A stretch of DNA of 64,000 bases. Source: Amphiplicatus metriothermophilus (GTDB lineage: Bacteria; Pseudomonadota; Alphaproteobacteria; Caulobacterales; Parvularculaceae). The stretch covers positions 571,501 through 635,500 of the forward strand of contig NZ_FZQA01000002.1 of NCBI RefSeq assembly GCF_900199215.1, in the 5' to 3' direction. Below the pieces are notes generated by a model. The model searched no databases. It was not told where the DNA came from and saw nothing but the letters and a program-made list of their open reading frames with translations. Each line of letters begins with the position of its first letter. The stretch's first letter is position 1. This document shows, piece after piece, positions 1 to 64,000 of the stretch. The position numbers and the translations under genes were made by a program.

Positions 1-1395
1 TTCGCCGATTCGATCCGCCGGCTTGAAGAGACGCGCCTCGACCGCCGGCGCGCCGATCCGCGCGAGTCAGCGAGCCTTCTTAACGATCTCGTCAGACAGG
101 TCGAAGCGCTGACCGCCGCCCTCGTGCAGGAAGCAGCGCGCCGCAACGGCCTCGTCGTCCGGCGCGGGATCACGCCCGCCATCGCCCTGCGCGCGGCGGA
201 GCATGTCGAGCATTTGCGCGAAACGCTCAAGAACTGGAACACGTTTTACGACGGCTACGACCCGGAATTCAGCTGGTGGGTGCGCAAGCCTTACGCCGCG
301 CTCGATGCGGCTTTTTCCGCCTACGCTGCAGCGATCAAGGCGCACATGGTCGGCATAAAAGAGGGCAAAACGCCGCCTATCGTCGGCGACCCGGTTCTCG
401 CCGAAGGACTCCAGGCGGACCTCGCCGTCGAAATGATTCCGTACACGCCTAAAGAACTCATCGCCATCGGCGAGAAGGAATTCGCATGGATTGAAACAGA
501 AATGAAAAAGGTCGCCCGCGACATGGGATTCGGCGACGACTGGCAGGCCGCGCTTGAGCATGTCAAGAATCTCGCCCCGCCGCCAGGAGAGATTCCATGG
601 ACGCTCTACGACATCGCAGACTATTCAGAAACCTTCATCGAAAATCTCGACGTCATCAATATGCCGCCGCTCGCGCGCGAGGTCTGGCGCTTCGCCATGC
701 AGACGCCGGAGCGTCAGCTCTACAATCCCTTCTTCAGCGGCGGCGAGGTTACGCGCCTGTCCTACCCAACGGACGGCATGGAGCATGACCAGAAGATGAT
801 GAGCATGAGGGGCAATACGCCGCACTTCAACTTCCCGACCGTGCAGCACGAGCTCGTTCCTGGTCATCATCTTCAGAGCTTCATGAACCGACGCTTCAAT
901 AGCCATCGCGCGGCGCTTAACTGGACGCCGTTCTGGACCGAGGGGTGGGCGCTATATTGGGAGCTCATTCTGTGGGACCGCGGATTTGCGCGCAACGATC
1001 CCGACAAAATCGGGATGCTGTTCTGGCGTATGCACCGAGCTGCGCGCATTATCTTTTCGCTGAATTACCAGCTCGGAAACTGGTCTCCCGAGCAGTGCGT
1101 CAATTTCCTCGTCGAGCGCGTTGGTCATGAGCGCGCCAATGCCGAGGCCGAGGTGCGTCGCACCGCCCGCGACGCGCCGCTTTATCAGATCGCCTATATG
1201 ACTGGCGCGCTTCAGATCCGGGCCCTGCGCCGGGAACTCGTCGAATCCGGCCTGATGAGCGAAGAAGAGTTTCACAACGCCATCCTGATCGGCGGACCCA
1301 TGCCCATAGAGCTCGTCCGCGCACGTCTGACCGGAAAAAAACTGACCCGGGATTATCAGAGCCAGTGGCGCTTTTACAACGAAGCGGGCCGTTGA
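1..1395 (+). CDS. DUF885 family metallopeptidase-like protein, C-terminal part (5' end outside window)
   Basis: The reading frame is open from the first base, so the gene begins upstream of the window; 464 codons are present. The key motif is HELVPGHHLQ, encoded near 847-876, a gluzincin-type HExxH-like zinc site (H-E-x-x-x-G-H-H in this family) followed by a downstream EGWALYWE segment that would supply the third ligand. These are hallmarks of the DUF885 family, which is related to M32/M3-type peptidases. No signal peptide can be judged because the N-terminus is missing. DUF885 proteins are usually about 550-620 residues and often secreted; substrate is unknown. It is separated by about 150 bases, containing inverted repeats, from the convergent autotransporter gene. 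Confidence 0.88.
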   Translation, partial: FADSIRRLEETRLDRRRADPRESASLLNDLVRQVEALTAALVQEAARRNGLVVRRGITPAIALRAAEHVEHLRETLKNWNTFYDGYDPEFSWWVRKPYAALDAAFSAYAAAIKAHMVGIKEGKTPPIVGDPVLAEGLQADLAVEMIPYTPKELIAIGEKEFAWIETEMKKVARDMGFGDDWQAALEHVKNLAPPPGEIPWTLYDIADYSETFIENLDVINMPPLAREVWRFAMQTPERQLYNPFFSGGEVTRLSYPTDGMEHDQKMMSMRGNTPHFNFPTVQHELVPGHHLQSFMNRRFNSHRAALNWTPFWTEGWALYWELILWDRGFARNDPDKIGMLFWRMHRAARIIFSLNYQLGNWSPEQCVNFLVERVGHERANAEAEVRRTARDAPLYQIAYMTGALQIRALRRELVESGLMSEEEFHNAILIGGPMPIELVRARLTGKKLTRDYQSQWRFYNEAGR

Positions 1396-1457
1396 CACGT
1401 TTTCTCCGCCGCCTTGCGCGCCTGCGGATAAATGTCCGTAGGCGTTATTTAAAAGGG

Positions 1458-1509
1458 GCGCGCCCTTTCGGGGGCGTCCGGGGGAGACGAGACGGTCGAA
1501 AGGGCGCGC
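1458..1509. terminator. Inverted repeat between two convergent genes
   Basis: The 13-base arm at 1458-1470 (GCGCGCCCTTTCG) is matched exactly by its reverse complement at 1497-1509, leaving a 26-base loop. The left arm also contains a smaller hairpin (CGCCC/GGGCG, 1461-1476). It lies between the stop codons of the DUF885 gene and the autotransporter gene, so a bidirectional terminator is the simplest reading. There is no clean U-run on either side, so the role is inferred from position and symmetry only. Confidence 0.4.
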
Positions 1510-1544
1510 TTGCTTCCGCCCGGGGCCAGGCGGAAACTCTCATG

Positions 1545-4500
1545 TCAGAACGACAAACTGAACACCGCTCCGAAGCGATGACTCATGGCCGAATCCTCGA
1601 ACTCTCCGTCATAGTTGAAAGACAGGACGTAACTGTCGCCGGTCGCGCCGAGCGCCAGCCCGAACAGAACAGCATCGCCATACCCTTTGAGGTCGGCGAT
1701 CTCGAAAATTTCGTCGACGGCGACGAACCGCGCCTCAGCGTGGTAAAGTGTCTGCGACAAGATCGTGCGATAACCGGCGTAGGCGTGCTGGAAGAATCGA
1801 GTCTGCGACCTCCGCCCGCCCGGCGTGAAGCCGCCGTCGAGGACGCGCCGCGGCGCGAGGGCTTTCGGCGCGCGGCCGAACTGCGCCATCGCCGTCGCCG
1901 CGGCGCGGCCGGTGTCAGCCCCGCCGATTTCGAGCGCAAAGGGCGTGTCCGCGCCTGTTCCCGTCTCCACATGCCCATCGCGGCTCATGCGGAAGTAATC
2001 CGCACCCGCTGAAGGCGCAAGATAAAATGATCCGTGCTCGAATCTATAGGAAAGGCGCGCCGAACCGCCGTAGAAGAATCCTTTATCATCGCCTTCGTAC
2101 ACGTCAAGAATATCACCGAAGGAGATGATCCGCTTCGTATCCAGCCGCGCAAGACCTGCTGATCCCGCCAGATCAAACGCCAAAGCGCCGAGCCTTTTTA
2201 AGGCATAAAGACCGAGCTCATAAGCCGCGACGTTCACCTCGCCGGTGCGGTCGTCGAGAGTCTTGAACTTGCCGATGCGCGCCGCGCCGCTCGCGCCAAA
2301 AATGAAATCATTCCCCAGCAGACGGTCATACCCCCCTTTGAAGGAGAAACCGAAGCCGTCATAGCCGGTCTTTTCTTCGCTCGTCTTTTCACGCAGATAG
2401 CTTGTCTGTTCAGTGAGCCAGAAACCATGCCGGGCGGCGGGATCCCCGGCGCGCAGGGCATCGAAACGATGCGCCAACACGCCGTTGGCGAACGAGGTCT
2501 CGCCAGCGATGAAGCGCGTCGCCGCGTCGGCGTGGTCGGGCAGAAGCTGCCGGTAGGCCGCGATCAGCGCGTCCTCCTCCATATAGCCGACAAGGGCGCG
2601 CCCGACGGCTTCGTTCCCGTCAGCAAGGGCGAGAAACGGCGCAAACGCTGCGCTTTCGTTCGTGTTCAGGCCGAGTTCGGCGCTCGTTTTAGGGGTAAGC
2701 GCGACGGCCAGCGTCGTATCGCTCGTCTCAACGGCGCTTTTGAAGATCGCCGGCGTCGCGATCGACAGCGCGATATCGCCCTCGCCGACGAGCGTAAGCG
2801 AGTCGGCTTGGATCAGCGCAAGCGTGCGCGCCTCGTTGCGGAACCGTTCGATCTGCACGTTGATCTGAGTGTCTCGCGCTATGGTCGCCGTCCCGGAGGC
2901 GGTGATGAGGGCTTGCACGTCGCCGGAGCTGAAGCTCTCGACAGAGAAGCCGAGCGTTGATCCGCCCGTCACATTCAACGTGTTGATCATAACCGGCTCA
3001 GCGTCGAGCAAATCGAGTTCGGCGCTCTCCACGGTAATGACAGCCGAGCCGTCGGGATCGCGGATGGCGCCGCGAAAGACTGCGCCGTCGCTAAACATTA
3101 GCCGGTCGACTCCCGCGCCGAGATCGAGCGCACCGAAGAAGACCGAATCGGAGACCGTGAGCACGTCATCGCCAGCGCCGAAAAACACGTCGCCCTCCAC
3201 ACGGCCGGCGAAAATCTCGAAACGGTCCGCCCCGGCCCCGAACAGCACGTCGCCTATGATCGCGGGCGCTGGCGGATTATCGTCGTCATCAACCGGCGCG
3301 CGCCGCGACTGGGCGAGGCGCGCGCCCTGTCCCGCGCCGTGGCGGGAAAGGTCGATTGCGACCGTCGCGCCGAGACCTTCGTCCTCTTCGCCGTCGTCGA
3401 CGAAGCGCGCGACGATGGAGCCTTGATTGAGGATCGATTCGACGCCTCCGGAGAAATCGGCGATCGCCGTCGCCTTCCCGCCATAGCCGCGCGAGGAGGC
3501 GCGGATGACTCCGGTGTTGACGATGCGCTCGACTTCGGCTGTCTCTTCGATTAAAATCGCACGCGCAATATTGTCCTCCTCGGTATTGATCGACGCCTCG
3601 ATGGTCCCGCTGTTGAAAATGGCGGGAACAATCGAATGACGACCCACGGAAAGCGCGACGGCGTCGGCCTCGAAAGCCGAGGACGCGATCTGACCGGTGT
3701 TGCGCAGCCCGCCCTCGACGACGACCCGGCGCGCGCCGTCGTTCGATCCTTCCAGGCTCAAGGCGGTCGCGTCGAACCCGACATTCAGCCCGTTGGCGCG
3801 GATCGTTCCACGGTTGATTAGGCCTTCATCATAGGTGATCACGGCGACGATTTCGTTCGTATCGTCGTCATCATCCGTATCTGAAATGTCGCGGACGGAC
3901 TCTACCGCCTTGCCGAGTACGATGTCGCCGGCCGTCGGGTTAAGATCGGCCGAGATGAGCACCGCCTCGCCTGACCCGAAGCTGCGTATGGTTCCGGTCG
4001 TGCGGTTCTCGTCGTGATCGTCGCCGGCCGCGCCGTTGTTGAGAAATCCCTTTCCCACGCTTGCGCCGATGGCGACGGCGGACCCGCCGTCAAGCAGATC
4101 TTCCGGGTCGATCCGTTCCTCTATGGGCGTGTCGTCCTCGTCAAGCGTATCCGGGTCGACATAGTTGGACAGCGTGGTGCTGGCGAAGCCGGTTGCCGTG
4201 ACGGTTCCCTCGTTCACGAAAGCCCCGCCGATCGCGCCCAGCGACACGACGCCTCTGGCGTTCTCGCCCCTGCTCGTTACGGTTCCTGACTGCAGCACGT
4301 CGCCGCTCGCGCCGGCGTGCAGCTCGATTCCGACCGCATCGTCGCCGAGTACAGAGATAGAGCCGTCGCTCGCAAATGCGCCGTCAAGAAGTCCTTCGAC
4401 TCGTACGCCCGCCGACTGGTTGCCCTCGATCTCGATGGAACCGCCCGCGCCGATCACGATATCGCCGGAAAAACCACCCGTTTCCACGCGCAGGCCCGTC

Positions 4501-4898
4501 TGGCCGACCGCGAGCGCATAAGGCCCATCCGCATCGTCGTCGTCATCTGTATCGGGGCGTTCGTAATCTTCGAGAATCTCGATGTCGCCGGTGACGACGA
4601 TCTGTCCCGACACGCCGCCTTTGACCAGCACGCCCGTGACATGATCAGCATTTTCGATCAGAATGCGTCCGGCGTTTTCAAGCCGGTGGTCGCTGTCAAT
4701 GGTAACCGCAACGACGCTGTCCGTGTTTTCCAGCTCGATGGCCCCGCCGCTGGTGATGACGACGTCGCCGGGCGATCCATTGTTGATCGTCGAGCTTCTC
4801 ACCGGCGTCGTGATGGTTCCGTCGATCTGCGCCCGCGCCGGAGACAATAGCGCCGCCAAGGCGGCGCCGCACAGCAACAGGGTTTTCCGCTTCCCCAC
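1545..4898 (-). CDS. Autotransporter domain-containing protein (type V secretion)
   Basis: The 1117-residue product starts at a GTG preceded by GGGAGCGG. It has a signal peptide (residues 1-23, ending SPARA), a long passenger (about 24-800) and a C-terminal translocator beta-barrel (about 840-1117) ending in Phe, as required for BAM insertion. The passenger is built of loose repeats of the type 'I-x-N-x-G-x-I-x-A', expected to stack as a beta-helix, and includes GAGADRF, GAGDDVLT and GAGVDRLM near residues 560-620. Several acidic tracts (DTDDDDD, DDDDN, EEDEG) interrupt the repeats. It sits directly downstream of a secreted subtilase on the same strand with a 100-base gap. No catalytic domain is visible in the passenger, so an adhesive or surface-structural role is more likely than an enzymatic one; that is inference. 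Confidence 0.9.
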   Translation of the reverse strand: MGKRKTLLLCGAALAALLSPARAQIDGTITTPVRSSTINNGSPGDVVITSGGAIELENTDSVVAVTIDSDHRLENAGRILIENADHVTGVLVKGGVSGQIVVTGDIEILEDYERPDTDDDDDADGPYALAVGQTGLRVETGGFSGDIVIGAGGSIEIEGNQSAGVRVEGLLDGAFASDGSISVLGDDAVGIELHAGASGDVLQSGTVTSRGENARGVVSLGAIGGAFVNEGTVTATGFASTTLSNYVDPDTLDEDDTPIEERIDPEDLLDGGSAVAIGASVGKGFLNNGAAGDDHDENRTTGTIRSFGSGEAVLISADLNPTAGDIVLGKAVESVRDISDTDDDDDTNEIVAVITYDEGLINRGTIRANGLNVGFDATALSLEGSNDGARRVVVEGGLRNTGQIASSAFEADAVALSVGRHSIVPAIFNSGTIEASINTEEDNIARAILIEETAEVERIVNTGVIRASSRGYGGKATAIADFSGGVESILNQGSIVARFVDDGEEDEGLGATVAIDLSRHGAGQGARLAQSRRAPVDDDDNPPAPAIIGDVLFGAGADRFEIFAGRVEGDVFFGAGDDVLTVSDSVFFGALDLGAGVDRLMFSDGAVFRGAIRDPDGSAVITVESAELDLLDAEPVMINTLNVTGGSTLGFSVESFSSGDVQALITASGTATIARDTQINVQIERFRNEARTLALIQADSLTLVGEGDIALSIATPAIFKSAVETSDTTLAVALTPKTSAELGLNTNESAAFAPFLALADGNEAVGRALVGYMEEDALIAAYRQLLPDHADAATRFIAGETSFANGVLAHRFDALRAGDPAARHGFWLTEQTSYLREKTSEEKTGYDGFGFSFKGGYDRLLGNDFIFGASGAARIGKFKTLDDRTGEVNVAAYELGLYALKRLGALAFDLAGSAGLARLDTKRIISFGDILDVYEGDDKGFFYGGSARLSYRFEHGSFYLAPSAGADYFRMSRDGHVETGTGADTPFALEIGGADTGRAAATAMAQFGRAPKALAPRRVLDGGFTPGGRRSQTRFFQHAYAGYRTILSQTLYHAEARFVAVDEIFEIADLKGYGDAVLFGLALGATGDSYVLSFNYDGEFEDSAMSHRFGAVFSLSF

Positions 4899-5008
4899 GA
4901 ACCGCTCCCGCTTGAGTCTTTAATACGGCTGAAACAGGACACGGCGCGCGCCGGCCCGACATCGCGACTACGACGGGCGCAAAAGATTATTCCGTCTGCT
5001 GGAGATTT

Positions 5009-6337
5009 TTATTGCAGAGCCGGCCTGTTCGCGCCGGCGGCGAGATAGGCGTCTTCGGCGAGCAGCCCTGCGCCATAAACGAGGTCGAAGCCGGGCTCGC
5101 CGAGATCAATCGCCGCGGCCATGACCAGCGCGCGCATCTGCTCGGCCGCGCCGGCCCGGGGTTCGTCGAGGCGGCGCGCGAGCCAAGCTGATACCACAGG
5201 CGCGGCGTAGGATGTGCCGGCGAGACGCTCATCGGTTCCCTGCGCCTGCGGCGGCACTACGCCGACCCCGACGGCGGACACGTCCACCCCTTCGCCGCGG
5301 TTGGCCCGCTCGTAGATCCGACTTTCGCGGTCGACGGCGGTTACGCCGATCACGCCCGGATAGGCCGCCGGGTATTGCGGCGGCGCCTCGGGCCCCTGAT
5401 TGCCGACCGCAGCGACCACGACATGCCCGCGTGCGAGCGCACGGGCCACGGCGCGCTCGAGCAGGCCGTTGGGCGGCCCGGCAAGGCTCATATTGACGAC
5501 GGGAACGCCCTTCCCCGCCATCCAGTCAAGAGCGCGAACGACTGCCTCGACGTCAGCGAAGGCGGGCTCGCCGGAAAAGACGTCCGCGACCAACAGCCGG
5601 CCGGCGCCGTGCCGGCGCGCGAGGGCCGCCACCGCCGCGCCATGCGCGCGCGGGGTCGTCCGCTCGCCCCGGCCGAAATTCTGCTGCGCGAGGATCGCTC
5701 CGGCGAGCTCTTCGATGTCCGGATCCACGCCGGTGTCGATCACGCCGACGAGCCCGACGGCGCGCCCGTCGTCCGCAAGCCCTGCGGCAATAGGAAGGAG
5801 AGGGCGCGCAACCGCGGCGCCCTCCTGCAACTCGAACATTGCATTGGGATAATACGCGCCGTCCGGGTCGCCCCGGCGCAGACGCCGGAGGGCGCGGCGC
5901 ACCGACTGGCCGCGCGGCGCGCGCAACACGTCGACCCGGATATCGAGCGACTCCAGACGCCAAGCGCGCACCGGCTCGAAACCCAGCGCACGCGCCCTCT
6001 CCAGCGACGCTGGGTTGAGATCGACGCCGACCACCTCCTCCCGGCGCACGGGAAAGTCGCGCGCGCCGAAGCTCATGCGCTCCACACTGGCGCCGAGCCG
6101 GCGCTCGGAAGCGGCCAGCGTCGCTGCGCGCGGGGCCGGCATGTCGCGCGGACCGTATTCCGGGCCCTGCATCTGAAAGCGCGACAGCCTGTCGATCCGG
6201 TCGGCGAAATCCCCGACAGGGCGCGGCTCGGTCTGGGCGCGCGCGCCCGCCAGCGCAAAACAGGCGAGGCACAACGCCGCCAACGCCCCTGCGCCAGGCC
6301 AAATCTTGCGTTCCGCTGGTTTCTTGCTCGCTCTCAT
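5009..6337 (-). CDS. Secreted S8 family serine peptidase (subtilase)
   Basis: Chosen start is the ATG at 6337 (442 aa); an in-frame GTG four codons upstream is possible. Residues about 1-35 form a signal peptide ending AGARAQ. A poorly conserved region of about 150 residues, possibly a propeptide, precedes the catalytic domain. The subtilisin triad is complete: Asp201 in VGVIDTGVD, His232 in RAHGAAVAAL and Ser376 in GTSYAAPVVS, with oxyanion Asn313 in AAVGNQGP. The catalytic domain is unusually compact and there is no C-terminal extension or membrane anchor. The protein should act in the periplasm or outside the cell. It is immediately upstream of the autotransporter gene and divergent from an ECF sigma factor, suggesting a role in processing a surface protein or in signalling; this link is inferred. 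Confidence 0.92.
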   Translation of the reverse strand: MRASKKPAERKIWPGAGALAALCLACFALAGARAQTEPRPVGDFADRIDRLSRFQMQGPEYGPRDMPAPRAATLAASERRLGASVERMSFGARDFPVRREEVVGVDLNPASLERARALGFEPVRAWRLESLDIRVDVLRAPRGQSVRRALRRLRRGDPDGAYYPNAMFELQEGAAVARPLLPIAAGLADDGRAVGLVGVIDTGVDPDIEELAGAILAQQNFGRGERTTPRAHGAAVAALARRHGAGRLLVADVFSGEPAFADVEAVVRALDWMAGKGVPVVNMSLAGPPNGLLERAVARALARGHVVVAAVGNQGPEAPPQYPAAYPGVIGVTAVDRESRIYERANRGEGVDVSAVGVGVVPPQAQGTDERLAGTSYAAPVVSAWLARRLDEPRAGAAEQMRALVMAAAIDLGEPGFDLVYGAGLLAEDAYLAAGANRPALQ

Positions 6338-6433
6338 GATCCGGGCCACCCCGTCTTGTGTCGCGCGCCAGCATAGCCCAAGAACAGACGGAATCGTCCC
6401 CGCCCCGTCATGAGAAATATTTTACGCGGCGAT

Positions 6434-6458
6434 GGAATTTTTTCTTCCGCGCGTCGTA
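6434..6458 (+). promoter_or_regulatory. Possible ECF-type promoter upstream of the sigma factor gene
   Basis: GGAAT at 6434-6438 is followed after 16 bases by CGTA at 6455-6458, resembling the GGAAC-N16-CGTC layout of ECF-sigma promoters. It would place the transcript start near 6465, which fits initiation of the sigma factor at the TTG at 6494 and would allow autoregulation. Short motifs like this arise by chance, so this is a tentative call. Confidence 0.3.
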
Positions 6459-6493
6459 GTCGCATCGAAAGCGAATTCGCCGGCGGAAAGATT

Positions 6494-7009
6494 TTGGACG
6501 CGCAGCGAAAAGAGCTGGTCGACTGTATTCCGCGTCTCCGGCGGTTCGCCCTTGCGCTTGCCGGAGACCAGTCGGACGCCGATGACCTCGTGCAGGCCGC
6601 CGTAGAGCGGGCGCTGCGCCGTCTCGACGGCTTCAGGCAAGACGGAAGAATGGACAGCTGGCTGTTCAAGATCGCGCAGAATTTGTGGATCGACGGCCAG
6701 CGGGCGCGCCGGCGCCGGGGCCGGCACGTGGAGCTGGAGTTCGCCCATGATCTTGTCGGCGAGGACGGCCGCCGCGCCGCCGAACAACGCGCCGCCGTCG
6801 CCGACGCGCGCGCGGCCATCGCGCGCCTCCCGGAGGCGCAACGCCTGGTGGTCGCTTACGTGCTGGTGGACGGGCAATCCTATCGCGACGCGGCAGCCAA
6901 TCTCGGCGTGCCCGTGGGCACGGTGATGAGTCGGCTCGCCCGCGCGCGCAAAACCTTGGAACAGGCCATCCTCGGAGAGGACGGGAGCGATGACCAAAAT
7001 CAGCGATGA
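6494..7009 (+). CDS. ECF-type RNA polymerase sigma factor
   Basis: Region 2 (SDADDLVQAAVERALRRL and SWLFKIAQNLWID) and region 4 (LPEAQRLVVAYVLVDGQSYRDAA...VPVGTVMSRLARARKTL) are both clear, giving a group IV sigma factor. I prefer the TTG at 6494 (171 aa), preceded by GGCGGAAAG, because it starts four residues before the conserved helix. An ATG at 6410 would add 28 residues of unconserved sequence with no ribosome binding site. The last 20 bases overlap the anti-sigma gene, so the two are translationally coupled. The gene is divergent from the subtilase gene with a short shared promoter region. The sigma factor is expected to be held inactive by the following membrane protein until an envelope signal arrives. 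Confidence 0.88.
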   Translation: MDAQRKELVDCIPRLRRFALALAGDQSDADDLVQAAVERALRRLDGFRQDGRMDSWLFKIAQNLWIDGQRARRRRGRHVELEFAHDLVGEDGRRAAEQRAAVADARAAIARLPEAQRLVVAYVLVDGQSYRDAAANLGVPVGTVMSRLARARKTLEQAILGEDGSDDQNQR

Positions 7010-7685
7010 ATTGCTCGCCGCCTATGCGGACGGCGAAGCGGGCATGGCGGATCGGGCGGCGGTCGAGCGCGCGCTGTCGCAGGACGCGCGCCTGCGCCGC
7101 GACCTTGAGCGCTACCGGCGCCTGCGCCAGGAGATCGACCGTAGCTTTGCGCCCGTCCTGTCTGCGCCGACGCCGACGCGCTTGCGAAAAGCGATCGAGG
7201 CCGCCGCCGAAAGGGCCGCCGCGCCGGCGGCGAGCCTCCGCAGGCGTCTCAAGCGCGACTGTTTCATCCCGGCGGCGCTCGCAGCTTCCTTCGCAGCAGG
7301 GCTTTTCCTCGGCGTCGCCCTGATGCGCGCGCCGGGAGACGACTCCCGCCTGCTTGCCGCGAGCCCTGCCCTGGCCGCGGCGCTCGATTCGCTCCACGAC
7401 GCAGAAGCGATCGGCGCGGTGCGCATTCTTGCGAGCTATCGCAATAGCGAGCTTCGGGTGTGCCGGCGTTTTTCAGTTTCAGACGGGCGTCTGCCTGTCG
7501 AAGGGCTCGCCTGCTTCGCCGAGGATGGGGCTTGGCGCCTCGCAGCGCTCGAAGCAAGCGCGCCGGCGGACGCCTATCTGCCTGCCGGCGAGACAGGCGG
7601 GCTCGACCGCTTGACGGCCTTGATGCGCCCTCTTCCGCAGGACGAACTTGAAGCGTTCCTCGCCGCTCGCCGCGACCGGCCTTAG
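6990..7685 (+). CDS. Membrane anti-sigma factor
   Basis: The 231-residue product begins with the 'sDELLAAYADGEA' helix typical of anti-sigma domains, but lacks the zinc-binding HxxxCxxC. One transmembrane segment lies at about residues 90-111, preceded by basic residues, so the N-terminal domain is cytoplasmic and the last 120 residues periplasmic. The periplasmic part holds two cysteines (in RVCRRFSV and GLACFAED) within a short beta-rich region. The gene overlaps the sigma factor gene by 20 bases. Its stop codon overlaps that of the convergent outer-membrane protein gene (TTAG, 7682-7685). It should sequester the ECF sigma factor; how the signal releases it is not evident. Confidence 0.82.
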   Translation: MTKISDELLAAYADGEAGMADRAAVERALSQDARLRRDLERYRRLRQEIDRSFAPVLSAPTPTRLRKAIEAAAERAAAPAASLRRRLKRDCFIPAALAASFAAGLFLGVALMRAPGDDSRLLAASPALAAALDSLHDAEAIGAVRILASYRNSELRVCRRFSVSDGRLPVEGLACFAEDGAWRLAALEASAPADAYLPAGETGGLDRLTALMRPLPQDELEAFLAARRDRP

Positions 7686-8575
7686 TCGCGGTTTGGGTTC
7701 CCGCCGACATCGAAATCGATAGAAAAGCGAATGCCCGCGCCGATGTCGGGACTCGCATCTGAAAGGCCGGTCACGCTGTAGGCAAGCACGCTCAGTCGCG
7801 AGTTGATCCGTGCGGAAACATAGGTAGTGACTTCGCTGATGTCGTCAGAACCGACCAGTACGGGTTCGCGCCAGTCATAAAGCGCGCCGACCGTAAACCG
7901 CCGTCCGACTGGCGCATAGGCTGCCGCCGACAGTCGCCAGCGATCCTGCAGTTCAAAGCGCGGCGTCTTGCCGACGAATGTACGCCCGCCCCCGATAACA
8001 AAACCGAATCGGCGCGTCTCATAAATGAAATCGGCCTGCATGGTTATGTCCGTGCGGCCCGTGCCTATCAGCTTGTCGACATCGCCGACGGGCAGTTTCG
8101 CCAGGACCATCGCGTCAAGATACAGGCGGTCGCGTTTAAGCTCGAGGGACCGTCCCACGCCTGCAGTGACGTCTCCAAAGCCCTTGGTGGTCGGATTAAG
8201 CCGGGGAAACAGAAAGCTGGGATCGTCTGGCAGCGAAACCAACGGTATGGCTGCAGCGTCGACGCCTTCCGGCAGGCGCAGCGCGAATACCGGCGTCGCC
8301 TGTGGATTGAACGGCGCTCCCGGCCCCGTCACCCGCACATACGGCACGGTCAGGCTGTAGGTCCAGCCGTTAACGCTGTACCGGGCCGAAATCGAAGCCA
8401 TGGCGATTTCGGTTTCAGCAAAGGAGCCGTAAAGCCCTCGAGTATACTCGAAGCCGCTCGCGAGCCGCAAATTTTGCGCATCCGCAGCCGCAGGCCACAT
8501 CCAGCAGGCGAATGCAAGCGCTCCGCTTGCCGCCGGCCTTTTGAGCCACCGTTTTTTCCCCACGACCGCGCGCAA
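7682..8575 (-). CDS. Outer-membrane beta-barrel protein of unknown function
   Basis: The start used is a TTG at 8575; a GTG at 8563 is an alternative, and both put a basic n-region before the signal peptide that ends AAADAQ. The mature part (about 260 aa) is a run of amphipathic strands such as YSVNGWTYSLTVPYVRV and YVSARINSRLSVLAYSV with aromatic girdle residues, typical of transporter-like outer-membrane proteins annotated only as hypothetical or 'transporter'. It contains an inserted loop rich in Pro (about 85-115). The gene is convergent with the anti-sigma gene and shares its last bases. It lies 205 bases downstream of the Mla-like operon on the same strand, so it could be co-transcribed, but a hairpin separates them. 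Confidence 0.72.
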   Translation of the reverse strand: MRAVVGKKRWLKRPAASGALAFACWMWPAAADAQNLRLASGFEYTRGLYGSFAETEIAMASISARYSVNGWTYSLTVPYVRVTGPGAPFNPQATPVFALRLPEGVDAAAIPLVSLPDDPSFLFPRLNPTTKGFGDVTAGVGRSLELKRDRLYLDAMVLAKLPVGDVDKLIGTGRTDITMQADFIYETRRFGFVIGGGRTFVGKTPRFELQDRWRLSAAAYAPVGRRFTVGALYDWREPVLVGSDDISEVTTYVSARINSRLSVLAYSVTGLSDASPDIGAGIRFSIDFDVGGNPNRD

Positions 8576-8679
8576 CAGTCAGCACCGCCTTCTTGTGCGC
8601 GTCCTTTTCGCCCCAGTCGCGCCGTCTCCCGCGCGGAATTGGACGCCGCCTTAGCTTCAGTCCTGCATAACCAAACGCC

Positions 8680-8701
8680 GGGGCCGCGACAAGGCGGCCC
8701 C
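8680..8701. terminator. GC-rich hairpin downstream of the Mla-like operon
   Basis: GGGGCCGC (8680-8687) pairs perfectly with GCGGCCCC (8694-8701) around a 6-base loop. It lies between the lipoprotein gene and the outer-membrane protein gene, both on the minus strand. There is no U-tract, so termination is likely partial at best. Confidence 0.35.
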
Positions 8702-8780
8702 GTGCAGTGCGAGTGCGATGCTTCCACCGTCGCTGGGGCTACGCTCAGAGCCTCACCCATTCAGTCAAAATTTGGCTAGG

Positions 8781-9398
8781 TCAACCGCGTTCAGCGCGCA
8801 CCGTTTCGGCTTCAGCGAAAGTCCATTCGACGATATCGCTCAAAAGGGCCGAAATCGCCTGATCGAACGCAGAAGCGACCTGAGCCGCCCCTTCGTCGTC
8901 AACCGCCACCGCATGTTCAAACAGGCGGGCGGCATAGACTTCTCCGCGCCTGCTCATCAACTTCGCATAAACAGACACGGTCGCGATCGGCCGGCCGCTC
9001 GTATAATCGGCATGCATCGCGCGAATATCCGTACGCAAAATGAAATCGCTCGACGGGGAGCTCGCCAGATCGCCAACGGAAAGAATGCGCCCGCTGTTCT
9101 CGAAACTCCTGACGAGCGCAATAAGGAACAAGCGCGGCGCGCGATCGGCCCACTCGCCGCCGGCGTAATACTCGATTCTTCCAGGTGCACGCGCGAGCGC
9201 GATTTTCGTTGTGTCATAAGCACGCGTCGCCGCCGGATCGTCGACGCCCAAGCTCCAGGCGACCTGCGCCTCGCCGGCCGCGGCGAACCCCGCCGACGCC
9301 AGAACATAGCGCGGCGGCGGCGGCGCGGCTTCGGGCAGCACTGAAACGCATGCGACGAGCGTAAGCGCTGCGCCGGCGACGATACACCCTCGGATCAT
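8781..9398 (-). CDS. ABC-type transport auxiliary lipoprotein (PqiC/ABC_trans_aux type)
   Basis: The 205-residue product has a lipobox (LTLVAC, Cys17), so it is a lipoprotein likely anchored in the outer membrane. The body matches the ABC_trans_aux family: a Pro-rich linker followed by 'RYVLAS', then 'ALARAPGRIEYYAGGEWADRAP' and a C-terminal 'AFDQAISALLSDIVEW'. Family members work with MCE/MlaD proteins in lipid transport across the envelope. Its ATG overlaps the stop of the MlaD-like gene by four bases (ATGA), so the two are translationally coupled. It is the last gene of the four-gene Mla-like operon. Confidence 0.85.
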   Translation of the reverse strand: MIRGCIVAGAALTLVACVSVLPEAAPPPPRYVLASAGFAAAGEAQVAWSLGVDDPAATRAYDTTKIALARAPGRIEYYAGGEWADRAPRLFLIALVRSFENSGRILSVGDLASSPSSDFILRTDIRAMHADYTSGRPIATVSVYAKLMSRRGEVYAARLFEHAVAVDDEGAAQVASAFDQAISALLSDIVEWTFAEAETVRAERG

Positions 9399-10312
9399 GG
9401 CTCAACCTCATATCGCGGGGCGGACTCTCCGAGAAGGTAGCCGCGCGGGTCGCGGTCGATCTCGCGGAGGACATGATCGAGAGAACGCATCAGCCTGCGC
9501 GCCTCGACCACGGCCGGACCGACTTGGGCGAGGCCTTCCTCCGTAAAGGCCGAAAGCGGCGCGCGATTCTCCTCAACCACGACGCGCAGCTCGTCGGCGA
9601 GCGTCCTTATGGACGCCATCGCCTCGCGCGTTTCTGCAAGCGTCGCGGGCGCGTCATTTCCAATTAGCTTTTCTATTTCGTCGGCCGCTCGGCGAAGCCT
9701 GTCGCTCGCTTCGGCCATGTCCTCCATCATCGCGGCGAAGTTGGCGATCGATTCGCCTATCTTGTCTTCCTGCTTGGCGAGAACCCCGGTGAAAACATCG
9801 ATGTTTCCGATAATTCGACTGAAGGCTTCGATGTTATCCTCCGCTAGCAGAAGGTTTATGGCGGCGACGATGTCGCTGCTGCCTTCGATTATTGCGGCGA
9901 AACCGGAAGCGTCCGCCCTGATGCGAGGAATCCCGCGCTGGACATCCTTGAGAAGCGGCGCGTCTGGACTCCCGCCGACGAGCTGAATCACCGCGAGTCC
10001 CGTGAACCCAACCAATTCCAGTTCGGCCCGCGTATCCGTTTTCACAGGCGTATCGTTGTCCACTCTGATGCGCGCGACGACGATCGAAGGATCGTCCGGA
10101 TCGATGTTGAGTTCGCGAACCTCGCCTTTTTGAATGCCGTTGAACCGCACCGCGGCGCCGACCGAAAGCCCAGAGACGCGATCCGTGAAAATGACATCGT
10201 ACTCGTCGAACTCGCGCTGGGTCTGTCCGAGCCACAGAATGAATAGAAACGCGAGCGCCACCGCGCTCAGCACGAAAGCGCCGATCAAAACGTAATGCGC
10301 CCGAGTCTCCAT
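9395..10312 (-). CDS. MlaD/MCE family substrate-binding protein
   Basis: The start is the ATG at 10312 (305 aa), just before a single N-terminal transmembrane helix (about residues 8-28). The MCE domain follows: 'VSGLSVGAAVRFNGIQKGEV' and 'TDTRAELELVGFTGLAVIQLVGG' are the family hallmarks. The remainder is helical (about 150-290) and should form the coiled tube seen in MCE proteins. It is periplasmic and inner-membrane anchored, and would carry phospholipids between the permease complex and the outer-membrane lipoprotein. It follows the ATPase gene with a 4-base gap and overlaps the lipoprotein gene. Confidence 0.92.
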   Translation of the reverse strand: METRAHYVLIGAFVLSAVALAFLFILWLGQTQREFDEYDVIFTDRVSGLSVGAAVRFNGIQKGEVRELNIDPDDPSIVVARIRVDNDTPVKTDTRAELELVGFTGLAVIQLVGGSPDAPLLKDVQRGIPRIRADASGFAAIIEGSSDIVAAINLLLAEDNIEAFSRIIGNIDVFTGVLAKQEDKIGESIANFAAMMEDMAEASDRLRRAADEIEKLIGNDAPATLAETREAMASIRTLADELRVVVEENRAPLSAFTEEGLAQVGPAVVEARRLMRSLDHVLREIDRDPRGYLLGESAPRYEVEP

Positions 10313-10316
10313 CCGC

Positions 10317-11135
10317 TCACTGCGCCTCTTGTCTCGCCGCGTCCGCGCCGACGCCCTTAGAAGCCAGCGCCGCCCGGCCCCGCACGCCCCCGAAATACTC
10401 CTGGATCCACGGATGCGGATTGGCGCGCACCTCACATATCGACCCGCATGCGATCACCCGTTTCTCCGCCAGCACTGCGACGCGGTCGCAGGCTGCGTGA
10501 AGCGTATCGAGGTCATGCGTAACCATAAACACGGTTAACCCTAAGGATCTCTTTAGATTTACGATCAGCTCGTCGAACTTCGCAGCGCCGATCGGGTCGA
10601 GCCCCGCCGTCGGTTCGTCCAGAAACAGAAGCTCGGGATCGAGCGCCAGCGCCCGGGCGAGCGCGGCGCGCTTCTGCATCCCTCCCGACAACTCCGCCGG
10701 ATATTTCGCGCCGGCGTCCGCCGGCAAGCCGGCCATGGAGATCTTCATCGCAGCGATGTCGACCGCGAGCGCCCGCGGCGGATGCAGATGCTCCATGATC
10801 GGCGCCATGACGTTCTGGGCGACCGTCAGGGACGAGAACAGCGCGCCGGCCTGAAACAATACGCCCCAACGTCGTTCGACGCCGAGTCTGGTCTCCTCAT
10901 CAGCTTCAAGATAATCCACGCCAAAGACCCGGATCGAGCCGGCGCTCGGACGCTTCAGGCCGATGATGGCGCGCATCAGCACGGACTTTCCGGTTCCGGA
11001 GCCTCCCACGACCCCGAGTATTTCGCCCTGATGAACGTCCAGATCGAGATTCTCGTGGATGACCGTATCGCCGAACTGGGTCTTGAGCCCGCGAACCTCG
11101 ATCACCTTTTCCGTATGGGAACCGTTCTCCGTCAA
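10317..11135 (-). CDS. ABC transporter ATP-binding protein (MlaF-like)
   Basis: Walker A GGSGTGKS, signature LSGGMQKR, Walker B LLFLDEPTAGLDP and the switch His in MVTHD are all present, so the ATPase should be active. The start chosen is the TTG at 11135 (272 aa), overlapping the permease stop by three bases (TTGA), with GGAG eight bases upstream. Without that start, a GTG just before IEVRGLK is the next option. It powers the Mla-like lipid transporter together with the STAS-permease and MlaD-like proteins encoded on either side. Confidence 0.92.
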   Translation of the reverse strand: MTENGSHTEKVIEVRGLKTQFGDTVIHENLDLDVHQGEILGVVGGSGTGKSVLMRAIIGLKRPSAGSIRVFGVDYLEADEETRLGVERRWGVLFQAGALFSSLTVAQNVMAPIMEHLHPPRALAVDIAAMKISMAGLPADAGAKYPAELSGGMQKRAALARALALDPELLFLDEPTAGLDPIGAAKFDELIVNLKRSLGLTVFMVTHDLDTLHAACDRVAVLAEKRVIACGSICEVRANPHPWIQEYFGGVRGRAALASKGVGADAARQEAQ

Positions 11136-12268
11136 AAGTCGATCTCCAGAAAAAACATAGCGAAAAACGCGTCCAGCAGGATGACTAGAAACAACGCCTG
11201 GACGACAGACAGCGTGACGCGCTGGCCGAGAGATTCGGCGCTGCCCTTGACCTCCGTGCCCTGAAAACAACCGATGATGGCGATGGCGAAGGCGAAGAAA
11301 GGCGCCTTGATGATTCCGGCCCAGAAATTCGACATCACGATCGTCTCCTGCATGCGGGTGATGAAAAGAACGGGCGAGATTCCCAACGAACTCCACGCCA
11401 CCAATCCGCCGCCGATAAGACCGAGCATAGCGGCCAGAAAAGCAAGCGCCGGCAGCATGATGACGAGCGCGAACAGGCGCGGCAGGACGAGCACCTCCAT
11501 CGGATCGAGACCAAGAACCCGCAGGGCGTCGATCTCTTCGCGTATTTTCATCGTGCCGATCTGAGCGGTGAACGCGCTGCCGGACCGGCCGGCGATAAGG
11601 ATCGCCGCCAGCAGCACGCCGAATTCGCGCAGAACCGAGATGCCGACGAGTTCGACGGTGAATATCTCCGCTCCGAACTGGCGCAGAATTTTTGCGCCCA
11701 TGAACGCCACCACCGCGCCGATGAGAAACGACATAAGGCCGATGATAGGCACCGCGTTCAGGCCGGCCTCCTCCATGTGATAGACCACCGACGTCCAACG
11801 GATGCGGGAAGGATTAGCCATCACGCGCGCGGCGCTCGAGAGGGCGAAACCAACAAAGCTCAGAACTTCGAGCGAGGCGAAATAGGCTTCCACCGCGCCC
11901 TGGCCTAGCCGGTTGAGCATTGCGACGAAAGCGTTCCCGCGCGCCGGTTCGACCGGACAGGGAACGATATGTTCGCCAACCTGCTCAAGCAGCGCCGCAT
12001 GGGGCGGGGCCGCGCCGATGATTCGCGAACGCTCGCCGCGAGTCTGACAGGCCCGAAGCACGCGCTGCAGGACCATTGCGCCCGCGGTATCCATCCGTTC
12101 GACCGCCGAGACGTCGATCAGAAGATCGCGTCCCATCGAATCGTCTTCGAAATCGCGCAACGCCCCATCGATCTGGCCAAGGTTGGGCGCGCGCCAATCG
12201 CCCTTGGCGACTAGCTTGAGCAGATCGCCCTCGATATCGATGTCGAACAGCGTCTGAACAGCCGACAT
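11132..12268 (-). CDS. MlaE family ABC permease with N-terminal STAS domain
   Basis: The 378-residue product has an N-terminal STAS-like domain (about 1-105, with 'LLIDVSAVERMDTAGAMVLQRVL') fused to an MlaE permease (about 110-378). The permease carries the family motif region 'FGAEIFTVELVGISVLREFGVLLAAILIAGRSGSAFTAQIGTMK' (split here as successive segments) and about five to six hydrophobic helices. In E. coli the STAS partner MlaB is a separate protein, so this is the fused arrangement known in many alphaproteobacteria. It is the first gene of the operon; the ATPase start overlaps its stop. Confidence 0.93.
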   Translation of the reverse strand: MSAVQTLFDIDIEGDLLKLVAKGDWRAPNLGQIDGALRDFEDDSMGRDLLIDVSAVERMDTAGAMVLQRVLRACQTRGERSRIIGAAPPHAALLEQVGEHIVPCPVEPARGNAFVAMLNRLGQGAVEAYFASLEVLSFVGFALSSAARVMANPSRIRWTSVVYHMEEAGLNAVPIIGLMSFLIGAVVAFMGAKILRQFGAEIFTVELVGISVLREFGVLLAAILIAGRSGSAFTAQIGTMKIREEIDALRVLGLDPMEVLVLPRLFALVIMLPALAFLAAMLGLIGGGLVAWSSLGISPVLFITRMQETIVMSNFWAGIIKAPFFAFAIAIIGCFQGTEVKGSAESLGQRVTLSVVQALFLVILLDAFFAMFFLEIDF

Positions 12269-12438
12269 GAGGCGCCCTCCCTAGCAGGCGTCGCGACGGC
12301 GGCGCCCGGATTGCATTGGTAAGCCTTAACCTAGGATACTAAAATCATCCTGAAGGCGCGTTGCGCCGAACGCGCTGCGACGACTCGGGTATAGGTTCGC
12401 CGAGGCGGCCGGCGTTGGGGCCGAGGGAGCGGGACGAC

Positions 12439-14682
12439 GTGGCGATAAATATGTTTGCGGCGCGGTTTCGCTGGCTCACGGCCCTGCCGCTTTTGTTCGT
12501 GATTCTCGCGCTCGCCGTGATCGCCGTAGGGACTTTGTCCGGCGCGCATTCTCCGAAGGCCGCTACACGAGAGAAATTATTTGATTTTTATCAGAGGGTT
12601 ATCCCATCTTCTTCAAGTACGCCACAGCCTTTTCACATTATAACGATAGACCGGGAGAGCCTAGATCGGATCGGTCCCTGGCCCTGGCCGAGAACCATCC
12701 TCGCCGATCTTGTCGATAAAGCCAGCGCCGCCGGCGCGCGCGGCGTTCTTCTGGTCGAGCCGGTCGACGCGCCGGATCCGCTTTCGCCGGAGACCATTGG
12801 CGATTTCTGGCTCGGCGGTACCCGCGACGAGGAACTCGCCCGCCAGCTCGCATTGCTGCCGAGCACGGATGCTGCGCTGGCCGCAGCCTTGACGCGAACC
12901 CGCGGGGCGGCGGCGATCGCTGAGAGCGCTAGCGCCGAGGCGTTGGGCGCGCAGCGCGCCGATATGCGGGGGGTCGAATGGCTCAGGCTGAAAGGAGGGG
13001 ACGGCGATTATCTCGCCCTCCCCGGCGCGCGCCCGCGTTTTGAGATCAACGACGTTCTTGCAAGATCGACTCGCCTTGCAATTGCTGCGCTGGAGCCTGA
13101 CGGCGACGGCGTGCTCCGGCGCGTCACGCTTCTCTGGTCGCGCGCCGGACGCCCTGCGCCGTCGCTGGCTCTCCAAGCCGCCCTGATCGCCAGCGACGCG
13201 GATACGGCGACGGTAATAGCCGATCCTTCCGCCGTGGCCCTGACGGGGAGACTCCCGCGCATGTTGGAGATTTCCGGCCGCACGCTTCCTCTAGGACCGG
13301 ACGCCGCGCTGCGCCTTTATCCTTCGCGTCAGACGCACGCGCCCGAAACGCCGGCCTGGCGCCTGCTCGAACCCGCCGCTTCCAACGCGCAGCTTCGTGG
13401 CGCGGTGGTGCTCATCGGCCTGGACGTCGCGCAGGGCGCAGCCGTCAAAACCCCGCGCGGAACGCTGTCGCGTGCCCAGGCGCACGCGATGATCGCGCGT
13501 CAGATCGTCAGCGGCAAGGGCCTCACACGACCCCGTTGGGCGGGATATGTCGAAGCGGTCGCCGTGATGCTTCTCGGGGCGGCGGCGATCATGTGGTCGC
13601 AGCGCTTCGACTTCTGGAAGGCCGTAGGCGTGGCCGCCTTGTGCTCGCTAGTTCTCCTCGCCGCCTCGGTCGCGGCGTTCGTTTTCGCCGACATGCTGCT
13701 CAATCCGCTACCGCCCGCGCTCGCCCTGTTCCTCGGCGCATTCTCTGTGGCGGGAGGTCGCTCCCTTGGCGTCGTCTTGCGCGACGACACCGTACGCGGA
13801 TCGTTTCACGACTCCTTGCCCGAACCGACCATGAAGAGGCTGCGGGAGGAAGGCGCTGCGGAAATCCTCGACGGAGACCATCGCCCGATAACCGTGCTCG
13901 CCTGCGAACTGAAACTGGCGGATGACGATATGGCCAAGCTCGCGGCGACGCCAGACGACGCCACCAAACTCATCGCCGCGGCCTGCGAGGATCTGCGCAA
14001 GACCATCATCGAGACGGGCGGCGCGGTCGAACAAGCTCAGGGCGGGAAACTGTTCGCCTATTTCAACGCCCCGCTGCAGAACGCCGACCATATTGAAGCG
14101 GCCTGCGCCAGCGCGTTGCGCCTCATCGAAAGCATGGACAAGGTCAACGCAGAGCTCGAAGCGTCATCGCGCAGCCGGGACGTGCAGGTGCACTTAGCTA
14201 TCGGCATCGCCTCAGGCAATTGCTTTGTCGGCCCGATGGGACACGGTCGACGCAACCGTTATTCGGCGATCGGGCCTGCAGTCAATTCCGCCGCGTTTTT
14301 GCGCAGCCAAGCCGAGGTCTATGGCCCAGCCATCATCTGCGACGAGACAGTCTACCGCAAGTCGCACCATCATTTCGCGTTTCTGGAACTCGATCGTCTG
14401 AAAACGAATTTCTGGGAGAAGCCCATGAGCGTCTATGCGCTCGTCGGCAATCCGTTCATCAAGTCGAGCAAGAGCTACCGCACGCTCGAGGAAAACCATC
14501 GCAAGCTGCTCGCCGCCTATCGCGCGGGCGACTGGGCGACAGCGCGCGCCATGCACGCAAAAGTCAAGGAATCTCCAGGCTCGAACATCGCTCTGTTTGA
14601 CATTTACGAAGAACGCATCCGAAAGATGGCCGAGGAAGGCGCGCCAGCCGACTGGGACGGCGCGCACCGGGCGCATGTCTGA
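12439..14682 (+). CDS. CHASE2 domain protein with a degenerate class III nucleotide cyclase-like domain
   Basis: The GTG at 12439 (747 aa) is preferred; it follows GAGGGAG and leads straight into an N-terminal transmembrane helix. A CHASE2-type extracytoplasmic domain (about 55-360, with 'HIITIDRESLDRIGPWPWPR') is followed by two or three transmembrane helices (about 368-440) and a cyclase homology domain (about 480-665). The cyclase domain departs from the catalytic consensus: first metal Asp is Glu (VLACE), second metal Asp is Gly (QGGKLFAYF), the substrate Asp is Pro and the transition-state Arg is Phe (AIGPAVNSAAFLR); only the Asn of that pair remains. It therefore looks like a sensor whose output domain is not a standard cyclase. 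The following gene is an MFS pseudogene on the opposite strand. Confidence 0.85.
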   Translation: MAINMFAARFRWLTALPLLFVILALAVIAVGTLSGAHSPKAATREKLFDFYQRVIPSSSSTPQPFHIITIDRESLDRIGPWPWPRTILADLVDKASAAGARGVLLVEPVDAPDPLSPETIGDFWLGGTRDEELARQLALLPSTDAALAAALTRTRGAAAIAESASAEALGAQRADMRGVEWLRLKGGDGDYLALPGARPRFEINDVLARSTRLAIAALEPDGDGVLRRVTLLWSRAGRPAPSLALQAALIASDADTATVIADPSAVALTGRLPRMLEISGRTLPLGPDAALRLYPSRQTHAPETPAWRLLEPAASNAQLRGAVVLIGLDVAQGAAVKTPRGTLSRAQAHAMIARQIVSGKGLTRPRWAGYVEAVAVMLLGAAAIMWSQRFDFWKAVGVAALCSLVLLAASVAAFVFADMLLNPLPPALALFLGAFSVAGGRSLGVVLRDDTVRGSFHDSLPEPTMKRLREEGAAEILDGDHRPITVLACELKLADDDMAKLAATPDDATKLIAAACEDLRKTIIETGGAVEQAQGGKLFAYFNAPLQNADHIEAACASALRLIESMDKVNAELEASSRSRDVQVHLAIGIASGNCFVGPMGHGRRNRYSAIGPAVNSAAFLRSQAEVYGPAIICDETVYRKSHHHFAFLELDRLKTNFWEKPMSVYALVGNPFIKSSKSYRTLEENHRKLLAAYRAGDWATARAMHAKVKESPGSNIALFDIYEERIRKMAEEGAPADWDGAHRAHV

Positions 14683-14685
14683 AAC

Positions 14686-15353
14686 TCAGTCGAACAGCTT
14701 TTCGCCGCGCCACATACGCGACAACAGCAACGCAAGCGACAGCCCTGCGCCCGCGATTCCCGCCATCGCGACATAAGCGGCGGACGCGCCGTAGCCGGCG
14801 AAGATATAGCCCGCGATTACCGTCGCCAAGCCGGTCAACGCGCCCACCCCTGTCGTCGAATGAAGCGTCATCGCCGTGTTTACGAGGCGTCTCGGTATCG
14901 CCCGGTCGACAAACTCTATCGTTCCTACATAGGTCGCGCCGAAGGTCAGCGCGTGCAGGGACTGCACGCAGAAAAGCAGCGGCAGAGCCGGCTCTGCAGC
15001 CGTCAGAAGCCAGCGGAAGACCGCGCCGCCGACGCCGAACGCGATAAGATGGTGACGCCGGCCACGATCGCAGGCTTGAATGTGGAGACCGCCAGAAGAG
15101 CAGCCCCCGACGCAAACAGAAAGGCGATGAGCCGCAAGACGCGTCGTTCATCGGCCTGCCCATCCGCCCAGAAAGCGACCGGCGGTCGGAGAGCGAGCCT
15201 CAACGCCAGCGCCGCTCCCGTAACAAGGCCGATTTCCTGCGGAGAGAAGCCGCGCAAGACCAGCCATCCTGACAGAAAGGGCAGCTGCACGCCCAACAGG
15301 ATGAACTTGCCGCTATAAAACGCCGCGTAGGAGATTTGCGTCCGGCTGCGCAT
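14686..15353 (-). pseudogene. MFS transporter (MFS_1-like) pseudogene, central part deleted and frame shifted
   Basis: Reading starts well at the ATG at 15353 with 'SYAAFYSGKFILLGVQLPF', covering the first four helices. Around 15045-15075 the frame changes: the upstream frame runs into unrelated sequence, while the frame two bases on reads 'RRHHLIAFGVGGAVFRWLL' and then 'LHALTFGATYVGTIEF' through to the normal C-terminus. Together the two parts give about 220 residues, while family members have about 380-400, so roughly five helices are missing at the junction. The simplest history is one internal deletion that also shifted the frame. No intact product is expected. It abuts the cyclase-like gene, whose stop lies three bases away. 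Confidence 0.8.
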
Positions 15354-15521
15354 GCCTCGCCGATCAAAGCTGATATGGGGCCGACGCTCTGCGTCTATGC
15401 AGAAATCATAACTAAAGAAAACAGAGCGCCCCCACCGGCCGGCGCGCCTGATCTGGCGGCGCGGTCCCGCCATTCAACTGCGTAGGAGGAGCGTTAGAGG
15501 AGTGTTACGGCGGATAACACC

Positions 15522-16181
15522 TTAGAATGAGCCGCCGAATCCGTCAGGACGCAGATCGTGTCCTGCATAGGTCGATGTGCGATCTTGGGCGACAGCTTCG
15601 GCCAGCCTATCAGCTGCGACTCCAACCTCCGCGATCGCCGCGTTGAAGGCGCCTTTCACCGTATGAACGGTTTCCGCATCCACCGCGTCGTTTTCGCTCG
15701 ACAGCATTTTGAGAGCGGCGACATATATGTCGCGAGCCTCGCGCAGCTCGCCGATCGCCGCCTCGACGACAGAAACGTCAGAAACTGTAGGGCGGATGGA
15801 GTCCGCCGCCGCCGCCGCCGCGAAAGCCAATCCGCGCGCCGCTTCGAGGTGCGCCTGCGCGTCAGAGATGACCTGGGCCAATCGCGCGTCCGTATTGTTA
15901 GCCAAACTGGAAAGATAAATTTCGACCGCTTGGCTTTGCGTCATGCGATCGCTGCTGACCACCCCGACGCTCAGAATCTCGACCAAAGACGCTCGCTCGG
16001 GTTTGGGCCATTTGACGCGCCCGACCGCGGCGGCGGCCTCCACAAGCGCAGTTCGTTCGACGGCGGCTTCACGTCGCGCGACCGCGCTTTCGCTGGAGAT
16101 AACCGTTGCGCAACCTGAAGCTGAAATCAACACGGCCGCCGCCCCCAACGCCAAGCGGCCGTTACGCCACACGCCCCTCAT
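15522..16181 (-). CDS. Putative lipoprotein of unknown function
   Basis: The 219-residue product has a signal sequence ending in a lipobox (ISASGC, Cys24). The mature part is predicted all-helical and Ala-rich, with long segments such as 'VISDAQAHLEAARGLAFAAAAAADSI' type repeats of heptads (about 100-200), suggesting a coiled-coil or helical bundle. It ends in a Gly-rich tail (DGFGGSF). I do not recognise a family. It is divergent from the prolyl aminopeptidase gene with about 120 bases between the starts. Confidence 0.65.
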   Translation of the reverse strand: MRGVWRNGRLALGAAAVLISASGCATVISSESAVARREAAVERTALVEAAAAVGRVKWPKPERASLVEILSVGVVSSDRMTQSQAVEIYLSSLANNTDARLAQVISDAQAHLEAARGLAFAAAAAADSIRPTVSDVSVVEAAIGELREARDIYVAALKMLSSENDAVDAETVHTVKGAFNAAIAEVGVAADRLAEAVAQDRTSTYAGHDLRPDGFGGSF

Positions 16182-16300
16182 CGGCGCCCCGCTCCTCTCT
16201 AGAACCTTCCGCGGCGCCCATCCGCGCAGAGGTCCTTGATTACCTGACCAACCCCCTGTTTAACGGATAGCACGCTCAGCCGCCCAGTGTCAGTAAGGAA

Positions 16301-17257
16301 ATGATAGAACGCCTTAATTTGTATCCGCCAATTGAACCTTTCGAGACGGGTTTCCTGAAAGTCTCCGACCTTCATGAGATCTACTACGAGGTTTCCGGCG
16401 CGCCCGACGGCAAGCCCGTGGTCGTATGCCATGGCGGGCCGGGGGGCGGGTCGACGCCGTCGATGCGCCGATATTTCGACCCGAGGATCTACAGGATCGT
16501 GGTCTTCGACCAGCGCGGCTGCGGCCGCTCCACGCCGCGTGCGGAGCTGCGGGAGAACACGACCTGGCATCTGGTCGAGGATATGGAGAAACTGCGCGAG
16601 CGCCTGGGGATCCAGCGCTGGCAGGTGTTCGGCGGCTCCTGGGGCTCGACCCTGGCGCTGTCTTACGCCCAGACGCACCCCGAAAGAGTGACCGAACTGG
16701 TGCTGCGCGGGATCTTCACGCTGCGCCGGGACGAGTTACGCTGGTTCTATCAGGAAGGCGCGAACTGGCTTTATCCCGACGCGTGGGAAGACTTTCTGCG
16801 GCCGATCCCAGAAGATGAGCGAAGCGACCTCATCGCCGCCTATTACCGGCGCCTGACTGGAGATGACGAAGCGGCGAGACTGGCCGCCGCCAAAGCGTGG
16901 AGCGTATGGGAAGGCGGCACAGTATCCCTGTTTCCCTCCGCAGAGCGCATCGCCAGCTTCGGCGGCGACGACTTCGCCCTCGCCTTCGCGCGGATCGAGT
17001 GCCACTACTTTATCAATGGCGGCTTTTTCGAGCGTGATGACCAGATCATCGCGAATATCGGGAGCGTGCGCGACACCCCGGCCGTCATCGTGCAGGGCAG
17101 ATACGACGTGGTAACGCCCATGAAAACTGCCTGGGAACTCCACAAGGCCTGGCCGGAGGCGGAATTCGTCCTCGTGCAGGACGCCGGCCACGCCGCCAGC
17201 GAGCCTGGCATAATCGACGCGCTTGTGCGCGCCACGAACAGGTTCGGCGCGCGCTGA
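16301..17257 (+). CDS. pip: Prolyl aminopeptidase
   Basis: This alpha/beta hydrolase of 318 residues belongs to peptidase family S33 and releases N-terminal proline from peptides. The oxyanion motif HGGPGGGSTP (44-53), the nucleophile elbow GGSWGSTLAL (Ser113), and the C-terminal catalytic region 'VQGRYDVVTP' (Asp) and 'QDAGHAA' (His) are all present. Length matches bacterial Pip. The ATG at 16301 follows a TAAGGAA ribosome binding site. It is cytoplasmic. A strong bidirectional terminator separates it from the convergent sodium symporter gene. Confidence 0.95.
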   Translation: MIERLNLYPPIEPFETGFLKVSDLHEIYYEVSGAPDGKPVVVCHGGPGGGSTPSMRRYFDPRIYRIVVFDQRGCGRSTPRAELRENTTWHLVEDMEKLRERLGIQRWQVFGGSWGSTLALSYAQTHPERVTELVLRGIFTLRRDELRWFYQEGANWLYPDAWEDFLRPIPEDERSDLIAAYYRRLTGDDEAARLAAAKAWSVWEGGTVSLFPSAERIASFGGDDFALAFARIECHYFINGGFFERDDQIIANIGSVRDTPAVIVQGRYDVVTPMKTAWELHKAWPEAEFVLVQDAGHAASEPGIIDALVRATNRFGAR

Positions 17258-17280
17258 ACCGCCCTTGCTGTCGGCGGCTC

Positions 17281-17311
17281 AAAAAAGGCGGGGCCGCAAT
17301 CCCGCCTTTTT
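17281..17311. terminator. Bidirectional rho-independent terminator
   Basis: AAAAAGGCGGG (17282-17292) pairs with CCCGCCTTTTT (17301-17311) around an 8-base loop. The A-run and T-run flank the stem on opposite sides, so it works for both the prolyl aminopeptidase gene (+) and the sodium symporter gene (-). Confidence 0.92.
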
Positions 17312-17335
17312 GATGATCCGGGCATTTTGCGGCGG

Positions 17336-18841
17336 TCAACCGCCAAGCAGGGGCGCCACGACGACCGAGTAGATGATCACGGCGCCGATGCCGATCGGAC
17401 AGATGTAGCGGATCAGAAAACGCCAGCGCCGGAACCAGCGCTCCGACTTGAAGCCCAGTTCTTCCCGCGCGGCGGAGGCTGACACGACCCAGCCGGCGAA
17501 AACGGCCGTGATAAACCCGGCGATCGGCAGAATATAATCAGTCAGTCTGCTGAGGAAATCCAGAAGCACGAGGCCGGAGAATTGCGGAACGCCGTCGAGG
17601 GGCCGCCAGGTATTGAAGAACCCCGCCTGATCTGCGCCGTCTGGGCCGACCGTCGGCACCTGCGACAGGGCGTTTGCCACGCCCACCGCAAAGGCTACGA
17701 GGCCTAGCAGAATAGCGATAATCGTACGCTGACGTCCCTTCTGCTGATCCTCGAACCAGCGCGTCGACGCCTCAAGCAGGGCGATGGAGGACGTGATGGC
17801 CGCAAACAGCGCGAGCACGAAGAAAATCAATCCGAAGAGGCCGCCTGCGGGCATCTGCTGGAAGGCAAGGGGCAAGGTCTGGAACATCAAAGTCGGCCCC
17901 TGCCCAGGATTGAGGCCCACCTGAAAAACGATGGGAAAAATCGCCAGCCCGGCCAGGATGCCGACGCCTGTGTCCGATAGGCCGATGAATCGCGACGAGC
18001 GCGGAATATCCTGATCCTTCTCCATATAAGCTCCGTAAGTCATCATCAGCGCTGAGCCGAGACCGATGGAGAAGAATGCCTGTCCCAGCGCGGCCGAGAT
18101 TACTGAGCCGTCAGCAAGGCCTTGGAGCAGCCCCTGCTCCCCGCCCAGACGCACGCCTAGAAGAAAATCGAGTCCGCGCCCGCGATCGCCCGTCACCAGC
18201 GCGAAGCCGACCAGCACCAATAGCATGACGAAAAATGCCGGCATCAGCAGCGACGTAACCCTTTCAATGCCGCCTTTCACGCCGCGGGCGACGATGAACA
18301 CCGTCATCGTCATAAACGCCGCGTGATAGAAGATCATTCGTCCCGGATCATTAAGCAGGTCGATCAGCTTAGAATTCACGGCCTCCTGGCTTTCGCCGGC
18401 GAATGCGCCTGCGGCGAGGCCGACCGCGCCCTTCGAAGCGAAGGTCTGGATCAGATCGCCGCCGATCATGACGATATAGGCGATCACCCAGCCGGCGATG
18501 ACCGAATAGTAGGTCAGGATGATGAACGAGCCGATCATCCCCAACCAGGACTGCAAGGCCCACCACGACGATCGCCCCTCCGCCTTGGCTAGAACGACGA
18601 CGCTGCCCACCGCCGAGCGCCGACCCCGGCGGCCGATGAACAGCTCGGCCGCCAGCACCGGCAGACCGATCAGTACGACGCACAGCACGTAGAGGATCAC
18701 GAAAGCGCCGCCCCCGTTCTCCCCTGCGACATAGGGGAACCGCCACAGATTGCCGAGTCCGACCGAGGATCCGATCGCCGCCAGAATAAAGGCCGCCCGC
18801 GACGACCAACGCGCGTCGCCCGCATCGCTCTGAATCGCCAA
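17336..18841 (-). CDS. Sodium-dependent neurotransmitter:sodium symporter (NSS) family transporter
   Basis: The 501-residue product starts at a TTG with an excellent AGGAGGGG ribosome binding site. The N-terminal signature 'AAIGSSVGLGNLWRFPYVAGENGGGAF' is the unwound TM1 of LeuT-fold NSS transporters and includes the sodium and substrate contact region. About 11-12 transmembrane helices follow. It should move an amino acid or related amine together with sodium; the substrate cannot be read from the sequence. A set of three direct repeats lies upstream, between it and the divergent HPt gene. Confidence 0.92.
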   Translation of the reverse strand: MAIQSDAGDARWSSRAAFILAAIGSSVGLGNLWRFPYVAGENGGGAFVILYVLCVVLIGLPVLAAELFIGRRGRRSAVGSVVVLAKAEGRSSWWALQSWLGMIGSFIILTYYSVIAGWVIAYIVMIGGDLIQTFASKGAVGLAAGAFAGESQEAVNSKLIDLLNDPGRMIFYHAAFMTMTVFIVARGVKGGIERVTSLLMPAFFVMLLVLVGFALVTGDRGRGLDFLLGVRLGGEQGLLQGLADGSVISAALGQAFFSIGLGSALMMTYGAYMEKDQDIPRSSRFIGLSDTGVGILAGLAIFPIVFQVGLNPGQGPTLMFQTLPLAFQQMPAGGLFGLIFFVLALFAAITSSIALLEASTRWFEDQQKGRQRTIIAILLGLVAFAVGVANALSQVPTVGPDGADQAGFFNTWRPLDGVPQFSGLVLLDFLSRLTDYILPIAGFITAVFAGWVVSASAAREELGFKSERWFRRWRFLIRYICPIGIGAVIIYSVVVAPLLGG

Positions 18842-18898
18842 ATTCCCCTCCTAGACGGTTGCTTGGTTTAGGTTTTCGCCCTCATCGCGATTTTAGAC

Positions 18899-18925
18899 AA
18901 ATCTTTACGAATCTTAGCAAATCTT
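18899..18925. repeat. Three AATCTT direct repeats at exact 10-base spacing
   Basis: AATCTT occurs at 18900-18905, 18910-18915 and 18920-18925, so the three copies face the same side of the helix. On the minus strand they read AAGATT-N4-AAGATT-N4-AAGATT. They lie about 60-85 bases upstream of both the symporter start and the HPt start, in the only non-coding space of the divergent pair. A binding site for a regulator that stacks along the DNA is a reasonable guess. Confidence 0.45.
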
Positions 18926-18987
18926 CTTGAAGGAGGATGGGGGCATCCGTGGGGACGGATGTTTAGCCTGTGCAGAGGGACGGCGCA

Positions 18988-19374
18988 ATGAACACTGCAA
19001 ATGTCGCGGCCCCCGCGGGCAGAGCGGGTTGCAAAGCCATAATCGATACAAGTCAGATAGACGGTCTGGTCGAAGCCGCAGGCCCGGAGGGCGCCGCAGA
19101 AATCCTGGCGGCATTCTGGCGCTCGACCGACGAGCTTCTGGCGCGTCTCGCCCGGCAGCTGAAAGAACAGGACGTCGAAGAAGCCTCCCGCACGGCTCAT
19201 GCGCTAAAGGGCTCGGCGCTGAACGTCGGCGCCGCCAAGTTTTCCGATCTCGCTCGGGCCATTGAGGAGGGTTGTCGCGCCGGCGATCCGGACAAAGCGC
19301 TTGCCCTGCTGGATCAGACCGATGCGCTGCGCACCGAAACGAAAGCCGCTTTTGCGCGCCGACTCGACCGATGA
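18988..19374 (+). CDS. Histidine phosphotransfer (HPt) domain protein
   Basis: The ATG at 18988 (128 aa) is preferred, nine bases after GAGGGA; a GTG at 18970 is possible. The HPt core covers about residues 25-125, and 'TAHALKGSALNVGAAKFSDLA' style sequence holds the phosphorylatable His in AHALKGSA. There is no kinase or receiver gene beside it, so it is an orphan HPt that must relay phosphate between proteins encoded elsewhere. Alphaproteobacterial examples include ChpT-independent HPt proteins; no specific partner can be named. It is convergent with rodA, 24 bases apart. Confidence 0.88.
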   Translation: MNTANVAAPAGRAGCKAIIDTSQIDGLVEAAGPEGAAEILAAFWRSTDELLARLARQLKEQDVEEASRTAHALKGSALNVGAAKFSDLARAIEEGCRAGDPDKALALLDQTDALRTETKAAFARRLDR

Positions 19375-19398
19375 ATCCAGCGCACCGATTCCGGAGGG

Positions 19399-20547
19399 CT
19401 ATAAGCTCCCCCTTCCGCTGAAAGCGTCCTGCTCCCGGCTGACATAAGCGCTCATCAACAGACCGAAGCCCGCCATGATGGTGAGCATCACCGTACCGCC
19501 ATAAGAAACGAGGGGCAGCGGCACGCCGACGACCGGCGCGAGCCCCATCACCATCCCGGTATTGATGAGAACATACAGCGAGAAAGTAACGATGACGCCG
19601 AGCGATGCAAGACGCGCGAAATGCGTCTTGGCGCCGAGCGCGATGTTGATGCCGATCATGATGACCGCGTAATAAAGCAGCAAGAGCCCGATCGCCCCGA
19701 CGAAACCGAATTCCTCTCCGAAGATGGTGAAGATGAAGTCCGTCTGCATCTCCGGCAAAAATTTGAGCTGGCTCTGTGTGCCCAACATGTAGCCTTTTCC
19801 ATCGAGACCGCCTGAACCGAGCGCGATTTTGGATTGCAGCAGGTGATAGCCCTTGCCAAGCGGATCGCGGTCCGGATCAAGAAAGGTCAAAATACGTTCG
19901 ACCTGATATTGCTTGAGAATCCCGAAGCGATAAGCTGCCACGCCAGCCACAAAAGCACCAATGACGCCGATAATGCCGATGCGCCAGCTGAGGCCTGCTA
20001 AGAACACGATCGCCGCTCCCGTCGCCCCGATGAGAATCGCCGTGCCGAGATCCGGCTGCATGAACACGAGGGCGACTGGCGCGCCGATCATCACAAGGGG
20101 CGGAACCAGATAGAGCGGCTGCGAGACCTGTTCTGCGCGCAATCCGTGATAGTAACGGGCCAATCCCAGCACTAGGGCGAGTTTCATCAGCTCGGAAGGC
20201 TGAAACTGGAATCCGCCCACCTCAATCCAGCGTTGCGCGCCCATGTTGACCACGCCGATGAAAGGCACGGCCGCCAGCGCCGCCAACGCGAAGAAATAGA
20301 CCGGATAAGCGAGCGTCATCCAGTGCCGCATGGCGACCATCGCCATCACGAGGAGCAGGCAGAGCGAAACAGCGAAGCGGATCAGATGCTTTAAGGCCCA
20401 AGGCTGCCATGAACCTTCCGCCGCCGAATAAAGCGTAACGACGCCGGCGCCGGCGACCATCGTCAGCAGAATGATAAGCGGCCAGTGCACTCGCGACAGA
20501 CGCTCGCGCAAGCCCCGCTTCCCGCCAGGAAGAATAATCGTCGCCAT
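19399..20547 (-). CDS. rodA: Rod-shape determining peptidoglycan polymerase RodA
   Basis: This SEDS-family protein of 382 residues has about ten transmembrane helices. Family landmarks include 'GAQRWIEVGGFQFQPSELMK', 'QPDLGTAILIG', and 'GEEFGFVGAIGLLLLY', with the C-terminal 'GVPLPLVSYGGT'. RodA is the glycosyltransferase of the elongasome and works with PBP2, whose gene ends three bases upstream. It is the last gene of the mreB-mreC-mreD-mrdA-rodA operon on the minus strand. Confidence 0.97.
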   Translation of the reverse strand: MATIILPGGKRGLRERLSRVHWPLIILLTMVAGAGVVTLYSAAEGSWQPWALKHLIRFAVSLCLLLVMAMVAMRHWMTLAYPVYFFALAALAAVPFIGVVNMGAQRWIEVGGFQFQPSELMKLALVLGLARYYHGLRAEQVSQPLYLVPPLVMIGAPVALVFMQPDLGTAILIGATGAAIVFLAGLSWRIGIIGVIGAFVAGVAAYRFGILKQYQVERILTFLDPDRDPLGKGYHLLQSKIALGSGGLDGKGYMLGTQSQLKFLPEMQTDFIFTIFGEEFGFVGAIGLLLLYYAVIMIGINIALGAKTHFARLASLGVIVTFSLYVLINTGMVMGLAPVVGVPLPLVSYGGTVMLTIMAGFGLLMSAYVSREQDAFSGRGSL

Positions 20548-20550
20548 CGA

Positions 20551-22470
20551 CTATCCCTCCCTTGAGCGTTCAGGCGTCTGAGCAACCACGCGGGGATCGT
20601 AAGCCGGCCGCGCGGCCGGGTCTTTGGTCATGACCGCACGCATGATCTCTCGCGCCTTGGGGCCCGCCATGCGCGCCCCGCCGATGCCGTGCTCGACGAC
20701 GACGGCGCAGGCGTAACGAGGATTATCGAAAGGAGCGTAACAGACGAATAGAGCGTGATCTCGCCGCTCCCACGGCAGGTCCTCTGGATCAGTGAGGCCG
20801 CGCGCGCGCTCCTCCGCCGTAATCTGGTAAACCTGACTCGTGCCTGTCTTGCCGGCCAGACGCCAGTCGGGATTATCAAGCCGCGAACGATACGCCGTTC
20901 CGCCCGGCTCGTTCGTCACTGCGTCCATGCCGACGCGCACGATGTCGAAATAGGCCGGATCTATGCCGAGGGGCGCGGCCGGCTGCGGCGGCGCGGCGAT
21001 GTCGCCGAGCACCCGGACGATACGCGGGCGAACCTCCCTGCCCGTAGCAATGCGCGCCGTCATGACGGCGAGCTGCAAGGGCGTGGAGGTTACATAGCCC
21101 TGTCCGATAATGACCGAGAGCGTCTCTCCCTGGAACCATGGCTGGTTTTCCGGGCGGCCGGCGAAGAATCTGCGCTTCCACTCGCGGCTCGGCACCACGC
21201 CCTCGCGCTGGCCGGGAATGCCGAGCTCGAAGGTCTGCCCCAAACCGAGTTTCTTCGCGACATCGGCGATGATGTCGACGTCAATATCCTTGGCGATCGT
21301 ATAGTAGAAGACATCGCAGGAATGCTTGATCGATCCTTTCATGTCGACCCAGCCATGGCCTTCCCGCTTCCAGCAATGGAAATAACGGTTGCCGTACCAA
21401 AGCCTGCCTGGGCAGTGCGCCCGAAAACCGGGCTTATAGCCGGCGATCTGCGCTGCAACGGCGCTGACCAACTTGAAGGTGGAGCCAGGAGGATAGACGC
21501 CTGACAAAGGCTTGTTCAGAAGAGGCTTGTACGGACTTTCGTTAAGCGCGCGCCATTCCTGCGGCGAGATTCCGATGTTGAACGCGTTCGGATCGAAAGC
21601 CGGCGTCGACGCGAGGACGAGGATATCGCCAGTCACGACATCCATCACCACGGCGGCAGCGCTTTCCCCCTCAAGCTCTTTCATTGCAGCGAGTTGCAGG
21701 TCGGCGTCGATAGTCAGCGCCAACGTTTCGCCCTGCACCGGCGGGATCGCCTGGTCTTTCAGTTCCTCGATCACGCGGCCATAGGCGTTGACCTTGACGT
21801 TCATTGAGCCCGCAGCGCCGCGCAATTCCTTGTCGTAAGTGCGCTCCAGACCCTCGCGCCCGACCTTGAAGCCTGGCTGGCGCAAAAGGATCCGCTCTTC
21901 TTCGCTTTTAGCCTGAGAAAGATCGCTTTCGGTTACGGCCCCGACATATCCGACTACGAACGCTGCGGCTTCGCCGTAAGGATAATCCCTAGTTTCCCCG
22001 ACATCGGGCAGAATGCCCGGCAAATAAGGCAATTGGAAATTGATCTTAGAAAACTGATCCCAGCTCAGATTGTTTTCTATTTCAATTGGGATGAACGGCG
22101 CGCGTCGGCGGATCTGCCGCATGATACGCGTGCGTTTTTCTTCTGAAATATTGATGATCTCAGAAATGGCGTCAAGCGCGCCCTCGACGTCGCGGGTCTG
22201 TTCAGGCACAAATAGCACGCGAAAGTTCTTCCGATTGGACGCGAGCGGTTTGCCGAACCGGTCGACGATCTCGCCGCGCAGCGGCGTGATTATCCTGCGA
22301 TTGAACTGATTGTCCTGCGCCAGTTCGACATAACGATCATGGTCGAGAATCTGAAGCTGGTATAGCCGCCCTCCCACGACGACGAGCCCGAGGCTGACTG
22401 CGCCGCCGAACAAGAAGGCGCGCCGATTTAAGATTTCCTGTCGTTCTGGATCGTGGACGTTGATGCGCAC
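20551..22470 (-). CDS. mrdA: Penicillin-binding protein 2 (peptidoglycan transpeptidase)
   Basis: The GTG at 22470 (639 aa) is chosen because it lies four bases after the mreD stop with GAGG before it, and is followed by 'VRINVHDPERQEILNRRAFLF' leading into the single N-terminal transmembrane helix. The dimerisation/pedestal domain contains 'PLRGEIVDRFGKPLA'. The transpeptidase domain has the active-site SxxK (PPGSTFKL, Ser330), the SxN-type region and KTGTS. It cross-links peptidoglycan during lateral growth as partner of RodA. Confidence 0.97.
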   Translation of the reverse strand: MRINVHDPERQEILNRRAFLFGGAVSLGLVVVGGRLYQLQILDHDRYVELAQDNQFNRRIITPLRGEIVDRFGKPLASNRKNFRVLFVPEQTRDVEGALDAISEIINISEEKRTRIMRQIRRRAPFIPIEIENNLSWDQFSKINFQLPYLPGILPDVGETRDYPYGEAAAFVVGYVGAVTESDLSQAKSEEERILLRQPGFKVGREGLERTYDKELRGAAGSMNVKVNAYGRVIEELKDQAIPPVQGETLALTIDADLQLAAMKELEGESAAAVVMDVVTGDILVLASTPAFDPNAFNIGISPQEWRALNESPYKPLLNKPLSGVYPPGSTFKLVSAVAAQIAGYKPGFRAHCPGRLWYGNRYFHCWKREGHGWVDMKGSIKHSCDVFYYTIAKDIDVDIIADVAKKLGLGQTFELGIPGQREGVVPSREWKRRFFAGRPENQPWFQGETLSVIIGQGYVTSTPLQLAVMTARIATGREVRPRIVRVLGDIAAPPQPAAPLGIDPAYFDIVRVGMDAVTNEPGGTAYRSRLDNPDWRLAGKTGTSQVYQITAEERARGLTDPEDLPWERRDHALFVCYAPFDNPRYACAVVVEHGIGGARMAGPKAREIMRAVMTKDPAARPAYDPRVVAQTPERSREG

Positions 22471-22474
22471 GGCC

Positions 22475-22987
22475 TCAACTCTCCACGAGAACGCGACGAT
22501 GGAGATGCGAAAAGGCGCCGCTGAAAACCGGATAGACAAGCGCCGTCGTCGCCATCTGGAACGCCAGCCCCCTGATGGGGAGCAATACGCCTGATAACAA
22601 ACTCATCGCCAGCCACAAAATGACCGAAGCGGCCGCCGCGGCGAACGCGAACCCTAGCCAGACTACACGCTGCTCGCGACCAAGAAAATAGGACCGCTGC
22701 GAGAGCACGATATACTGCGTGAAGAGATAAACGGCCGGCCACAGACCAAGCGGCCCGCCGGTCAAAAAGTCCTGCAGGAGACCAATGGCGAATATGCTGG
22801 GCGAGGGCAGAAAGTCCGGCGCGTATACTGACCAGAAAAAGACGACGACAAGCGGCAGGATCGGCGTCGGCACGCCCCCGTAGAAAAGGCGCAAGGGCAG
22901 CGCCAGCAACAACACGCCAAGCAGGCCGAGAAGCGTCGGCGTCGCCGCCTTCATCAGCCTGGCAAGTCCTTCGGCGCGTCTGTTCAT
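22475..22987 (-). CDS. mreD: Rod shape-determining protein MreD
   Basis: The ATG at 22987 (170 aa) directly follows the mreC stop with a one-base gap; a start ten codons upstream would overlap mreC. The product is a small membrane protein with about five helices ('LLLALPLRLFYGG', 'PDFLPSPSIFAIGLLQDFLTGGPLGLW'), where the 'P-x-L-x-F-x-x-G-L-x-x-D' segment is typical of MreD. It is part of the elongasome membrane complex with MreC, RodA and PBP2. Confidence 0.93.
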   Translation of the reverse strand: MNRRAEGLARLMKAATPTLLGLLGVLLLALPLRLFYGGVPTPILPLVVVFFWSVYAPDFLPSPSIFAIGLLQDFLTGGPLGLWPAVYLFTQYIVLSQRSYFLGREQRVVWLGFAFAAAAASVILWLAMSLLSGVLLPIRGLAFQMATTALVYPVFSGAFSHLHRRVLVES

Positions 22988-22988
22988 C

Positions 22989-23927
22989 TCAGTCAGCGCC
23001 CGTCGGTCCGACGACAATCGCCCCCGACTCTACCGCGCCCCCCTCGACATCTTCCGCCATCGTTTCAAGCGCTGATGCCGGCTCGAAAGCAGGGAATTCA
23101 TAGACGAGGATACGCACCATGCGCGTACGCGCATAATTCGCATAAAGATCAACGATCGCCTCGCCGTCGCGCTCGCCAGCGATCACGCCTACCGCTAAAC
23201 CGCGCGGCATAGTCCCTCCGGAGCCAGAAGTCATCACGCGCTGGCCTGGCGTGAAGGGAATCGGATCGGAGTTCTCTGTGAACCGGATCGCCGGGCGCGC
23301 CTTCGTGCGTCCAACGAGAATGCCCTCGACGCCGGCCTCCTCAACATAAACCGGAACGCGGCTTTGAATATCCGTCAACAACAGAAGCCGCGAAGCGTGC
23401 GCGCCGACTTCGACGATACGCCCGACCAGGCCCATATCGTCCACCACCGCCTGCCCGCGCCTGACCCCGTCCGCTGCGCCGGCGTTGACCAGCATGGAGC
23501 GTGCGAAAGCGTCGTTGGACTCGCCGATGACGAAGCCGTCTATGGGCGTCGCCTCCGGCGGCGCATGATAGGTCTGCAGACGTTCGTAAACGGCGATCGT
23601 CTCGCGCAGATGGAGCGCCTCATTCATCCACTGACGCAGCTCGGCGTTCTCCTCGCGCAGCGCCTGGTTTTGCTCGAGCACGTTGAAATAGTCGCGGACG
23701 TCGCCGACGAGCCCCTGAATGTATGCGATAGGGCGGGCCAAAACCTCGAGCACAGGCGCAGCAGCGTCGATCACGCTTTCGCGCGCCTTGCGAAAGACAG
23801 ACGCCTCGGCCGAATAAAGGCTCGACAACAGCAGGACCGCCGACACGAGCATCATCAGCAGCAAAACGAAGCGGGAGTTCGCCTTGCGCCCTAGTCCCTC
23901 GCGCCTGTTCTGGCCCAATACATCCAT
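22989..23927 (-). CDS. mreC: Rod shape-determining protein MreC
   Basis: The 312-residue product has a short cytoplasmic N-terminus, one transmembrane helix (about 20-40), a coiled-coil (about 75-110, 'LEQNQALREENAELRQWMNEAL') and the two beta-barrel periplasmic domain with 'GLVGRIVEVGAHASRLLLLTD' and 'VMTSGSGGTMPRGLAVGVI'. MreC assembles as a periplasmic filament that activates RodA-PBP2. The gene is between mreB and mreD. Confidence 0.96.
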   Translation of the reverse strand: MDVLGQNRREGLGRKANSRFVLLLMMLVSAVLLLSSLYSAEASVFRKARESVIDAAAPVLEVLARPIAYIQGLVGDVRDYFNVLEQNQALREENAELRQWMNEALHLRETIAVYERLQTYHAPPEATPIDGFVIGESNDAFARSMLVNAGAADGVRRGQAVVDDMGLVGRIVEVGAHASRLLLLTDIQSRVPVYVEEAGVEGILVGRTKARPAIRFTENSDPIPFTPGQRVMTSGSGGTMPRGLAVGVIAGERDGEAIVDLYANYARTRMVRILVYEFPAFEPASALETMAEDVEGGAVESGAIVVGPTGAD

Positions 23928-23969
23928 GCGCCGCCTGACAATTTCGGCCCTTAGCGCGGCTCAAGGCCG

Positions 23970-25019
<1,050 letters not shown>

Positions 25020-25023
25020 CTAT

Positions 25024-25044
25024 CGTCGGAGTTTTTTCCCGACG
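25024..25044 (-). promoter_or_regulatory. Hairpin in the mreB leader
   Basis: CGTCGG (25024-25029) pairs with CCGACG (25039-25044) around a 9-base loop that is A-rich in the mRNA. It ends 13 bases before the mreB start, directly ahead of the AGGA ribosome binding site. It could influence translation, or be incidental. Confidence 0.3.
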
Positions 25045-25164
25045 TTTCACTTAACCTTAATGGGTTCCGAAATCGTCAACAAACGCCGTGACCTTTGCGC
25101 GTTCTCCGCAAAATGCGCCCTTTCCGCCTCGCTACACGGATTCTGGCCGCGAAAGCGAGCCTCT

Positions 25165-25929
25165 TCACTCGCCGTCCTTTCGGCGCATTCGAATATATGC
25201 CCGCCGCATGAGCAGCAAGAACGCCAGCCAGGCCGGAATAATGAGCGCCATCAGGGCAAGGTCGCGCGGCTCGCGGCTCTGAAAGAAGGCCACCACCGCA
25301 TGCACGCCCTCCCGCAGGATTGACTGGTCGGGCGCCAGCGCCCCGATCGCGGCGACCAAGGCGATCTTCGGAATGATCCCGACGCCGGTCCCCGCCCAGT
25401 ACTTCCAGAGGGGGATGTGCGCCGCCCCAGCCGCAGCGTTGACGACGATAAACGGGGCCGACGGCACGACCCTGATGATCCCGCTCGCCATAATCCCGTG
25501 CCTGCCCAGAAAATCGATCATCGATTGCGCGCGCTCGCCGCCAAGACGCCTGGCCCAGCTTCCGCCCAGCATATGGCCGAGAAAAAAGGTGAACGTGGCG
25601 CTCGCCATAGTGGCGATCCAGGCGTAAAGCGCGCCCGTCGCCGGCCCGAAAGTCAGTACGGTGGCCGTAAACAGCAGGATCTGAGGAAAACCTGTCAACG
25701 CCAGCAGCACGTAGACCGAGATGACCCCGACCAGCGCCCAAGGCGAATTCGCGGCGCGCGCGAGCAGGCCCGTCAGTTTCCCTTCCTGGTCGAGATGCAG
25801 CCATTGCTGGCCATAGGCGAACATCAGGATGACGAAGACAAGGAGCGCCGCGGAAACGCCGAGCGAGGTCATCGCCCGCGCGTCCATGGAGTTCAGAAAG
25901 CGCCCCAGATGGCGCAAAAACTCGAACAT
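25165..25929 (-). CDS. TVP38/TMEM64 (VTT domain) family membrane protein
   Basis: The ATG at 25929 (254 aa) is preferred; one 13 codons upstream is possible. Several transmembrane helices flank the VTT/SNARE-associated core, with 'TGFPQILLFTATVLTFGPATGALYAW', 'GGSWARRL' and 'RVVPSAPFIVVNAAAGAAHIPLWKYWAGTGVGIIPK' style segments, the last containing the reentrant-loop motif of DedA/VTT proteins. The family is linked to lipid scrambling or undecaprenyl-phosphate recycling, but no specific role can be assigned. It lies 173 bases downstream of miaA on the same strand and upstream of nothing co-directional before mreB. Confidence 0.87.
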   Translation of the reverse strand: MFEFLRHLGRFLNSMDARAMTSLGVSAALLVFVILMFAYGQQWLHLDQEGKLTGLLARAANSPWALVGVISVYVLLALTGFPQILLFTATVLTFGPATGALYAWIATMASATFTFFLGHMLGGSWARRLGGERAQSMIDFLGRHGIMASGIIRVVPSAPFIVVNAAAGAAHIPLWKYWAGTGVGIIPKIALVAAIGALAPDQSILREGVHAVVAFFQSREPRDLALMALIIPAWLAFLLLMRRAYIRMRRKDGE

Positions 25930-26102
25930 TCCGCGGCCCTGTCCGCCTTGCGGCGCCGAATTCAACAAAGGCGACGGCTCGCGCGGCGGACTCGCCCGCT
26001 CCTCGCCAAGCTGAGTTTGAGCCGTGTCTTCCGCCCCCCGCGGCCCCGCGTCTGCTTAACGCGCGGAACGGGGGAAAGCAATGGAGGCCGCTGCAACCGG
26101 CC

Positions 26103-27026
26103 TCAGCGGCCGAGGGTTTGACGGACGTGATCGATGGCTTCCCGCCAGTCTCTGGCGCGCGGCCATTCGGCCGCCTGATGGCGGAACCAGGTGAGCTGTC
26201 GCTTGGCGAAGCGGCGCGTGTTGCGTTTGGCGAGCACGACCGCTTCGTCGAGCGAGAGACGGCCGGCGCAATGGGCCATCAGCTCGGCCGCGCCGAGCGC
26301 TTTCATCACCGGCAGCTCGGGATCAAGCCCGCGCGCCAGAAGCCGACGCGCTTCTTCGATCGCCCCGCGGCGCACCATCTCGTCGAAGCGCTTCTCGCAC
26401 GCGGCATAGAGGGCCTCGCGCTCCTGCTCGATCACGACCCGGGCCGCTGGAGGCGGAATAAGCGGGGCGCGCGGCGCCGCTTGAAAGGCCGTGAGCGGCC
26501 GGCCGGTCGCCTCGACCACCTCCCACGCGCGCAGAAGCCGCTGACGGTCGCCAGGAGCGATGCGCGCGGCGTCAGGATCGCGGCCGACGACCTCCTCCCG
26601 AAAGGCCGCGGATCCCAGCGCTTCCAGCCGCGCGCGCGCCTTGCGGCGAATGTCCCCGGGAACTTCGGGGATCGGCGAAAGCCCCTCCTCGAGCGCCCGG
26701 AAATACAGTCCCGTGCCGCCAACTACGACGGCGAAGCGGCCTCGCGCTGCAATTTGGGCGATCACGCGCGCGGCCTGGCGCGCCCAGCGCCCGGCCGAGC
26801 AGCGCTCCGCTCCGTCGATGAAGCCGTAGAGATGGTGCGGCGCGCGCGCGCGTTCGGCAGGCCCGGGCCTGGCGGAAAGAATGTCGAGATCGGCGTAGAC
26901 CTGCAGGGCGTCGGCGTTGACGATCTCGCCGCCCAGCGCTTCGGCGAGCGCTAGCGCCGCAGCCGACTTGCCGCTGGCTGTCGGGCCTGCGATAAACACT
27001 GTCCGCACGTTCAGTTCATCCGGCAT
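26103..27026 (-). CDS. miaA: tRNA dimethylallyltransferase
   Basis: This 307-residue enzyme adds a dimethylallyl group to A37 of tRNAs reading codons that begin with U. The P-loop GPTASGKS (residues 14-21), 'VNADALQVYADLDILSARP' and 'VVVGGTGLYFRAL' are diagnostic, as is the C-terminal 'NTRRFAKRQLTWFRH'. Its start lies only eight bases from the divergent serB start, so each promoter must overlap the other gene's 5' end. A hairpin (GGCCGCTG 26086-26093 / CAGCGGCC 26104-26111) overlaps its stop codon but has no good U-run. Confidence 0.97.
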   Translation of the reverse strand: MPDELNVRTVFIAGPTASGKSAAALALAEALGGEIVNADALQVYADLDILSARPGPAERARAPHHLYGFIDGAERCSAGRWARQAARVIAQIAARGRFAVVVGGTGLYFRALEEGLSPIPEVPGDIRRKARARLEALGSAAFREEVVGRDPDAARIAPGDRQRLLRAWEVVEATGRPLTAFQAAPRAPLIPPPAARVVIEQEREALYAACEKRFDEMVRRGAIEEARRLLARGLDPELPVMKALGAAELMAHCAGRLSLDEAVVLAKRNTRRFAKRQLTWFRHQAAEWPRARDWREAIDHVRQTLGR

Positions 27027-27034
27027 CGGAAAAT

Positions 27035-27937
27035 ATGGATACTGTCGTAACGCTGATTAGCAATCCGGCCGCGCCCCGTCTTGATGAGGCGATTGTCGAC
27101 CGCGCGCGCAAGGCTATGCGCAACGCCGGTTTTGGAGAGATCGCGCAGCGCTGCCTCGCAGAAGGCGTCGCCTGCGACCTGCTGACCGCGGGGCGCCCCA
27201 GAAATTTCAAAAGCCTTGCAGACGATGTGCGCAACGCCCTCGCCGGCGCGCCTGTCGACGTCGTTGCGCAGCCGGCCGAAGCCCGCCGCAAGCGGCTTCT
27301 CGTGGCCGACATGGATTCCACCGTCATCGAACAGGAGTGCATCGACGAGCTTGCCGGCGTCGCCGGCAAGCGCGCGGAGATCGTCGCCATCACAGAGCGG
27401 GCGATGCGCGGCGAGGTCGATTTTGAAGGCGCGCTGACGGAACGCCTTTCCATGCTTGCGGGCCTTCCCGAACAGGCGCTTGAGCAGGTTTTCAGCGATC
27501 GGATCACCCTGACGCCCGGCGCCGGAATCCTTGTTCGCACCATGAAGAAATTCGGGGCCCATACGGCGCTCGTGTCCGGCGGCTTCACCTATTTTACAAG
27601 CCGCGTCGCAGCAGCGGCGGGATTCGATTTCAACGACGCCAATATACTCGAAATCGAGAACGGCCGGCTCACGGGCCGCGTGGCCGGCAAAATCCAAGGC
27701 GGCGCCGCGAAAAAAGCCGCGCTGATGCGTCATGCGGAAAATCTTGGGCTTTCGCTCTCCGAAACGCTCGCCGTCGGCGATGGCGCGAACGATCTTGCAA
27801 TGCTCGCAACAGCCGGCCTTGGTGTGGCCTTTCGCGCCAAACCGGCCGTAGCGTCGGCGGCAGACGCGCGCATCGAACATGGCGACCTCACGGCGCTTCT
27901 GTACATTCAAGGCTATGAATGGAAAGACTTCGTTTGA
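27035..27937 (+). CDS. serB: Phosphoserine phosphatase
   Basis: The 300-residue HAD-family enzyme catalyses the last step of serine synthesis. The nucleophile motif DMDSTVIEQE (Asp92, Asp94), 'GGFTYF' (Ser/Gly motif II) and 'VGDGANDLAML' (motif III) are complete. The N-terminal 80 residues form a regulatory-like domain, as in E. coli-type SerB. It is divergent from miaA. A 167-base space without recognisable features separates it from the convergent merR. Confidence 0.96.
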   Translation: MDTVVTLISNPAAPRLDEAIVDRARKAMRNAGFGEIAQRCLAEGVACDLLTAGRPRNFKSLADDVRNALAGAPVDVVAQPAEARRKRLLVADMDSTVIEQECIDELAGVAGKRAEIVAITERAMRGEVDFEGALTERLSMLAGLPEQALEQVFSDRITLTPGAGILVRTMKKFGAHTALVSGGFTYFTSRVAAAAGFDFNDANILEIENGRLTGRVAGKIQGGAAKKAALMRHAENLGLSLSETLAVGDGANDLAMLATAGLGVAFRAKPAVASAADARIEHGDLTALLYIQGYEWKDFV

Positions 27938-28104
27938 CGCGCCGCATCCGCCGACGCGCGCTTCGTTTCACATGCCCAACCCGCCAGGGGATCATGCCCG
28001 TTTTCTCATCACGGCTCGTCGCCGATGCAATGATTTTCCGCTCAACTGCATCAGCGTGCCTTTTTCCTAATCGACGAAGCGAACTGTTATTGGGGGCGCG
28101 ATTC

Positions 28105-28521
28105 TTAGTCCGCAATCAGCGCGTCGACGATTGGACACTCGGGTGCTGAACCGGCCGCACAGCCCTTCGATATCGTTTTCAGCGTTTGCTCCAGCTTTTT
28201 CAAGTCCGCAATTTTCGCACTCACCGATCTCAGATGCGCCTGCGTCAGCGCATAAACCTCGCCGCAAGTATATTCGGCGGAGTCGATTATTGACAGAAGG
28301 CTGCGGATTTCCGCGATGGAAAAGCCAAGCTCGCGGGCCCGCAGGATGAATCGCAATCGGCGCTGGTCATCCTCCCTATAAAGGCGGTGCCCCGCCTGTG
28401 TCCGAGCCGGCGGCGGCATCAGGCCGACGTCTTCGTAATAGCGGATCGTTTCGAGATTGCAGCCTGACCGCCGGGCGAGCTCGCCGCGTTTTATAGAGCC
28501 TCGCGCCACTGTGAACGTCAT
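28105..28521 (-). CDS. merR: Mercuric resistance transcriptional regulator MerR
   Basis: The ATG at 28521 (138 aa) is chosen; upstream codons in the frame run through the operator and are not conserved. The winged HTH ('IKRGELARRSGCNLETIRYYE') is followed by the long dimerisation helix. Cys86, Cys121 and Cys129 sit at the spacing of the three Hg(II)-binding cysteines of classical MerR (82, 117, 126), which separates it from copper, zinc and lead MerR relatives. It should repress and, with Hg(II), activate merTPA by untwisting the 19-base spacer promoter that lies between it and merT. Confidence 0.93.
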   Translation of the reverse strand: MTFTVARGSIKRGELARRSGCNLETIRYYEDVGLMPPPARTQAGHRLYREDDQRRLRFILRARELGFSIAEIRSLLSIIDSAEYTCGEVYALTQAHLRSVSAKIADLKKLEQTLKTISKGCAAGSAPECPIVDALIAD

Positions 28522-28535
28522 AGCGGACTTCTCGC

Positions 28536-28566
28536 TTGATCCTGTAGTAACCACAGACCTTATGTA
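28536..28566 (+). promoter_or_regulatory. merTPA promoter and MerR operator
   Basis: A -35-like TTGATC (28536-28541) and a -10-like TATGTA (28561-28566) are separated by 19 bases, the overlong spacing that MerR-family activators correct by distorting DNA. The spacer contains an imperfect dyad (CTGTAG / CCACAG, 28542-28556) centred between the two elements, as expected for a MerR site. It lies 44 bases before the merT start and 15 bases after the merR start. Confidence 0.75.
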
Positions 28567-28609
28567 AGGACCCAAGCGATGTCGAGCCCTATCGGGAAAC
28601 GCCGAATCC

Positions 28610-28999
28610 ATGCTGGAAAAAGAGACTGAAATCGCAAAAGCGCGCGCCGGCGACTCGAAGCGCGGCGGCTGGTTTGCCTCATGCGGCTTGGCTGGCGCGC
28701 TGCTCGCCTCCGCCTGCTGCGTCGTTCCGCTGGTGCTGATCAGCCTCGGCGTCACCGGCGCATGGATCGGGAGCCTGACGGCGTTCGAACCCTATAAACC
28801 GATCTTCATCAGCGTGGCCGTCATCTTTCTCATCGCCGGCTTTTGGCGGGTCTATTTCCACAAGCCCGAACCTTGCAGTGAAGGAACGCTCTGCGCGCGC
28901 CCGCAATCGTCCTTGATCACCAAGGCCGCGCTGTGGGTCGGAACCGTTCTCGTTCTACTGGCGCTAACGATCAATTATTGGGCGCCGCTGTTTTACTGA
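28610..28999 (+). CDS. merT: Mercuric ion transporter MerT
   Basis: The 129-residue product has three transmembrane helices. The vicinal Cys36-Cys37 in ASACCVVPL of the first helix and the cytoplasmic-loop pair Cys89 and Cys95 (EPCSEGTLCA) are the MerT residues that pass Hg(II) inward to the reductase. A hydrophilic N-terminus of about 20 residues precedes the first helix. It is the first structural gene of the operon, followed by merP after 12 bases. Confidence 0.94.
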   Translation: MLEKETEIAKARAGDSKRGGWFASCGLAGALLASACCVVPLVLISLGVTGAWIGSLTAFEPYKPIFISVAVIFLIAGFWRVYFHKPEPCSEGTLCARPQSSLITKAALWVGTVLVLLALTINYWAPLFY

Positions 29000-29011
29000 A
29001 AGGAGCAGCTC

Positions 29012-29344
29012 ATGAAGAAAGGACTTTTGGTTGGCGCAGCGCTCGCTGCTGCGGCGTTTGGCGGCCTCGCAATCGCCCGCGTCTCGCTATCTTCCAGCGG
29101 AGCCGTCGCCGCGACTGAGGCGCGCGAGGCGACGGCGCGATTCGCCATTGAGAATATGACATGCCCGACCTGCCCGATTTCAGTGCGCGCCGCGATGAAC
29201 CGCGTCGACGGAGTGAAATCCGTTGAAGTCGATTTCGACACTAAGACCGCGACGGTAGTTTACGATCCAGCCAGGACGACCGCCGCCGAGATCGCCGCGG
29301 CATCAACAAAGGTCGGCTATCCCGCGACGCAGATTGAAGCATAA
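29012..29344 (+). CDS. merP: Periplasmic mercury-binding protein MerP
   Basis: The 110-residue product has a signal/anchor helix at 5-22 and one heavy-metal-associated domain (about 42-108) with the metal site MTCPTCPI (Cys51, Cys54). The fold continues 'VDGVKSVEVDFDTKTATVVYDP'. MerP catches periplasmic Hg(II) and hands it to MerT. The ribosome binding site AAAGGAG lies upstream. The spacer between the signal and the domain is longer than in classical MerP (about 91 aa). Confidence 0.93.
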   Translation: MKKGLLVGAALAAAAFGGLAIARVSLSSSGAVAATEAREATARFAIENMTCPTCPISVRAAMNRVDGVKSVEVDFDTKTATVVYDPARTTAAEIAAASTKVGYPATQIEA

Positions 29345-29427
29345 AGACGCTGCTGAAGACGCCGCCGGCCGGACGATCGTTGATGGAAATACGGCGCAGG
29401 GAAACCGCCTGCGTTGAAGGAGATGAT

Positions 29428-30852
29428 ATGTCAGACTCCACCTCGCCGAACGACGCAAAACGCTACGATCTGATTGTCGTCGGCGCCGGGTCGGCGGGAT
29501 TTTCCGCCGCAATCACGGCGGCTGAAAACGGCGCGCGCGCAGCGCTGATCGGTCACGGAACTATCGGTGGAACCTGTGTCAATGTCGGCTGCGTGCCGTC
29601 GAAAACGATGATCCGCGCCGCAGAAGCCATCTATACGGCGCGCGCTGCTAAGCGGTTTGACGGTCTTGCGGGCGAGGCCTGCGTCGCCGATTGGGGCCGT
29701 CTCATCGCGGCCAAGGACGACCTCGTCAGGGAACTGCGCCAGAAGAAATATGTCGATCTTCTGAGCTCCTATGACGCGATCGCCTACATCGAAGGGAAAG
29801 CGAGGCTCGCCGACGGCGGCGTCTTTATCGACGACGCGTTGATCGCCGCTCCGAAGATCGTCTTGGCGACAGGCGCGCGACCCAAAGTTCCTCCCATACC
29901 GGGTCTCGAAAACATCCGCTTCTTGACCAGCACGACGCTGCTTGCGCTCGAGACCTTGCCGAAAAGCCTTATCGTGATCGGCGGGGGATTCATCGGCGCC
30001 GAACTCGCCCAGATGATGGCCCGCATGGGCGTTGCGGTGACGCTCGTCTGCCGCTCGCGACTCCTGCCGCAGACAGAACCGGAAGTCTCCGACGCGCTCG
30101 CGGAAGTCTTCCGCGCCGACGGCGTGAGGCTCCTTTGCGGCGTCGCCTACGACGCTTGCCGCAAGGATGATACGGGCGTCACGGTCTGCGTGAAGGAGAG
30201 CGGCGATCTCGTCGAGCTCAAGGCGGAGAAACTCCTCATTGCGACGGGGCGCGCGCCGAACACGGAGAGGCTCGGCCTTGAAGAGGCCGGCGTCACGCTC
30301 GACAAGCGCGGCGCCATCGTCGTCAACGATCATATGCGCACGTCGAAAGAGGGCGTCTACGCCGCCGGCGATGTGACGGACAAGGATCAGTTCGTCTACA
30401 TGGCGGCGTACGGCGCCAAGCTCGCCGCAAAGAACGCTCTCAATGGCGACCGCCTCGCCTACGACAACCGAACGATGCCGTGGGTCGTTTTCACCGATCC
30501 GCAAGTCTCCGGCGTCGGGCTCAGCGAGGCCGCAGCGAAAGCTGCAGGTCACGACGTCAAGATCAGCGTGCTCCCGCTCGGCCAGGTCCCGCGCGCGCTC
30601 GCCGCGCGCGATACGCGCGGGCTGATCAAACTCGTCGCCGACGCTAAAACAGATCGCCTGCTGGGCGCGCAGATTCTCGCCCCCGAAGGCGCCGATTCAA
30701 TCCAGACCGCCGCGCTCGCCCTTAAGTACAACATGACAGCGGCTGAGCTTGGCGAGACGATCTTCCCCTATCTTACCACCGTAGAAGGCCTGAAGCTCGC
30801 CGCGCAAGGCTTCGGCATGGATATAACGAAGCTCTCCTGCTGCGCAGGATGA
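29428..30852 (+). CDS. merA: Mercury(II) reductase
   Basis: The ATG at 29428 (474 aa) follows a perfect AAGGAG. The FAD-binding start 'YDLIVVGAGSAGFSAAI', the redox pair GGTCVNVGCVPSK (Cys50, Cys55), the NADPH domain 'LIVIGGGFIGAELAQMMARMG' and the C-terminal vicinal Cys471-Cys472 (KLSCCAG) are all intact, so it should reduce Hg(II) to volatile Hg(0). It lacks the N-terminal HMA (NmerA) domain found in many MerA proteins, as do some shorter chromosomal forms. There is no merB beside it, so organomercurial resistance is not expected. Confidence 0.96.
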   Translation: MSDSTSPNDAKRYDLIVVGAGSAGFSAAITAAENGARAALIGHGTIGGTCVNVGCVPSKTMIRAAEAIYTARAAKRFDGLAGEACVADWGRLIAAKDDLVRELRQKKYVDLLSSYDAIAYIEGKARLADGGVFIDDALIAAPKIVLATGARPKVPPIPGLENIRFLTSTTLLALETLPKSLIVIGGGFIGAELAQMMARMGVAVTLVCRSRLLPQTEPEVSDALAEVFRADGVRLLCGVAYDACRKDDTGVTVCVKESGDLVELKAEKLLIATGRAPNTERLGLEEAGVTLDKRGAIVVNDHMRTSKEGVYAAGDVTDKDQFVYMAAYGAKLAAKNALNGDRLAYDNRTMPWVVFTDPQVSGVGLSEAAAKAAGHDVKISVLPLGQVPRALAARDTRGLIKLVADAKTDRLLGAQILAPEGADSIQTAALALKYNMTAAELGETIFPYLTTVEGLKLAAQGFGMDITKLSCCAG

Positions 30853-30938
30853 GCGACCTATATCGCAAATGAACCAACCGGCTCCTCATGCAAAAGGGAG
30901 ATTCGGAATCGAATGCAGAAAGTCGCCGACCATAGCTG

Positions 30939-32318
30939 TTATGGCCGCAGCAATTCGAAGAACAGCAGATCGCCGCGCTGAACATAGATCTGCACAGGGC
31001 CGCTATTGAGGTTGCGCAGCTTCTCCAGCTTGTCCACCGCGGCTTCAGGCCGGGTTATGCGCTCCCACCCGATTTCGAGGATCACGTCCCCCGGCTGGAG
31101 AACGATCGCCGCGGGACTATCGGGATCGACCGCCGTCACGACGACGCCTTCGATGTCGGGCGGCAGACCGAAGGCCGCCGTGACCTCGCGGCTAGGTTTC
31201 TGCAAAGTAAGCCCCGAACTCTTCATCGCGCCAAGCGGCAAGGCATCCAGACTGGAAGAGGCGGCCAACACCCGTTTTTCGCGCCGATCGAGCCGCACGT
31301 CCAAGATGATCCGACGGGAGCCGCGCATGAGCGTCACGCGCGCCGTTGAGCCGACCGGGGTTTGCGCCACAGCGCGCGTAAGGTCCCGGACGCTGCCCAC
31401 CGGCTTGCGGTTGAACTCCAGGATGACGTCGTTTGGCGCAATGCCTGCCGCAGCGGCTGGACTGTTCGGACGGACGATCGTCACGACGGCGCCGCGGGGC
31501 CTGTCGAGGCCTAACTCGGCGGCGCGCTGTGACGTCATTTCTTCGATAGTCACGCCGAGCCAACCGCGGCGGGTTTCGCCATATTCGAGAAGCTGCTCGA
31601 CCACGGTCGAAGCCAGACCCGCCGGTACGGCGAACCCGACGCCGACGGAGCCGCCTGTCTGGGAATATATCGCCGTGTTGACGCCGATCACCTTGCCCTC
31701 GAGATCAAAGAGCGGACCGCCCGAATTCCCCCGATTGATCGCCGCATCAGTCTGGATGAAGTCGTCGAAATTGCCAGCCTCGATATCGCGGTTGCGCGCG
31801 GAAATGATGCCTACCGTCACAGACCCGCCGAGCCCGAAGGGATTGCCGATGGCGAGAACCCAGTCGCCGACGCGCGCCTTGTCGGAATCGCCGAACGTCA
31901 CATGCGGAAAACGTTGGCCGGGCGCATCGAGCTGCAGAACCGCAAGGTCGGTCTCGCGATCCACGCCTCTTATGGCGGCCTTGAACTCGCGTCCATCGTT
32001 GAGCGTGACTGTAATCTCATCGGCATTTTCAATAACATGATTGTTGGTCACGACGATGCCGACCGGATCGATGATGAAGCCCGACCCCAACGACACCGCT
32101 CGCCCGCCGAACTTGCGCGCGAGCGGCTCAAGCTCGCCCGTTGCAACCGCCCCTTGCACGCGCTGCGCCGTAGAGATGTTCACCACTGAAGGCGTCAACG
32201 CTTCTGCGAGATCAGCGAAACTCTCCGGCGCGCTGCGCGGCGCCGCCGGCGCTTCGCTGAAAAACATCGCCGCCCCAACCGCGATGAGAATAATCGCCAC
32301 CCTGCCGCCGAACATCAT
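30939..32318 (-). CDS. DegP/Do-family periplasmic serine endoprotease
   Basis: The 459-residue product has a signal peptide (about 1-26, ending PAAP), a trypsin-like domain with complete triad His94 (TNNHVI), Asp124 (RETDLAVL) and Ser199 (INRGNSGGP), and two PDZ domains (about 245-335 and 365-455). Family members degrade or refold damaged periplasmic proteins. The gene lies about 130 bases downstream of hflC on the same strand, the hflK-hflC-degP order common in alphaproteobacteria. The name degP, degQ or mucD cannot be settled from sequence alone. Confidence 0.94.
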   Translation of the reverse strand: MMFGGRVAIILIAVGAAMFFSEAPAAPRSAPESFADLAEALTPSVVNISTAQRVQGAVATGELEPLARKFGGRAVSLGSGFIIDPVGIVVTNNHVIENADEITVTLNDGREFKAAIRGVDRETDLAVLQLDAPGQRFPHVTFGDSDKARVGDWVLAIGNPFGLGGSVTVGIISARNRDIEAGNFDDFIQTDAAINRGNSGGPLFDLEGKVIGVNTAIYSQTGGSVGVGFAVPAGLASTVVEQLLEYGETRRGWLGVTIEEMTSQRAAELGLDRPRGAVVTIVRPNSPAAAAGIAPNDVILEFNRKPVGSVRDLTRAVAQTPVGSTARVTLMRGSRRIILDVRLDRREKRVLAASSSLDALPLGAMKSSGLTLQKPSREVTAAFGLPPDIEGVVVTAVDPDSPAAIVLQPGDVILEIGWERITRPEAAVDKLEKLRNLNSGPVQIYVQRGDLLFFELLRP

Positions 32319-32449
32319 TTTCAGCCTCGATCAGCGCCGCGGACTTCCTTACAGGCGCTTCAGGTTAACCTAACACGACGCCACGACAAGGGTCCCTTCG
32401 ATAACCTGCGCGCGCGACGCGTCAGTCGCGGTCGGCCAGGATCCGGAAC

Positions 32450-33328
32450 CTATCGGCGATTCCCACGTAAGTCATTGAAATAACGGAAGAATTCACTGTC
32501 CGGCGACAACACTAGCGTCGTCTCGCCATCCGCAAGAGCGGCTTCATAGGCGACGAGCGACCTATAGAAGTCGAAGAATTCCGGATCCTTGCCATAGGCG
32601 GCGGCGTAGACTGCGTTACGCTCGGCGTCGGCGGCGCCGCGGATACGCTCAGCCTCTTCTTCAGCTTGGGACAGAACCTCCGTCGCCTGTCTGTCGGCTT
32701 GGGCGCGGATCTGCTTCGCGGCTTCAGCGCCTTCGGAGCGGATCTGCTGTGCGAGTTGTTGGCGCTCGGTGATCATCCGCTGGAACACCGCCTGACTGTT
32801 CTGCGGCGGCAGATCGGCGCGGCGAATCTTCACGTCAATGATTTCGACCCCGAGCCCGCGCGCGCTTTCGCCGAACAGATCTCGGATCCGTCGCATCAGC
32901 ACCGGACGCTGCGTGGTCACGATCTCATCGACGCTGACTTCAGCCAGCACGCGGCGCAAGCTGTCCTCCATCAGCGACAGCAGACGGCGCTCGCCGTCGG
33001 AGATCGTGCGCACGGCCTGGTAGAATTGCAAGGCGTCGACGACGCGATAGCGCGCGAAGGCGTCGACCCGCAATCGTTCTTGATTGCTCGCGATAATCTC
33101 GATCTCAGCATGATCGAGTTCGCGATTGCGTTTATCGATGAATTGCACGTTCTCGATAACAGGCGCTTTGAACTTGAGCCCCGCCATGGTGTAGACGTTC
33201 GTCGGCTCGCCGAACCTCAGCACGATCGCCGAGCGCGTTTCCGGCACGATGAACGCCGCATTCAAGATCAGGAACACAACGATGGCGGCGATGACGCCAA
33301 CGACGACGATGGAAGCCTGCCGCATCAT
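32450..33328 (-). CDS. hflC: FtsH protease modulator HflC
   Basis: The 292-residue SPFH/band-7 protein has an N-terminal signal anchor (about 5-27) and the prohibitin-like domain 'ETRSAIVLRFGEPTNVYTMAGLKFKAPVIENVQFID' with an Ala/Glu-rich helix (about 185-240, 'ADRQATEVLSQAEEEAERIRG'). With HflK it forms the cage that surrounds the FtsH protease in the membrane. Its ATG overlaps the hflK stop by four bases. It ends with 'FRYFNDLRGNRR'. Confidence 0.95.
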   Translation of the reverse strand: MMRQASIVVVGVIAAIVVFLILNAAFIVPETRSAIVLRFGEPTNVYTMAGLKFKAPVIENVQFIDKRNRELDHAEIEIIASNQERLRVDAFARYRVVDALQFYQAVRTISDGERRLLSLMEDSLRRVLAEVSVDEIVTTQRPVLMRRIRDLFGESARGLGVEIIDVKIRRADLPPQNSQAVFQRMITERQQLAQQIRSEGAEAAKQIRAQADRQATEVLSQAEEEAERIRGAADAERNAVYAAAYGKDPEFFDFYRSLVAYEAALADGETTLVLSPDSEFFRYFNDLRGNRR

Positions 33329-34518
33329 TGTCCGCCTCCCTGATTGCGTTGGGTCTGACCGCGCTGAAGCTCATTCAGCGGAAGATAGGGCACGACCCCG
33401 CCCGCCGCTTCTTCATCGATGATGACTTTGGTCTTGCCGCGCAGAATTTTCTCCACAGTCTCAAGATACATGCGCCGGCGGGTTACATCCGGCGCGCTTT
33501 GATATTCCGCAAGTATGGCTTCGAACCGCGCCGACTGTCCGCGCGCCTCCGCCGTGACCCGGGCCGCATAACCACGGGAGCCTTCAAGAATCCGCTGCGC
33601 CTCGCCGCGCGCTTCTGGAATCACCCTATTCGCGTAGGCGCGCGCCTCGTTGATGGAGTTCTCACGGTTCTGCTTGGCCGCCTCAACGTCGAGGAAGGCG
33701 GCGTTCACTTCTTCCGTTGGCGGATCGGTGTTGAGGATGTTGACGCTCCTTACTTCGATGCCGGAGCGGTATAGGTCAAAAGCTTCCTGCATCAGCGTAC
33801 GGGTTTGCGCCTGGATTTCATCGCGGCCCGCCGTCTGGATGAACTCAAGCGGATGACGGCCGACGACTTCTCGAATCGCCGCCTCGCCAACGGTTCTGAC
33901 AACTTTCTCGGGATCGTCGATGTTGAAGATGAACTGCGCTACGGGCGGCAGAACGCCGTCATCGGTGGACTGCAGATCTTCCTTGATTTTCCATTGAACC
34001 TGGATGTCCACATCGACGATGTTTTTATCGCCGGTGAGCATCAACCCTTCGAGCGAACCCGCCCGCCGAGCTGTCGCTTCATCAGGAATGATCGTCGGGC
34101 GCACCGTCGTCACTTTTTCGAGGCGCGCATTCTGCACAGGAAAGGGAACGTGCCAGTGCAGGCCGGGCCGCTTGACGGAATCATATTTGCCGAAAGTCGT
34201 GACGACGGCGAGCTCGTCGGTGTCGACCTGATAAAAGCCGCTGACCAGCCACAGCGCCAGAATTGCCCCTCCCGCATACAGAAGCGCGCTACGCGAAAGG
34301 ACCGGCCCGCCTCCGCCGCCCTTGCCGCCGCGAGGAAAGGCGCGTTTCAGCCGCTGGCGCGAGGCCTGAAGCAGCTCTTCCAGATCGGGCGGCTCGCCGC
34401 GGCCGCGCCCGCCGCCGCCGCCGCCGCTTCCCTGATTGCGCGGGGGCTGCCCCCACGGTCCGCGGGCTGGCCCGCGATCGCCTGAGCCGCGGTTGCCGGA
34501 ATTGTCTGACCAAGGCAT
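33325..34518 (-). CDS. hflK: FtsH protease modulator HflK
   Basis: The 397-residue product starts with a Gly/Pro/Arg-rich disordered N-terminus (about 1-60, with runs of Gly), then a transmembrane segment (about 78-96) and the band-7 domain with 'VDTDELAVVTTFGKYDSVKRPGLHWHVPFP'. A long helix (about 290-350) matches HflC's. It partners HflC in regulating FtsH. It is the first gene of the hflKC unit and is divergent from apbC, about 160 bases away. Confidence 0.95.
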   Translation of the reverse strand: MPWSDNSGNRGSGDRGPARGPWGQPPRNQGSGGGGGGRGRGEPPDLEELLQASRQRLKRAFPRGGKGGGGGPVLSRSALLYAGGAILALWLVSGFYQVDTDELAVVTTFGKYDSVKRPGLHWHVPFPVQNARLEKVTTVRPTIIPDEATARRAGSLEGLMLTGDKNIVDVDIQVQWKIKEDLQSTDDGVLPPVAQFIFNIDDPEKVVRTVGEAAIREVVGRHPLEFIQTAGRDEIQAQTRTLMQEAFDLYRSGIEVRSVNILNTDPPTEEVNAAFLDVEAAKQNRENSINEARAYANRVIPEARGEAQRILEGSRGYAARVTAEARGQSARFEAILAEYQSAPDVTRRRMYLETVEKILRGKTKVIIDEEAAGGVVPYLPLNELQRGQTQRNQGGGQ

Positions 34519-34680
34519 GCGCTTCCTCCCAATCGCCGCACCCGGCCCAAATTGAGGCGGGAGCGGCGATGTGCGGCGCCGGGAAATCCTTTTAAAGGGT
34601 CGCCGGCCGGTTGCGTCGTATATATGTCAATGATTTGGGCAGGCGCAACGCACGCTCCAAGTTTTTCGCCGCAGGTTCAA

Positions 34681-35772
34681 ATGGCTAACGACTCCCTCAC
34701 GATGCGCGTCCGGGCCGCCCTAAGCGCTGTCGCCAATCCGCGGACAGGGCGCAGCATCGTTGCGGACGGTCTGACGCAGGGACTTACGGTCGGCGCTGAC
34801 GGCGCCGTTCGATTCGCCATAGAAGCGCCCGACTCGGCAGCGGCCGAATCGCTTCTCGAAGAGGCCAAACGGGCCGTCGCAGCGGTCGAGGGCGTCACGC
34901 GCGTTTCGGCTGTCGCCACCGCCCATCGAGCCGCAGCGCAATCCTCTCCATCAAGCGGCGGACATGATGATCCGCTCAGCGTGCGCAAGCGCGCGCGGAT
35001 CGACAAGGCAAGCGATTCCCTGCCGGGCGTACGTAATGTCATCGCCGTCGCCTCCGGCAAGGGCGGCGTCGGCAAATCCACGATCGCCGCCAATCTCGCC
35101 GTCGCTTTCGCCGAACGGGGGCTTGCGACCGGCCTTCTGGATGCGGACATCTACGGTCCGTCTCTGCCGACCTTGTTCGGTCTCAAAGCGAGGCCCGCCC
35201 TGCGCGACGGCAAGATCGTTCCGCTCGAAGCCTTCGGCGTGAAAGCCATGTCAATCGGCCTGCTCGTCGATCCGGATAAGGCGCTCGCCTGGCGCGGACC
35301 GATGGTGATGGGCGCGGTGCGTCAGCTTATGGGCGATGTGGACTGGGGCGCGCTCGACGTGCTCGTTATCGACACGCCGCCGGGCACCGGCGACGCGCAT
35401 CTGACGCTTGCGCAATCGAAAAAACTAACGGGCGCCGTGATCGTCTCGACGCCCCAGGAGCTGGCGTTGGCGGATGTGCGCCGCGGGGTCGCGCTGTTCC
35501 GCACCGTCAATGTGCCGATTCTGGGCGTCATCGAGAACATGGCCTGGCTTGAAGGCCCGGACGGGACGCGCAGCTATCTTTTCGGCCGCGGCGGCGCCGA
35601 GCGTTCAGCGCGCGAGCTCGATGCGCCTTTTCTCGGCTTCGTGCCGATTTTTCCGGAACTGCGCGAGGCCAGCGACACAGGCGCGCCGCTTATCGCGCAC
35701 GCCCCGGACTCGCCCGCGGCAGCCGCGATCCGCGATCTCGCGGACAAGCTGGCGACAACGCTCAATCCTTGA
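34681..35772 (+). CDS. apbC: Iron-sulfur cluster carrier ApbC (Mrp/NBP35 family P-loop ATPase)
   Basis: The ATG at 34681 (363 aa) is preferred over an ATG about 40 codons upstream. An N-terminal MIP18/DUF59-like domain (about 5-80) is followed by the P-loop 'VASGKGGVGKSTIAANLA' with the deviant Walker A of this family, and 'DADIYGPSLPTLFGL', 'IDTPPGTGDAHLTL'. The usual CxxC for binding the cluster is not evident in the C-terminal part ('NMAWLEGPDG' replaces the common NMSxFxCPxC), which is worth noting. It ends in an 11-base overlap with the convergent DUF4440 gene. Confidence 0.9.
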   Translation: MANDSLTMRVRAALSAVANPRTGRSIVADGLTQGLTVGADGAVRFAIEAPDSAAAESLLEEAKRAVAAVEGVTRVSAVATAHRAAAQSSPSSGGHDDPLSVRKRARIDKASDSLPGVRNVIAVASGKGGVGKSTIAANLAVAFAERGLATGLLDADIYGPSLPTLFGLKARPALRDGKIVPLEAFGVKAMSIGLLVDPDKALAWRGPMVMGAVRQLMGDVDWGALDVLVIDTPPGTGDAHLTLAQSKKLTGAVIVSTPQELALADVRRGVALFRTVNVPILGVIENMAWLEGPDGTRSYLFGRGGAERSARELDAPFLGFVPIFPELREASDTGAPLIAHAPDSPAAAAIRDLADKLATTLNP

Positions 35773-37030
35773 TCGCGACAGCGGCGGGAGGCGCGTCGGC
35801 GACCGTGTGATCGTGCACGATGCGCCAAGCGCCGTCGATCCGACGCATCACCAGCGTGAAGGCGCCGGCGCCGTTCCCTTCAGCGCGTTCGAGCAGAAAG
35901 CGGCCGACCACGATCGCCACATCGTCCTCGATCATCTGCACGTCGAGATTTTCGAAGCTCAGATAGCCGAGAGAATCGCCCTGTCCGTAACGCTCGCGAT
36001 AGCGTTTCAGGGCGGCTGCCCATCCCCTGGATACGCTCGATCCCGACACGAAACGCATATCCGGGCTGTTCCAGTAGACCTTCATAAAGGCCTCCAGATC
36101 GCCGTCATTCCATGCCGCCGCCTGGGCTTCCAGCGTGGCCCGGATGACCTCAGGCGCAGAACGAAGGCGCGCCGGCCGAGCCGGTTTATCCGCGACAGGA
36201 GGCGCGGCCGGCGAAATTATCGTCTCAGGCGATTGGTCTTCGCCCCCGGTCGTTTCCGGGATGACAGGCTCGTCCTCGGCAAACCGCGGCTCAATCGTAT
36301 CGGGCGCGCGGCCGGGCGTAATGGGCGGCTCTTCCGGGCTTGCGCCGACAAGCTTGCCGGCCGAAACCTCGCGCGGCGCGGTCCGAACCTGTCCTTCAGC
36401 CGCCGCCGCTGGCGTCGGCGTCAGAGGGGTGGGCCCGCGCATGGCGTCTCCGCGCGCGGGGTCGGAAGGCTCCCCGCTGATCCGCGCGCCGTCCGCCAAT
36501 TCGTCGGGAAGCGTTGCGTCGGCTGGAACCGCATCGGCGCCCGGCCCGTCGCCGCGAGGGGAGTCCAACGAAGGCGGCGGAGCAAGCGCTTCGGAGCCGA
36601 ATGAGTCGAGAATTGGCGGCTCATCTTCCGACGGCTCCGAAGAGGGCTCGGAAGACGTCGCATTCGCTGGCGGCTCCCCCGCCGGGAGGCCTTCTGCGAA
36701 CGCCGCCTCTTCCCTAACCCCGGCTTCGGCGGGCAAATCCGCCGGCGTCGCCTTTCCGCATGTGAAACCCGCCGCGACAAGCGACGCCGCAAGCGCGCGC
36801 GCGCGTTCGCCGCAGAAACCGGCGTCGTTGTCAGCGTGGTAAGGCACTGAAACATTCGTTCCGGCGTCGCGCACATAGCGCACGTCGCAGGCCGCGCCGA
36901 CCTCCCCCGGCACGAGCACGGAAATCGTACGTTCATCTTCACCGCGCACGCATTTCTGCGTGGCCGTCTCGGCCTGCGCCGCGCCCGCCGCCGCAACGCC
37001 AAGGCCTGCGCAAAGCATGATCCGACGCAT
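35762..37030 (-). CDS. Secreted protein with C-terminal DUF4440/SnoaL-like (NTF2-fold) domain
   Basis: The ATG at 37030 (422 aa) follows an excellent AGGAGGGGAG. A signal peptide (1-20, AAQA) leads to a small N-terminal domain with four Cys ('TQKCVRGEDERTISV', 'AACDVRYV', 'AGFCGERAR', 'GFTCGKA'), suggesting disulfides. A long acidic and Pro-rich linker (about 100-285) is of low complexity. The C-terminal domain (about 290-415) matches DUF4440: 'AQAAAWNDGDLEAFMKVYW', 'LKRYRERYG' and 'WRIVHDHTV'. A periplasmic or extracellular role is likely; function unknown. Its 3' end overlaps apbC by 11 bases. Confidence 0.82.
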   Translation of the reverse strand: MRRIMLCAGLGVAAAGAAQAETATQKCVRGEDERTISVLVPGEVGAACDVRYVRDAGTNVSVPYHADNDAGFCGERARALAASLVAAGFTCGKATPADLPAEAGVREEAAFAEGLPAGEPPANATSSEPSSEPSEDEPPILDSFGSEALAPPPSLDSPRGDGPGADAVPADATLPDELADGARISGEPSDPARGDAMRGPTPLTPTPAAAAEGQVRTAPREVSAGKLVGASPEEPPITPGRAPDTIEPRFAEDEPVIPETTGGEDQSPETIISPAAPPVADKPARPARLRSAPEVIRATLEAQAAAWNDGDLEAFMKVYWNSPDMRFVSGSSVSRGWAAALKRYRERYGQGDSLGYLSFENLDVQMIEDDVAIVVGRFLLERAEGNGAGAFTLVMRRIDGAWRIVHDHTVADAPPAAVAIKD

Positions 37031-37146
37031 TGCTCCCCTCCTAATCGTCGCCTGCGACGCTCCGGCCGCCCTCCGTAAGGAAGAATAAGGGGTGTCGCGG
37101 TCCGGCGCGACCTCCAGACTCGCGTCGGTCGGCGAATTTTTCGTTG

Positions 37147-37683
37147 CTAGACAGGCGCTTGGAGGCGGTCGAGGATGAAAAAATCGCAAGCATGGTCGTT
37201 TTTCGCCCCGGCTTCGCAGCCGCCGGCGCAAACTTCCCGCCAGTCGTCCCGATTGAGGACAGGAAACGTCGCCTCACCCTCGACGTCCGTAGCGACGCGC
37301 GTAAGGTAAATGCGCCCGGCGAGCGGCAGCGCCTGGCGGTAGATCTGCGCCCCGCCGATGACGCAGATTTCGTCAGCGCCCACTTGTTCGGCGCGGGCTT
37401 TCGCCTCGAGCAGGGCCGCCTCCAGAGAGTCTGCGCAAATAACGCGTTCGGCCCGCCAGCCATGCTGGCGCGTCACAACGATATTGTCCCGTCCGGGGAG
37501 CGCCCTGCCGATGCTGTCGAAGGTCTTCCGCCCCATGACGATCGGCTTGCCCATGGTGACGCGCTTGAACCATTTGAGATCATCTGCGATGCGCCAGGGC
37601 AGGCGTCCGCCGGCGCCGATCACGCCGTTACGTGCCGCCGCCACTACGAGCGCGATCCGCGGATGTGAAACATCCCGACTCAC
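37147..37683 (-). CDS. folA: Dihydrofolate reductase
   Basis: The 178-residue product contains '[22 protein letters not shown]' with the active-site acid after the Trp, '[16 protein letters not shown]' and '[13 protein letters not shown]', all standard for DHFR, which regenerates tetrahydrofolate. It starts at GTG, overlapping the thyA stop by four bases (GTGA), so the two are translated together. ThyA consumes the cofactor that DHFR regenerates. Confidence 0.95.
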
Positions 37684-38474
37684 ACCGCCACCGGCGCCTT
37701 GATATGCGGCTGGGCTTCGTAGCCTTCGATGACGATGTCGTCATAGCGGAAGTCGAAAAGGTCCTGTACGGCCGGATTGAGCTTCAGCCGCGGCGGCGGC
37801 CACGGCTCGCGACGGAGCTGCTCTCGCGCCTGCACGAAATGATTGTGATAAAGATGCGCGTCGCCCAGCGTGTGAACGAAATCGCCCGGCTTCAAACCGG
37901 TCACATGCGCGATCATGTGGGTCAGCAGCGCATAGGAGGCGATGTTGAACGGCACGCCGAGAAAAATGTCGCCGGAGCGTTGATAGAGCTGGCAGGAAAG
38001 CCTGCCTTCCGCAACGAAGAACTGAAACAGGCAGTGGCAGGGCGGCAGAGCCATGGACTCCACGTCGGCCGGATTCCATGCGCTGACGACGAGCCGGCGC
38101 GAATAAGGATTGCGTTTTATTTCTGAAACAAGCCAGGCGATCTGATCGATCGAGCCACCGTCAGGGGCGGCCCAGGATCGCCACTGCTTGCCGTAAACCG
38201 GCCCCAGATCGCCCTTTTCATCGGCCCATTCGTTCCAGATGCTGACACCGTTCTCCTTAAGGTAGCGGATGTTCGTATCGCCCGAGAGAAACCAGAGCAG
38301 TTCGTGCACGATGGATTTGACATGCAGCTTCTTGGTCGTGAGCAACGGAAAGCCTTCCGTCAGGTCGAATCGCATCTGATAGCCGAAGATCGAGCGCGCG
38401 CCGACGCCGGTCCGATCCGGCCGATCGACGCCTTCTTCAAGCGCGCGGCGCAAAAGGTCGAGATATTGCTTCAT
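37680..38474 (-). CDS. thyA: Thymidylate synthase (folate-dependent)
   Basis: The 264-residue enzyme converts dUMP to dTMP using methylenetetrahydrofolate. The catalytic Cys lies in [10 protein letters not shown], and '[16 protein letters not shown]', '[14 protein letters not shown]'-type helix (here [14 protein letters not shown]) and '[21 protein letters not shown]' are diagnostic. It is the first gene of the thyA-folA pair, divergent from the DUF4153 gene. Confidence 0.98.
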
Positions 38475-38589
38475 GGGCGGGCGAATCTATTGCTGCGGGC
38501 GTATTGTAACAGCGGACGAAACCTGGTCACGGGCCTATCGGCGCGCGCGCGCAAGGATGGTAGGCTCTCATCTGCAGGGAGGGGCGGGC

Positions 38590-40086
38590 ATGACATCGGC
38601 GAATAACGAGCGCAAGGGACCTGGTTTTGCCCTTTTCGGCCTTGCGACCGGCGCAGCGGCGGGCCTCGCCGGCTACGCGGTCGTCGAATTGTGGGCCGAT
38701 CGGGCCGCGGACGAACGCGGCCCGCTGACGGTCTTCGCCTTTCTCGCCGCTTTCACGGCGGCGTTTCTGCTGCTCGCCGAACGCAAGCGGATCGCCTGGG
38801 CGGCCGCGCCCGCCTTGGCGATTGCGGGCGTACTGGCGATCCCGACCTGGTTCATGCTGGGCGCGGCCGCCCCGGAGGCGAATCTCAACGAATTTCCTGT
38901 GCGGTTCTGGTTTTTGATCGGCGCGCCGCTGGCCGCCTATGTAATGACGACGCTCGCCAAGGCGGCTCTCGAAGAGGGCGTCCCGCCCGGCTATTCGACG
39001 GTGTTTTTTCACGGCCTCACCCTGCCGCTGATCTATGCGGGCGCGTCGTTGTTCGCCGTCTTGGCGATCCTTCTGCTTTTCGCCTGGGCCGCGCTTCTGC
39101 GCGCCATGAACGTCGACTTTTTCCACAACATATTTCAGGAGGCGTGGTTTATCCTGCCTTTTTCAGGCGCAGTGGGCGGGGCGGCGATCGCCATGATGCG
39201 CGGCCTCGAATCGGTTCTGGGCGCGCTGCGATTCATTCTTCTTCTGTTCTGCCGGATCGCCATGCCGATCACGGCGGTTTTTTCGCTTACCTTCCTGCTC
39301 GTGCTCGCAACGAACGGCCCTGCGCCGATCTTCGAGAAGCCTTATCCCGCCGCAATCATGCTCGCCCTCGCCTTCGCCGGAATGCTGATCTTCAACGGCG
39401 TCTACCAGAACGGCGAAGGCGGTCCGCCGCCGCTCTGGCTGCGCGTTTCGTCCATCGCGGCGCTCATCGCTTTCCCGGTTTACGCCGGCCTTGCCGCCTA
39501 TGCGCTGTGGCTGAGGATCGACGATTACGGCCTGACGCCGCCGCGGGTCATCGGGCTCGCCGCAAGCGGCCTCGCCGCGGCTTACAGCCTTGTCTGCCTC
39601 GCCGGCCTCATCACCGAAGCGCGCTGGCGGGGCGAGCGTTGGATGCCCCTGGTGGGCCAGTTCAACGTAGTCATGGCCGGCGCCTGGGCGCTCGTCCTCA
39701 TCCTTCTCGCCACGCCCCTGCTGGATCCATGGGCGATGAGCGCGAAAAGCCAGGAGACGCTTTTGCGCCAAAGCAGGATTTCGCCAGAGGAGTTCGATTT
39801 CGGCTATTTGCGCTTCAAGCTTGGCGCGCACGGAACCCGCGTGCTCGAACGGCTCGCCGCGATAGAAGATCATCCCGAAGCCGCTCTCATCCGCAGGGGC
39901 GCGGAAAAGGCTCTAAGGGCCGAAAATCGCTGGGCTTATGAAAACGACGGCCGCGCCCCGACGCCCGCGCCGCGCGATCGGGCGGACCGGCCGGGCCCGC
40001 CGACGGACGTGGAAGACCTGCCGCTCAATCCGGCGGAGCCTGGAGAACGCGATGCGCGCCCCGAGAGCGAAGCGTCGCACCCCTGA
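38590..40086 (+). CDS. DUF4153 family multi-pass membrane protein
   Basis: The ATG at 38590 (498 aa) follows GGAGGGG. About ten to eleven transmembrane helices fill residues 12-400, with family features 'FFHGLTLPLIYAGASLFAVLA' and 'NGVYQNG'. The last 90 residues form a soluble tail ('SPEEFDFGYLRFKLGAHGTRVLERLAAIEDHP') and a Pro/Arg/Asp-rich end. DUF4153 proteins have no established function. No operon partner is evident: thyA is divergent and the next gene convergent. Confidence 0.85.
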   Translation: MTSANNERKGPGFALFGLATGAAAGLAGYAVVELWADRAADERGPLTVFAFLAAFTAAFLLLAERKRIAWAAAPALAIAGVLAIPTWFMLGAAAPEANLNEFPVRFWFLIGAPLAAYVMTTLAKAALEEGVPPGYSTVFFHGLTLPLIYAGASLFAVLAILLLFAWAALLRAMNVDFFHNIFQEAWFILPFSGAVGGAAIAMMRGLESVLGALRFILLLFCRIAMPITAVFSLTFLLVLATNGPAPIFEKPYPAAIMLALAFAGMLIFNGVYQNGEGGPPPLWLRVSSIAALIAFPVYAGLAAYALWLRIDDYGLTPPRVIGLAASGLAAAYSLVCLAGLITEARWRGERWMPLVGQFNVVMAGAWALVLILLATPLLDPWAMSAKSQETLLRQSRISPEEFDFGYLRFKLGAHGTRVLERLAAIEDHPEAALIRRGAEKALRAENRWAYENDGRAPTPAPRDRADRPGPPTDVEDLPLNPAEPGERDARPESEASHP

Positions 40087-40101
40087 TCGGCCGCCCGCCG
40101 C

Positions 40102-40329
40102 CTATTCGCGCATCTGAACTTTACGGGTGGGACCATGATAGTCCGCCACCCCTTGCGCTAAGGCGTAACAGGCCAGCCGCACCGCCAGAGGAATCTTGAC
40201 CTTTTCGCCGTCGCGCTCGCCCTTTTCGTAGTACTGGATCATGCGCCGCTTGAGGCCGAGGGCGTGCGCTGCATCCTTTTGGGACAGCTTTAGGGACTTT
40301 CGCCATTTCTTGAAGTCCGCCGGCTCCAT
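40102..40329 (-). CDS. Small helix-turn-helix (XRE-like) DNA-binding protein
   Basis: The ATG at 40329 (75 aa) is preferred; an ATG five codons further up is possible. 'DFKKWRKSLKLSQKDAAHALGL' and 'MIQYYEKGER' form an XRE-type HTH (about 4-40); the last 30 residues form a basic tail. It is likely a stand-alone regulator. It is divergent from the tmRNA gene, about 120 bases away, and convergent with the DUF4153 gene. Targets are unknown. Confidence 0.78.
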   Translation of the reverse strand: MEPADFKKWRKSLKLSQKDAAHALGLKRRMIQYYEKGERDGEKVKIPLAVRLACYALAQGVADYHGPTRKVQMRE

Positions 40330-40449
40330 GATCCCGCCCTGCATGACGCGCCCGGCGCGGCGCCAGCGCATTTAATGCACGGAAGTTGTTACAGTCGTTT
40401 GACAGAGGCCGACTTTTTCCGGGGCGCCCTTCAAAAACCGCCGTTCAGG

Positions 40450-40800
40450 CGTTACATAGGGAGCGCCGGTTTCGGCCGGCTATGGCGATAAAGGACTCGT
40501 GCAATAAGCGCATCGGACCCGGGGGCGGTACCCGGCGGCTCCACCAAAGCCTCTCCCCGTCTGCGGCCGGGGGATTTCGGCGGGGCCGAAATAGGATCGA
40601 CGAGCGTGTAAAGACGAGATCTTCGCCCGGATGGCCTCCGTTATTGGGCCGCTCCAAATAGTTGCCAACGACAACTATCGGGAAGAGCTCGCTCTCGCTG
40701 CGTAATGCGGCTGAGCTGCTCGCTTTGAAGTCCTAGCCCCCTTCCAGGGCCAGGCGGGGTTCGGGAGCACCTGGCAACAGAAGCTCCCACTTTCATCTCG
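40450..40800 (+). ncRNA. ssrA: Transfer-messenger RNA, circularly permuted two-piece form
   Basis: The acceptor piece comes first: CGGCTCC (40536-40542) followed by ACCA ending at 40546. The coding piece starts with GGGGCCG (40582-40588); the two form a perfect 7-bp acceptor stem with one G-U pair. A T-arm stem CCGGG/CCCGG (40519-40523, 40531-40535) adjoins it. The proteolysis tag is read at 40664-40702 as ANDNYREELALAA and ends at TAA (40703-40705). A hairpin GGGAGC/GCTCCC (40763-40788) lies near the 3' end of the coding piece. The permuted layout is typical of alphaproteobacteria, where the piece between is removed. The outer ends are approximate. It rescues stalled ribosomes with SmpB; the next gene encodes SspB, which binds this tag. 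Confidence 0.93.
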
Positions 40801-40994
40801 CGGCTGTTGGTTTGGGATCGCCTCTCCTCGCGGGCGAAAGGACAAGGCTATAAGCGTTTCCCCTCGGCGCAGACATTCTGTCCGGCGGGACATGACGAAG
40901 CGGTCATTTTTCGCAAGCCAGCCGCCTGACAAAACCGCAAATGCGGTCTAGGTATTTCTGCAGACAGCCGATACTAGGCGTTGGGGATCAGTCC

Positions 40995-41474
40995 GTGAGC
41001 GACGTCGAAATCGATTACGAATATCTGACCCAGAAGGCGCTCAAGGGCGTGTTGCGAGACGTTCTGGAGATGACGCGCGAATTGGGCGAGCCGCCGGGCG
41101 AGCATCATTTCTACATTGAGTTTCTCACCGACGCGCCCGGCGTCGAGATTCCGGACTTCCTGCGGGAGAGCTATCCCGAACGCATGACCATCGTGCTGCA
41201 ACACCAGTTCGCCAATCTCGCCGTCTCCGAGGAGGCGTTCGAAGTCACGTTGTGGTTCAAGGGCCGCGAGGCGCGCCTGCGCGTGCCGTTCGAGGCGGTG
41301 GCGAGCTTCGCCGATCCGAGCGTGCAATTCGGGATGCGTTTCCTAGCCCCCGCCGAAGCGCGCGAGGCCGAGCAGCCTGAATCCGCAGCCCCTGCGCCTG
41401 ACCCCGATGAGACGAAAAACGCTGCGGACGCCGGCGCCGAGGTGGTCAGCATCGACGCCTTCCGGAAGAAATAG
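40995..41474 (+). CDS. sspB: ClpXP adaptor SspB (alphaproteobacterial type)
   Basis: The GTG at 40995 (159 aa) is chosen because it begins directly with the conserved 'VSDVEIDYEYLTQKALKGVLRDVL'. The SspB core covers about residues 8-125: 'FYIEFLTDAPGVEIPDFL', 'MTIVLQHQFANLAVSEEAFEVTLWFKG' and 'RLRVPFEAVASFADPSVQFGMRF'. A disordered acidic linker (about 120-148) ends in 'EVVSIDAFRKK', the short C-terminal peptide that docks on ClpX. SspB delivers ssrA-tagged proteins to ClpXP. It lies about 200 bases downstream of the tmRNA gene, on the same strand. Confidence 0.93.
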   Translation: MSDVEIDYEYLTQKALKGVLRDVLEMTRELGEPPGEHHFYIEFLTDAPGVEIPDFLRESYPERMTIVLQHQFANLAVSEEAFEVTLWFKGREARLRVPFEAVASFADPSVQFGMRFLAPAEAREAEQPESAAPAPDPDETKNAADAGAEVVSIDAFRKK

Positions 41475-41563
41475 CCGCGCGTGCAACTCCCCTCGCCTTG
41501 CCGGGCGCGAGCGCGCTGGGTACATGAGCCCGGCGAACGGTTCCCAATCTCAGCAAGGCGCCC

Positions 41564-42955
41564 ATGACCAGGACACGCACTGAAACCGACAGCTTCGGCC
41601 CTATCGAGGTTCGCGCCGACCGCTACTGGGGCGCGCAGGCCGAGCGCTCGCGCAACAATTTCAAAATCGGCTGGGAGAAGCAGCCCGCGCCGATCGTGCG
41701 CGCGCTCGGCATCGTCAAGCGCGCCGCAGCCGAAACCAACATAGCGCTGGGCAAGCTTGACCCCAAGCTCGGCGAGGCGATCGTCAAGGCCGCGCAGGAG
41801 GTGATCGAAGGCAAGCTGGACGACCATTTCCCGCTGTCGGTGTGGCAAACGGGCTCCGGCACGCAATCGAACATGAACGCCAACGAGGTGATCGCCAACC
41901 GTGCGATAGAGCTGCTCGGCGGCGAGATCGGCTCGAAAAAGCCGATCCATCCTAATGACCACGTCAATATGAGCCAGTCGTCGAACGACACCTTTCCGAC
42001 GGCGATGCATATTGCGTGCGCGGAGGAAATCCATCGCCGCCTACTGCCCGCCCTGCAGAAGCTGCGCAACGCGCTCAACGACAAGGCGCAGGCCTGGAAA
42101 GACATCATCAAGATCGGCCGCACGCACACGCAGGACGCAACGCCTCTCACCCTGGGCCAGGAGTTCTCCGGCTACGCCAAGCAGGTCGAGAACGGGATCG
42201 CGCGCGTCGAGCAGACCCTGCCGGGCCTGATGGAGCTCGCTCAGGGCGGCACCGCGGTCGGCACCGGCCTGAACGCGCCGAAAGGCTTCGCGGAGATGGT
42301 CGCCGACAAAATCGCCGCAATCACACAGCTTCCTTTCAGGACCGCGCCTAACAAGTTCGAGGCGCTCGCCGCCCACGACGCCATGGTGATGAGCCACGGC
42401 GCGATCGCTACGGTCGCAGCTTCTCTCTTCAAGATCGCCAACGACATCCGCTTTTTAGGATCGGGTCCTCGCGCCGGCCTTGGCGAGCTCGCCTTGCCCG
42501 AGAACGAGCCCGGCTCATCCATCATGCCGGGCAAAGTCAATCCGACCCAGTGCGAAGCTATGACCCAGGTTTGCGCTCACGTCATGGGCAATAACGCCGC
42601 CATCGTCTTCGCCGGCAGCCAGGGTCATTTCGAGCTCAACGTCTACAATCCGATGATGGCCTACAACTTTCTTCAGTCCGTGCGCCTCATCGCCGACGCC
42701 GCCGTGTCGTTCACAGACAATTGCGTCGTCGGCATCGAGCCGCGCCTCGACAATATAAAGGCCGGCGTCGAGCGCTCGCTAATGCTGGTGACCGCTCTCG
42801 CCCCCCATATCGGCTATGACAAAGCCGCAGAGATCGCCAAGGCCGCCCACAAGAACGGCACGACTCTCAAGGAAGAGGCCGTCCGTCTCGGCTACGTCGC
42901 GGCCGAGGACTATGATCGCATCGTGCGCCCCGAGAAGATGATCGCGCCGGAATAG
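41564..42955 (+). CDS. fumC: Fumarate hydratase class II
   Basis: The 463-residue TCA-cycle enzyme interconverts fumarate and malate. '[13 protein letters not shown]', '[11 protein letters not shown]', '[20 protein letters not shown]' and the lyase signature [13 protein letters not shown] are all present. Length is standard for class II, which uses no iron-sulfur cluster. The ATG at 41564 follows an AAGG. A 90-base gap after sspB suggests a separate promoter. Confidence 0.98.
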
Positions 42956-43094
42956 AACTCCGCCGGGCTTGATCCGCTTCCATCCCCGATAGCCAAGCAT
43001 GATCGACATGGACTAAATCTTGCTGAGGGACAAGAGAAAGCCGCCGGCAGGAGCCGGCGGCCCGACCTCCTTGGACCGGGTGATGGGGTTAACC

Positions 43095-43313
43095 ATGTCA
43101 GAGACGAAATCGCCAAGTCAGACTCGGCTTCTGCTGGCGCAGTTCCTGTTCGCCAACAACATCGATGTCGAGACCCTTTACAAGGCGCTCGGCGCCGACC
43201 TCGCCGAATGCGACAACGAGGCCGTCTCTCACATGGCCGGCATCATCGACGGCATCACGCTCGCAACGGCGAAAATCCGCGAACACGGTCTCGAAGAGTG
43301 GGCGAAGCGCTGA
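43095..43313 (+). CDS. Small conserved-looking protein of unknown function
   Basis: The ATG at 43095 (72 aa) follows GGGGTTAACC. The product is hydrophilic and predicted helical ('QTRLLLAQFLFANNIDVETLYKALG', 'ECDNEAVSHMAGIIDGITLATAKI'), with one Cys and no membrane segment. Its codon use matches its neighbours. It lies between fumC and a ribbon-helix-helix gene on the same strand. I recognise no family; a role in regulation is possible given its size but not shown. Confidence 0.6.
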   Translation: MSETKSPSQTRLLLAQFLFANNIDVETLYKALGADLAECDNEAVSHMAGIIDGITLATAKIREHGLEEWAKR

Positions 43314-43365
43314 CGCCTCGGACCATGCGCTTGCCCGCCAGGCGGCGTTCTGTTGTTAAAGGCGG

Positions 43366-43587
43366 ATGCGCAAACGCTCTTTCGCCATTAAAGGCCACCG
43401 GACAAGCGTCGCTCTGGAGCCCGAATTCTGGGAGGCGCTTGAAGCGCTCGCGCGCCGGGAGGGCCTGTCTCTTTCCGCCCTTATTGCGAGGATCGACCGG
43501 GAAAGACTCAAGCGCGATCCGCAGCCGGGCCTTGCGTCGGCGCTGCGGGTTTTCGCTCTCGACAGGCTCCGCGCGCAAGACGGTTAG
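43366..43587 (+). CDS. Ribbon-helix-helix domain protein
   Basis: The 73-residue product matches the RHH_4-like family: 'RKRSFAIKGHRTSVALEPEFWEALEALARREG' gives the beta-strand followed by helix A, and 'LSLSALIARIDRERL' helix B. These proteins are presumed DNA-binding dimers. It is 52 bases downstream of the small unknown protein and ends in a four-base overlap with the convergent glnE. Its target genes are unknown. Confidence 0.82.
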   Translation: MRKRSFAIKGHRTSVALEPEFWEALEALARREGLSLSALIARIDRERLKRDPQPGLASALRVFALDRLRAQDG

Positions 43588-46400
43588 GCGTTCGCCACGA
43601 GGCTGAGCGAGGGCCGGCCGAGCACAAGCTGAGTGTAAAGGCGCGTCGCTTCCTCCGCATAACCGCGCATGATCGGACGCACTTGCGCGAAGCGCTCGAC
43701 CTCTGCGGCGCGCGCAAGCAGCGCCGCGAAACGCGGGCGCGCCGGCTCGCGCTGCGGGTCGGACCACTGCGCGAGCGCGCGCGCCGTGGCGAGCCGCGTC
43801 CAGAACGCGCGGGCCGATTTCAGCGTCTCGGCGACGCTCTGCTGAACCAGCCCCGCGCGCGCCAACACGTCGAGCGCATGGTCGGCGCCGCCCTCCTGAA
43901 TCGCCGGTTGCGCCGCGGCATGGCGGTAGATCAGTGTGCTGATGATAAGCTCGACGTCATGCAGCCCGCCTTCGGTCTGCTCGATATCCCATTCCGAAGC
44001 GGCGCGGTCGCGGCGCAGCCTTTGGGCGCGCGCCCGGTCTAGGTCGCGGAAGAGCACGTCGGCCCGACGCGGATTCGAAACCGCCGTGCGCAACGCCGCC
44101 TTGGCGGTCTTGCGCGCCTTGTCCGCGCCCGCGATCACCCGCCCGCGCGACAGCAGGATCTGGTCGTATGCGACCGCTTCCGACTGCACGAAAGACTTGA
44201 ACGCCGCCGCGTCAGGCGCGAGCGGCCCCGCCGCGCCGCCAGGGCGGTGCGATACGTCCGGGAGGACGGCGAAGAACCCTTCGCCAAGCGAGTCGACCGC
44301 CTCCAGGAACGCCCGCGCGAGTTTCTCTCGCTCTTCCGGATCGCCGCCGTCGGCGATGAAGCCGAACAGGGCCGGCGCGCCGGGAAGTCCGCGCGCCGGC
44401 CCGTCGAATACATGCAGAGCGAGATGTTCGCCGGTCTTGTCGTCTTTGCATGTCGTCTCAAAAACGCGCGCGAGCGCCTCCCAGCCCGTCGCCTCAAGCG
44501 CGGACGCGGCCGCGTCGAAGCTCATGTCGCCGCAGGCCGCATAAAGGGCGATGCGTGCGATGCTCTCACGCCGCCAGGCGGCGATCTCCTCGACCGGCGC
44601 ACCGCTGGGCGGAGGAGCGAAGCGGGACAGCCACTCCGCGCCGTTCCGCGGCGTCTCCGCGCCACGCTCCTCGAAAAAGATCTCGACGCCTCTCTCCGTC
44701 TCTGTTAGCGGCGCGACCGCCGCATCGAAGCAGCCGAAGGCGGTCACAAGGCCGTCGCGGAGAGCGTCCTGCGCATTGAATCGAGCGAGCACCTGATCGG
44801 CCTTGTCGAAAGCCGCGCGAATGACCGTATCGAAAAGCCGCACCGCCCCATCTGGACGCTGCGTTTCGCCGAACGCGGTGAGCAGCCCCGGCGCCAGCGC
44901 GGCGAAGCGCCCGGCGCCGGCCTCAACGCCCGCAAGGGCCGTCCACTGATCGATTACGGAGGCAAGCCGCGCGCCGTCGCGGAACCCCAAATCCTCAAGT
45001 TTATCGGCGTCGCCGGGATTTTCCGACGCCGCACGATAGCGCTCGAATTCGCTCAAAGGCGCGGCCAACAACCGATCGAGCGTGTTGCGGGCGTCAGCCG
45101 CAAATCCGCCGACAACGGCGCGCAGGCCGGACGCGCCGTCATAGCCGCACAAGGCCGCCAGCGCTTCCTCTTCGTCCTCTCGCGCCGGCCCAAAGGCGGC
45201 GCAGCCCCGCATCATCTGCGCCCGAGAGACATAGAAATGCGCAAACTCATTGCCGGCGCGCAAACGATTGGCGACATCAGACGCAAGCGCCCCCGACTTG
45301 GCGGCGAGGTCGAAGACCTGATCGGCCGAGGCTGCGCGAAACACAGGACGCGCGGCGCCGAAAGACCAGCGGAAGAGATCGGCGATCGCGCGGAAAGCCG
45401 ACCGGGGATCGTCGCTTTGCCGCCTGAGAAGCGCCCGCTTTTCCTCATCAAGGCCGTTCAACCCACGCCACGCTGTCTCTTCGACGCTTTCCAGAAAAAC
45501 GCCGCCAGCGCGGCGATCCCCGGCGACGACGCGCGCCGTCGCAAGCCAGGCGCGCAGAGCTCCCTGCGGCGGCGCAGATAGCGTCGTGACGGCCCTTGAC
45601 TGCGATTCGACCAAGCCTGCTCCGCTCACGCCCGAACCGAAGGGCGTCTTCAGCGTGAAGATCGGATAATCGCCGGGCTTGCCTTCGAACGCCTCGCGAA
45701 GCTCCGCGCCGACGCGCACGAAAGCGCGCTCCGCCATGCGCGCGGCCGGCCCTGTAAATCGTTTCTCGTCATAGATGACCGCAAGCTCCATCGGGCCATA
45801 AGGAGCCAGATCCTCATGAGCGAAGTCGCCGCCGGCGAGCGCAAAGACGCCGGCGCCGGGCGCGTCGGCCTCTGCGGCGAGCTCGCCGCGATTGACGGCG
45901 GCTCGCAGAAGCCAGGCGAGCGCGGTCTCGACTAGCCGTTCGGCGAAATCGGCGCGCGCGCCCGTCGCCTCGCGCGCCGTCCAGACGCCGGACAGCTCCG
46001 CCAGACCGATCGCAATGTCAGCCCGGCTCTTGAGCGGCGCGAGCGCGCCATAGAGCGCCTCCGCCCCGCCGACCCCGCCGCTGAGCGCGGAAAGGTCGCG
46101 GGCGGCCTCGGCGAGGACGCTCGACGGACCTTCGATGAGCGTGTCCGCGGCGGCTACGGGATGTTTGAGACAAAGGTCGGCGAGCCGGCGCGTCAGGCCG
46201 AACACCTTGAGCATGGTCAGAATGCGGTCCGGCCGGTCGAGCCGCGCGCCGGGGTCCTCGCCCAGGGCCTCGGCCAACGCCCGCCGCCAGCGGGCGGCGC
46301 CGGCGGCGGCGCGAGCGGGATCAAGCCGATCCGCGCCGGGCTCGGGACAGCGGGACGACTCGGGGCGGCTCTCGGCCGCGTGACGGGGTGGTGACGACAA
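43584..46400 (-). CDS. glnE: Bifunctional glutamine synthetase adenylyltransferase/adenylyl-removing enzyme
   Basis: The TTG at 46400 (938 aa) is preferred, with GGGGG upstream; another TTG at 46517 would add 39 residues but has no ribosome binding site. The protein has two nucleotidyltransferase domains: the N-terminal adenylyl-removing half ('DFAHEDLAPYGPMELAVIYDEKRF') and the C-terminal adenylylating half with 'LARFNAQDALRDGLVTAFG' and further 'GGLHDVELIISTLIYRHAA', the last a GlnE hallmark. It adjusts glutamine synthetase activity to nitrogen supply. The order of active-site acids in the N-terminal half should be checked, since the usual GxSDxDL reads GGDFAHEDL here. It is divergent from the ClC gene. 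Confidence 0.87.
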   Translation of the reverse strand: MSSPPRHAAESRPESSRCPEPGADRLDPARAAAGAARWRRALAEALGEDPGARLDRPDRILTMLKVFGLTRRLADLCLKHPVAAADTLIEGPSSVLAEAARDLSALSGGVGGAEALYGALAPLKSRADIAIGLAELSGVWTAREATGARADFAERLVETALAWLLRAAVNRGELAAEADAPGAGVFALAGGDFAHEDLAPYGPMELAVIYDEKRFTGPAARMAERAFVRVGAELREAFEGKPGDYPIFTLKTPFGSGVSGAGLVESQSRAVTTLSAPPQGALRAWLATARVVAGDRRAGGVFLESVEETAWRGLNGLDEEKRALLRRQSDDPRSAFRAIADLFRWSFGAARPVFRAASADQVFDLAAKSGALASDVANRLRAGNEFAHFYVSRAQMMRGCAAFGPAREDEEEALAALCGYDGASGLRAVVGGFAADARNTLDRLLAAPLSEFERYRAASENPGDADKLEDLGFRDGARLASVIDQWTALAGVEAGAGRFAALAPGLLTAFGETQRPDGAVRLFDTVIRAAFDKADQVLARFNAQDALRDGLVTAFGCFDAAVAPLTETERGVEIFFEERGAETPRNGAEWLSRFAPPPSGAPVEEIAAWRRESIARIALYAACGDMSFDAAASALEATGWEALARVFETTCKDDKTGEHLALHVFDGPARGLPGAPALFGFIADGGDPEEREKLARAFLEAVDSLGEGFFAVLPDVSHRPGGAAGPLAPDAAAFKSFVQSEAVAYDQILLSRGRVIAGADKARKTAKAALRTAVSNPRRADVLFRDLDRARAQRLRRDRAASEWDIEQTEGGLHDVELIISTLIYRHAAAQPAIQEGGADHALDVLARAGLVQQSVAETLKSARAFWTRLATARALAQWSDPQREPARPRFAALLARAAEVERFAQVRPIMRGYAEEATRLYTQLVLGRPSLSLVANA

Positions 46401-46532
46401 GGCAACGCCCCCTTGTTTTCGCCCTGAAAAGGGTTTTGTGCCATGACGGGATGAAGCGGCTGTTAATGCGGCCCGAACAGTTCGACCTTTCCCGCCTCGA
46501 GCCGGGCCTGAGCGCAAGGGAACACATTCGTC

Positions 46533-48167
46533 ATGGCGCGGAAGATCGCGCGCATTCTGGTATGGCTGCGCCGGCGGGGACGGCGCGCGCTGCCCATCGC
46601 GCCCCTGCGACTATGGGCGTTCGCAGTCGCCATCGGGGCGGCGGGCGCCTACGGCGTGATCGGCTTTCGCATGGCGATCGACGCCGTTTCGCTTCTCGCT
46701 TTCGGCGAGACGGAAGCGATGGTCGTCAGCGGCGCGGCCGCGCTCGATCCTCTGCGCGCTTGGGCGGCGCCTGTCGTCGGCGGATTTGTCGTGGCGGGGC
46801 TCCTCTTTCTCGCCGCGCGCTTCAAGTGGCTTCAAGAGGGCCGCTGCCAGGGCGTCGCGGAAGTTATCGAGGCGCGCGCCGTCGGAGGCGGTCGCATCTC
46901 ACTCAGAGCGGGGCTCGCCTCGGCCGCCATCTCGGCGATCTCGCTGGGCGCAGGCGCGAGCGCCGGTCGCGAAGGCCCGGCGGTCCATCTCGGCGCGACC
47001 ATCGCCTCGCTGCTCGACCGCTGGTTCGGATTCGCGGCGAAAGAGCGGCGCACGCTGCTCGGCTGCGGCGCGGCGGCTGCGGTGGCGGCGAGCTTCAACG
47101 CGCCGGTCGCGGGCGTTCTGTTTGCTCTTGAAGTGATTCTCGGCAACTACGCGTTGTCCGTATTCGGGCCGATCGCGGCGGCGAGCGTCACTGCCGCCAT
47201 CGTCACGCGGATTCATCTGGGCGATTTTCCCGCCTTTGCGCCGCCCGACTACGGACCGGTCGCCGCTCTCGACATAGGGCTGTCGGCGTTGCTCGGCGTT
47301 CTGTGCGGCGTCATCGCCGCCGCGTTCCTGCTGAGCGTCGAGCGGACGAGCGCCGCCGCGCGCATGCTCGCGGACCGCTGGCGGCTGCCCTATTACATGC
47401 TGCCGCCGCTCGCCGGCGTCATCATCGGCGCGATCGGCGCGTTCTTCCCTGAAGTGTTCGGCGTCGGGTATGAGGCCGTGACGCGTGCGCTAGAAGGCGG
47501 CTACCCCATTCATCTGCTCGCGATATTGGCCGCGCTCAAGCTCGTCGCGACGGCCGTGACGCTGTCATGCCGGTTCGGCGGCGGGGTCTTCTCGCCCGGC
47601 CTCGTCATCGGCGTTTTCGCGGGCGCGGCTTATGGGGGACTTCTCGACCATTATGTTCCGGGCGTCGCGGCGAGCCCCGTCTATTACGCCATGATCGGCA
47701 TGGGCGCGGTCTGCGGGGCGATCATGGGCGCGCCGATCTCGACGACGCTTATCGCCTTCGAGCTCACCGGCGATTACGGCATCACGATCGCGCTGATGGT
47801 GGCCGTGGCGCTTGCGACGCTCATCACGCAACAGCTCGCCGGCAATACGTTCTTCCACTGGCAGCTCGCGCGCAGGGGCTACGACCTGTCAGAGGGTCCG
47901 CAGGGCGTCATCCTGGAAACGATCAGGGTGCGAGACGTGATGGAGCCGATGCCGCCCAGCGCCCCGCTCAATCGCGACGCCGCCCGTCTTTATGCTGAGG
48001 AATCGCTGGGCGAGGCGCTGGCGCGGCTTGAGAAAAGCGAAGAGGCCGGTTTGCCCGTCGTCGATGAGGCTGACGAGGCGCGCGTCGTCGGCTACCTCAC
48101 CAGAGTTCGCGCGCTTGCGGCGTACAATCGCGCCTTAGTCGAAAGCCATGTGGAGCATCACCGGTGA
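46533..48167 (+). CDS. ClC family chloride channel/transporter with C-terminal CBS domain
   Basis: The 544-residue membrane protein has about 11 helices. The selectivity and gating motifs GAGASAGREGPAVHLG (with gating Glu147) and 'GGGVFSPGLVIGVFAGAAYG' are intact; the first selectivity motif GSGIP is less clear here (VEAR-AVGGG region). A single C-terminal CBS domain (about 455-535) may sense nucleotides. Whether it is a channel or a proton-coupled exchanger is not readable from sequence. Its stop is two bases from that of the convergent squalene-synthase-like gene. Confidence 0.92.
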   Translation: MARKIARILVWLRRRGRRALPIAPLRLWAFAVAIGAAGAYGVIGFRMAIDAVSLLAFGETEAMVVSGAAALDPLRAWAAPVVGGFVVAGLLFLAARFKWLQEGRCQGVAEVIEARAVGGGRISLRAGLASAAISAISLGAGASAGREGPAVHLGATIASLLDRWFGFAAKERRTLLGCGAAAAVAASFNAPVAGVLFALEVILGNYALSVFGPIAAASVTAAIVTRIHLGDFPAFAPPDYGPVAALDIGLSALLGVLCGVIAAAFLLSVERTSAAARMLADRWRLPYYMLPPLAGVIIGAIGAFFPEVFGVGYEAVTRALEGGYPIHLLAILAALKLVATAVTLSCRFGGGVFSPGLVIGVFAGAAYGGLLDHYVPGVAASPVYYAMIGMGAVCGAIMGAPISTTLIAFELTGDYGITIALMVAVALATLITQQLAGNTFFHWQLARRGYDLSEGPQGVILETIRVRDVMEPMPPSAPLNRDAARLYAEESLGEALARLEKSEEAGLPVVDEADEARVVGYLTRVRALAAYNRALVESHVEHHR

Positions 48168-48168
48168 T

Positions 48169-48927
48169 TCAGGCCTCGATCCGGCCAGTCGCCGTCGCCC
48201 AGAACAAACGCAACCGTTTGCTTAAACCGGAAGGCTTGCGCCCGCCTCGATAAAGGCGCGCAAGGCAGAGATAGCGCGTCCCTGCCGCCGCAGCCTCGGG
48301 AAGCTCGCCGAGGCGCTTGCGCGCTTCGGCCGCGAGTTCCGCGGCCCGCTCGGCGAGCGGGCCCGCCAGCGTCGGCGCGAGCACGCGCCCGCGCCGCGCC
48401 AGGCCGTACGCGACAGCCGCTTTCTCGAGCGCCAGTCCCGCTTCCGGGGTCAAGCCCTCCCAAGCGCGCGCCGCCGCTGCCGCCAGCGCGCCTTCGCACC
48501 TCGCCAGCCAGCCGGCCAAGTCTTCGACAGAACTGAAAGGATCATCGTAAAGCAGCCGCGCCTGCGCGTCGATCAGCTGGTGCAGGCGGGCCATCGCCGC
48601 CGCCTCGAACAGCCCGCACGCCGCCCCCGCCTCGATCGCCGGGTGCGCCCGTCGGAGCCCGCCCGCCGCCGCCGCATCGACCGCTTCGCGCCACCATTGC
48701 AGCCGGATCTCTCCGAGCGGCGCCTCGCGCACGAGCGTCGGGATGCGCCCGATCTCATGATAAAGCGCAAACAGCGTGATCAGGCGCGGGCGCGCAGCCG
48801 CGGACGCGAACTGCGCCGACAGCCAGCGGTCCTCGTCGCCAGCCCTGAGCGTCCGCTCGCAGTAGGCGAGCGCGTCGAAGGCCGCCGGCGCCTTATTGTC
48901 GACTTGGCCCGTTGACCCTTGCGTCAT
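48169..48927 (-). CDS. Squalene/phytoene synthase-like family protein (probably non-catalytic)
   Basis: The ATG at 48927 (252 aa) is chosen; earlier frame-open sequence lacks conservation. 'ITLFALYHEIGRIPTLVREAPLGEIRLQWWREAVD' is the family signature. The two aspartate-rich motifs that bind prenyl diphosphate in true synthases are replaced ('YHEIGRIP' and 'DLAGWLARCEGAL'), as in the NDUFAF6-type branch. A role in respiratory complex I assembly, like NDUFAF6, is plausible but not proven. It is divergent from sodB with 56 bases between starts. Confidence 0.82.
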   Translation of the reverse strand: MTQGSTGQVDNKAPAAFDALAYCERTLRAGDEDRWLSAQFASAAARPRLITLFALYHEIGRIPTLVREAPLGEIRLQWWREAVDAAAAGGLRRAHPAIEAGAACGLFEAAAMARLHQLIDAQARLLYDDPFSSVEDLAGWLARCEGALAAAAARAWEGLTPEAGLALEKAAVAYGLARRGRVLAPTLAGPLAERAAELAAEARKRLGELPEAAAAGTRYLCLARLYRGGRKPSGLSKRLRLFWATATGRIEA

Positions 48928-48983
48928 GCGGCTTACGTAAGGGGCGCGCATTCTCCAGGCAACGATAGAGAGAGGATCACACA

Positions 48984-49586
48984 ATGGCTGTCACGCTTCC
49001 CGATTTGCCTTACGCCCGCGACGCGCTCGCGCCGCACATTTCAGAAAAGACCCTCGATTTCCATTACGGCAAGCATCATCAGGCCTATGTCGACAACCTG
49101 AACAAGCTGATATCAGGCTCCGCGCTCGACGATGCGAGCCTTGAAGAAATCATTCTGGAGACGGCCGGCAAGTCCGACAGCCAGGGCGTCTTCAACAACG
49201 CCGCGCAGGTATGGAACCATACGTTCTACTGGCGCTCGATGAAGCCGAACGGGGGCGGGACGCCGGAAGGCGACATCGCCAAGGCGCTCGAGAAGGATTT
49301 CGGCGGCTATGAAGGCTTCCGGGAAGCGTTCGCCAAGGCCGGCGCCACGCAGTTCGGCTCCGGTTGGGCGTGGCTCGTCGTCAAGGACGGCAGGCTCGAG
49401 GTTCGCAAGACGTCGAACGCGGAGCTTCCGCTGACGGAGAAAGGCGTCACGCCCCTCCTGACCATGGACGTGTGGGAGCACGCCTATTACCTCGACTATC
49501 AGAACCGTCGCCCCGCCTATATCGAAACCTTCCTCGACAAGCTCGTGAACTGGGAATTTGCGGAGGAGAATCTTAAGCTGGTTTGA
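48984..49586 (+). CDS. sodB: Superoxide dismutase (Fe/Mn)
   Basis: The 200-residue enzyme has the four metal ligands: His in 'HYGKHHQAYVDNLN', His in 'WNHTFYW' and Asp/His in 'MDVWEHAYYLDYQN'. 'GSGWAWLV' and 'RRPAYIE' are family landmarks. The Gln and Gly positions suggest an iron form, but metal choice cannot be settled. It removes superoxide in the cytoplasm. A strong terminator follows the stop codon. Confidence 0.97.
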   Translation: MAVTLPDLPYARDALAPHISEKTLDFHYGKHHQAYVDNLNKLISGSALDDASLEEIILETAGKSDSQGVFNNAAQVWNHTFYWRSMKPNGGGTPEGDIAKALEKDFGGYEGFREAFAKAGATQFGSGWAWLVVKDGRLEVRKTSNAELPLTEKGVTPLLTMDVWEHAYYLDYQNRRPAYIETFLDKLVNWEFAEENLKLV

Positions 49587-49627
49587 GCTTTGGCCTTTCG
49601 ATCATCGACTTTAATAGCCGTACATAA

Positions 49628-49656
49628 AAAGAGGCCTGACCAAGTCAGGCCTCTTT
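49628..49656. terminator. Bidirectional rho-independent terminator
   Basis: AAAGAGGCCTGAC (49628-49640) pairs perfectly with GTCAGGCCTCTTT (49644-49656) around a 3-base loop, with A-rich and T-rich ends. It separates sodB (+) from the convergent TonB-dependent receptor gene (-). Confidence 0.92.
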
Positions 49657-49682
49657 CTTTGGCTCAGCGTCTTCGCCCTCAG

Positions 49683-52600
49683 TTAAAACTGACGGCGAAC
49701 GTTGAGCGTGTAAGTGCGGCCGAAGAAATCATAGCCGACGCCAAGCGGGAAGTTGCCAGCGGCTGACACCAGCACCTCTGCCGAATCGGCCTTCGGGGGA
49801 TCTCTGTCGAAGACGTTGTTGATGCCCGCGGTGACGCTCCACACGTCGTTCCGCCAAGTGACGGCTGCATTGTGCACCCAGTAGGACTTCACGAAATCGA
49901 CATCACGGCAAAGGACGTCCGAGGTGTCCCGCGCGCCGCTGAGATCGATAATCGGCCGACAGGTGTCGCGCGCGCCGAAGGTCGATGGGGCGTCGTTGAC
50001 CTGCGGTCCTATATAGCGCGCCCGCCACAGAGCACGCCAGTTACGCCAGTCCGCAATGGCCGTGCCTTGGCCGCGCCATCTAGGATTGCCGACTTCGCGA
50101 ATGTTGTCGTCAAGCGAATCGATGATTTCTTCTTCCTGTTCGAAAATAAACGTGCTGCGAACGTCAAGAGTGAAATCAACCGGGTCGTTGCCGATCGAGA
50201 AAGGCGTGGCCCCAAGCAGCGTGTTGAAATCGAAACCGCGCACCGTCACCCGGCCGATATTAATGAACCCGGCGTCAACGAGATCGACGAAACCAGTCGC
50301 CGGATCGCGGGTGATGCGGCCGCAGAATGCGCTGCTCAAGCCTGCGTTGTTCACGTAGCAGTCGTTAAACAAAAAGGCGACACTAGGCTCTTCGATCGTG
50401 TTCGTCACCTTGATGTCGAAGTGCGTCGCAGAGATTTGGAAGCGCAGGTCATCGCTCACGCCCAGAGTATCGAACGGCACATCGAGGACGACGCCGCCCG
50501 TAAACGAGCGCGACGTTTCCGCGTCTAGGTCGGTCGTACCGCCGGTCAACACTTCGATGCTCGACGCCCCTGTCAACCCTAAGCTGAACGGATCGACGCC
50601 GTCGAGAATGCAGTTGTCGATCGTGGTCTGGTTTCGGTTGTCGCCCGTGGGATCATAAACCCCGCCGTTGTTCGCCGCCGCTGGCACGATACATGGATCG
50701 TTGAAGGCGTTGACGAAACCAGTCGCCCCTCTGAAGAACTGCTCACGCAAGTTCGGCGCACGAAACGAAGTGCCGCGCGAGCCACGGAACGCCAGCCAGT
50801 CAAACGGCCGCCACAGGCCCTTAAACGACCAAGTCCAATTCGAGCCGTAAAAGGTTTCATTGGTCAGGCGACCGGAGAAGTTGAGCGATAGCTCTTCAAA
50901 GAACGGACGGTTTCTCAACAACGGAAGGTCAAGCTCGCCGTAGCCTTCCTTCAGCTCGCGGCGACCTGTGGCCCCCCTGTCGGAGAAGAAGCCAATGAAA
51001 TTGCCATCTTCGGCGTTGTCGTCGGGGCGTGATTGAATTTCATCCTGACGATACTCAAAGCCGAGCACAAGCGCGGCCTGACCGCCGGGCAGCTGAGCAA
51101 TATTGCCTGTGATGAAGCCGCTGATGATGCTCTGTTGGATCTCTGTCGAGAAAGTCCGAACGCCGAATAGGTACTCTTCCTCTTCAGGCGTCAGTCTATT
51201 CGATCCCTGGACGCTCTCCGACAGTAGGTCCACCGGCACGCAGTCCGGACCGCCCAAGAAACCGAACAAATCGAAGTCGCCGATGTTATTCGGAATCCCG
51301 TCCCCATCCGGATCGATGCCGCAAGCAAGGCTACCGTCCGGCAGGCGCGTGGTTGTCAGCAGAGAAAGCGCCAGCCGATCCTCAAGAATACCCCGACGTA
51401 CGGAGTCGCCGAAGGACCGCTGGTAGCTGCCGCTCAGTTCATACGTCCAGTTATTGAAGTCGATGAATCCGCCGCCGCCTTGACCATCGAAAAATGGCAA
51501 CTCGCCGCGAATCCCGCCTACCAGTCGAATTTGCGACTGGGTCACTTCGTTGTTGTTCCGATCCCCGTTTACCAGAACGATCGGAACTACCGGGACGCCG
51601 ACGCCCAAACCGCCGCAAATTGATGGGTTGGCCGCCACAGCTTCATCACCGCAAGGGTTCAGCGGGTTCCAAGCCGGCAACGTGGGAAAAATCTGAGCGC
51701 CGCTGCTAAGGATCACCGAATCCCGCTGGAAATAGCCAACCTCAAAGAACGTCTCCATGTTGTTCAGCTCTTGGAGCTCGTAATTTCCAAAAGCCATGAA
51801 AGAGATGCGCTCAAGCTGGGAGATCAAGTCCTGATTCCGAACCAGATCCCGACTCGGATCAATGCCGTTATACAAGGGCGCTTTTACGTCGACGTCGCGC
51901 AACCCGTCCCCATTGAGATCAATGTCATCCGAATAATTGGGGATTCCCGTATTGCTCTGGCCTGGCGTAAAGAAGATATCGCCTTGACCGGAGAACAGGT
52001 TGCGGAATCGGCCGATAATCTGCGTCTTACAGGTGTTAATCGTCGTTCCCGGGAAAACGTCGACTTCCAAGCTCCGCCGCTGGCCGTTTTCGTCGATTTC
52101 AATGTGCTCATTGCACAGAAGTCCGCGATCGGCGACAGACATCTGATCGCGACGGAAAAACTCCGCGCCGACACCGATGAATCCACGATCGCCCGTAACG
52201 CCCCACGTCGCGGAAACCTGGGAGGTTTTACCGCCGCCCGTTTCCGGAACGCTGAAGGCCGTTTCCAGCTCAAATCCGTCGAAATCGTCACGCAAGATGA
52301 TGTTGGCCACGCCTGCGACAGCATCCGAACCGTAGATCGAGGAGGCGCCGTCCAACAGCACTTCAACCCGACCGATCAGCGACGATGGAATAAGGTTGAG
52401 GTCGGGCGAAGTCGGCGCGCCTTCCACGCCGCCAGGGCCAAGCCGCCGGCCGTTGATGAGAACGAGGGTGCGCTCCGGATCGATGCCCCGCAGCGACAAC
52501 GTCGAGGCGCCCGGTCCGTTGTCAAGCACGAAACCTGTAAAGGTGTTATCGATCTGGACGCCCGTCGCCACCGTTGATTCTTGCTGATTCTTGCAGCAGT

Positions 52601-52881
52601 CGAGCAGTATCGAAGATGCCGAGTTCCCTGGAGACTTGACCATCGATGACCTGAAGCGGTTGGGCCGACGAAAACTCTGTCCTTCTGACCCGAGAACCGG
52701 TAACGACGATCGTGTCTTCAGATCGCACGTCCTCGATAGTTTCATCTATTACCTCCGGCTCGGGCGGGGTCTGCTGCCCCAATGCAGAACCGTAAGCGGT
52801 CATGGCGAAAACCGAAACGCCTGCTGCAAGCGCCGTTCGCAATCCGCCAGTTACGAAAAGTGCACGCGATGAGCCCGTCAT
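49683..52881 (-). pseudogene. TonB-dependent receptor, frameshifted by a 10-base tandem duplication
   Basis: Translation starts well at the ATG at 52881: signal peptide (1-35), TonB-box-like 'DTIVVTGSRVRR' and the start of the plug ('LGIFDTARLLQES'). At 52575-52594 the unit TGATTCTTGC (+ strand) occurs twice in tandem; the frame is lost there and a stop follows 8-10 codons on. With one copy the frame joins perfectly to 'STVATGVQIDNTFTGFVLDNG', the plug and the 22-strand barrel down to the terminal Phe at 49683, giving 1062 residues. Barrel and plug landmarks include 'VEVLLDGASSIYGSDAVAGVANI' and the final 'GRTYTLNVRRQF'. As it stands, no full-length receptor is made unless the duplication is lost or is a sequencing error. 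Cargo is unknown. Confidence 0.88.
52575..52594. repeat. Perfect 10-base tandem duplication
   Basis: TGATTCTTGC at 52575-52584 is repeated at 52585-52594. It lies inside the plug region of the TonB-dependent receptor gene, and removing one copy restores a single 1062-codon reading frame. Such units can expand or contract by replication slippage. Confidence 0.95.
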
Positions 52882-53231
52882 TTTGATTGCCCCTTCGAAA
52901 TTGATGCCCGAAAGGACTTTGGAGAAGAATCACGCCCCTCCCGACGGCGTAGACCCGATGGAAAAACGCCGCCTGGAACTCTCGCCCATTTCGCGCATCG
53001 TTACGGATTCCAAGCTATTGGCGCTGCGTCGGAAGTGTCAATTTTGTAAGACGCCCCCCCTGCATGAAATCACTAAGATTGTTGCAGAATTGCATCAGGC
53101 GGCTTTAAATGGATTGATTATGGAAGCCGCGACCTTAGGACCTCGCACCAATAGGAGGAATTGAACTCAGTCGGCGAAAGCGTCATGCTTCGCCGCATTC
53201 GCGTGATGAAAATGGACTGCGAGGTTCTTTT
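52882..53231. other. Intergenic region between two divergent genes
   Basis: This 350-base stretch separates the TonB receptor gene (-) from a secreted-protein gene (+). It is less GC-rich than its surroundings in places (for example 53030-53120). Frames can be read through part of it but none has a ribosome binding site, conserved start or recognisable product. It should hold both promoters; no specific operator stands out. Confidence 0.5.
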
Positions 53232-53870
53232 GTGACAGCGCCAAAAAGATCCGAATATGTGCTTGCGACATCGATCAGCGCAGCTATTGTGCTCTGCAAT
53301 ATTGCCTATGGCCAGACTGCCGAATACGAAGATCTGACGATCGAGGAAGCGCTTCAGATATGCGCCGCATTCCCTGATGCGAGCGAGCGTTTAGCGTGTT
53401 TCGAAGCCCTCGCGGCATCCGCTCGAGACGAGACGTTGGGTTCATCGGCTTCGTCCGACTCTGGCTCGTCCGCTGCAGGAGCGGAGAAATCGCCCCTTTC
53501 CTTGAGGGATTCATCAGAGCGCGGGCGCCAAGACTCAGCTGAGTCGCTGGAAACAGAAGTCGACAACCCAGCGATAACTAAGTCAAAGCCCCGATTTACA
53601 TTCACACGCTCAACCGAAGAAGAGCAGAAACGCAAGAATCGCCAACGATTTGAATTGACCGTATACAGAGCCTGGCGCAATCCTGTCGGCGACCTTCGTA
53701 TCGCTTTCACAAATGGTGAAATCTGGGTGCAGACGGGACGGGGAACGCGCTACACGCCCGAACCAGGTGAAACAATCACCTTTAAACCTGGTCTTCTGGG
53801 AGGCTGGACCTTGAGTATGAATGGGGGCCGATTTGGCATTCGTGCACGACGCATTAACGAGCCCGACTGA
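53232..53870 (+). CDS. Secreted protein of unknown function with a CxxxxxxxxRLxCF motif
   Basis: The GTG at 53232 (212 aa) is used. A signal peptide (about 1-28, ending AYGQ) leads to 'ICAAFPDASERLACFEALA', a Cys-x(8-12)-R-L-x-C-[FY] motif shared by many small secreted alphaproteobacterial proteins. A Ser-rich, low-complexity linker (about 68-110) follows. The C-terminal part (about 138-210) reads 'VYRAWRNPVGDLRIAFTNGEIWVQTG' and 'PGETITFKPGLLGGWTLSMNGGRFGIRARRI', a beta-rich domain recurrent in alphaproteobacteria. Divergent from the TonB receptor gene. Function unknown; a periplasmic binding role is a guess. Confidence 0.7.
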   Translation: MTAPKRSEYVLATSISAAIVLCNIAYGQTAEYEDLTIEEALQICAAFPDASERLACFEALAASARDETLGSSASSDSGSSAAGAEKSPLSLRDSSERGRQDSAESLETEVDNPAITKSKPRFTFTRSTEEEQKRKNRQRFELTVYRAWRNPVGDLRIAFTNGEIWVQTGRGTRYTPEPGETITFKPGLLGGWTLSMNGGRFGIRARRINEPD

Positions 53871-54141
53871 CGCGAGCAGGTTATAAATCTCATCGCGAAG
53901 CCTCCCGTCCCAAACGCCTATCTAGAATAGTAAAAGATTATGTTTGCTCGACAGTCGCACATTGTCGAGGCATGCACGACGAGTTCGTAAGCAGGAGCTC
54001 TCCGACGGAGGTTGCCGCCGCCCAGACGATTTTGGCTGTTAGCTGAAGAAGGCTCCGCGCGCTTGTGGCGCGAATTCTTTCATAAGAGCGCGAACTACCG
54101 CTCAAACCTTTGTCTAAGCGGGTGCGCGCCGCCGTCTTCGC

Positions 54142-55107
54142 TCACGGCGTCGCGGCCGCGGCGGCGGCCTTGCCCCATTCGCGGCGCACGCCCGTCAGCG
54201 TCAGGAACGGCGCCGCCACGAAGATCGAGGAATAGGTTCCGATCACGATCCCCCAGATCATGGCGAAAGTGAAGCCGCGAAGCACTTCGCCGCCCAACAC
54301 GTACAACGATAAAAGCGCCAGCAGCGTCGTGCCCGAAGTCATGATCGTGCGCGACAGCGTGTCGTTGATCGAAAGATCGAGCAGCTCCGGCAGCGGTTTT
54401 TTCTTGTATTTGCGCAGGTTCTCGCGCACCCGGTCATAAACGACGACCGTGTCGTTCATGGAATAGCCGACGATGGTCAGGATCGCGGCGATGATCGACA
54501 GATTGAACTCGAGCCGGGTCGCCGCGAACATGCCTAGCGTGATGATGACGTCGTGGACGAGAGCGACGATCGCGCCGAGCGAAAACTGCCATTCGAAGCG
54601 GAACCAGATGTAGATCAGCATCATGCCGATCGCGAGCATCACCGCGATCGCGCCGCGCTGAATGAGCTCGCCGGAAACGGTCGGGCCCACGACTTCGATC
54701 TTGCGGAACTCGATGCCCTCGCCGAGCAGGCCGCGCAGCGCAGCCTGCACTTCTTCGGACGCGCGCTGCTGGGCGGCTTCGTTCTCCTCCGCGCCGCCTT
54801 CGGCCCGCTGCTGCTCCACGACGACGAGCACGCCTTCCTCGCTGCCGGCGAAATCCTGTATCGCCTGCACCTTGACGTTGCCGAGACCAAGATCGGAAAC
54901 GGTCGATCTTACGCGGCCGATGTCGATCGGCTGATCGTCAACGACTTCGATGGTCACGCCGCCGCGGAAATCCACTCCGAAATTCAGCCCCAGCGTCATC
55001 ACCGCGACGATCGAGGCCGCGACGAGCGCCGCTGAGAACGCCAGCGCGAGACGCCGCCACTTCGTGAACGGAATTTTCGTGTTGTCGGGAATGATCTTGA
55101 GGGGCAT
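54142..55107 (-). CDS. secF: Protein translocase subunit SecF
   Basis: The ATG at 55107 (321 aa) lies ten bases after the secD stop. Six transmembrane helices surround a large periplasmic domain (about 30-130). 'GLNFGVDFRGG' (TM1 edge), 'GYSMNDTVVVYDRVREN' and 'SINDTLSRTIMTSGTTLLALL' are diagnostic. SecDF uses the proton gradient to pull proteins across the membrane after SecA. It is the last gene of yajC-secD-secF. Confidence 0.97.
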   Translation of the reverse strand: MPLKIIPDNTKIPFTKWRRLALAFSAALVAASIVAVMTLGLNFGVDFRGGVTIEVVDDQPIDIGRVRSTVSDLGLGNVKVQAIQDFAGSEEGVLVVVEQQRAEGGAEENEAAQQRASEEVQAALRGLLGEGIEFRKIEVVGPTVSGELIQRGAIAVMLAIGMMLIYIWFRFEWQFSLGAIVALVHDVIITLGMFAATRLEFNLSIIAAILTIVGYSMNDTVVVYDRVRENLRKYKKKPLPELLDLSINDTLSRTIMTSGTTLLALLSLYVLGGEVLRGFTFAMIWGIVIGTYSSIFVAAPFLTLTGVRREWGKAAAAAATP

Positions 55108-55117
55108 CGCGCCGCTC

Positions 55118-56734
55118 CTAGATGGTGATCGTGGCGGGACGCCGCGCAAGCAGATAACCGCCTGCGAACATGCGCGTCAGCACGAATGCGGTGAACACGG
55201 AGGTGACCACGCCGGTCGCCAGCGTCACGGCGAAGCCGCGCACCGGCCCCGCGCCCAGCTGGAACATGATGAGCGCGGCCAGGAACGTCGTCACATTGGC
55301 GTCGAGAATCGCGGACCAGGCTTTCCGATAACCCGTCTCGACGGCGTTGACCGGCCCTTTGCCCGCAACGAGCTCCTCGCGGATGCGTTCGAAGATCAAT
55401 ACGTTGGCGTCGACCGCCATGCCGACGGTCAGCACGATGCCGGCGATCCCGGGAAGGGTGAGCGTCGAGCCGAACAGCGACAGGGCCCCGGCGATGAGCA
55501 CGACATTCGCCAACAGCGCCATATCGGCGTAAACCCCGAAACGGCCGTACGTCGCGACCATGTAAATAATTACGGCGAGGAAGCCGATGACAAGCGCCGT
55601 CGTGCCGGCGCGCACGGAATCCGCGCCGAGATCGGGCCCCACCGTGCGCTGCTCGAGCGTCGTCAGCGGCGCCGGCAGCGCGCCCGAACGGATCAGGGTG
55701 GCGATGCGCGCGGCCTCATCGGGGGAGAAATTGCCGGTGATGCGCCCCTGTCCGCCCGGAATCGGGGTCTGGATACGCGGCGCGGAAATGATTTCATTGT
55801 CGAGCACGATGGCGAACAGCTCGCCTACATGCTCCCGGGTGTAGTCCGCGAACCGGCGCGCGCCGCGGCTATCGAAGGAAAAGTTGATCTGAAAGCCCGC
55901 GCCGTCGGTGTTCAGGCCGGCCGAAGCGGTCTCGACCATGTCCCCCGTAACCTCCGGCTCTTCATAGAGCACCAGCGCGCCGGGTCCTTCGCTGGCCGCG
56001 AAGGGGACCAGGATTCGGCCCGGCGGCAGCAGGCCGGCTTCGGCGTCGGCGAGGCTCACCGTCGGATCGACCCGGTGAAAGCTGAGCTGCCCCGTGCGAT
56101 TGACGATGCGCTTCAGTTCTTCTGGGTCGTTGTCGCCCGGCGCCTGAATGACGATCCGGTCCGCGCCCTGAGGCTGAATCGACACTTCCTTGTTGCCTGC
56201 AGGGTCGACCCGGCGTCGGACGACTTCGATTGAGTCCTGCAACGCCTCGGCGGCGTATTGACGGCGCGCCTCCGGCGTCAGCCGCACTTCGATGAGATCG
56301 CCCTGTACGGAAACCGTATAGGGCGGCGCAGTGAGGAATGCGACGCCCGTGCGGGTCACGTCGCGCACTCTGCGGGCGGCTTCGTCCGCCTGATCCGGCT
56401 CGCGCACCCGCAGTGAGATCGTCCCCATCTCCAGATCGACGCTTGGCAGGCTGACCAGGGCGACGCGTTCGCGACCGCCTGAGGGACGCATCGCCCGCTG
56501 GATTTCCTGACGCATGCCGGAGAGCCGGTCGGCGATGACTTTGTCCGTATCGACGCCGAGCAGGAGATAGGAGCCGCCCCGAAGGTCGAGACCGAGATTG
56601 ATCGTGCCCTTCGGCAGGAACCCGGGCAGCCGGTCGAGCTGTTCTTTCGGAATCAGATTGGGCGCGGCGAAAATCGCGCCGAGCGCGACGACCGCGGCGA
56701 CCAGCGCGACCTGCCATTTGGAGAACTGGAGCAT
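55118..56734 (-). CDS. secD: Protein translocase subunit SecD
   Basis: The 538-residue product has the N-terminal helix, 'GLDLRGGSYLLLGVD', the large P1 periplasmic domain and five C-terminal helices with 'GMAVDANVLIFERIREEL', the motif containing the proton-relay Asp region. It works with SecF and YajC. It follows yajC after 44 bases and precedes secF after 10 bases. Confidence 0.97.
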   Translation of the reverse strand: MLQFSKWQVALVAAVVALGAIFAAPNLIPKEQLDRLPGFLPKGTINLGLDLRGGSYLLLGVDTDKVIADRLSGMRQEIQRAMRPSGGRERVALVSLPSVDLEMGTISLRVREPDQADEAARRVRDVTRTGVAFLTAPPYTVSVQGDLIEVRLTPEARRQYAAEALQDSIEVVRRRVDPAGNKEVSIQPQGADRIVIQAPGDNDPEELKRIVNRTGQLSFHRVDPTVSLADAEAGLLPPGRILVPFAASEGPGALVLYEEPEVTGDMVETASAGLNTDGAGFQINFSFDSRGARRFADYTREHVGELFAIVLDNEIISAPRIQTPIPGGQGRITGNFSPDEAARIATLIRSGALPAPLTTLEQRTVGPDLGADSVRAGTTALVIGFLAVIIYMVATYGRFGVYADMALLANVVLIAGALSLFGSTLTLPGIAGIVLTVGMAVDANVLIFERIREELVAGKGPVNAVETGYRKAWSAILDANVTTFLAALIMFQLGAGPVRGFAVTLATGVVTSVFTAFVLTRMFAGGYLLARRPATITI

Positions 56735-56778
56735 GGGCGATGAACCGCCGGACCGCCTGGACGGCCCGGCCCCTTATC

Positions 56779-57108
56779 TTATTGATCGTTGGCGGGCTGG
56801 GGCTTCGAACGCACGTCAGCGAGCGTGTTTCTGACCACCTTCACGTTCACATTGTCGGCGATCTCGACCATGAGCTCGTCCCCTTCGAGCACCTTGGTCA
56901 CCTTGCCGATGATCCCGCCCTGCGTGACCACGACGTCCCCGCGGCGCACGTTGGAGACCATCTCCATGTGCTTCTTTCGGGCCTGCATCTGCGGCCTGAT
57001 GAGAAAGAAATAGAAGATCACGAAGATCAGGATGAACGGAATGAAGCCGATCAGCGGGTTCTGCGCGGCAGGTTCGGCGGCCTGCGCGAAGGCGGGCGAG
57101 ATGAGCAT
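56779..57108 (-). CDS. yajC: Preprotein translocase accessory subunit YajC
   Basis: The 109-residue product has one transmembrane helix (about 18-37) followed by a cytoplasmic domain with 'QMQARKKHMEMVSNVRRGDVVVTQGGIIGKV', diagnostic of YajC. It is the first gene of the yajC-secD-secF operon. Frame-open sequence upstream of the ATG at 57108 lacks conservation. Confidence 0.95.
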   Translation of the reverse strand: MLISPAFAQAAEPAAQNPLIGFIPFILIFVIFYFFLIRPQMQARKKHMEMVSNVRRGDVVVTQGGIIGKVTKVLEGDELMVEIADNVNVKVVRNTLADVRSKPQPANDQ

Positions 57109-57287
57109 GAAAAGGCGTCTCCTGTGTTGGGAGCTTCCCGGATGCGGCCGGCGGGGCCCCTCGCGCCATGCGCGCCCTCTCCGGCCGGGGCTCGCGGATA
57201 TATAACGATCCGTCAGGGCGTTGCAATGAACGCCCGCCAGCTTTGCCGAAAGCGGGGAGCGCCGGCCTTGCGCCGGGGAAAGTCGCC

Positions 57288-58205
57288 TCAGGCGGCGGTC
57301 GTCGCCGGTCGGGCGAGCGCGCTTTCGATGGCGAGGAGCGCTTTTTTGCGGGCCGCGCCCCAGCGGTAATTGTGGACGACGCCGGTCGAGAGGATCACCC
57401 GGTGGCAGGGGATCAGAAGCGAGATCATGTTCGCGCCCACCGCGGCGCCGACCGCGCGCGAGGCCCTCGGCGCGTCGAGCGCGCGGGCGATGTCGCCATA
57501 GGTGGCCGTCTCGCCGAGCGGAATGCGGAGCAAGGCCTCCCACACCTTCAGCTGGAAATTGGTTCCCTGCACGTGGAGGCCGAGCGGCCGATCGAGCCGC
57601 AAGCCCCGCGCGAAAGCGAAGGCGCGCGCCGCAAGCGGGCCGACGAAGGCGGGATCCTCCACATAGACCGCCGCCGGCCAGTCCCCTTTCATCTCGGCGA
57701 GCGCGCGGGCGTAGCCCACGCCGGCGATGAAGCTGAGCCAGCAAACGCCCTTGTCGGTGGCGCCCATCAGCGCCTCTCCGAACGGACCAGGGACCCGCGC
57801 GTAACGGATCGTCTCGCCCGCCCCCTTGTTCCTGTAAGCGCCAGGGGTCATCGCCTCTGCGACGAGGAACAGATCATGCAGCCGCGAGGGGCCTGACAGT
57901 CCGGCGCAGTAGGACGCTTCGAGCACGCTCGCCCCCTCGCCCATCGCGCGCCTGGCCTCGCCCGCGGCGAGGTACTGCAGAAAGCGCTTCGGCGAGACGC
58001 CGGCGCCGGCCTTGAACACCCGCTGGAAATGGGCGGGGCTCATGCCGACCTGCGCCGCCGTCTCTTCAAGGCTCGGCGGGTTCTCAAAACGCTCCACCAG
58101 AAAGTCGATCGCCTTGCCGACCGGCGCATAGGCGTCGGCGCGGAACTTTCGAAGGGCTTCGAAGTCTTCTGCGGAGAGAACGGATGAGGAAGCTGCGCCG
58201 GCCAT
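57288..58205 (-). CDS. AraC-type HTH/methylated-DNA-protein cysteine methyltransferase fusion
   Basis: The ATG at 58205 (305 aa) follows CGGGGAT. The N-terminal part carries an AraC-like double HTH (about 25-115, 'SLEETAAQVGMSPAHFQRVFKAGAGVSPKRFL'); the C-terminal part is an MGMT domain with the acceptor cysteine in LIPCHRVI. The zinc-binding Ada domain that repairs phosphotriesters in E. coli Ada is missing. It repairs O6-alkylguanine and may regulate its own gene, but the usual sensing cysteine module is absent, so regulation is uncertain. Confidence 0.93.
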   Translation of the reverse strand: MAGAASSSVLSAEDFEALRKFRADAYAPVGKAIDFLVERFENPPSLEETAAQVGMSPAHFQRVFKAGAGVSPKRFLQYLAAGEARRAMGEGASVLEASYCAGLSGPSRLHDLFLVAEAMTPGAYRNKGAGETIRYARVPGPFGEALMGATDKGVCWLSFIAGVGYARALAEMKGDWPAAVYVEDPAFVGPLAARAFAFARGLRLDRPLGLHVQGTNFQLKVWEALLRIPLGETATYGDIARALDAPRASRAVGAAVGANMISLLIPCHRVILSTGVVHNYRWGAARKKALLAIESALARPATTAA

Positions 58206-58351
58206 GTCGATCCCCGAACTGCTAATTCGCATCACGCATGACCCTTATGGAACGGGCGTCCGCCGCTCCACCCGGTTCTTGCGGGCCGCGCGGGCGGATT
58301 TTACGCGGTCTTAACCTTGCTGGGGCGTAAATGCGCCCGAGGAGGCCGATC

Positions 58352-58714
58352 ATGAAAGATCTCGAATATATCGTCTCTCTTGGCTTTTCGGGCGGAGACG
58401 TCTGGCAGGCGGTGGCGCTGGCGTTTTTCCTCGCGATGATCGCGAGCAGGGACCCAGGCGCATGGAGGCTGGGGCTTCTGGCGCTCTTCATCGACCGCTT
58501 CGTATGGCCGATCGCGGCGCAGGCGGCGGCCGGAGCCGAGATCCACACGATCTATGCCTCCATCGGCGCCTTCTTCACGACGTTCCCGGAAAATCTCGGC
58601 GTCTATGCCGTGCGCTATCTCGGCCTGACGATCATGATCGCGCTCTTCCTCGAAACGCGCCGCCGACTGCACCAAGCCGGTCCCTCGCGAAAAGCGAAGC
58701 CGGCGGCGGCCTGA
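58352..58714 (+). CDS. Small membrane protein of unknown function
   Basis: The ATG at 58352 (120 aa) follows GAGGAGG. Two or three transmembrane helices are visible ('DVWQAVALAFFLAMIA', 'LGLLALFIDRFVWPIAAQAA', 'VYAVRYLGLTIMIALFLE'), and the C-terminus is short and basic. It lies between the divergent MGMT gene and the convergent ketoacyl synthase gene. I recognise no family. Confidence 0.65.
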   Translation: MKDLEYIVSLGFSGGDVWQAVALAFFLAMIASRDPGAWRLGLLALFIDRFVWPIAAQAAAGAEIHTIYASIGAFFTTFPENLGVYAVRYLGLTIMIALFLETRRRLHQAGPSRKAKPAAA

Positions 58715-58733
58715 CGGCGCCGGCCCGCGCCGC

Positions 58734-59945
58734 CTACAGCCTGCGAAAGGCCAGAACCGCGTTGAGGCCGCCGAAGGCGAAAGAGTTCGACACGGCGAGC
58801 TCGAGAGGCCGCCGGCGCGCTTCGTTCGGCGCGTAGTCGAGATCGCAGGCGGGGTCCGGCTCGTCGAGATTGATCGTAGGCGGAACGACGCCGCGCTTCA
58901 GGGCGAGAATAGACGCGACCGCCTCGACGCCCCCCGCGGCGCCGAGCAGATGGCCGTGCATGGACTTCGTCGAGGATACGATCAGCCGGTCCGCGTCCGC
59001 GCCGAAGACCGCGCGGATCGCTTTCGTCTCCGTCGGATCGTTCATCAGCGTGCCGGTGCCGTGCGCATTGACATAAACGGCCGAAGGGTCGTCGATGCGC
59101 GCGCGTTCAAGCGCGGCGCGCATGGCGCCCGCGGCGCCCTCCATCGCCGGATTTATCATGTCCTTGCCGTCTGCGTTCATGCCGAAGCCCGCGAGCTCGC
59201 AGTAAATCTCGGCGCCGCGCGCCCGCGCCCGCTCGTATTCTTCCAGTACGAGCACCCCCGCCCCCTCGCCGATCACGAGTCCTTTACGGTTTTTCGAGAA
59301 CGGCCTGCATAACTCATCAGACATGATGTGCATCGCCCGCCATGCTTCCAGCGGTCCGTAGCATAAAAGCGCTTCGCTCGCCCCGGCGACGCCGATATCG
59401 GCCGTTCCCGCGCGGATCAGATCGGCGCACGCGCCGATCGCGTGCGCGCCCGACGCGCATGCGCTCGAGATCGCAAAAGCCGGTCCCGTCAGACCGTAAC
59501 GAATGCTCAGCTGGCTCGCCGCGGCGTTCGGTATCGCGCGCAGCACCGTTAACGGGTGCGGCCGTCGGCCGTGGCGCAACATCGAGATATAGGTCGTATC
59601 GAGCGCGCTGATCCCGCCGATGCCCGTGCCGATGATCGTCGCGACGCGCCGGCCCGTCGCCTCGTCGATCTCAAGGCCCGCGTCGGCGAGCGCCTCGTCG
59701 GCGGCGGCGATCGCGAACTGGGTGAAACGATCCGTGCGCGTTACGTCCCGGCCGAGGCTCGCCGCACGCTCGGCGAAGCCGTCGACCGGAGCGACCGGAA
59801 CCGTCAGGGAAAGGTCTTCCTCCGGCGCGAAGGTCCGCTGCACGATGCCGCAGACGCCGTTCTCAAGCCCGCGCCAGAAAGCCTCGACGCTCTCTCCGAT
59901 GGGCGAGACGACTCCCAGCCCGGTGACGACGACGCGACGCGGCAT
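58734..59945 (-). CDS. Beta-ketoacyl-ACP synthase (KAS II/FabF-like)
   Basis: The 403-residue condensing enzyme has the full Cys-His-His triad: Cys163 (SSACASGAHAIG), His in VNAHGTGT and His in KSMHGHLLGAAG. It condenses malonyl-ACP with an acyl chain. It starts just after an acyl carrier protein gene on the same strand, away from the main fatty-acid genes, so it likely serves a special fatty acid rather than bulk synthesis. Such KAS-ACP pairs are known in alphaproteobacteria; the product is unknown. Confidence 0.93.
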   Translation of the reverse strand: MPRRVVVTGLGVVSPIGESVEAFWRGLENGVCGIVQRTFAPEEDLSLTVPVAPVDGFAERAASLGRDVTRTDRFTQFAIAAADEALADAGLEIDEATGRRVATIIGTGIGGISALDTTYISMLRHGRRPHPLTVLRAIPNAAASQLSIRYGLTGPAFAISSACASGAHAIGACADLIRAGTADIGVAGASEALLCYGPLEAWRAMHIMSDELCRPFSKNRKGLVIGEGAGVLVLEEYERARARGAEIYCELAGFGMNADGKDMINPAMEGAAGAMRAALERARIDDPSAVYVNAHGTGTLMNDPTETKAIRAVFGADADRLIVSSTKSMHGHLLGAAGGVEAVASILALKRGVVPPTINLDEPDPACDLDYAPNEARRRPLELAVSNSFAFGGLNAVLAFRRL

Positions 59946-59951
59946 GAACGG

Positions 59952-60203
59952 TCAACTCTTCTCGGCGAGCTTGCGGACGGCCTCGATCAGGTCGCCGACG
60001 GTCTTCATGTCGGCGAAAGGGTTTTCGTTGGCGTTGAAGGGAACCTCAACGCCGAGCTTTTCCTCCACCTCGTAGACGATTTCGACCACTGCGAAGGAAT
60101 CGATGCCGAGGTCGGCGATCGGCGTGTCGAGAGTCGGCGCGCCGGCGAGGCCGACCGCGTGCTCTCCGATGATTTCAAGCAATGTCGTTTCGAAATCGGC
60201 CAT
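59952..60203 (-). CDS. Acyl carrier protein
   Basis: The ATG at 60203 (83 aa) is chosen. 'DLGIDSFAVVEIVYEVEEKLGVEV' contains the phosphopantetheine attachment Ser36; the usual DSL reads DSF here. Helix 4 ends 'DLIEAVRKLAEKS'. It lies six bases upstream of the ketoacyl synthase and would carry its acyl chain. It is shorter than the long ACPs for very long chain lipids (AcpXL), so a dedicated but different product is likely. Confidence 0.9.
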   Translation of the reverse strand: MADFETTLLEIIGEHAVGLAGAPTLDTPIADLGIDSFAVVEIVYEVEEKLGVEVPFNANENPFADMKTVGDLIEAVRKLAEKS

Positions 60204-60274
60204 GACGATCCCCTGCCGCCCTTTCACTGCGCGGTTTATCTCAGGCCCCGGCGCCTGTCCACGCGAACGCCGCC

Positions 60275-60760
60275 CTAATCGCGGAAGTTCTTGAATTGCA
60301 GCGGCTGCTCGACGCCAAGCCCCTTCACGAAAGCGATGACGGCCTGCAGATCGTCCTTTTTCTTGCCTGAGACGCGAAGCGCCTCGCCCTGAATGGCGAC
60401 CTGCGTCTTGAACTTCTCGTCCTTGATCGCCTTGACGATCTTTTTGGCGAGCTCCTTGTTGATGCCCTGTTTCAGGCGAACGGTCTGGCGCACGGCTTGT
60501 CCGGCGGCCGGCTCGGGCTTCTGGTAGTCGAGCGAGCCGGGCTCGATCCCCCGTTTCTGCATGTGACCTTGAAGAATCTCGCGAAGCTGCTTGAGCTTGA
60601 GATCGTCGTCCGCGTGAATGGTCACGACGCCGTCGGCGAACTCGACCTTCGACTTCGATCCCTTGAAGTCGTACCGCGTCGCGATTTCGCGCATGACGTT
60701 CTGCACGGCGTTGTCGGCCTCGGCGAGATTAATCTCGGAAACGATGTCGAACGACGGCAT
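60275..60760 (-). CDS. yajQ: YajQ family nucleotide-binding protein
   Basis: The 161-residue product matches the YajQ/DUF520 family: 'PSFDIVSEINLAEADNAVQNV' and the C-terminal 'VRVSGKKKDDLQAVIAFVKG' (here EALRVSGKKKDDLQ). YajQ proteins bind nucleotides, in some species cyclic di-GMP, and act in gene control. It starts shortly after the thioesterase gene. Its exact ligand here is unknown. Confidence 0.92.
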   Translation of the reverse strand: MPSFDIVSEINLAEADNAVQNVMREIATRYDFKGSKSKVEFADGVVTIHADDDLKLKQLREILQGHMQKRGIEPGSLDYQKPEPAAGQAVRQTVRLKQGINKELAKKIVKAIKDEKFKTQVAIQGEALRVSGKKKDDLQAVIAFVKGLGVEQPLQFKNFRD

Positions 60761-60773
60761 GTCTTTTTCCTTG

Positions 60774-61217
60774 CTATCCGGCGGGCCGATACGCGGCGAC
60801 GAACTCCGGCGGCATGCGCGCCGGCCGGCCGGTCTTCATGTCGATGGTGACGAATTTCGTCCGCCCGCGAAACAGCGCCGCGCCGTCCGACTCGCGGCGC
60901 ATCTCGAAAGCCCGCGTCAGACGCACGCGACCGTCGCATTCTGCGATCCACGTGGCGACCGCCACGGTCTCGCCTGGCATGACAGGCGCGAGATAGTCGA
61001 ACTCATGGCGCTGAACGACGCAGCCGACGCCCAGTCTTTCGTAATCGGCGAAGGAAAGCCCGAGCGCCTGCGAATGCGCCCAGGCGGCCTCCATCGCCCA
61101 GTCGATATAGCGGACATTGTTGACGTGACCGAAGGCGTCGGCGTCGCCCGCAGTCGCCAGCCGGCGCACGACGAAGGGCTCTGCGACGGGCCAAGCAGGG
61201 CGAGCCGCGTGTGACAT
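60774..61217 (-). CDS. Hotdog-fold acyl-CoA thioesterase
   Basis: The ATG at 61217 (147 aa) is preferred; one four codons upstream is possible. 'DADAFGHVNNVRYIDWAMEAAWAH' is the 4HBT signature with the catalytic acid and His, and 'DYLAPVMPGETVAVATWI' follows. It hydrolyses acyl-CoAs; the chain length is not evident. It lies 13 bases upstream of yajQ on the same strand and next to the RNase P RNA gene. Confidence 0.88.
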   Translation of the reverse strand: MSHAARPAWPVAEPFVVRRLATAGDADAFGHVNNVRYIDWAMEAAWAHSQALGLSFADYERLGVGCVVQRHEFDYLAPVMPGETVAVATWIAECDGRVRLTRAFEMRRESDGAALFRGRTKFVTIDMKTGRPARMPPEFVAAYRPAG

Positions 61218-61294
61218 GGCGCGCACCATAACCGGCCGCTGCGCCTTGGCAATCCGCGCCTGCACTCGGCTCTCTCCTGCCCCGCATGAAGAAA

Positions 61295-61687
61295 GCGTCG
61301 GACGGCCTGTAAGCCGGGTTCTGTCCCTCTCGCGAGGGGGCGGCCATTCCTCTGGGGCGCGCGCTTGCGCGCGGCCTCTAGCGACCAACCCGGACCGCTC
61401 GGGGCGGAGACGCCCCTGCCTTTCGGCGCGCGGTCCCTACGCGGTCTTGCTCCGGGCGGGGCTTGCCATGCGCGGCTCATTGCTGAGCCGCCGGTGCGCT
61501 CTTACCGCACCTTTTCACCCTTGCCCCGGCGAGCCGGGGCGGTTCGATCTCTGTGGCGCTTTCCCTCGGCCCGCCCCGAAGGGCGGACCGGCCGGGCGTT
61601 ACCCGGCGCCCTGTCTCCGTGGAGCCCGGACTTTCCTCGAGCAGCGACCCCAAGGCCGCGGCCCGCGGCCGCCCGGCCGTCCGACGC
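61295..61687 (-). ncRNA. rnpB: RNase P RNA, class A
   Basis: Read on the minus strand, the gene begins GCGTCGGACGGCC and ends with its exact complement GGCCGTCCGACGC, which form the 13-bp P1 helix (61675-61687 with 61295-61307). The 5' part holds GAGGAAAGTCCGGGCT (conserved region I) and the 3' part ACAGAACCCGGCTTACAG (region V); these two are near-universal in bacterial RNase P RNA. The length of about 393 bases fits the alphaproteobacterial form. It matures tRNA 5' ends together with RnpA. Confidence 0.96.
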
Positions 61688-61711
61688 AAGAGATGTGCGC
61701 GCGCGCAGGCG

Positions 61712-62419
61712 TCAGGTCAAGGCGGCCGCCCACAGAAGCGCGGCCTTGGTGAGGGGATTCATGCCCTGGCCCAGCGCGGCGCGACAAAAGCGCCGCTGGA
61801 AGGCGAGAATCGCGGCGGCCGGCGCCGGCGCGCCCGGCGCGGCGTCGGCGACCTCGTAGCCGATGGCGCGCAGCGCCGCGAGCGCGTCCGCATAAGGAAC
61901 GTCCGCATTGGGCGGGCCGTCATAAGGACCGAGCGCGAGGCCCTCCTGCGCGAGCCGGGCCCACGGAAACCGCTCGCCGGGATCCTCCTTGCGCGCCGGC
62001 GCGACGTCGGAATGGGCGAGCACGCGCGCGGCCGCAATCTTCCGGCGGGCGCGAATATCCTTCAGAAGCGCGACGAGCGCGTCGATCTGCGCGGGCGGAA
62101 AATCCCGATAGCCCCATTCATGGCCGGGATTGACGAGTTCGATCCCGATCGAGCGGGCGTTGATCTCGCCCTCGCCTTTCCAGCTCGACAGGCCCGCATG
62201 CCAGGCGCGCTTTTCCTCCGCTACAAGGCGGAAAATCCGGCCGTCCTCCTCGATGAAGTAATGGGCGCTCACCTTCCCCGCCGGATCGCGCAGGCGCGCG
62301 ATAGCCTCCTCGCCCGTCTTCATGCCGGTATAGTGCAGGACGATCATGTCGACCGGCCCTTCGAAACCGTTGACGTCGCGTTCGTCGAAATTCGGCGAAG
62401 GCTGATCGATGATCTTCAT
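61712..62419 (-). CDS. N-acetylmuramoyl-L-alanine amidase, AmpD-like
   Basis: The ATG at 62419 (235 aa) overlaps the EamA stop by three bases (ATGA). 'MIVLHYTGMKTGEEAIARL', 'WHAGLSSWKGEGEINARSIGIELVNPGHEWGYRDFP' and 'LAHSDVAPARKEDPGERFPWARLA' provide the zinc ligands (two His and one Asp). An extra C-terminal segment of about 60 residues follows ('LGPYDGPPNADVPYADALAALRAIGYEV'), resembling a peptidoglycan-binding repeat. There is no signal peptide, so it should act in the cytoplasm on recycled murein peptides. Confidence 0.92.
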   Translation of the reverse strand: MKIIDQPSPNFDERDVNGFEGPVDMIVLHYTGMKTGEEAIARLRDPAGKVSAHYFIEEDGRIFRLVAEEKRAWHAGLSSWKGEGEINARSIGIELVNPGHEWGYRDFPPAQIDALVALLKDIRARRKIAAARVLAHSDVAPARKEDPGERFPWARLAQEGLALGPYDGPPNADVPYADALAALRAIGYEVADAAPGAPAPAAAILAFQRRFCRAALGQGMNPLTKAALLWAAALT

Positions 62420-63378
62420 GCGCGCCCGGCTTCCTGCGCTTCTTCCTTCGGCTCCGTCGCGCCTGCCGCCGGTCCCGGCATGTCGGCGCTCGCCGCCGGC
62501 GGGGCGGACGCGGCGATGATGGGCGCCTTCTTCGCCGAGCGCAACAGCACCAGCCCGACGCCGGCGAGCGCGATGGTTCCGCCGACTGCGAAGCGCCAGG
62601 TGAGCGGCTCGCCGAGCAGCGCGATGCTGAACGCCACCGCGAGCAGCGTCGTCAGGAGCCCGCTGACCGCGGCTTGGCTCACCGGCAGGCGCTGCAGGAG
62701 CCAATAATACGCCGTGTGCGCGAAGATCGACGCGCCGAGAGCGGAGTAGGCCACCGCGCCGAACACCATCAGATGATCGCTCGCCGCCAGCGCCGCCCCC
62801 TGCCCGCGCTCGAGCGCCCATGTCGCCGCCCACAGGGCGGCCGAGCCCGTGGCGGCGAACCAGGCGAGCAGCTCGTGCGGGCGAAAGCCCGTCGCGCGCT
62901 TGACGAGGATCGCCCCGCACGCCTCGACGAAGGCGGCGAGCGCCACGAGCCCGACGCCGAAGCCGAGACGCGCCTCGCCCCGGCCCAGCGCGATGATGGC
63001 CACGCCGACGAACGCCAGCGCGACGCCGAGGGCGCGCCGCCAGCCGACCTTCTCGCCGAGAAAAACGACCGAAAGGATGGTGGCGAACGGCACGTAAAGC
63101 TCGATGGCGACGGCGCTGGCCGAGGCGGTGGCATGGCGCAGTCCTGTGAACAGCAGCGCGTAGTTCGCCGCGCCGAGGCACAGCCCGGCCGTCAGCACCC
63201 GGCCCATCTGGCCGGGCCGCCAGCGCAGGAACGGCGCCATGACCAGCGCGACGAGACTCATGCGCATCGCCGCGTAGAAGATCGAGGGCACGGCGCCCAC
63301 CGCCGTCTTCACGACGACGAAATGCAGCCCCCAGACCGTGCAGATGGCGAGGAGGACGAAGAATTCGCGCAGGCTCAC
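62416..63378 (-). CDS. EamA family drug/metabolite-type transporter
   Basis: The GTG at 63378 (320 aa) starts the first of ten transmembrane helices arranged as two EamA repeats ('LAICTVWGLHFVVVKTAVGAVPSIFYAAMRM' and 'SQAAVSGLLTTLLAVAFSIALLGEPLTWRFAVGG'). These export metabolites of unknown identity. The gene is translationally coupled to the AmpD-like amidase downstream, though a shared function is not evident. Confidence 0.88.
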   Translation of the reverse strand: MSLREFFVLLAICTVWGLHFVVVKTAVGAVPSIFYAAMRMSLVALVMAPFLRWRPGQMGRVLTAGLCLGAANYALLFTGLRHATASASAVAIELYVPFATILSVVFLGEKVGWRRALGVALAFVGVAIIALGRGEARLGFGVGLVALAAFVEACGAILVKRATGFRPHELLAWFAATGSAALWAATWALERGQGAALAASDHLMVFGAVAYSALGASIFAHTAYYWLLQRLPVSQAAVSGLLTTLLAVAFSIALLGEPLTWRFAVGGTIALAGVGLVLLRSAKKAPIIAASAPPAASADMPGPAAGATEPKEEAQEAGRA

Positions 63379-63473
63379 CGGCGATGACCGATTTCAACTG
63401 AGGAAAGGCGGCGGCGGAGATTTCCGTTTAGCCCCTGAGGAGACAGCCGGCCAGCGCAGGTTTTCCGCCGCGC

Positions 63474-64000
63474 TTACGCGCCGCCGGTCGTCCAGTAGGG
63501 CGGATCGCTTGCCGGGAAGCTTTCTTCGAGCGCCTCGTCGACCTTGGCCTCGGCGCGGGCCCGCGCCTGCGCCCGCCCGCGGCCGTAGCGCAGCCGGGCG
63601 AGCCAGCCCGCCGGCTTCGCCGGATCGAGGCCGAGTTCGCGCGCGCGTTTTTTCAGCTTCTCGAACTGCATGACGTTCTCGATGCGTCGGGCGAGGAACG
63701 CCTTCGTGTCGGCGTCGCCGGGCGATTCGTCCGCGAGCCAGCGCGCCAGCGTCGCCGACCACACGCCGGCGAGTATCGCACGCTTGGTGTAGAAGTTGAA
63801 ATCCGTCGACCGGTCGTCAAGCCCGCGCCAGACGGCGTCGGCGGTCTTCCAGGCAAGGCGCGCGGCCAGCGGCGCGTAAACGGGCAGCGCCAGCGTCGCC
63901 GCGGCCCGGCGCGCGGCCTCCCTGTGCGGGCGCAGGAGATCGAGGCGCGTCTCGATCGCGAAGGCGACCTTGTCGCGGATGCGCCGGGCGGCGAAGTCGG
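63474..64000 (-). CDS. COQ9 family protein, N-terminus outside window
   Basis: Reading from the window end, 'DDRSTDFNFYTKRAILAGVWSATLARWLADESPGD' and 'TKAFLARRIENVMQFEKLK' are diagnostic of COQ9, which binds quinone-pathway intermediates and supports ubiquinone synthesis. The last 30 residues carry a highly basic stretch followed by 'EALEESFPASDPPYW', a short motif seen at the ends of many unrelated proteobacterial proteins. The gene continues beyond the window on the minus strand. Confidence 0.87.
   Translation of the reverse strand, partial: DFAARRIRDKVAFAIETRLDLLRPHREAARRAAATLALPVYAPLAARLAWKTADAVWRGLDDRSTDFNFYTKRAILAGVWSATLARWLADESPGDADTKAFLARRIENVMQFEKLKKRARELGLDPAKPAGWLARLRYGRGRAQARARAEAKVDEALEESFPASDPPYWTTGGA

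Follow-up and report, generated by a model that had tools for sequence, protein, structure and literature searches.

The permuted tmRNA gene (ssrA) of Amphiplicatus metriothermophilus and the gene for SspB, the adaptor for ssrA-tagged proteins, lie on the same strand of the window (the 64,000-nucleotide stretch of DNA analysed here), with 206 nt between the last tmRNA stem, which ends at 40788, and the sspB GTG start codon at 40995; this gene order is an old, class-wide arrangement in alphaproteobacteria and is ordinary for its group. By our own arithmetic, the chance that a given gene of a 3.16-Mb genome lies on the same strand and no more than ~250 bp downstream is ~4e-5. We consider it probable that the pair in the window, with SspB as reader of the tag and with sspB transcribed in a manner that depends on lineage, represents an ancestral alphaproteobacterial ssrA-sspB unit. 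The features of the locus are listed in Table 1.

Table 1. Features of the ssrA-sspB locus, in window coordinates.
Feature	Position	Strand	Basis
Small HTH_3 protein, divergent, upstream of ssrA	40102..40371	-	PF01381, 33 bits
ssrA, permuted two-piece tmRNA gene, precursor	40426..40796	+	ARAGORN; Rfam RF01849, RF04321
CCACCA closing the acceptor (tRNA-like 3') piece, which comes first in permuted ssrA	40541..40546	+	Direct sequence reading
Intervening sequence of ssrA (probable extent)	~40547-40581	+	Boundaries placed as in known permuted tmRNAs
Coding piece of ssrA, GGGGCCGAAATAGG (probable start)	from ~40582	+	Boundary by analogy with known permuted tmRNAs
Tag reading frame ANDNYREELALAA, including stop	40664..40705	+	ARAGORN, gene positions 211-252
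Terminal stem GGGAGC/GCTCCC (40763-40788), then ACTTTCATC	40763..40797	+	Sequence; terminator-like tmRNA 3' end
ssrA-sspB spacer, 206 nt	40789..40994	+	Consensus scan and -35/-10 matrix scan
sspB, adaptor for ssrA-tagged proteins, 159 aa, GTG start	40995..41474	+	PF04386
SspB C-terminal tail VVSIDAFRKK, presumed ClpX-docking	41442..41471	+	Similar tail in relatives
fumC, class II fumarate hydratase, gene after sspB	41564..42955	+	TIGR00979, 766 bits

ARAGORN finds one tmRNA in the window, in permuted form (40454-40796) and with the tag ANDNYREELALAA followed by a stop codon. The Rfam alpha_tmRNA model RF01849 matches 40426-40791 over its full length (positions 1-355; 264 bits against a cut-off of 50, E 1.2e-75), this being its single match in the genome, and RF04321 matches inside the gene at 40484-40705. 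The acceptor piece precedes the coding piece, and the tag read by ARAGORN has an LAA or LAA-like end, as in alphaproteobacterial permuted tmRNA. The permuted transcript would be processed to a two-piece tmRNA, which would add ANDNYREELALAA onto stalled proteins. The HTH_3 protein encoded upstream is 73-83% identical to proteins located just upstream of ssrA in loci L142, L143 and L144, and an HTH_3 gene adjoins ssrA in 3 of 80 named loci (best 80 of 586), all near relatives; the protein could be a regulator at the ssrA promoter. Elsewhere in the window, a class A RNase P RNA gene occupies 61294-61684 on the minus strand (247 bits).

The downstream reading frame (40995-41474) is identified as SspB by PF04386 (143.4 bits against a cut-off of 27, E 7.6e-42), while an NCBIfam search assigned the protein to no family. 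An alternative in-frame ATG occurs at 40941; the start at 40995 is kept as GTG in sister genomes G291, G305, G320, G325 and G340, and the same-genus genome G344 has TTG at the matching position. The closest named loci, among the best 80 of 586, belong to Marinicaulis, other Parvularculaceae and an alphaproteobacterial MAG, at 55-62% identity. The protein ends in EVVSIDAFRKK, and a similar tail is found in 79 of 80 named relatives (best 80 of 586); by analogy with E. coli SspB, we take VVSIDAFRKK to be a ClpX-docking tail. SspB would bind the ANDN end of ANDNYREELALAA and pass the tagged protein to ClpXP via this tail. SspB-alpha of Caulobacter crescentus and its relatives (Lessner 2007, as cited in a passage of PMC3985003) belongs to the same protein family, and presumably has the same role; the SspB-alpha structures 2nys, 2qas and 2qaz are the PDB relatives of the window protein, whereas our subject is the gene neighborhood.

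The original prediction placed ssrA about 200 bases upstream of sspB on the same strand, which the measured spacer bears out, and the adjacency on which it turned proves to be conserved across alphaproteobacteria. Of 80 named SspB loci, which are the best-scoring of 586, therefore lean toward close relatives, and overlap the genome sets described below, 66 carry a same-strand tmRNA upstream of sspB in the flank that was fetched (59 placed by ARAGORN and 7, namely L141, L144, L150, L170, L176, L182 and L184, placed by Rfam where ARAGORN failed or misread the gene). The other 14 of the 80 show no upstream tmRNA in that flank (L145, L146, L156, L160, L164, L174, L183, L194, L195, L196, L200, L201, L205, L208), and in two of these the flank is short (1250 nt in L156, 189 nt in L196). 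A set from the order to which the window belongs, complete for its 60 genomes, all of which have both genes, places tmRNA at most 600 bp upstream of sspB in 30 genomes and 601-12,000 bp from it with order and strand unchanged in 19; in the remaining 11 it is farther than 12 kb, on the opposite strand or on another contig, one of the 11 having a gap of 12.2 kb and some lying at contig ends. Our search of the class covered 289 genomes, with tmRNA in 275 and SspB in 266. Because the class tables hold the best 150 matches for each gene, the 105 genomes found among the best matches for both are skewed to high-scoring genomes; the two genes are at most 600 bp apart in 80 of them and up to 10 kb apart in another 16, with a different arrangement in 9. 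In the class, order and 97-locus sets, a gap is the distance between the end of the tmRNA model match and the start of the SspB profile match rather than the start codon, and the gap of 210 recorded for the window in the 97-locus set derives from a hand-set, out-of-frame start. In g221, a genus of the same family, the genes are linked in 0 of 4. That ssrA and sspB are kept together across the class indicates that their adjacency is not chance.

A rival reading is pure positional inheritance, with ssrA and sspB as ancestral neighbors under no selection for a shared transcript, sspB always having its own promoter, and, in tight genomes, that promoter overlapping ssrA where genome compaction has shortened the spacer. 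We hold this to be quite possible, albeit on the unlikely side. It is favored by the stability of a wider block, since 47 of 80 named loci have thyA upstream (46 of them on the other strand) and 28 of 80 have fumC after sspB in the same orientation (both among the best 80 of 586), but it sits less easily with the 19 of 60 order genomes that retain order and strand despite a gap of 0.6-12 kb.

The pairing is more than chance and has a plausible functional reason. ANDN opens the tag in 93 of the 97 loci fetched with the two genes on a single contig; 80 of these come from 84 tags read by ARAGORN and 13 from a search for ANDN codons, which can find ANDN only, so that the count without those 13 loci is 80 of 84. 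The exceptions among the 97 are ANNN, ANSN (twice) and ARVDNDN. ARAGORN tags of the named loci, a set that overlaps the 97, start with ANDN in 58 of 59, the exception being ANSN in L158. Genomes with an unlinked sspB likewise have ANDN in all seven tags read (G034, G089, G096, G142, G223, G310, G335), with no ARAGORN tag for two others (G300, G315). In L175 (4104-4531) the tag carries ANDN twice, ANDNVSTVAANDNVFVEAGEKIAA.

Lineages without SspB have mostly lost this tag start. In the order of G039, where several genomes are incomplete (55-97%), SspB was found in 0 of 18 genomes, and 0 of the 14 tags that were read start with ANDN (they start with ANDD, ANND, AKSD and AKRD); in the order of G083, for which 20 of 27 new loci were put through ARAGORN, the corresponding counts are 0 of 40 and 0 of 23 (loci L259-L272 and L275-L301 represent these two orders). 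Tags in the latter order have nine residues, for example ANESYALAA and ANDELALAA. The SspB-less family f28 has ANDN in 1 of 3 (ANDN, AKNN, ANNN), and family f117, also without SspB, in 0 of 1 (ANQN, in G115). The SspB-less total is ANDN in 1 of 41 across four lineages, within which genomes are not independent. Excluded from the 41 are five genomes that have a tmRNA match but no SspB: G157, G170 and G047, which gave no ARAGORN tag, and G068 and G231, whose tmRNAs are not permuted (ADDN and AEDN); a motif search found ANDN in G170, which appears to have no SspB in a fragmented assembly of 320 contigs, and its inclusion would make the count 2 of 42. An ANDN tag is kept without SspB in G025. Eight genomes have weak SspB matches, and ANDN occurs in four of them (G079, G143, G172, G195), family f89 having ANDN in 0 of 3 and G262 having ANNY. 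The small genomes of family f89 (L248, L249, L250) carry long, basic tags of 23-30 residues alongside their weak SspB matches. The PF04386 searches for SspB absence included a positive control, and absence was rechecked in 23 genomes by a second profile run without one. Since ANDN is kept with SspB, linked or not, and mostly lost without it, we infer that the adaptor maintains that end of the tag; the pattern of tag sequences suggests that the ANDN end would be kept by SspB and the LAA end by the protease.

How sspB is transcribed appears to differ between lineages, beginning with the length of the spacer. Distances, measured from 2-3 nt past the last tmRNA stem to the sspB start codon, have a minimum of 22 nt and a median of 118 in 57 loci, of which 13 fall at 22-40 nt, 11 at 45-99, 26 at 100-599 and 7 at 600 or more. 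These are 57 of the 59 ARAGORN loci, L175 and L211 having been dropped because they have no 3' motif; the L209 distance, taken from a false motif, nonetheless exceeds 600 nt, and the L188 figure of 141 is questionable, the ARAGORN end giving 296. Eleven of the 13 tight loci have only 22-31 nt (e.g. Microvirga L166 and L169, Camelimonas L219, Alsobacter L147). A published coding piece of mature S. meliloti tmRNA (214 nt, as given in a passage of PMC2873474), when mapped on the related locus L159, ends 9 nt past the stem in a C/T-rich tract, and the same rule leaves ~16 nt from the tmRNA end to the sspB ATG in Microvirga L166. A spacer of 22-40 nt is too short for a promoter plus leader, so sspB transcription in those loci must start within or upstream of ssrA; co-transcription, or else a promoter within ssrA, is all but unavoidable there. 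With sspB ~25-43 nt from the stem, transcription would get to it either by reading through from the ssrA promoter or from a promoter located at least partly within ssrA. Positional inheritance is correspondingly weakened by these 13 of 57 spacers, in which the start of sspB transcription depends on ssrA DNA.

Longer or interrupted spacers are where sspB would have, or could have, its own promoter. Mean promoter z is 1.04 for 29 longer named spacers, 0.66 for the region upstream of ssrA and -0.26 for the interior of sspB, so these spacers resemble the ssrA upstream region and exceed the sspB interior, a point in favor of positional inheritance. In the window spacer a consensus scan recognized no promoter, and the best site for a -35/-10 matrix (CTGACA-TAGGTA) reaches z -0.88 relative to shuffled sequence; a control on the region upstream of ssrA fails too (z -0.47), so this null result in the window says little. 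Aligned sister-genome spacers have no visible block in common apart from the end of the tmRNA and the start of sspB. Ten Rhizobiaceae-type spacers have some recurrent blocks, including AAAGAC(A/G)GG just before the start codon.

The 3' end of the tmRNA gene looks like a terminator built into its last hairpin. T is enriched after the last stem (0.79 at position 3 and 0.74 at position 4, falling to a background of 0.20), and at least 5 T occur in the 9 nt after the stem in 45 of 89 loci versus 180 of 3000 control windows, where the 89 are the loci out of 97 in which the stem could be placed, and the controls come from spacers of at least 120 nt, gene-bearing ones included. A standard terminator scan of the window, which permits loops of 3-8 nt, did not call this stem, whose loop is 14 nt. 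The last stem and T-rich tract would end most transcripts.

If a single ssrA promoter served both genes everywhere, with sspB reached only via read-through, then such a tract would be an awkward feature. An operon of this kind would account for the identical order and strand of all 66 linked named loci (best 80 of 586) and for the very short spacers, and it is compatible with five loci in which only same-strand genes were found among those scanned between ssrA and sspB (L083, L089, L150, L199, L207). The genes adjoining sspB on the same strand in these loci encode an M19 peptidase (L083), a chromate transporter (L089 and L199), a protein kinase (L150) and an RTX-repeat protein (L207); in Mesorhizobium L177 a TetR gene adjoins sspB on the same strand and an MFS gene lies on the other. 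However, in seven split loci scanned, sspB is immediately preceded by an opposite-strand gene, encoding cytochrome P450 in L065, L068, L069 and L082 (in L069, with long frames on both strands, the strand was assigned from the P450 match), decarboxylase/aminotransferase-like proteins in L079 and L086, and LytTR in L073. Where opposite-strand genes occupy this position, co-transcription is not needed and sspB would have to use a promoter of its own, which rules out a general operon and supports positional inheritance; the unlinked pairs in g221 also tell against an operon everywhere, and we judge it improbable.

Spacing argues for a transcript common to ssrA and sspB in lineages with 22-40-nt spacers, and the opposite-strand genes and the unlinked g221 pairs argue against one as a general rule: co-transcription is likely in certain lineages and excluded as the rule for all. 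In the window, with its 206-nt spacer, both read-through and a separate promoter are possible, and we lean toward partial read-through combined with a weak promoter of its own. Encoding tag and reader at one locus might conceivably help to balance their amounts, as the original prediction proposed. A more specific proposal, which we make tentatively and think rather unlikely, is that of a dicistronic ssrA-sspB RNA in which the last hairpin and U-tract form a leaky terminator; a single promoter would then serve both genes, and read-through would set the ratio of tag to reader. If this were true of Microvirga-type loci, with their ~16 nt gap, tmRNA 3' processing would also generate the adaptor message.

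Variation in the spacer could in principle have another origin, namely integration at the ssrA 3' end, with linkage varying as mobile elements arrive and are lost. The spacers of G302, G311 and G340 (loci L072, L030 and L054, respectively) contain a duplicate of the tmRNA 3' hairpin, with a weaker, diverged copy in G305 and 14-15-nt matches to the tmRNA 3' end in G003 and G261. Yet the three unambiguous copies are 46-97 nt away from the tmRNA rather than adjoining sspB and amount to 3 of 97 loci, the tmRNA 3' end has no second copy in the window, and no integrase was found among 20 proteins scanned from 16 split loci (chosen long ORFs, not every gene), which are transporters, P450s, regulators and the like. 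An integration site is thus a very improbable explanation, and with so few 3'-end copies among the 97 loci and such ordinary proteins among the 20 scanned, we reject mobile elements as a general cause of spacer variation.

A tmRNA gene beside the gene for a protein partner has a parallel in E. coli, where ssrA is linked to smpB and sspB is in an operon with sspA. The ssrA-sspB unit resembles ssrA-smpB systems in having a partner alongside, but the partner is a proteolysis adaptor, not SmpB; likewise, E. coli SspB belongs to the same adaptor family, but its gene sits with sspA whereas that of the window sits with ssrA. In passages of an earlier study (PMC2245857, 2007), both flanks of alphaproteobacterial tmRNA genes are described as conserved, and the functional link is called uncertain because smpB is not nearby (it is 1.1 Mb from the tmRNA gene in S. 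meliloti), ssrA-smpB linkage being noted outside alphaproteobacteria; the section of that study on tmRNA flanks (section 11) does not name sspB. A passage of another report places S. meliloti ssrA between SMc01449 and SMc01450 (PMC2573895). Within the open-licence literature, ssrA-sspB linkage is named in no title or abstract opening that we found.

The conserved gene order, described in print as functionally uncertain, becomes here a plausible functional pair. Tag binding around the adaptor-less lineages, and transcripts at loci with 22-40-nt spacers, are cheap places to test it.

Follow-up and report, generated by a model that had tools for sequence, protein, structure and literature searches.

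The window, by which we mean the whole 64,000-nucleotide stretch of DNA that was analysed, carries a TonB-dependent receptor gene whose frame is broken by one extra 10-bp unit (Table 1). The unit TGATTCTTGC occurs twice with zero mismatches, as the first-pass annotation of this DNA had claimed for a perfect 10-base tandem repeat, and the receptor frame changes exactly there. The same annotation had proposed that removal of one copy yields a single frame of 1062 codons, and the arithmetic is correct; the span contains 3199 bases, and 3199 - 10 leaves 3189, or 1062 codons plus a stop. In the ORF list the downstream half appears as a frame of 1020 aa (49683-52745), separate from the 111-aa ORF, and both frames are open across a 200-bp overlap (52546-52745).

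Table 1. Features of the receptor gene and its flanks, with positions in the window
Feature	Position	Strand	Remarks
TonB-dependent receptor gene, frame broken	49683..52881	-	length equivalent to 1062 codons, with a surplus 10-bp unit
N-terminal ORF, 111 aa	52546..52881	-	signal peptide, conserved DTIVVTGSRVRR segment and initial part of the plug; out of frame past the repeat
In-frame remainder	49683..52577	-	rest of the plug and beta-barrel; final residue F
Perfect tandem duplication, 10 bp	52575..52594		TGATTCTTGC x2 on the + strand; homologues lack the repeat
secF and secD	54142..56734	-	bound the receptor slot on the left; conserved
Fe/Mn superoxide dismutase (SOD)	48984..49586	+	bounds the receptor slot on the right; conserved
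ORF, 212 aa	53232..53870	+	no Pfam match; homologue 44% identical in the corresponding slot of L032

Judged by eye, the 111-aa ORF has MTGSSRALFVTGGLRTALAAGVSVFAMTAYGSALGQQ as a typical signal peptide, and its DTIVVTGSRVRR segment, which lies ahead of the plug, looks like a TonB box. The 1020-aa frame begins MKLSRTCDLKTRSSLPVLGSEG and, again by eye, has no N-terminal signal peptide. The plug domain PF07715 matches the downstream half with 54.1 bits (cut-off 23.9), and the match begins only at profile position 28 of 107 because the break falls inside the plug. The beta-barrel domain PF00593 matches with 103.1 bits over profile positions 125-436 of 436, and the protein ends in RRQF. Because the signal peptide is present in the 111-aa frame only and is missing from the barrel frame, we read the span as a disrupted TonB-dependent receptor gene rather than a working receptor. 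Two approaches to the substrate of the receptor were uninformative; all matches to NCBIfam models were far below their cut-offs, and the coverage of PDB sequence matches (BtuB, CirA, FepA) extended little beyond the plug.

Homologues and the genomic slot

When the two halves of the receptor were compared by tblastn with the fetched loci, both aligned end to end in homologues. At the DNA level, the frame stays open across the junction in each of the 26 homologues, and the repeat is found in none of them. The closest homologue, L032, comes from a Marinicaulis sp. MAG (genus now Hyphococcus, Parvularculaceae) and is 65.7% identical and syntenic; the 111-aa ORF is 55.8% identical to it over residues 14-104 (tblastn), and its codons at the site of the repeat are LLQEAAVATGQQIDNTF. 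Since the 26 homologues are open and free of the repeat at this site, the 10-bp duplication is, on this comparison, the derived state and arose on the lineage of the present genome. The comparison set holds one genome per species; a scan of genome contigs for a close relative returned one orthologue only, and a search of the genus returned nothing closer than 48%.

The gene order around the receptor is the same in L032 as in the window: orf321, secD, secF, the homologue of the 212-aa ORF, the receptor, SOD, a squalene/phytoene synthase family gene, a ClC channel and GlnE. We note that the N-terminus of the 212-aa ORF is secretion-like and that this ORF is kept beside the receptor in L032. The same-genus genomes G001 and G003 have an orthologue (43% identical, tblastn) after secF, the arrangement also seen in the window and L032. 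In G004 and G008 the SOD gene follows secF directly, with about 50-70 bp between them, and G006, G002 and G007 have no receptor beside secF. From this patchy distribution the receptor can be classed as an accessory gene, which fills the slot between secDF and SOD in part of the genus, and its absence beside secF in these five genomes indicates that its loss is tolerated. The genome contains 32 plug-domain loci, which makes one receptor fewer plausible. Accessory status is also suited by the third-position GC content of the receptor gene (GC3 0.69, vs 0.80-0.83 in its neighbours).

Chance expectation and assembly of the repeat

The repeat by itself proves nothing, because order-2 Markov simulations give 0.45 perfect tandem repeats with a period of at least 10 per 64 kb. 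A repeat whose period is not divisible by 3, located exactly at the point where the homology switches frame, goes beyond chance by our estimate of ~1e-4, which is roughly 0.45 x 20/64000 given that the frame must switch within about 20 bases there. A sample of 464 kb, made up of the window and 20 stretches of 20 kb from the 3.16-Mb genome, contains 7 perfect tandem repeats of period at least 10 against 3.0 expected. Six of these are contained in longer ORFs that stay open across them; the repeat in the window alone sits at a broken frame. A perfect 13-bp tandem repeat of this genome was seen close to the beginning of an ORF of 497 aa (L103 1535-1560, G000:C4).

The contig ends of the assembly bear on whether the second copy is real. 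A motif from the terminus of contig C13 recurs at the ends of C6, C7, C10, C12 (twice) and C18, and these seven contig ends (L091-L097) have exactly 95 bp in common (some pairs, 96), beyond which they diverge next to TGACCCGACCCC. The common sequence belongs to a repeated element that starts with TGACCCGACCCC and is probably an insertion sequence, and we infer from these ends a short-read de Bruijn assembly (k about 95) that was cut at the copies of this element. With k at ~95 the 20-bp repeat falls inside single k-mers and is not ambiguous. A sequencing or assembly artefact, in which case the cell would carry only one unit and its receptor would be intact, would agree with a remainder of the gene that looks fully intact; however, the exact 95-bp overlaps imply that the repeat was resolved within a k-mer, and the 10-bp unit is neither a homopolymer nor GC-extreme, so that we consider an artefact unlikely. 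An assembly of this kind would have dropped a minor allele in the culture, and a mixture of alleles may thus be present.

Probable recent loss of function and its alternatives

Past the break, the remaining 964 codons contain no stop and no second frameshift. About 2.6% of random substitutions in this part of the gene would create a stop. For a 95% probability that one or more stops appear, ~110 such changes (3.5% of the gene) would have to accumulate. Provided that the gene now evolves neutrally, the break would be younger than 3.5% divergence, a value that is a bound and not a date. As no other stop or frameshift is seen, the break is probably recent.

We consider it likely that a de novo 10-bp duplication has recently inactivated an accessory TonB-dependent outer-membrane receptor. 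The duplication would most likely have arisen by replication slippage, causing a frameshift within the plug domain that inactivated the gene. The 111-aa stub would be exported and functionless, and since the frame of the plug and barrel lacks a signal peptide, the outer membrane should be devoid of this receptor. The first-pass annotation had offered either a reversible switch or a recent loss of function, and the latter gains from the derived state of the duplication and from the lack of further decay. A perfect short tandem repeat could slip back, an event expected to be rare, and the loss is perhaps not permanent. The mutation is of an ordinary kind and has little importance beyond annotation, where the locus should be named as a frameshifted TonB-dependent receptor gene and not as a switch.

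The switch proposed earlier would be a phase-variable contingency locus, at which gain and loss of the 10-bp unit turn the receptor on and off and reversibility has been selected. We regard this as improbable. Built-in switches are tracts of several units that persist at orthologous sites, and two units with no tract in relatives do not indicate a dedicated switch. The 26 repeat-free homologues weigh against it, as does the position of this repeat as the sole gene-breaking one among the 7 found in 464 kb. In its favour, the remainder of the gene is undamaged, and surface receptors are classic targets of such variation, for example the Haemophilus hgp receptors with their CCAA tracts (PMC2651432). 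These too are TonB-dependent receptors with a frame set by repeat number, but the CCAA tracts comprise many units and differ from strain to strain, and the three-unit minimum applied to 7-9-nt repeats in that work lies above the two units seen here.

Two other systems can be set beside the window receptor. The pneumococcal capsule genes are the nearest true parallel, as spontaneous short duplications there give reversible loss (Waite et al. 2001, 2003, cited in PMC4022640), and this precedent speaks for switching. In both cases a de novo perfect short duplication breaks a surface-related ORF and slippage could remove it, but in pneumococcus variants and revertants were observed, whereas the window receptor is represented by one genome, with no observation of switching. 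Reversion of a 9-bp insertion, a duplication, is expected at about 1e-5 or less (PMC4022640), a low rate that argues against a switch; our literature search on reversal rates of short duplications found nothing beyond this source. In Xenorhabdus lrp, tandem duplications abolish function, as we propose here, as one of many routes to its loss, and PMC6786866 explicitly concluded that they do not represent phase variation. The lrp units are longer (26-116 bp) and lie in a regulator gene, in contrast to the 10-bp unit in a receptor gene of the window.

A reversible two-state locus could also be maintained in the population of this environmental alphaproteobacterium, with a duplication that arises and collapses often enough to serve as bet-hedging, which might counter a phage using the receptor. 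An undamaged remainder fits a repeatedly restored allele as well, and we hold this reading to be very improbable. If both forms occurred among population reads, the locus would illustrate on a small scale how a de novo duplication can serve as a simple switch in an environmental bacterium. Programmed or leaky +1 frameshift recoding, which would produce a receptor of full length plus some three additional residues and would be permitted by the 200-bp overlap of open frames, is extremely unlikely, as the element has no counterpart in the homologues and inspection by eye revealed no slippery motif.

Frame-broken receptors were also encountered elsewhere. In G028, a relative with a single contig, a TonB receptor is split into two overlapping frames (L070 702-3679, G028:C1), and a tandem repeat looked for at its break was not found. 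A second TonB receptor of the present genome (L050 1348-3108; G000:C13 about 163287-165047) has an in-frame TAG at L050 2092-2094 and is cut at the contig end by the repeated element, a probable insertion sequence.
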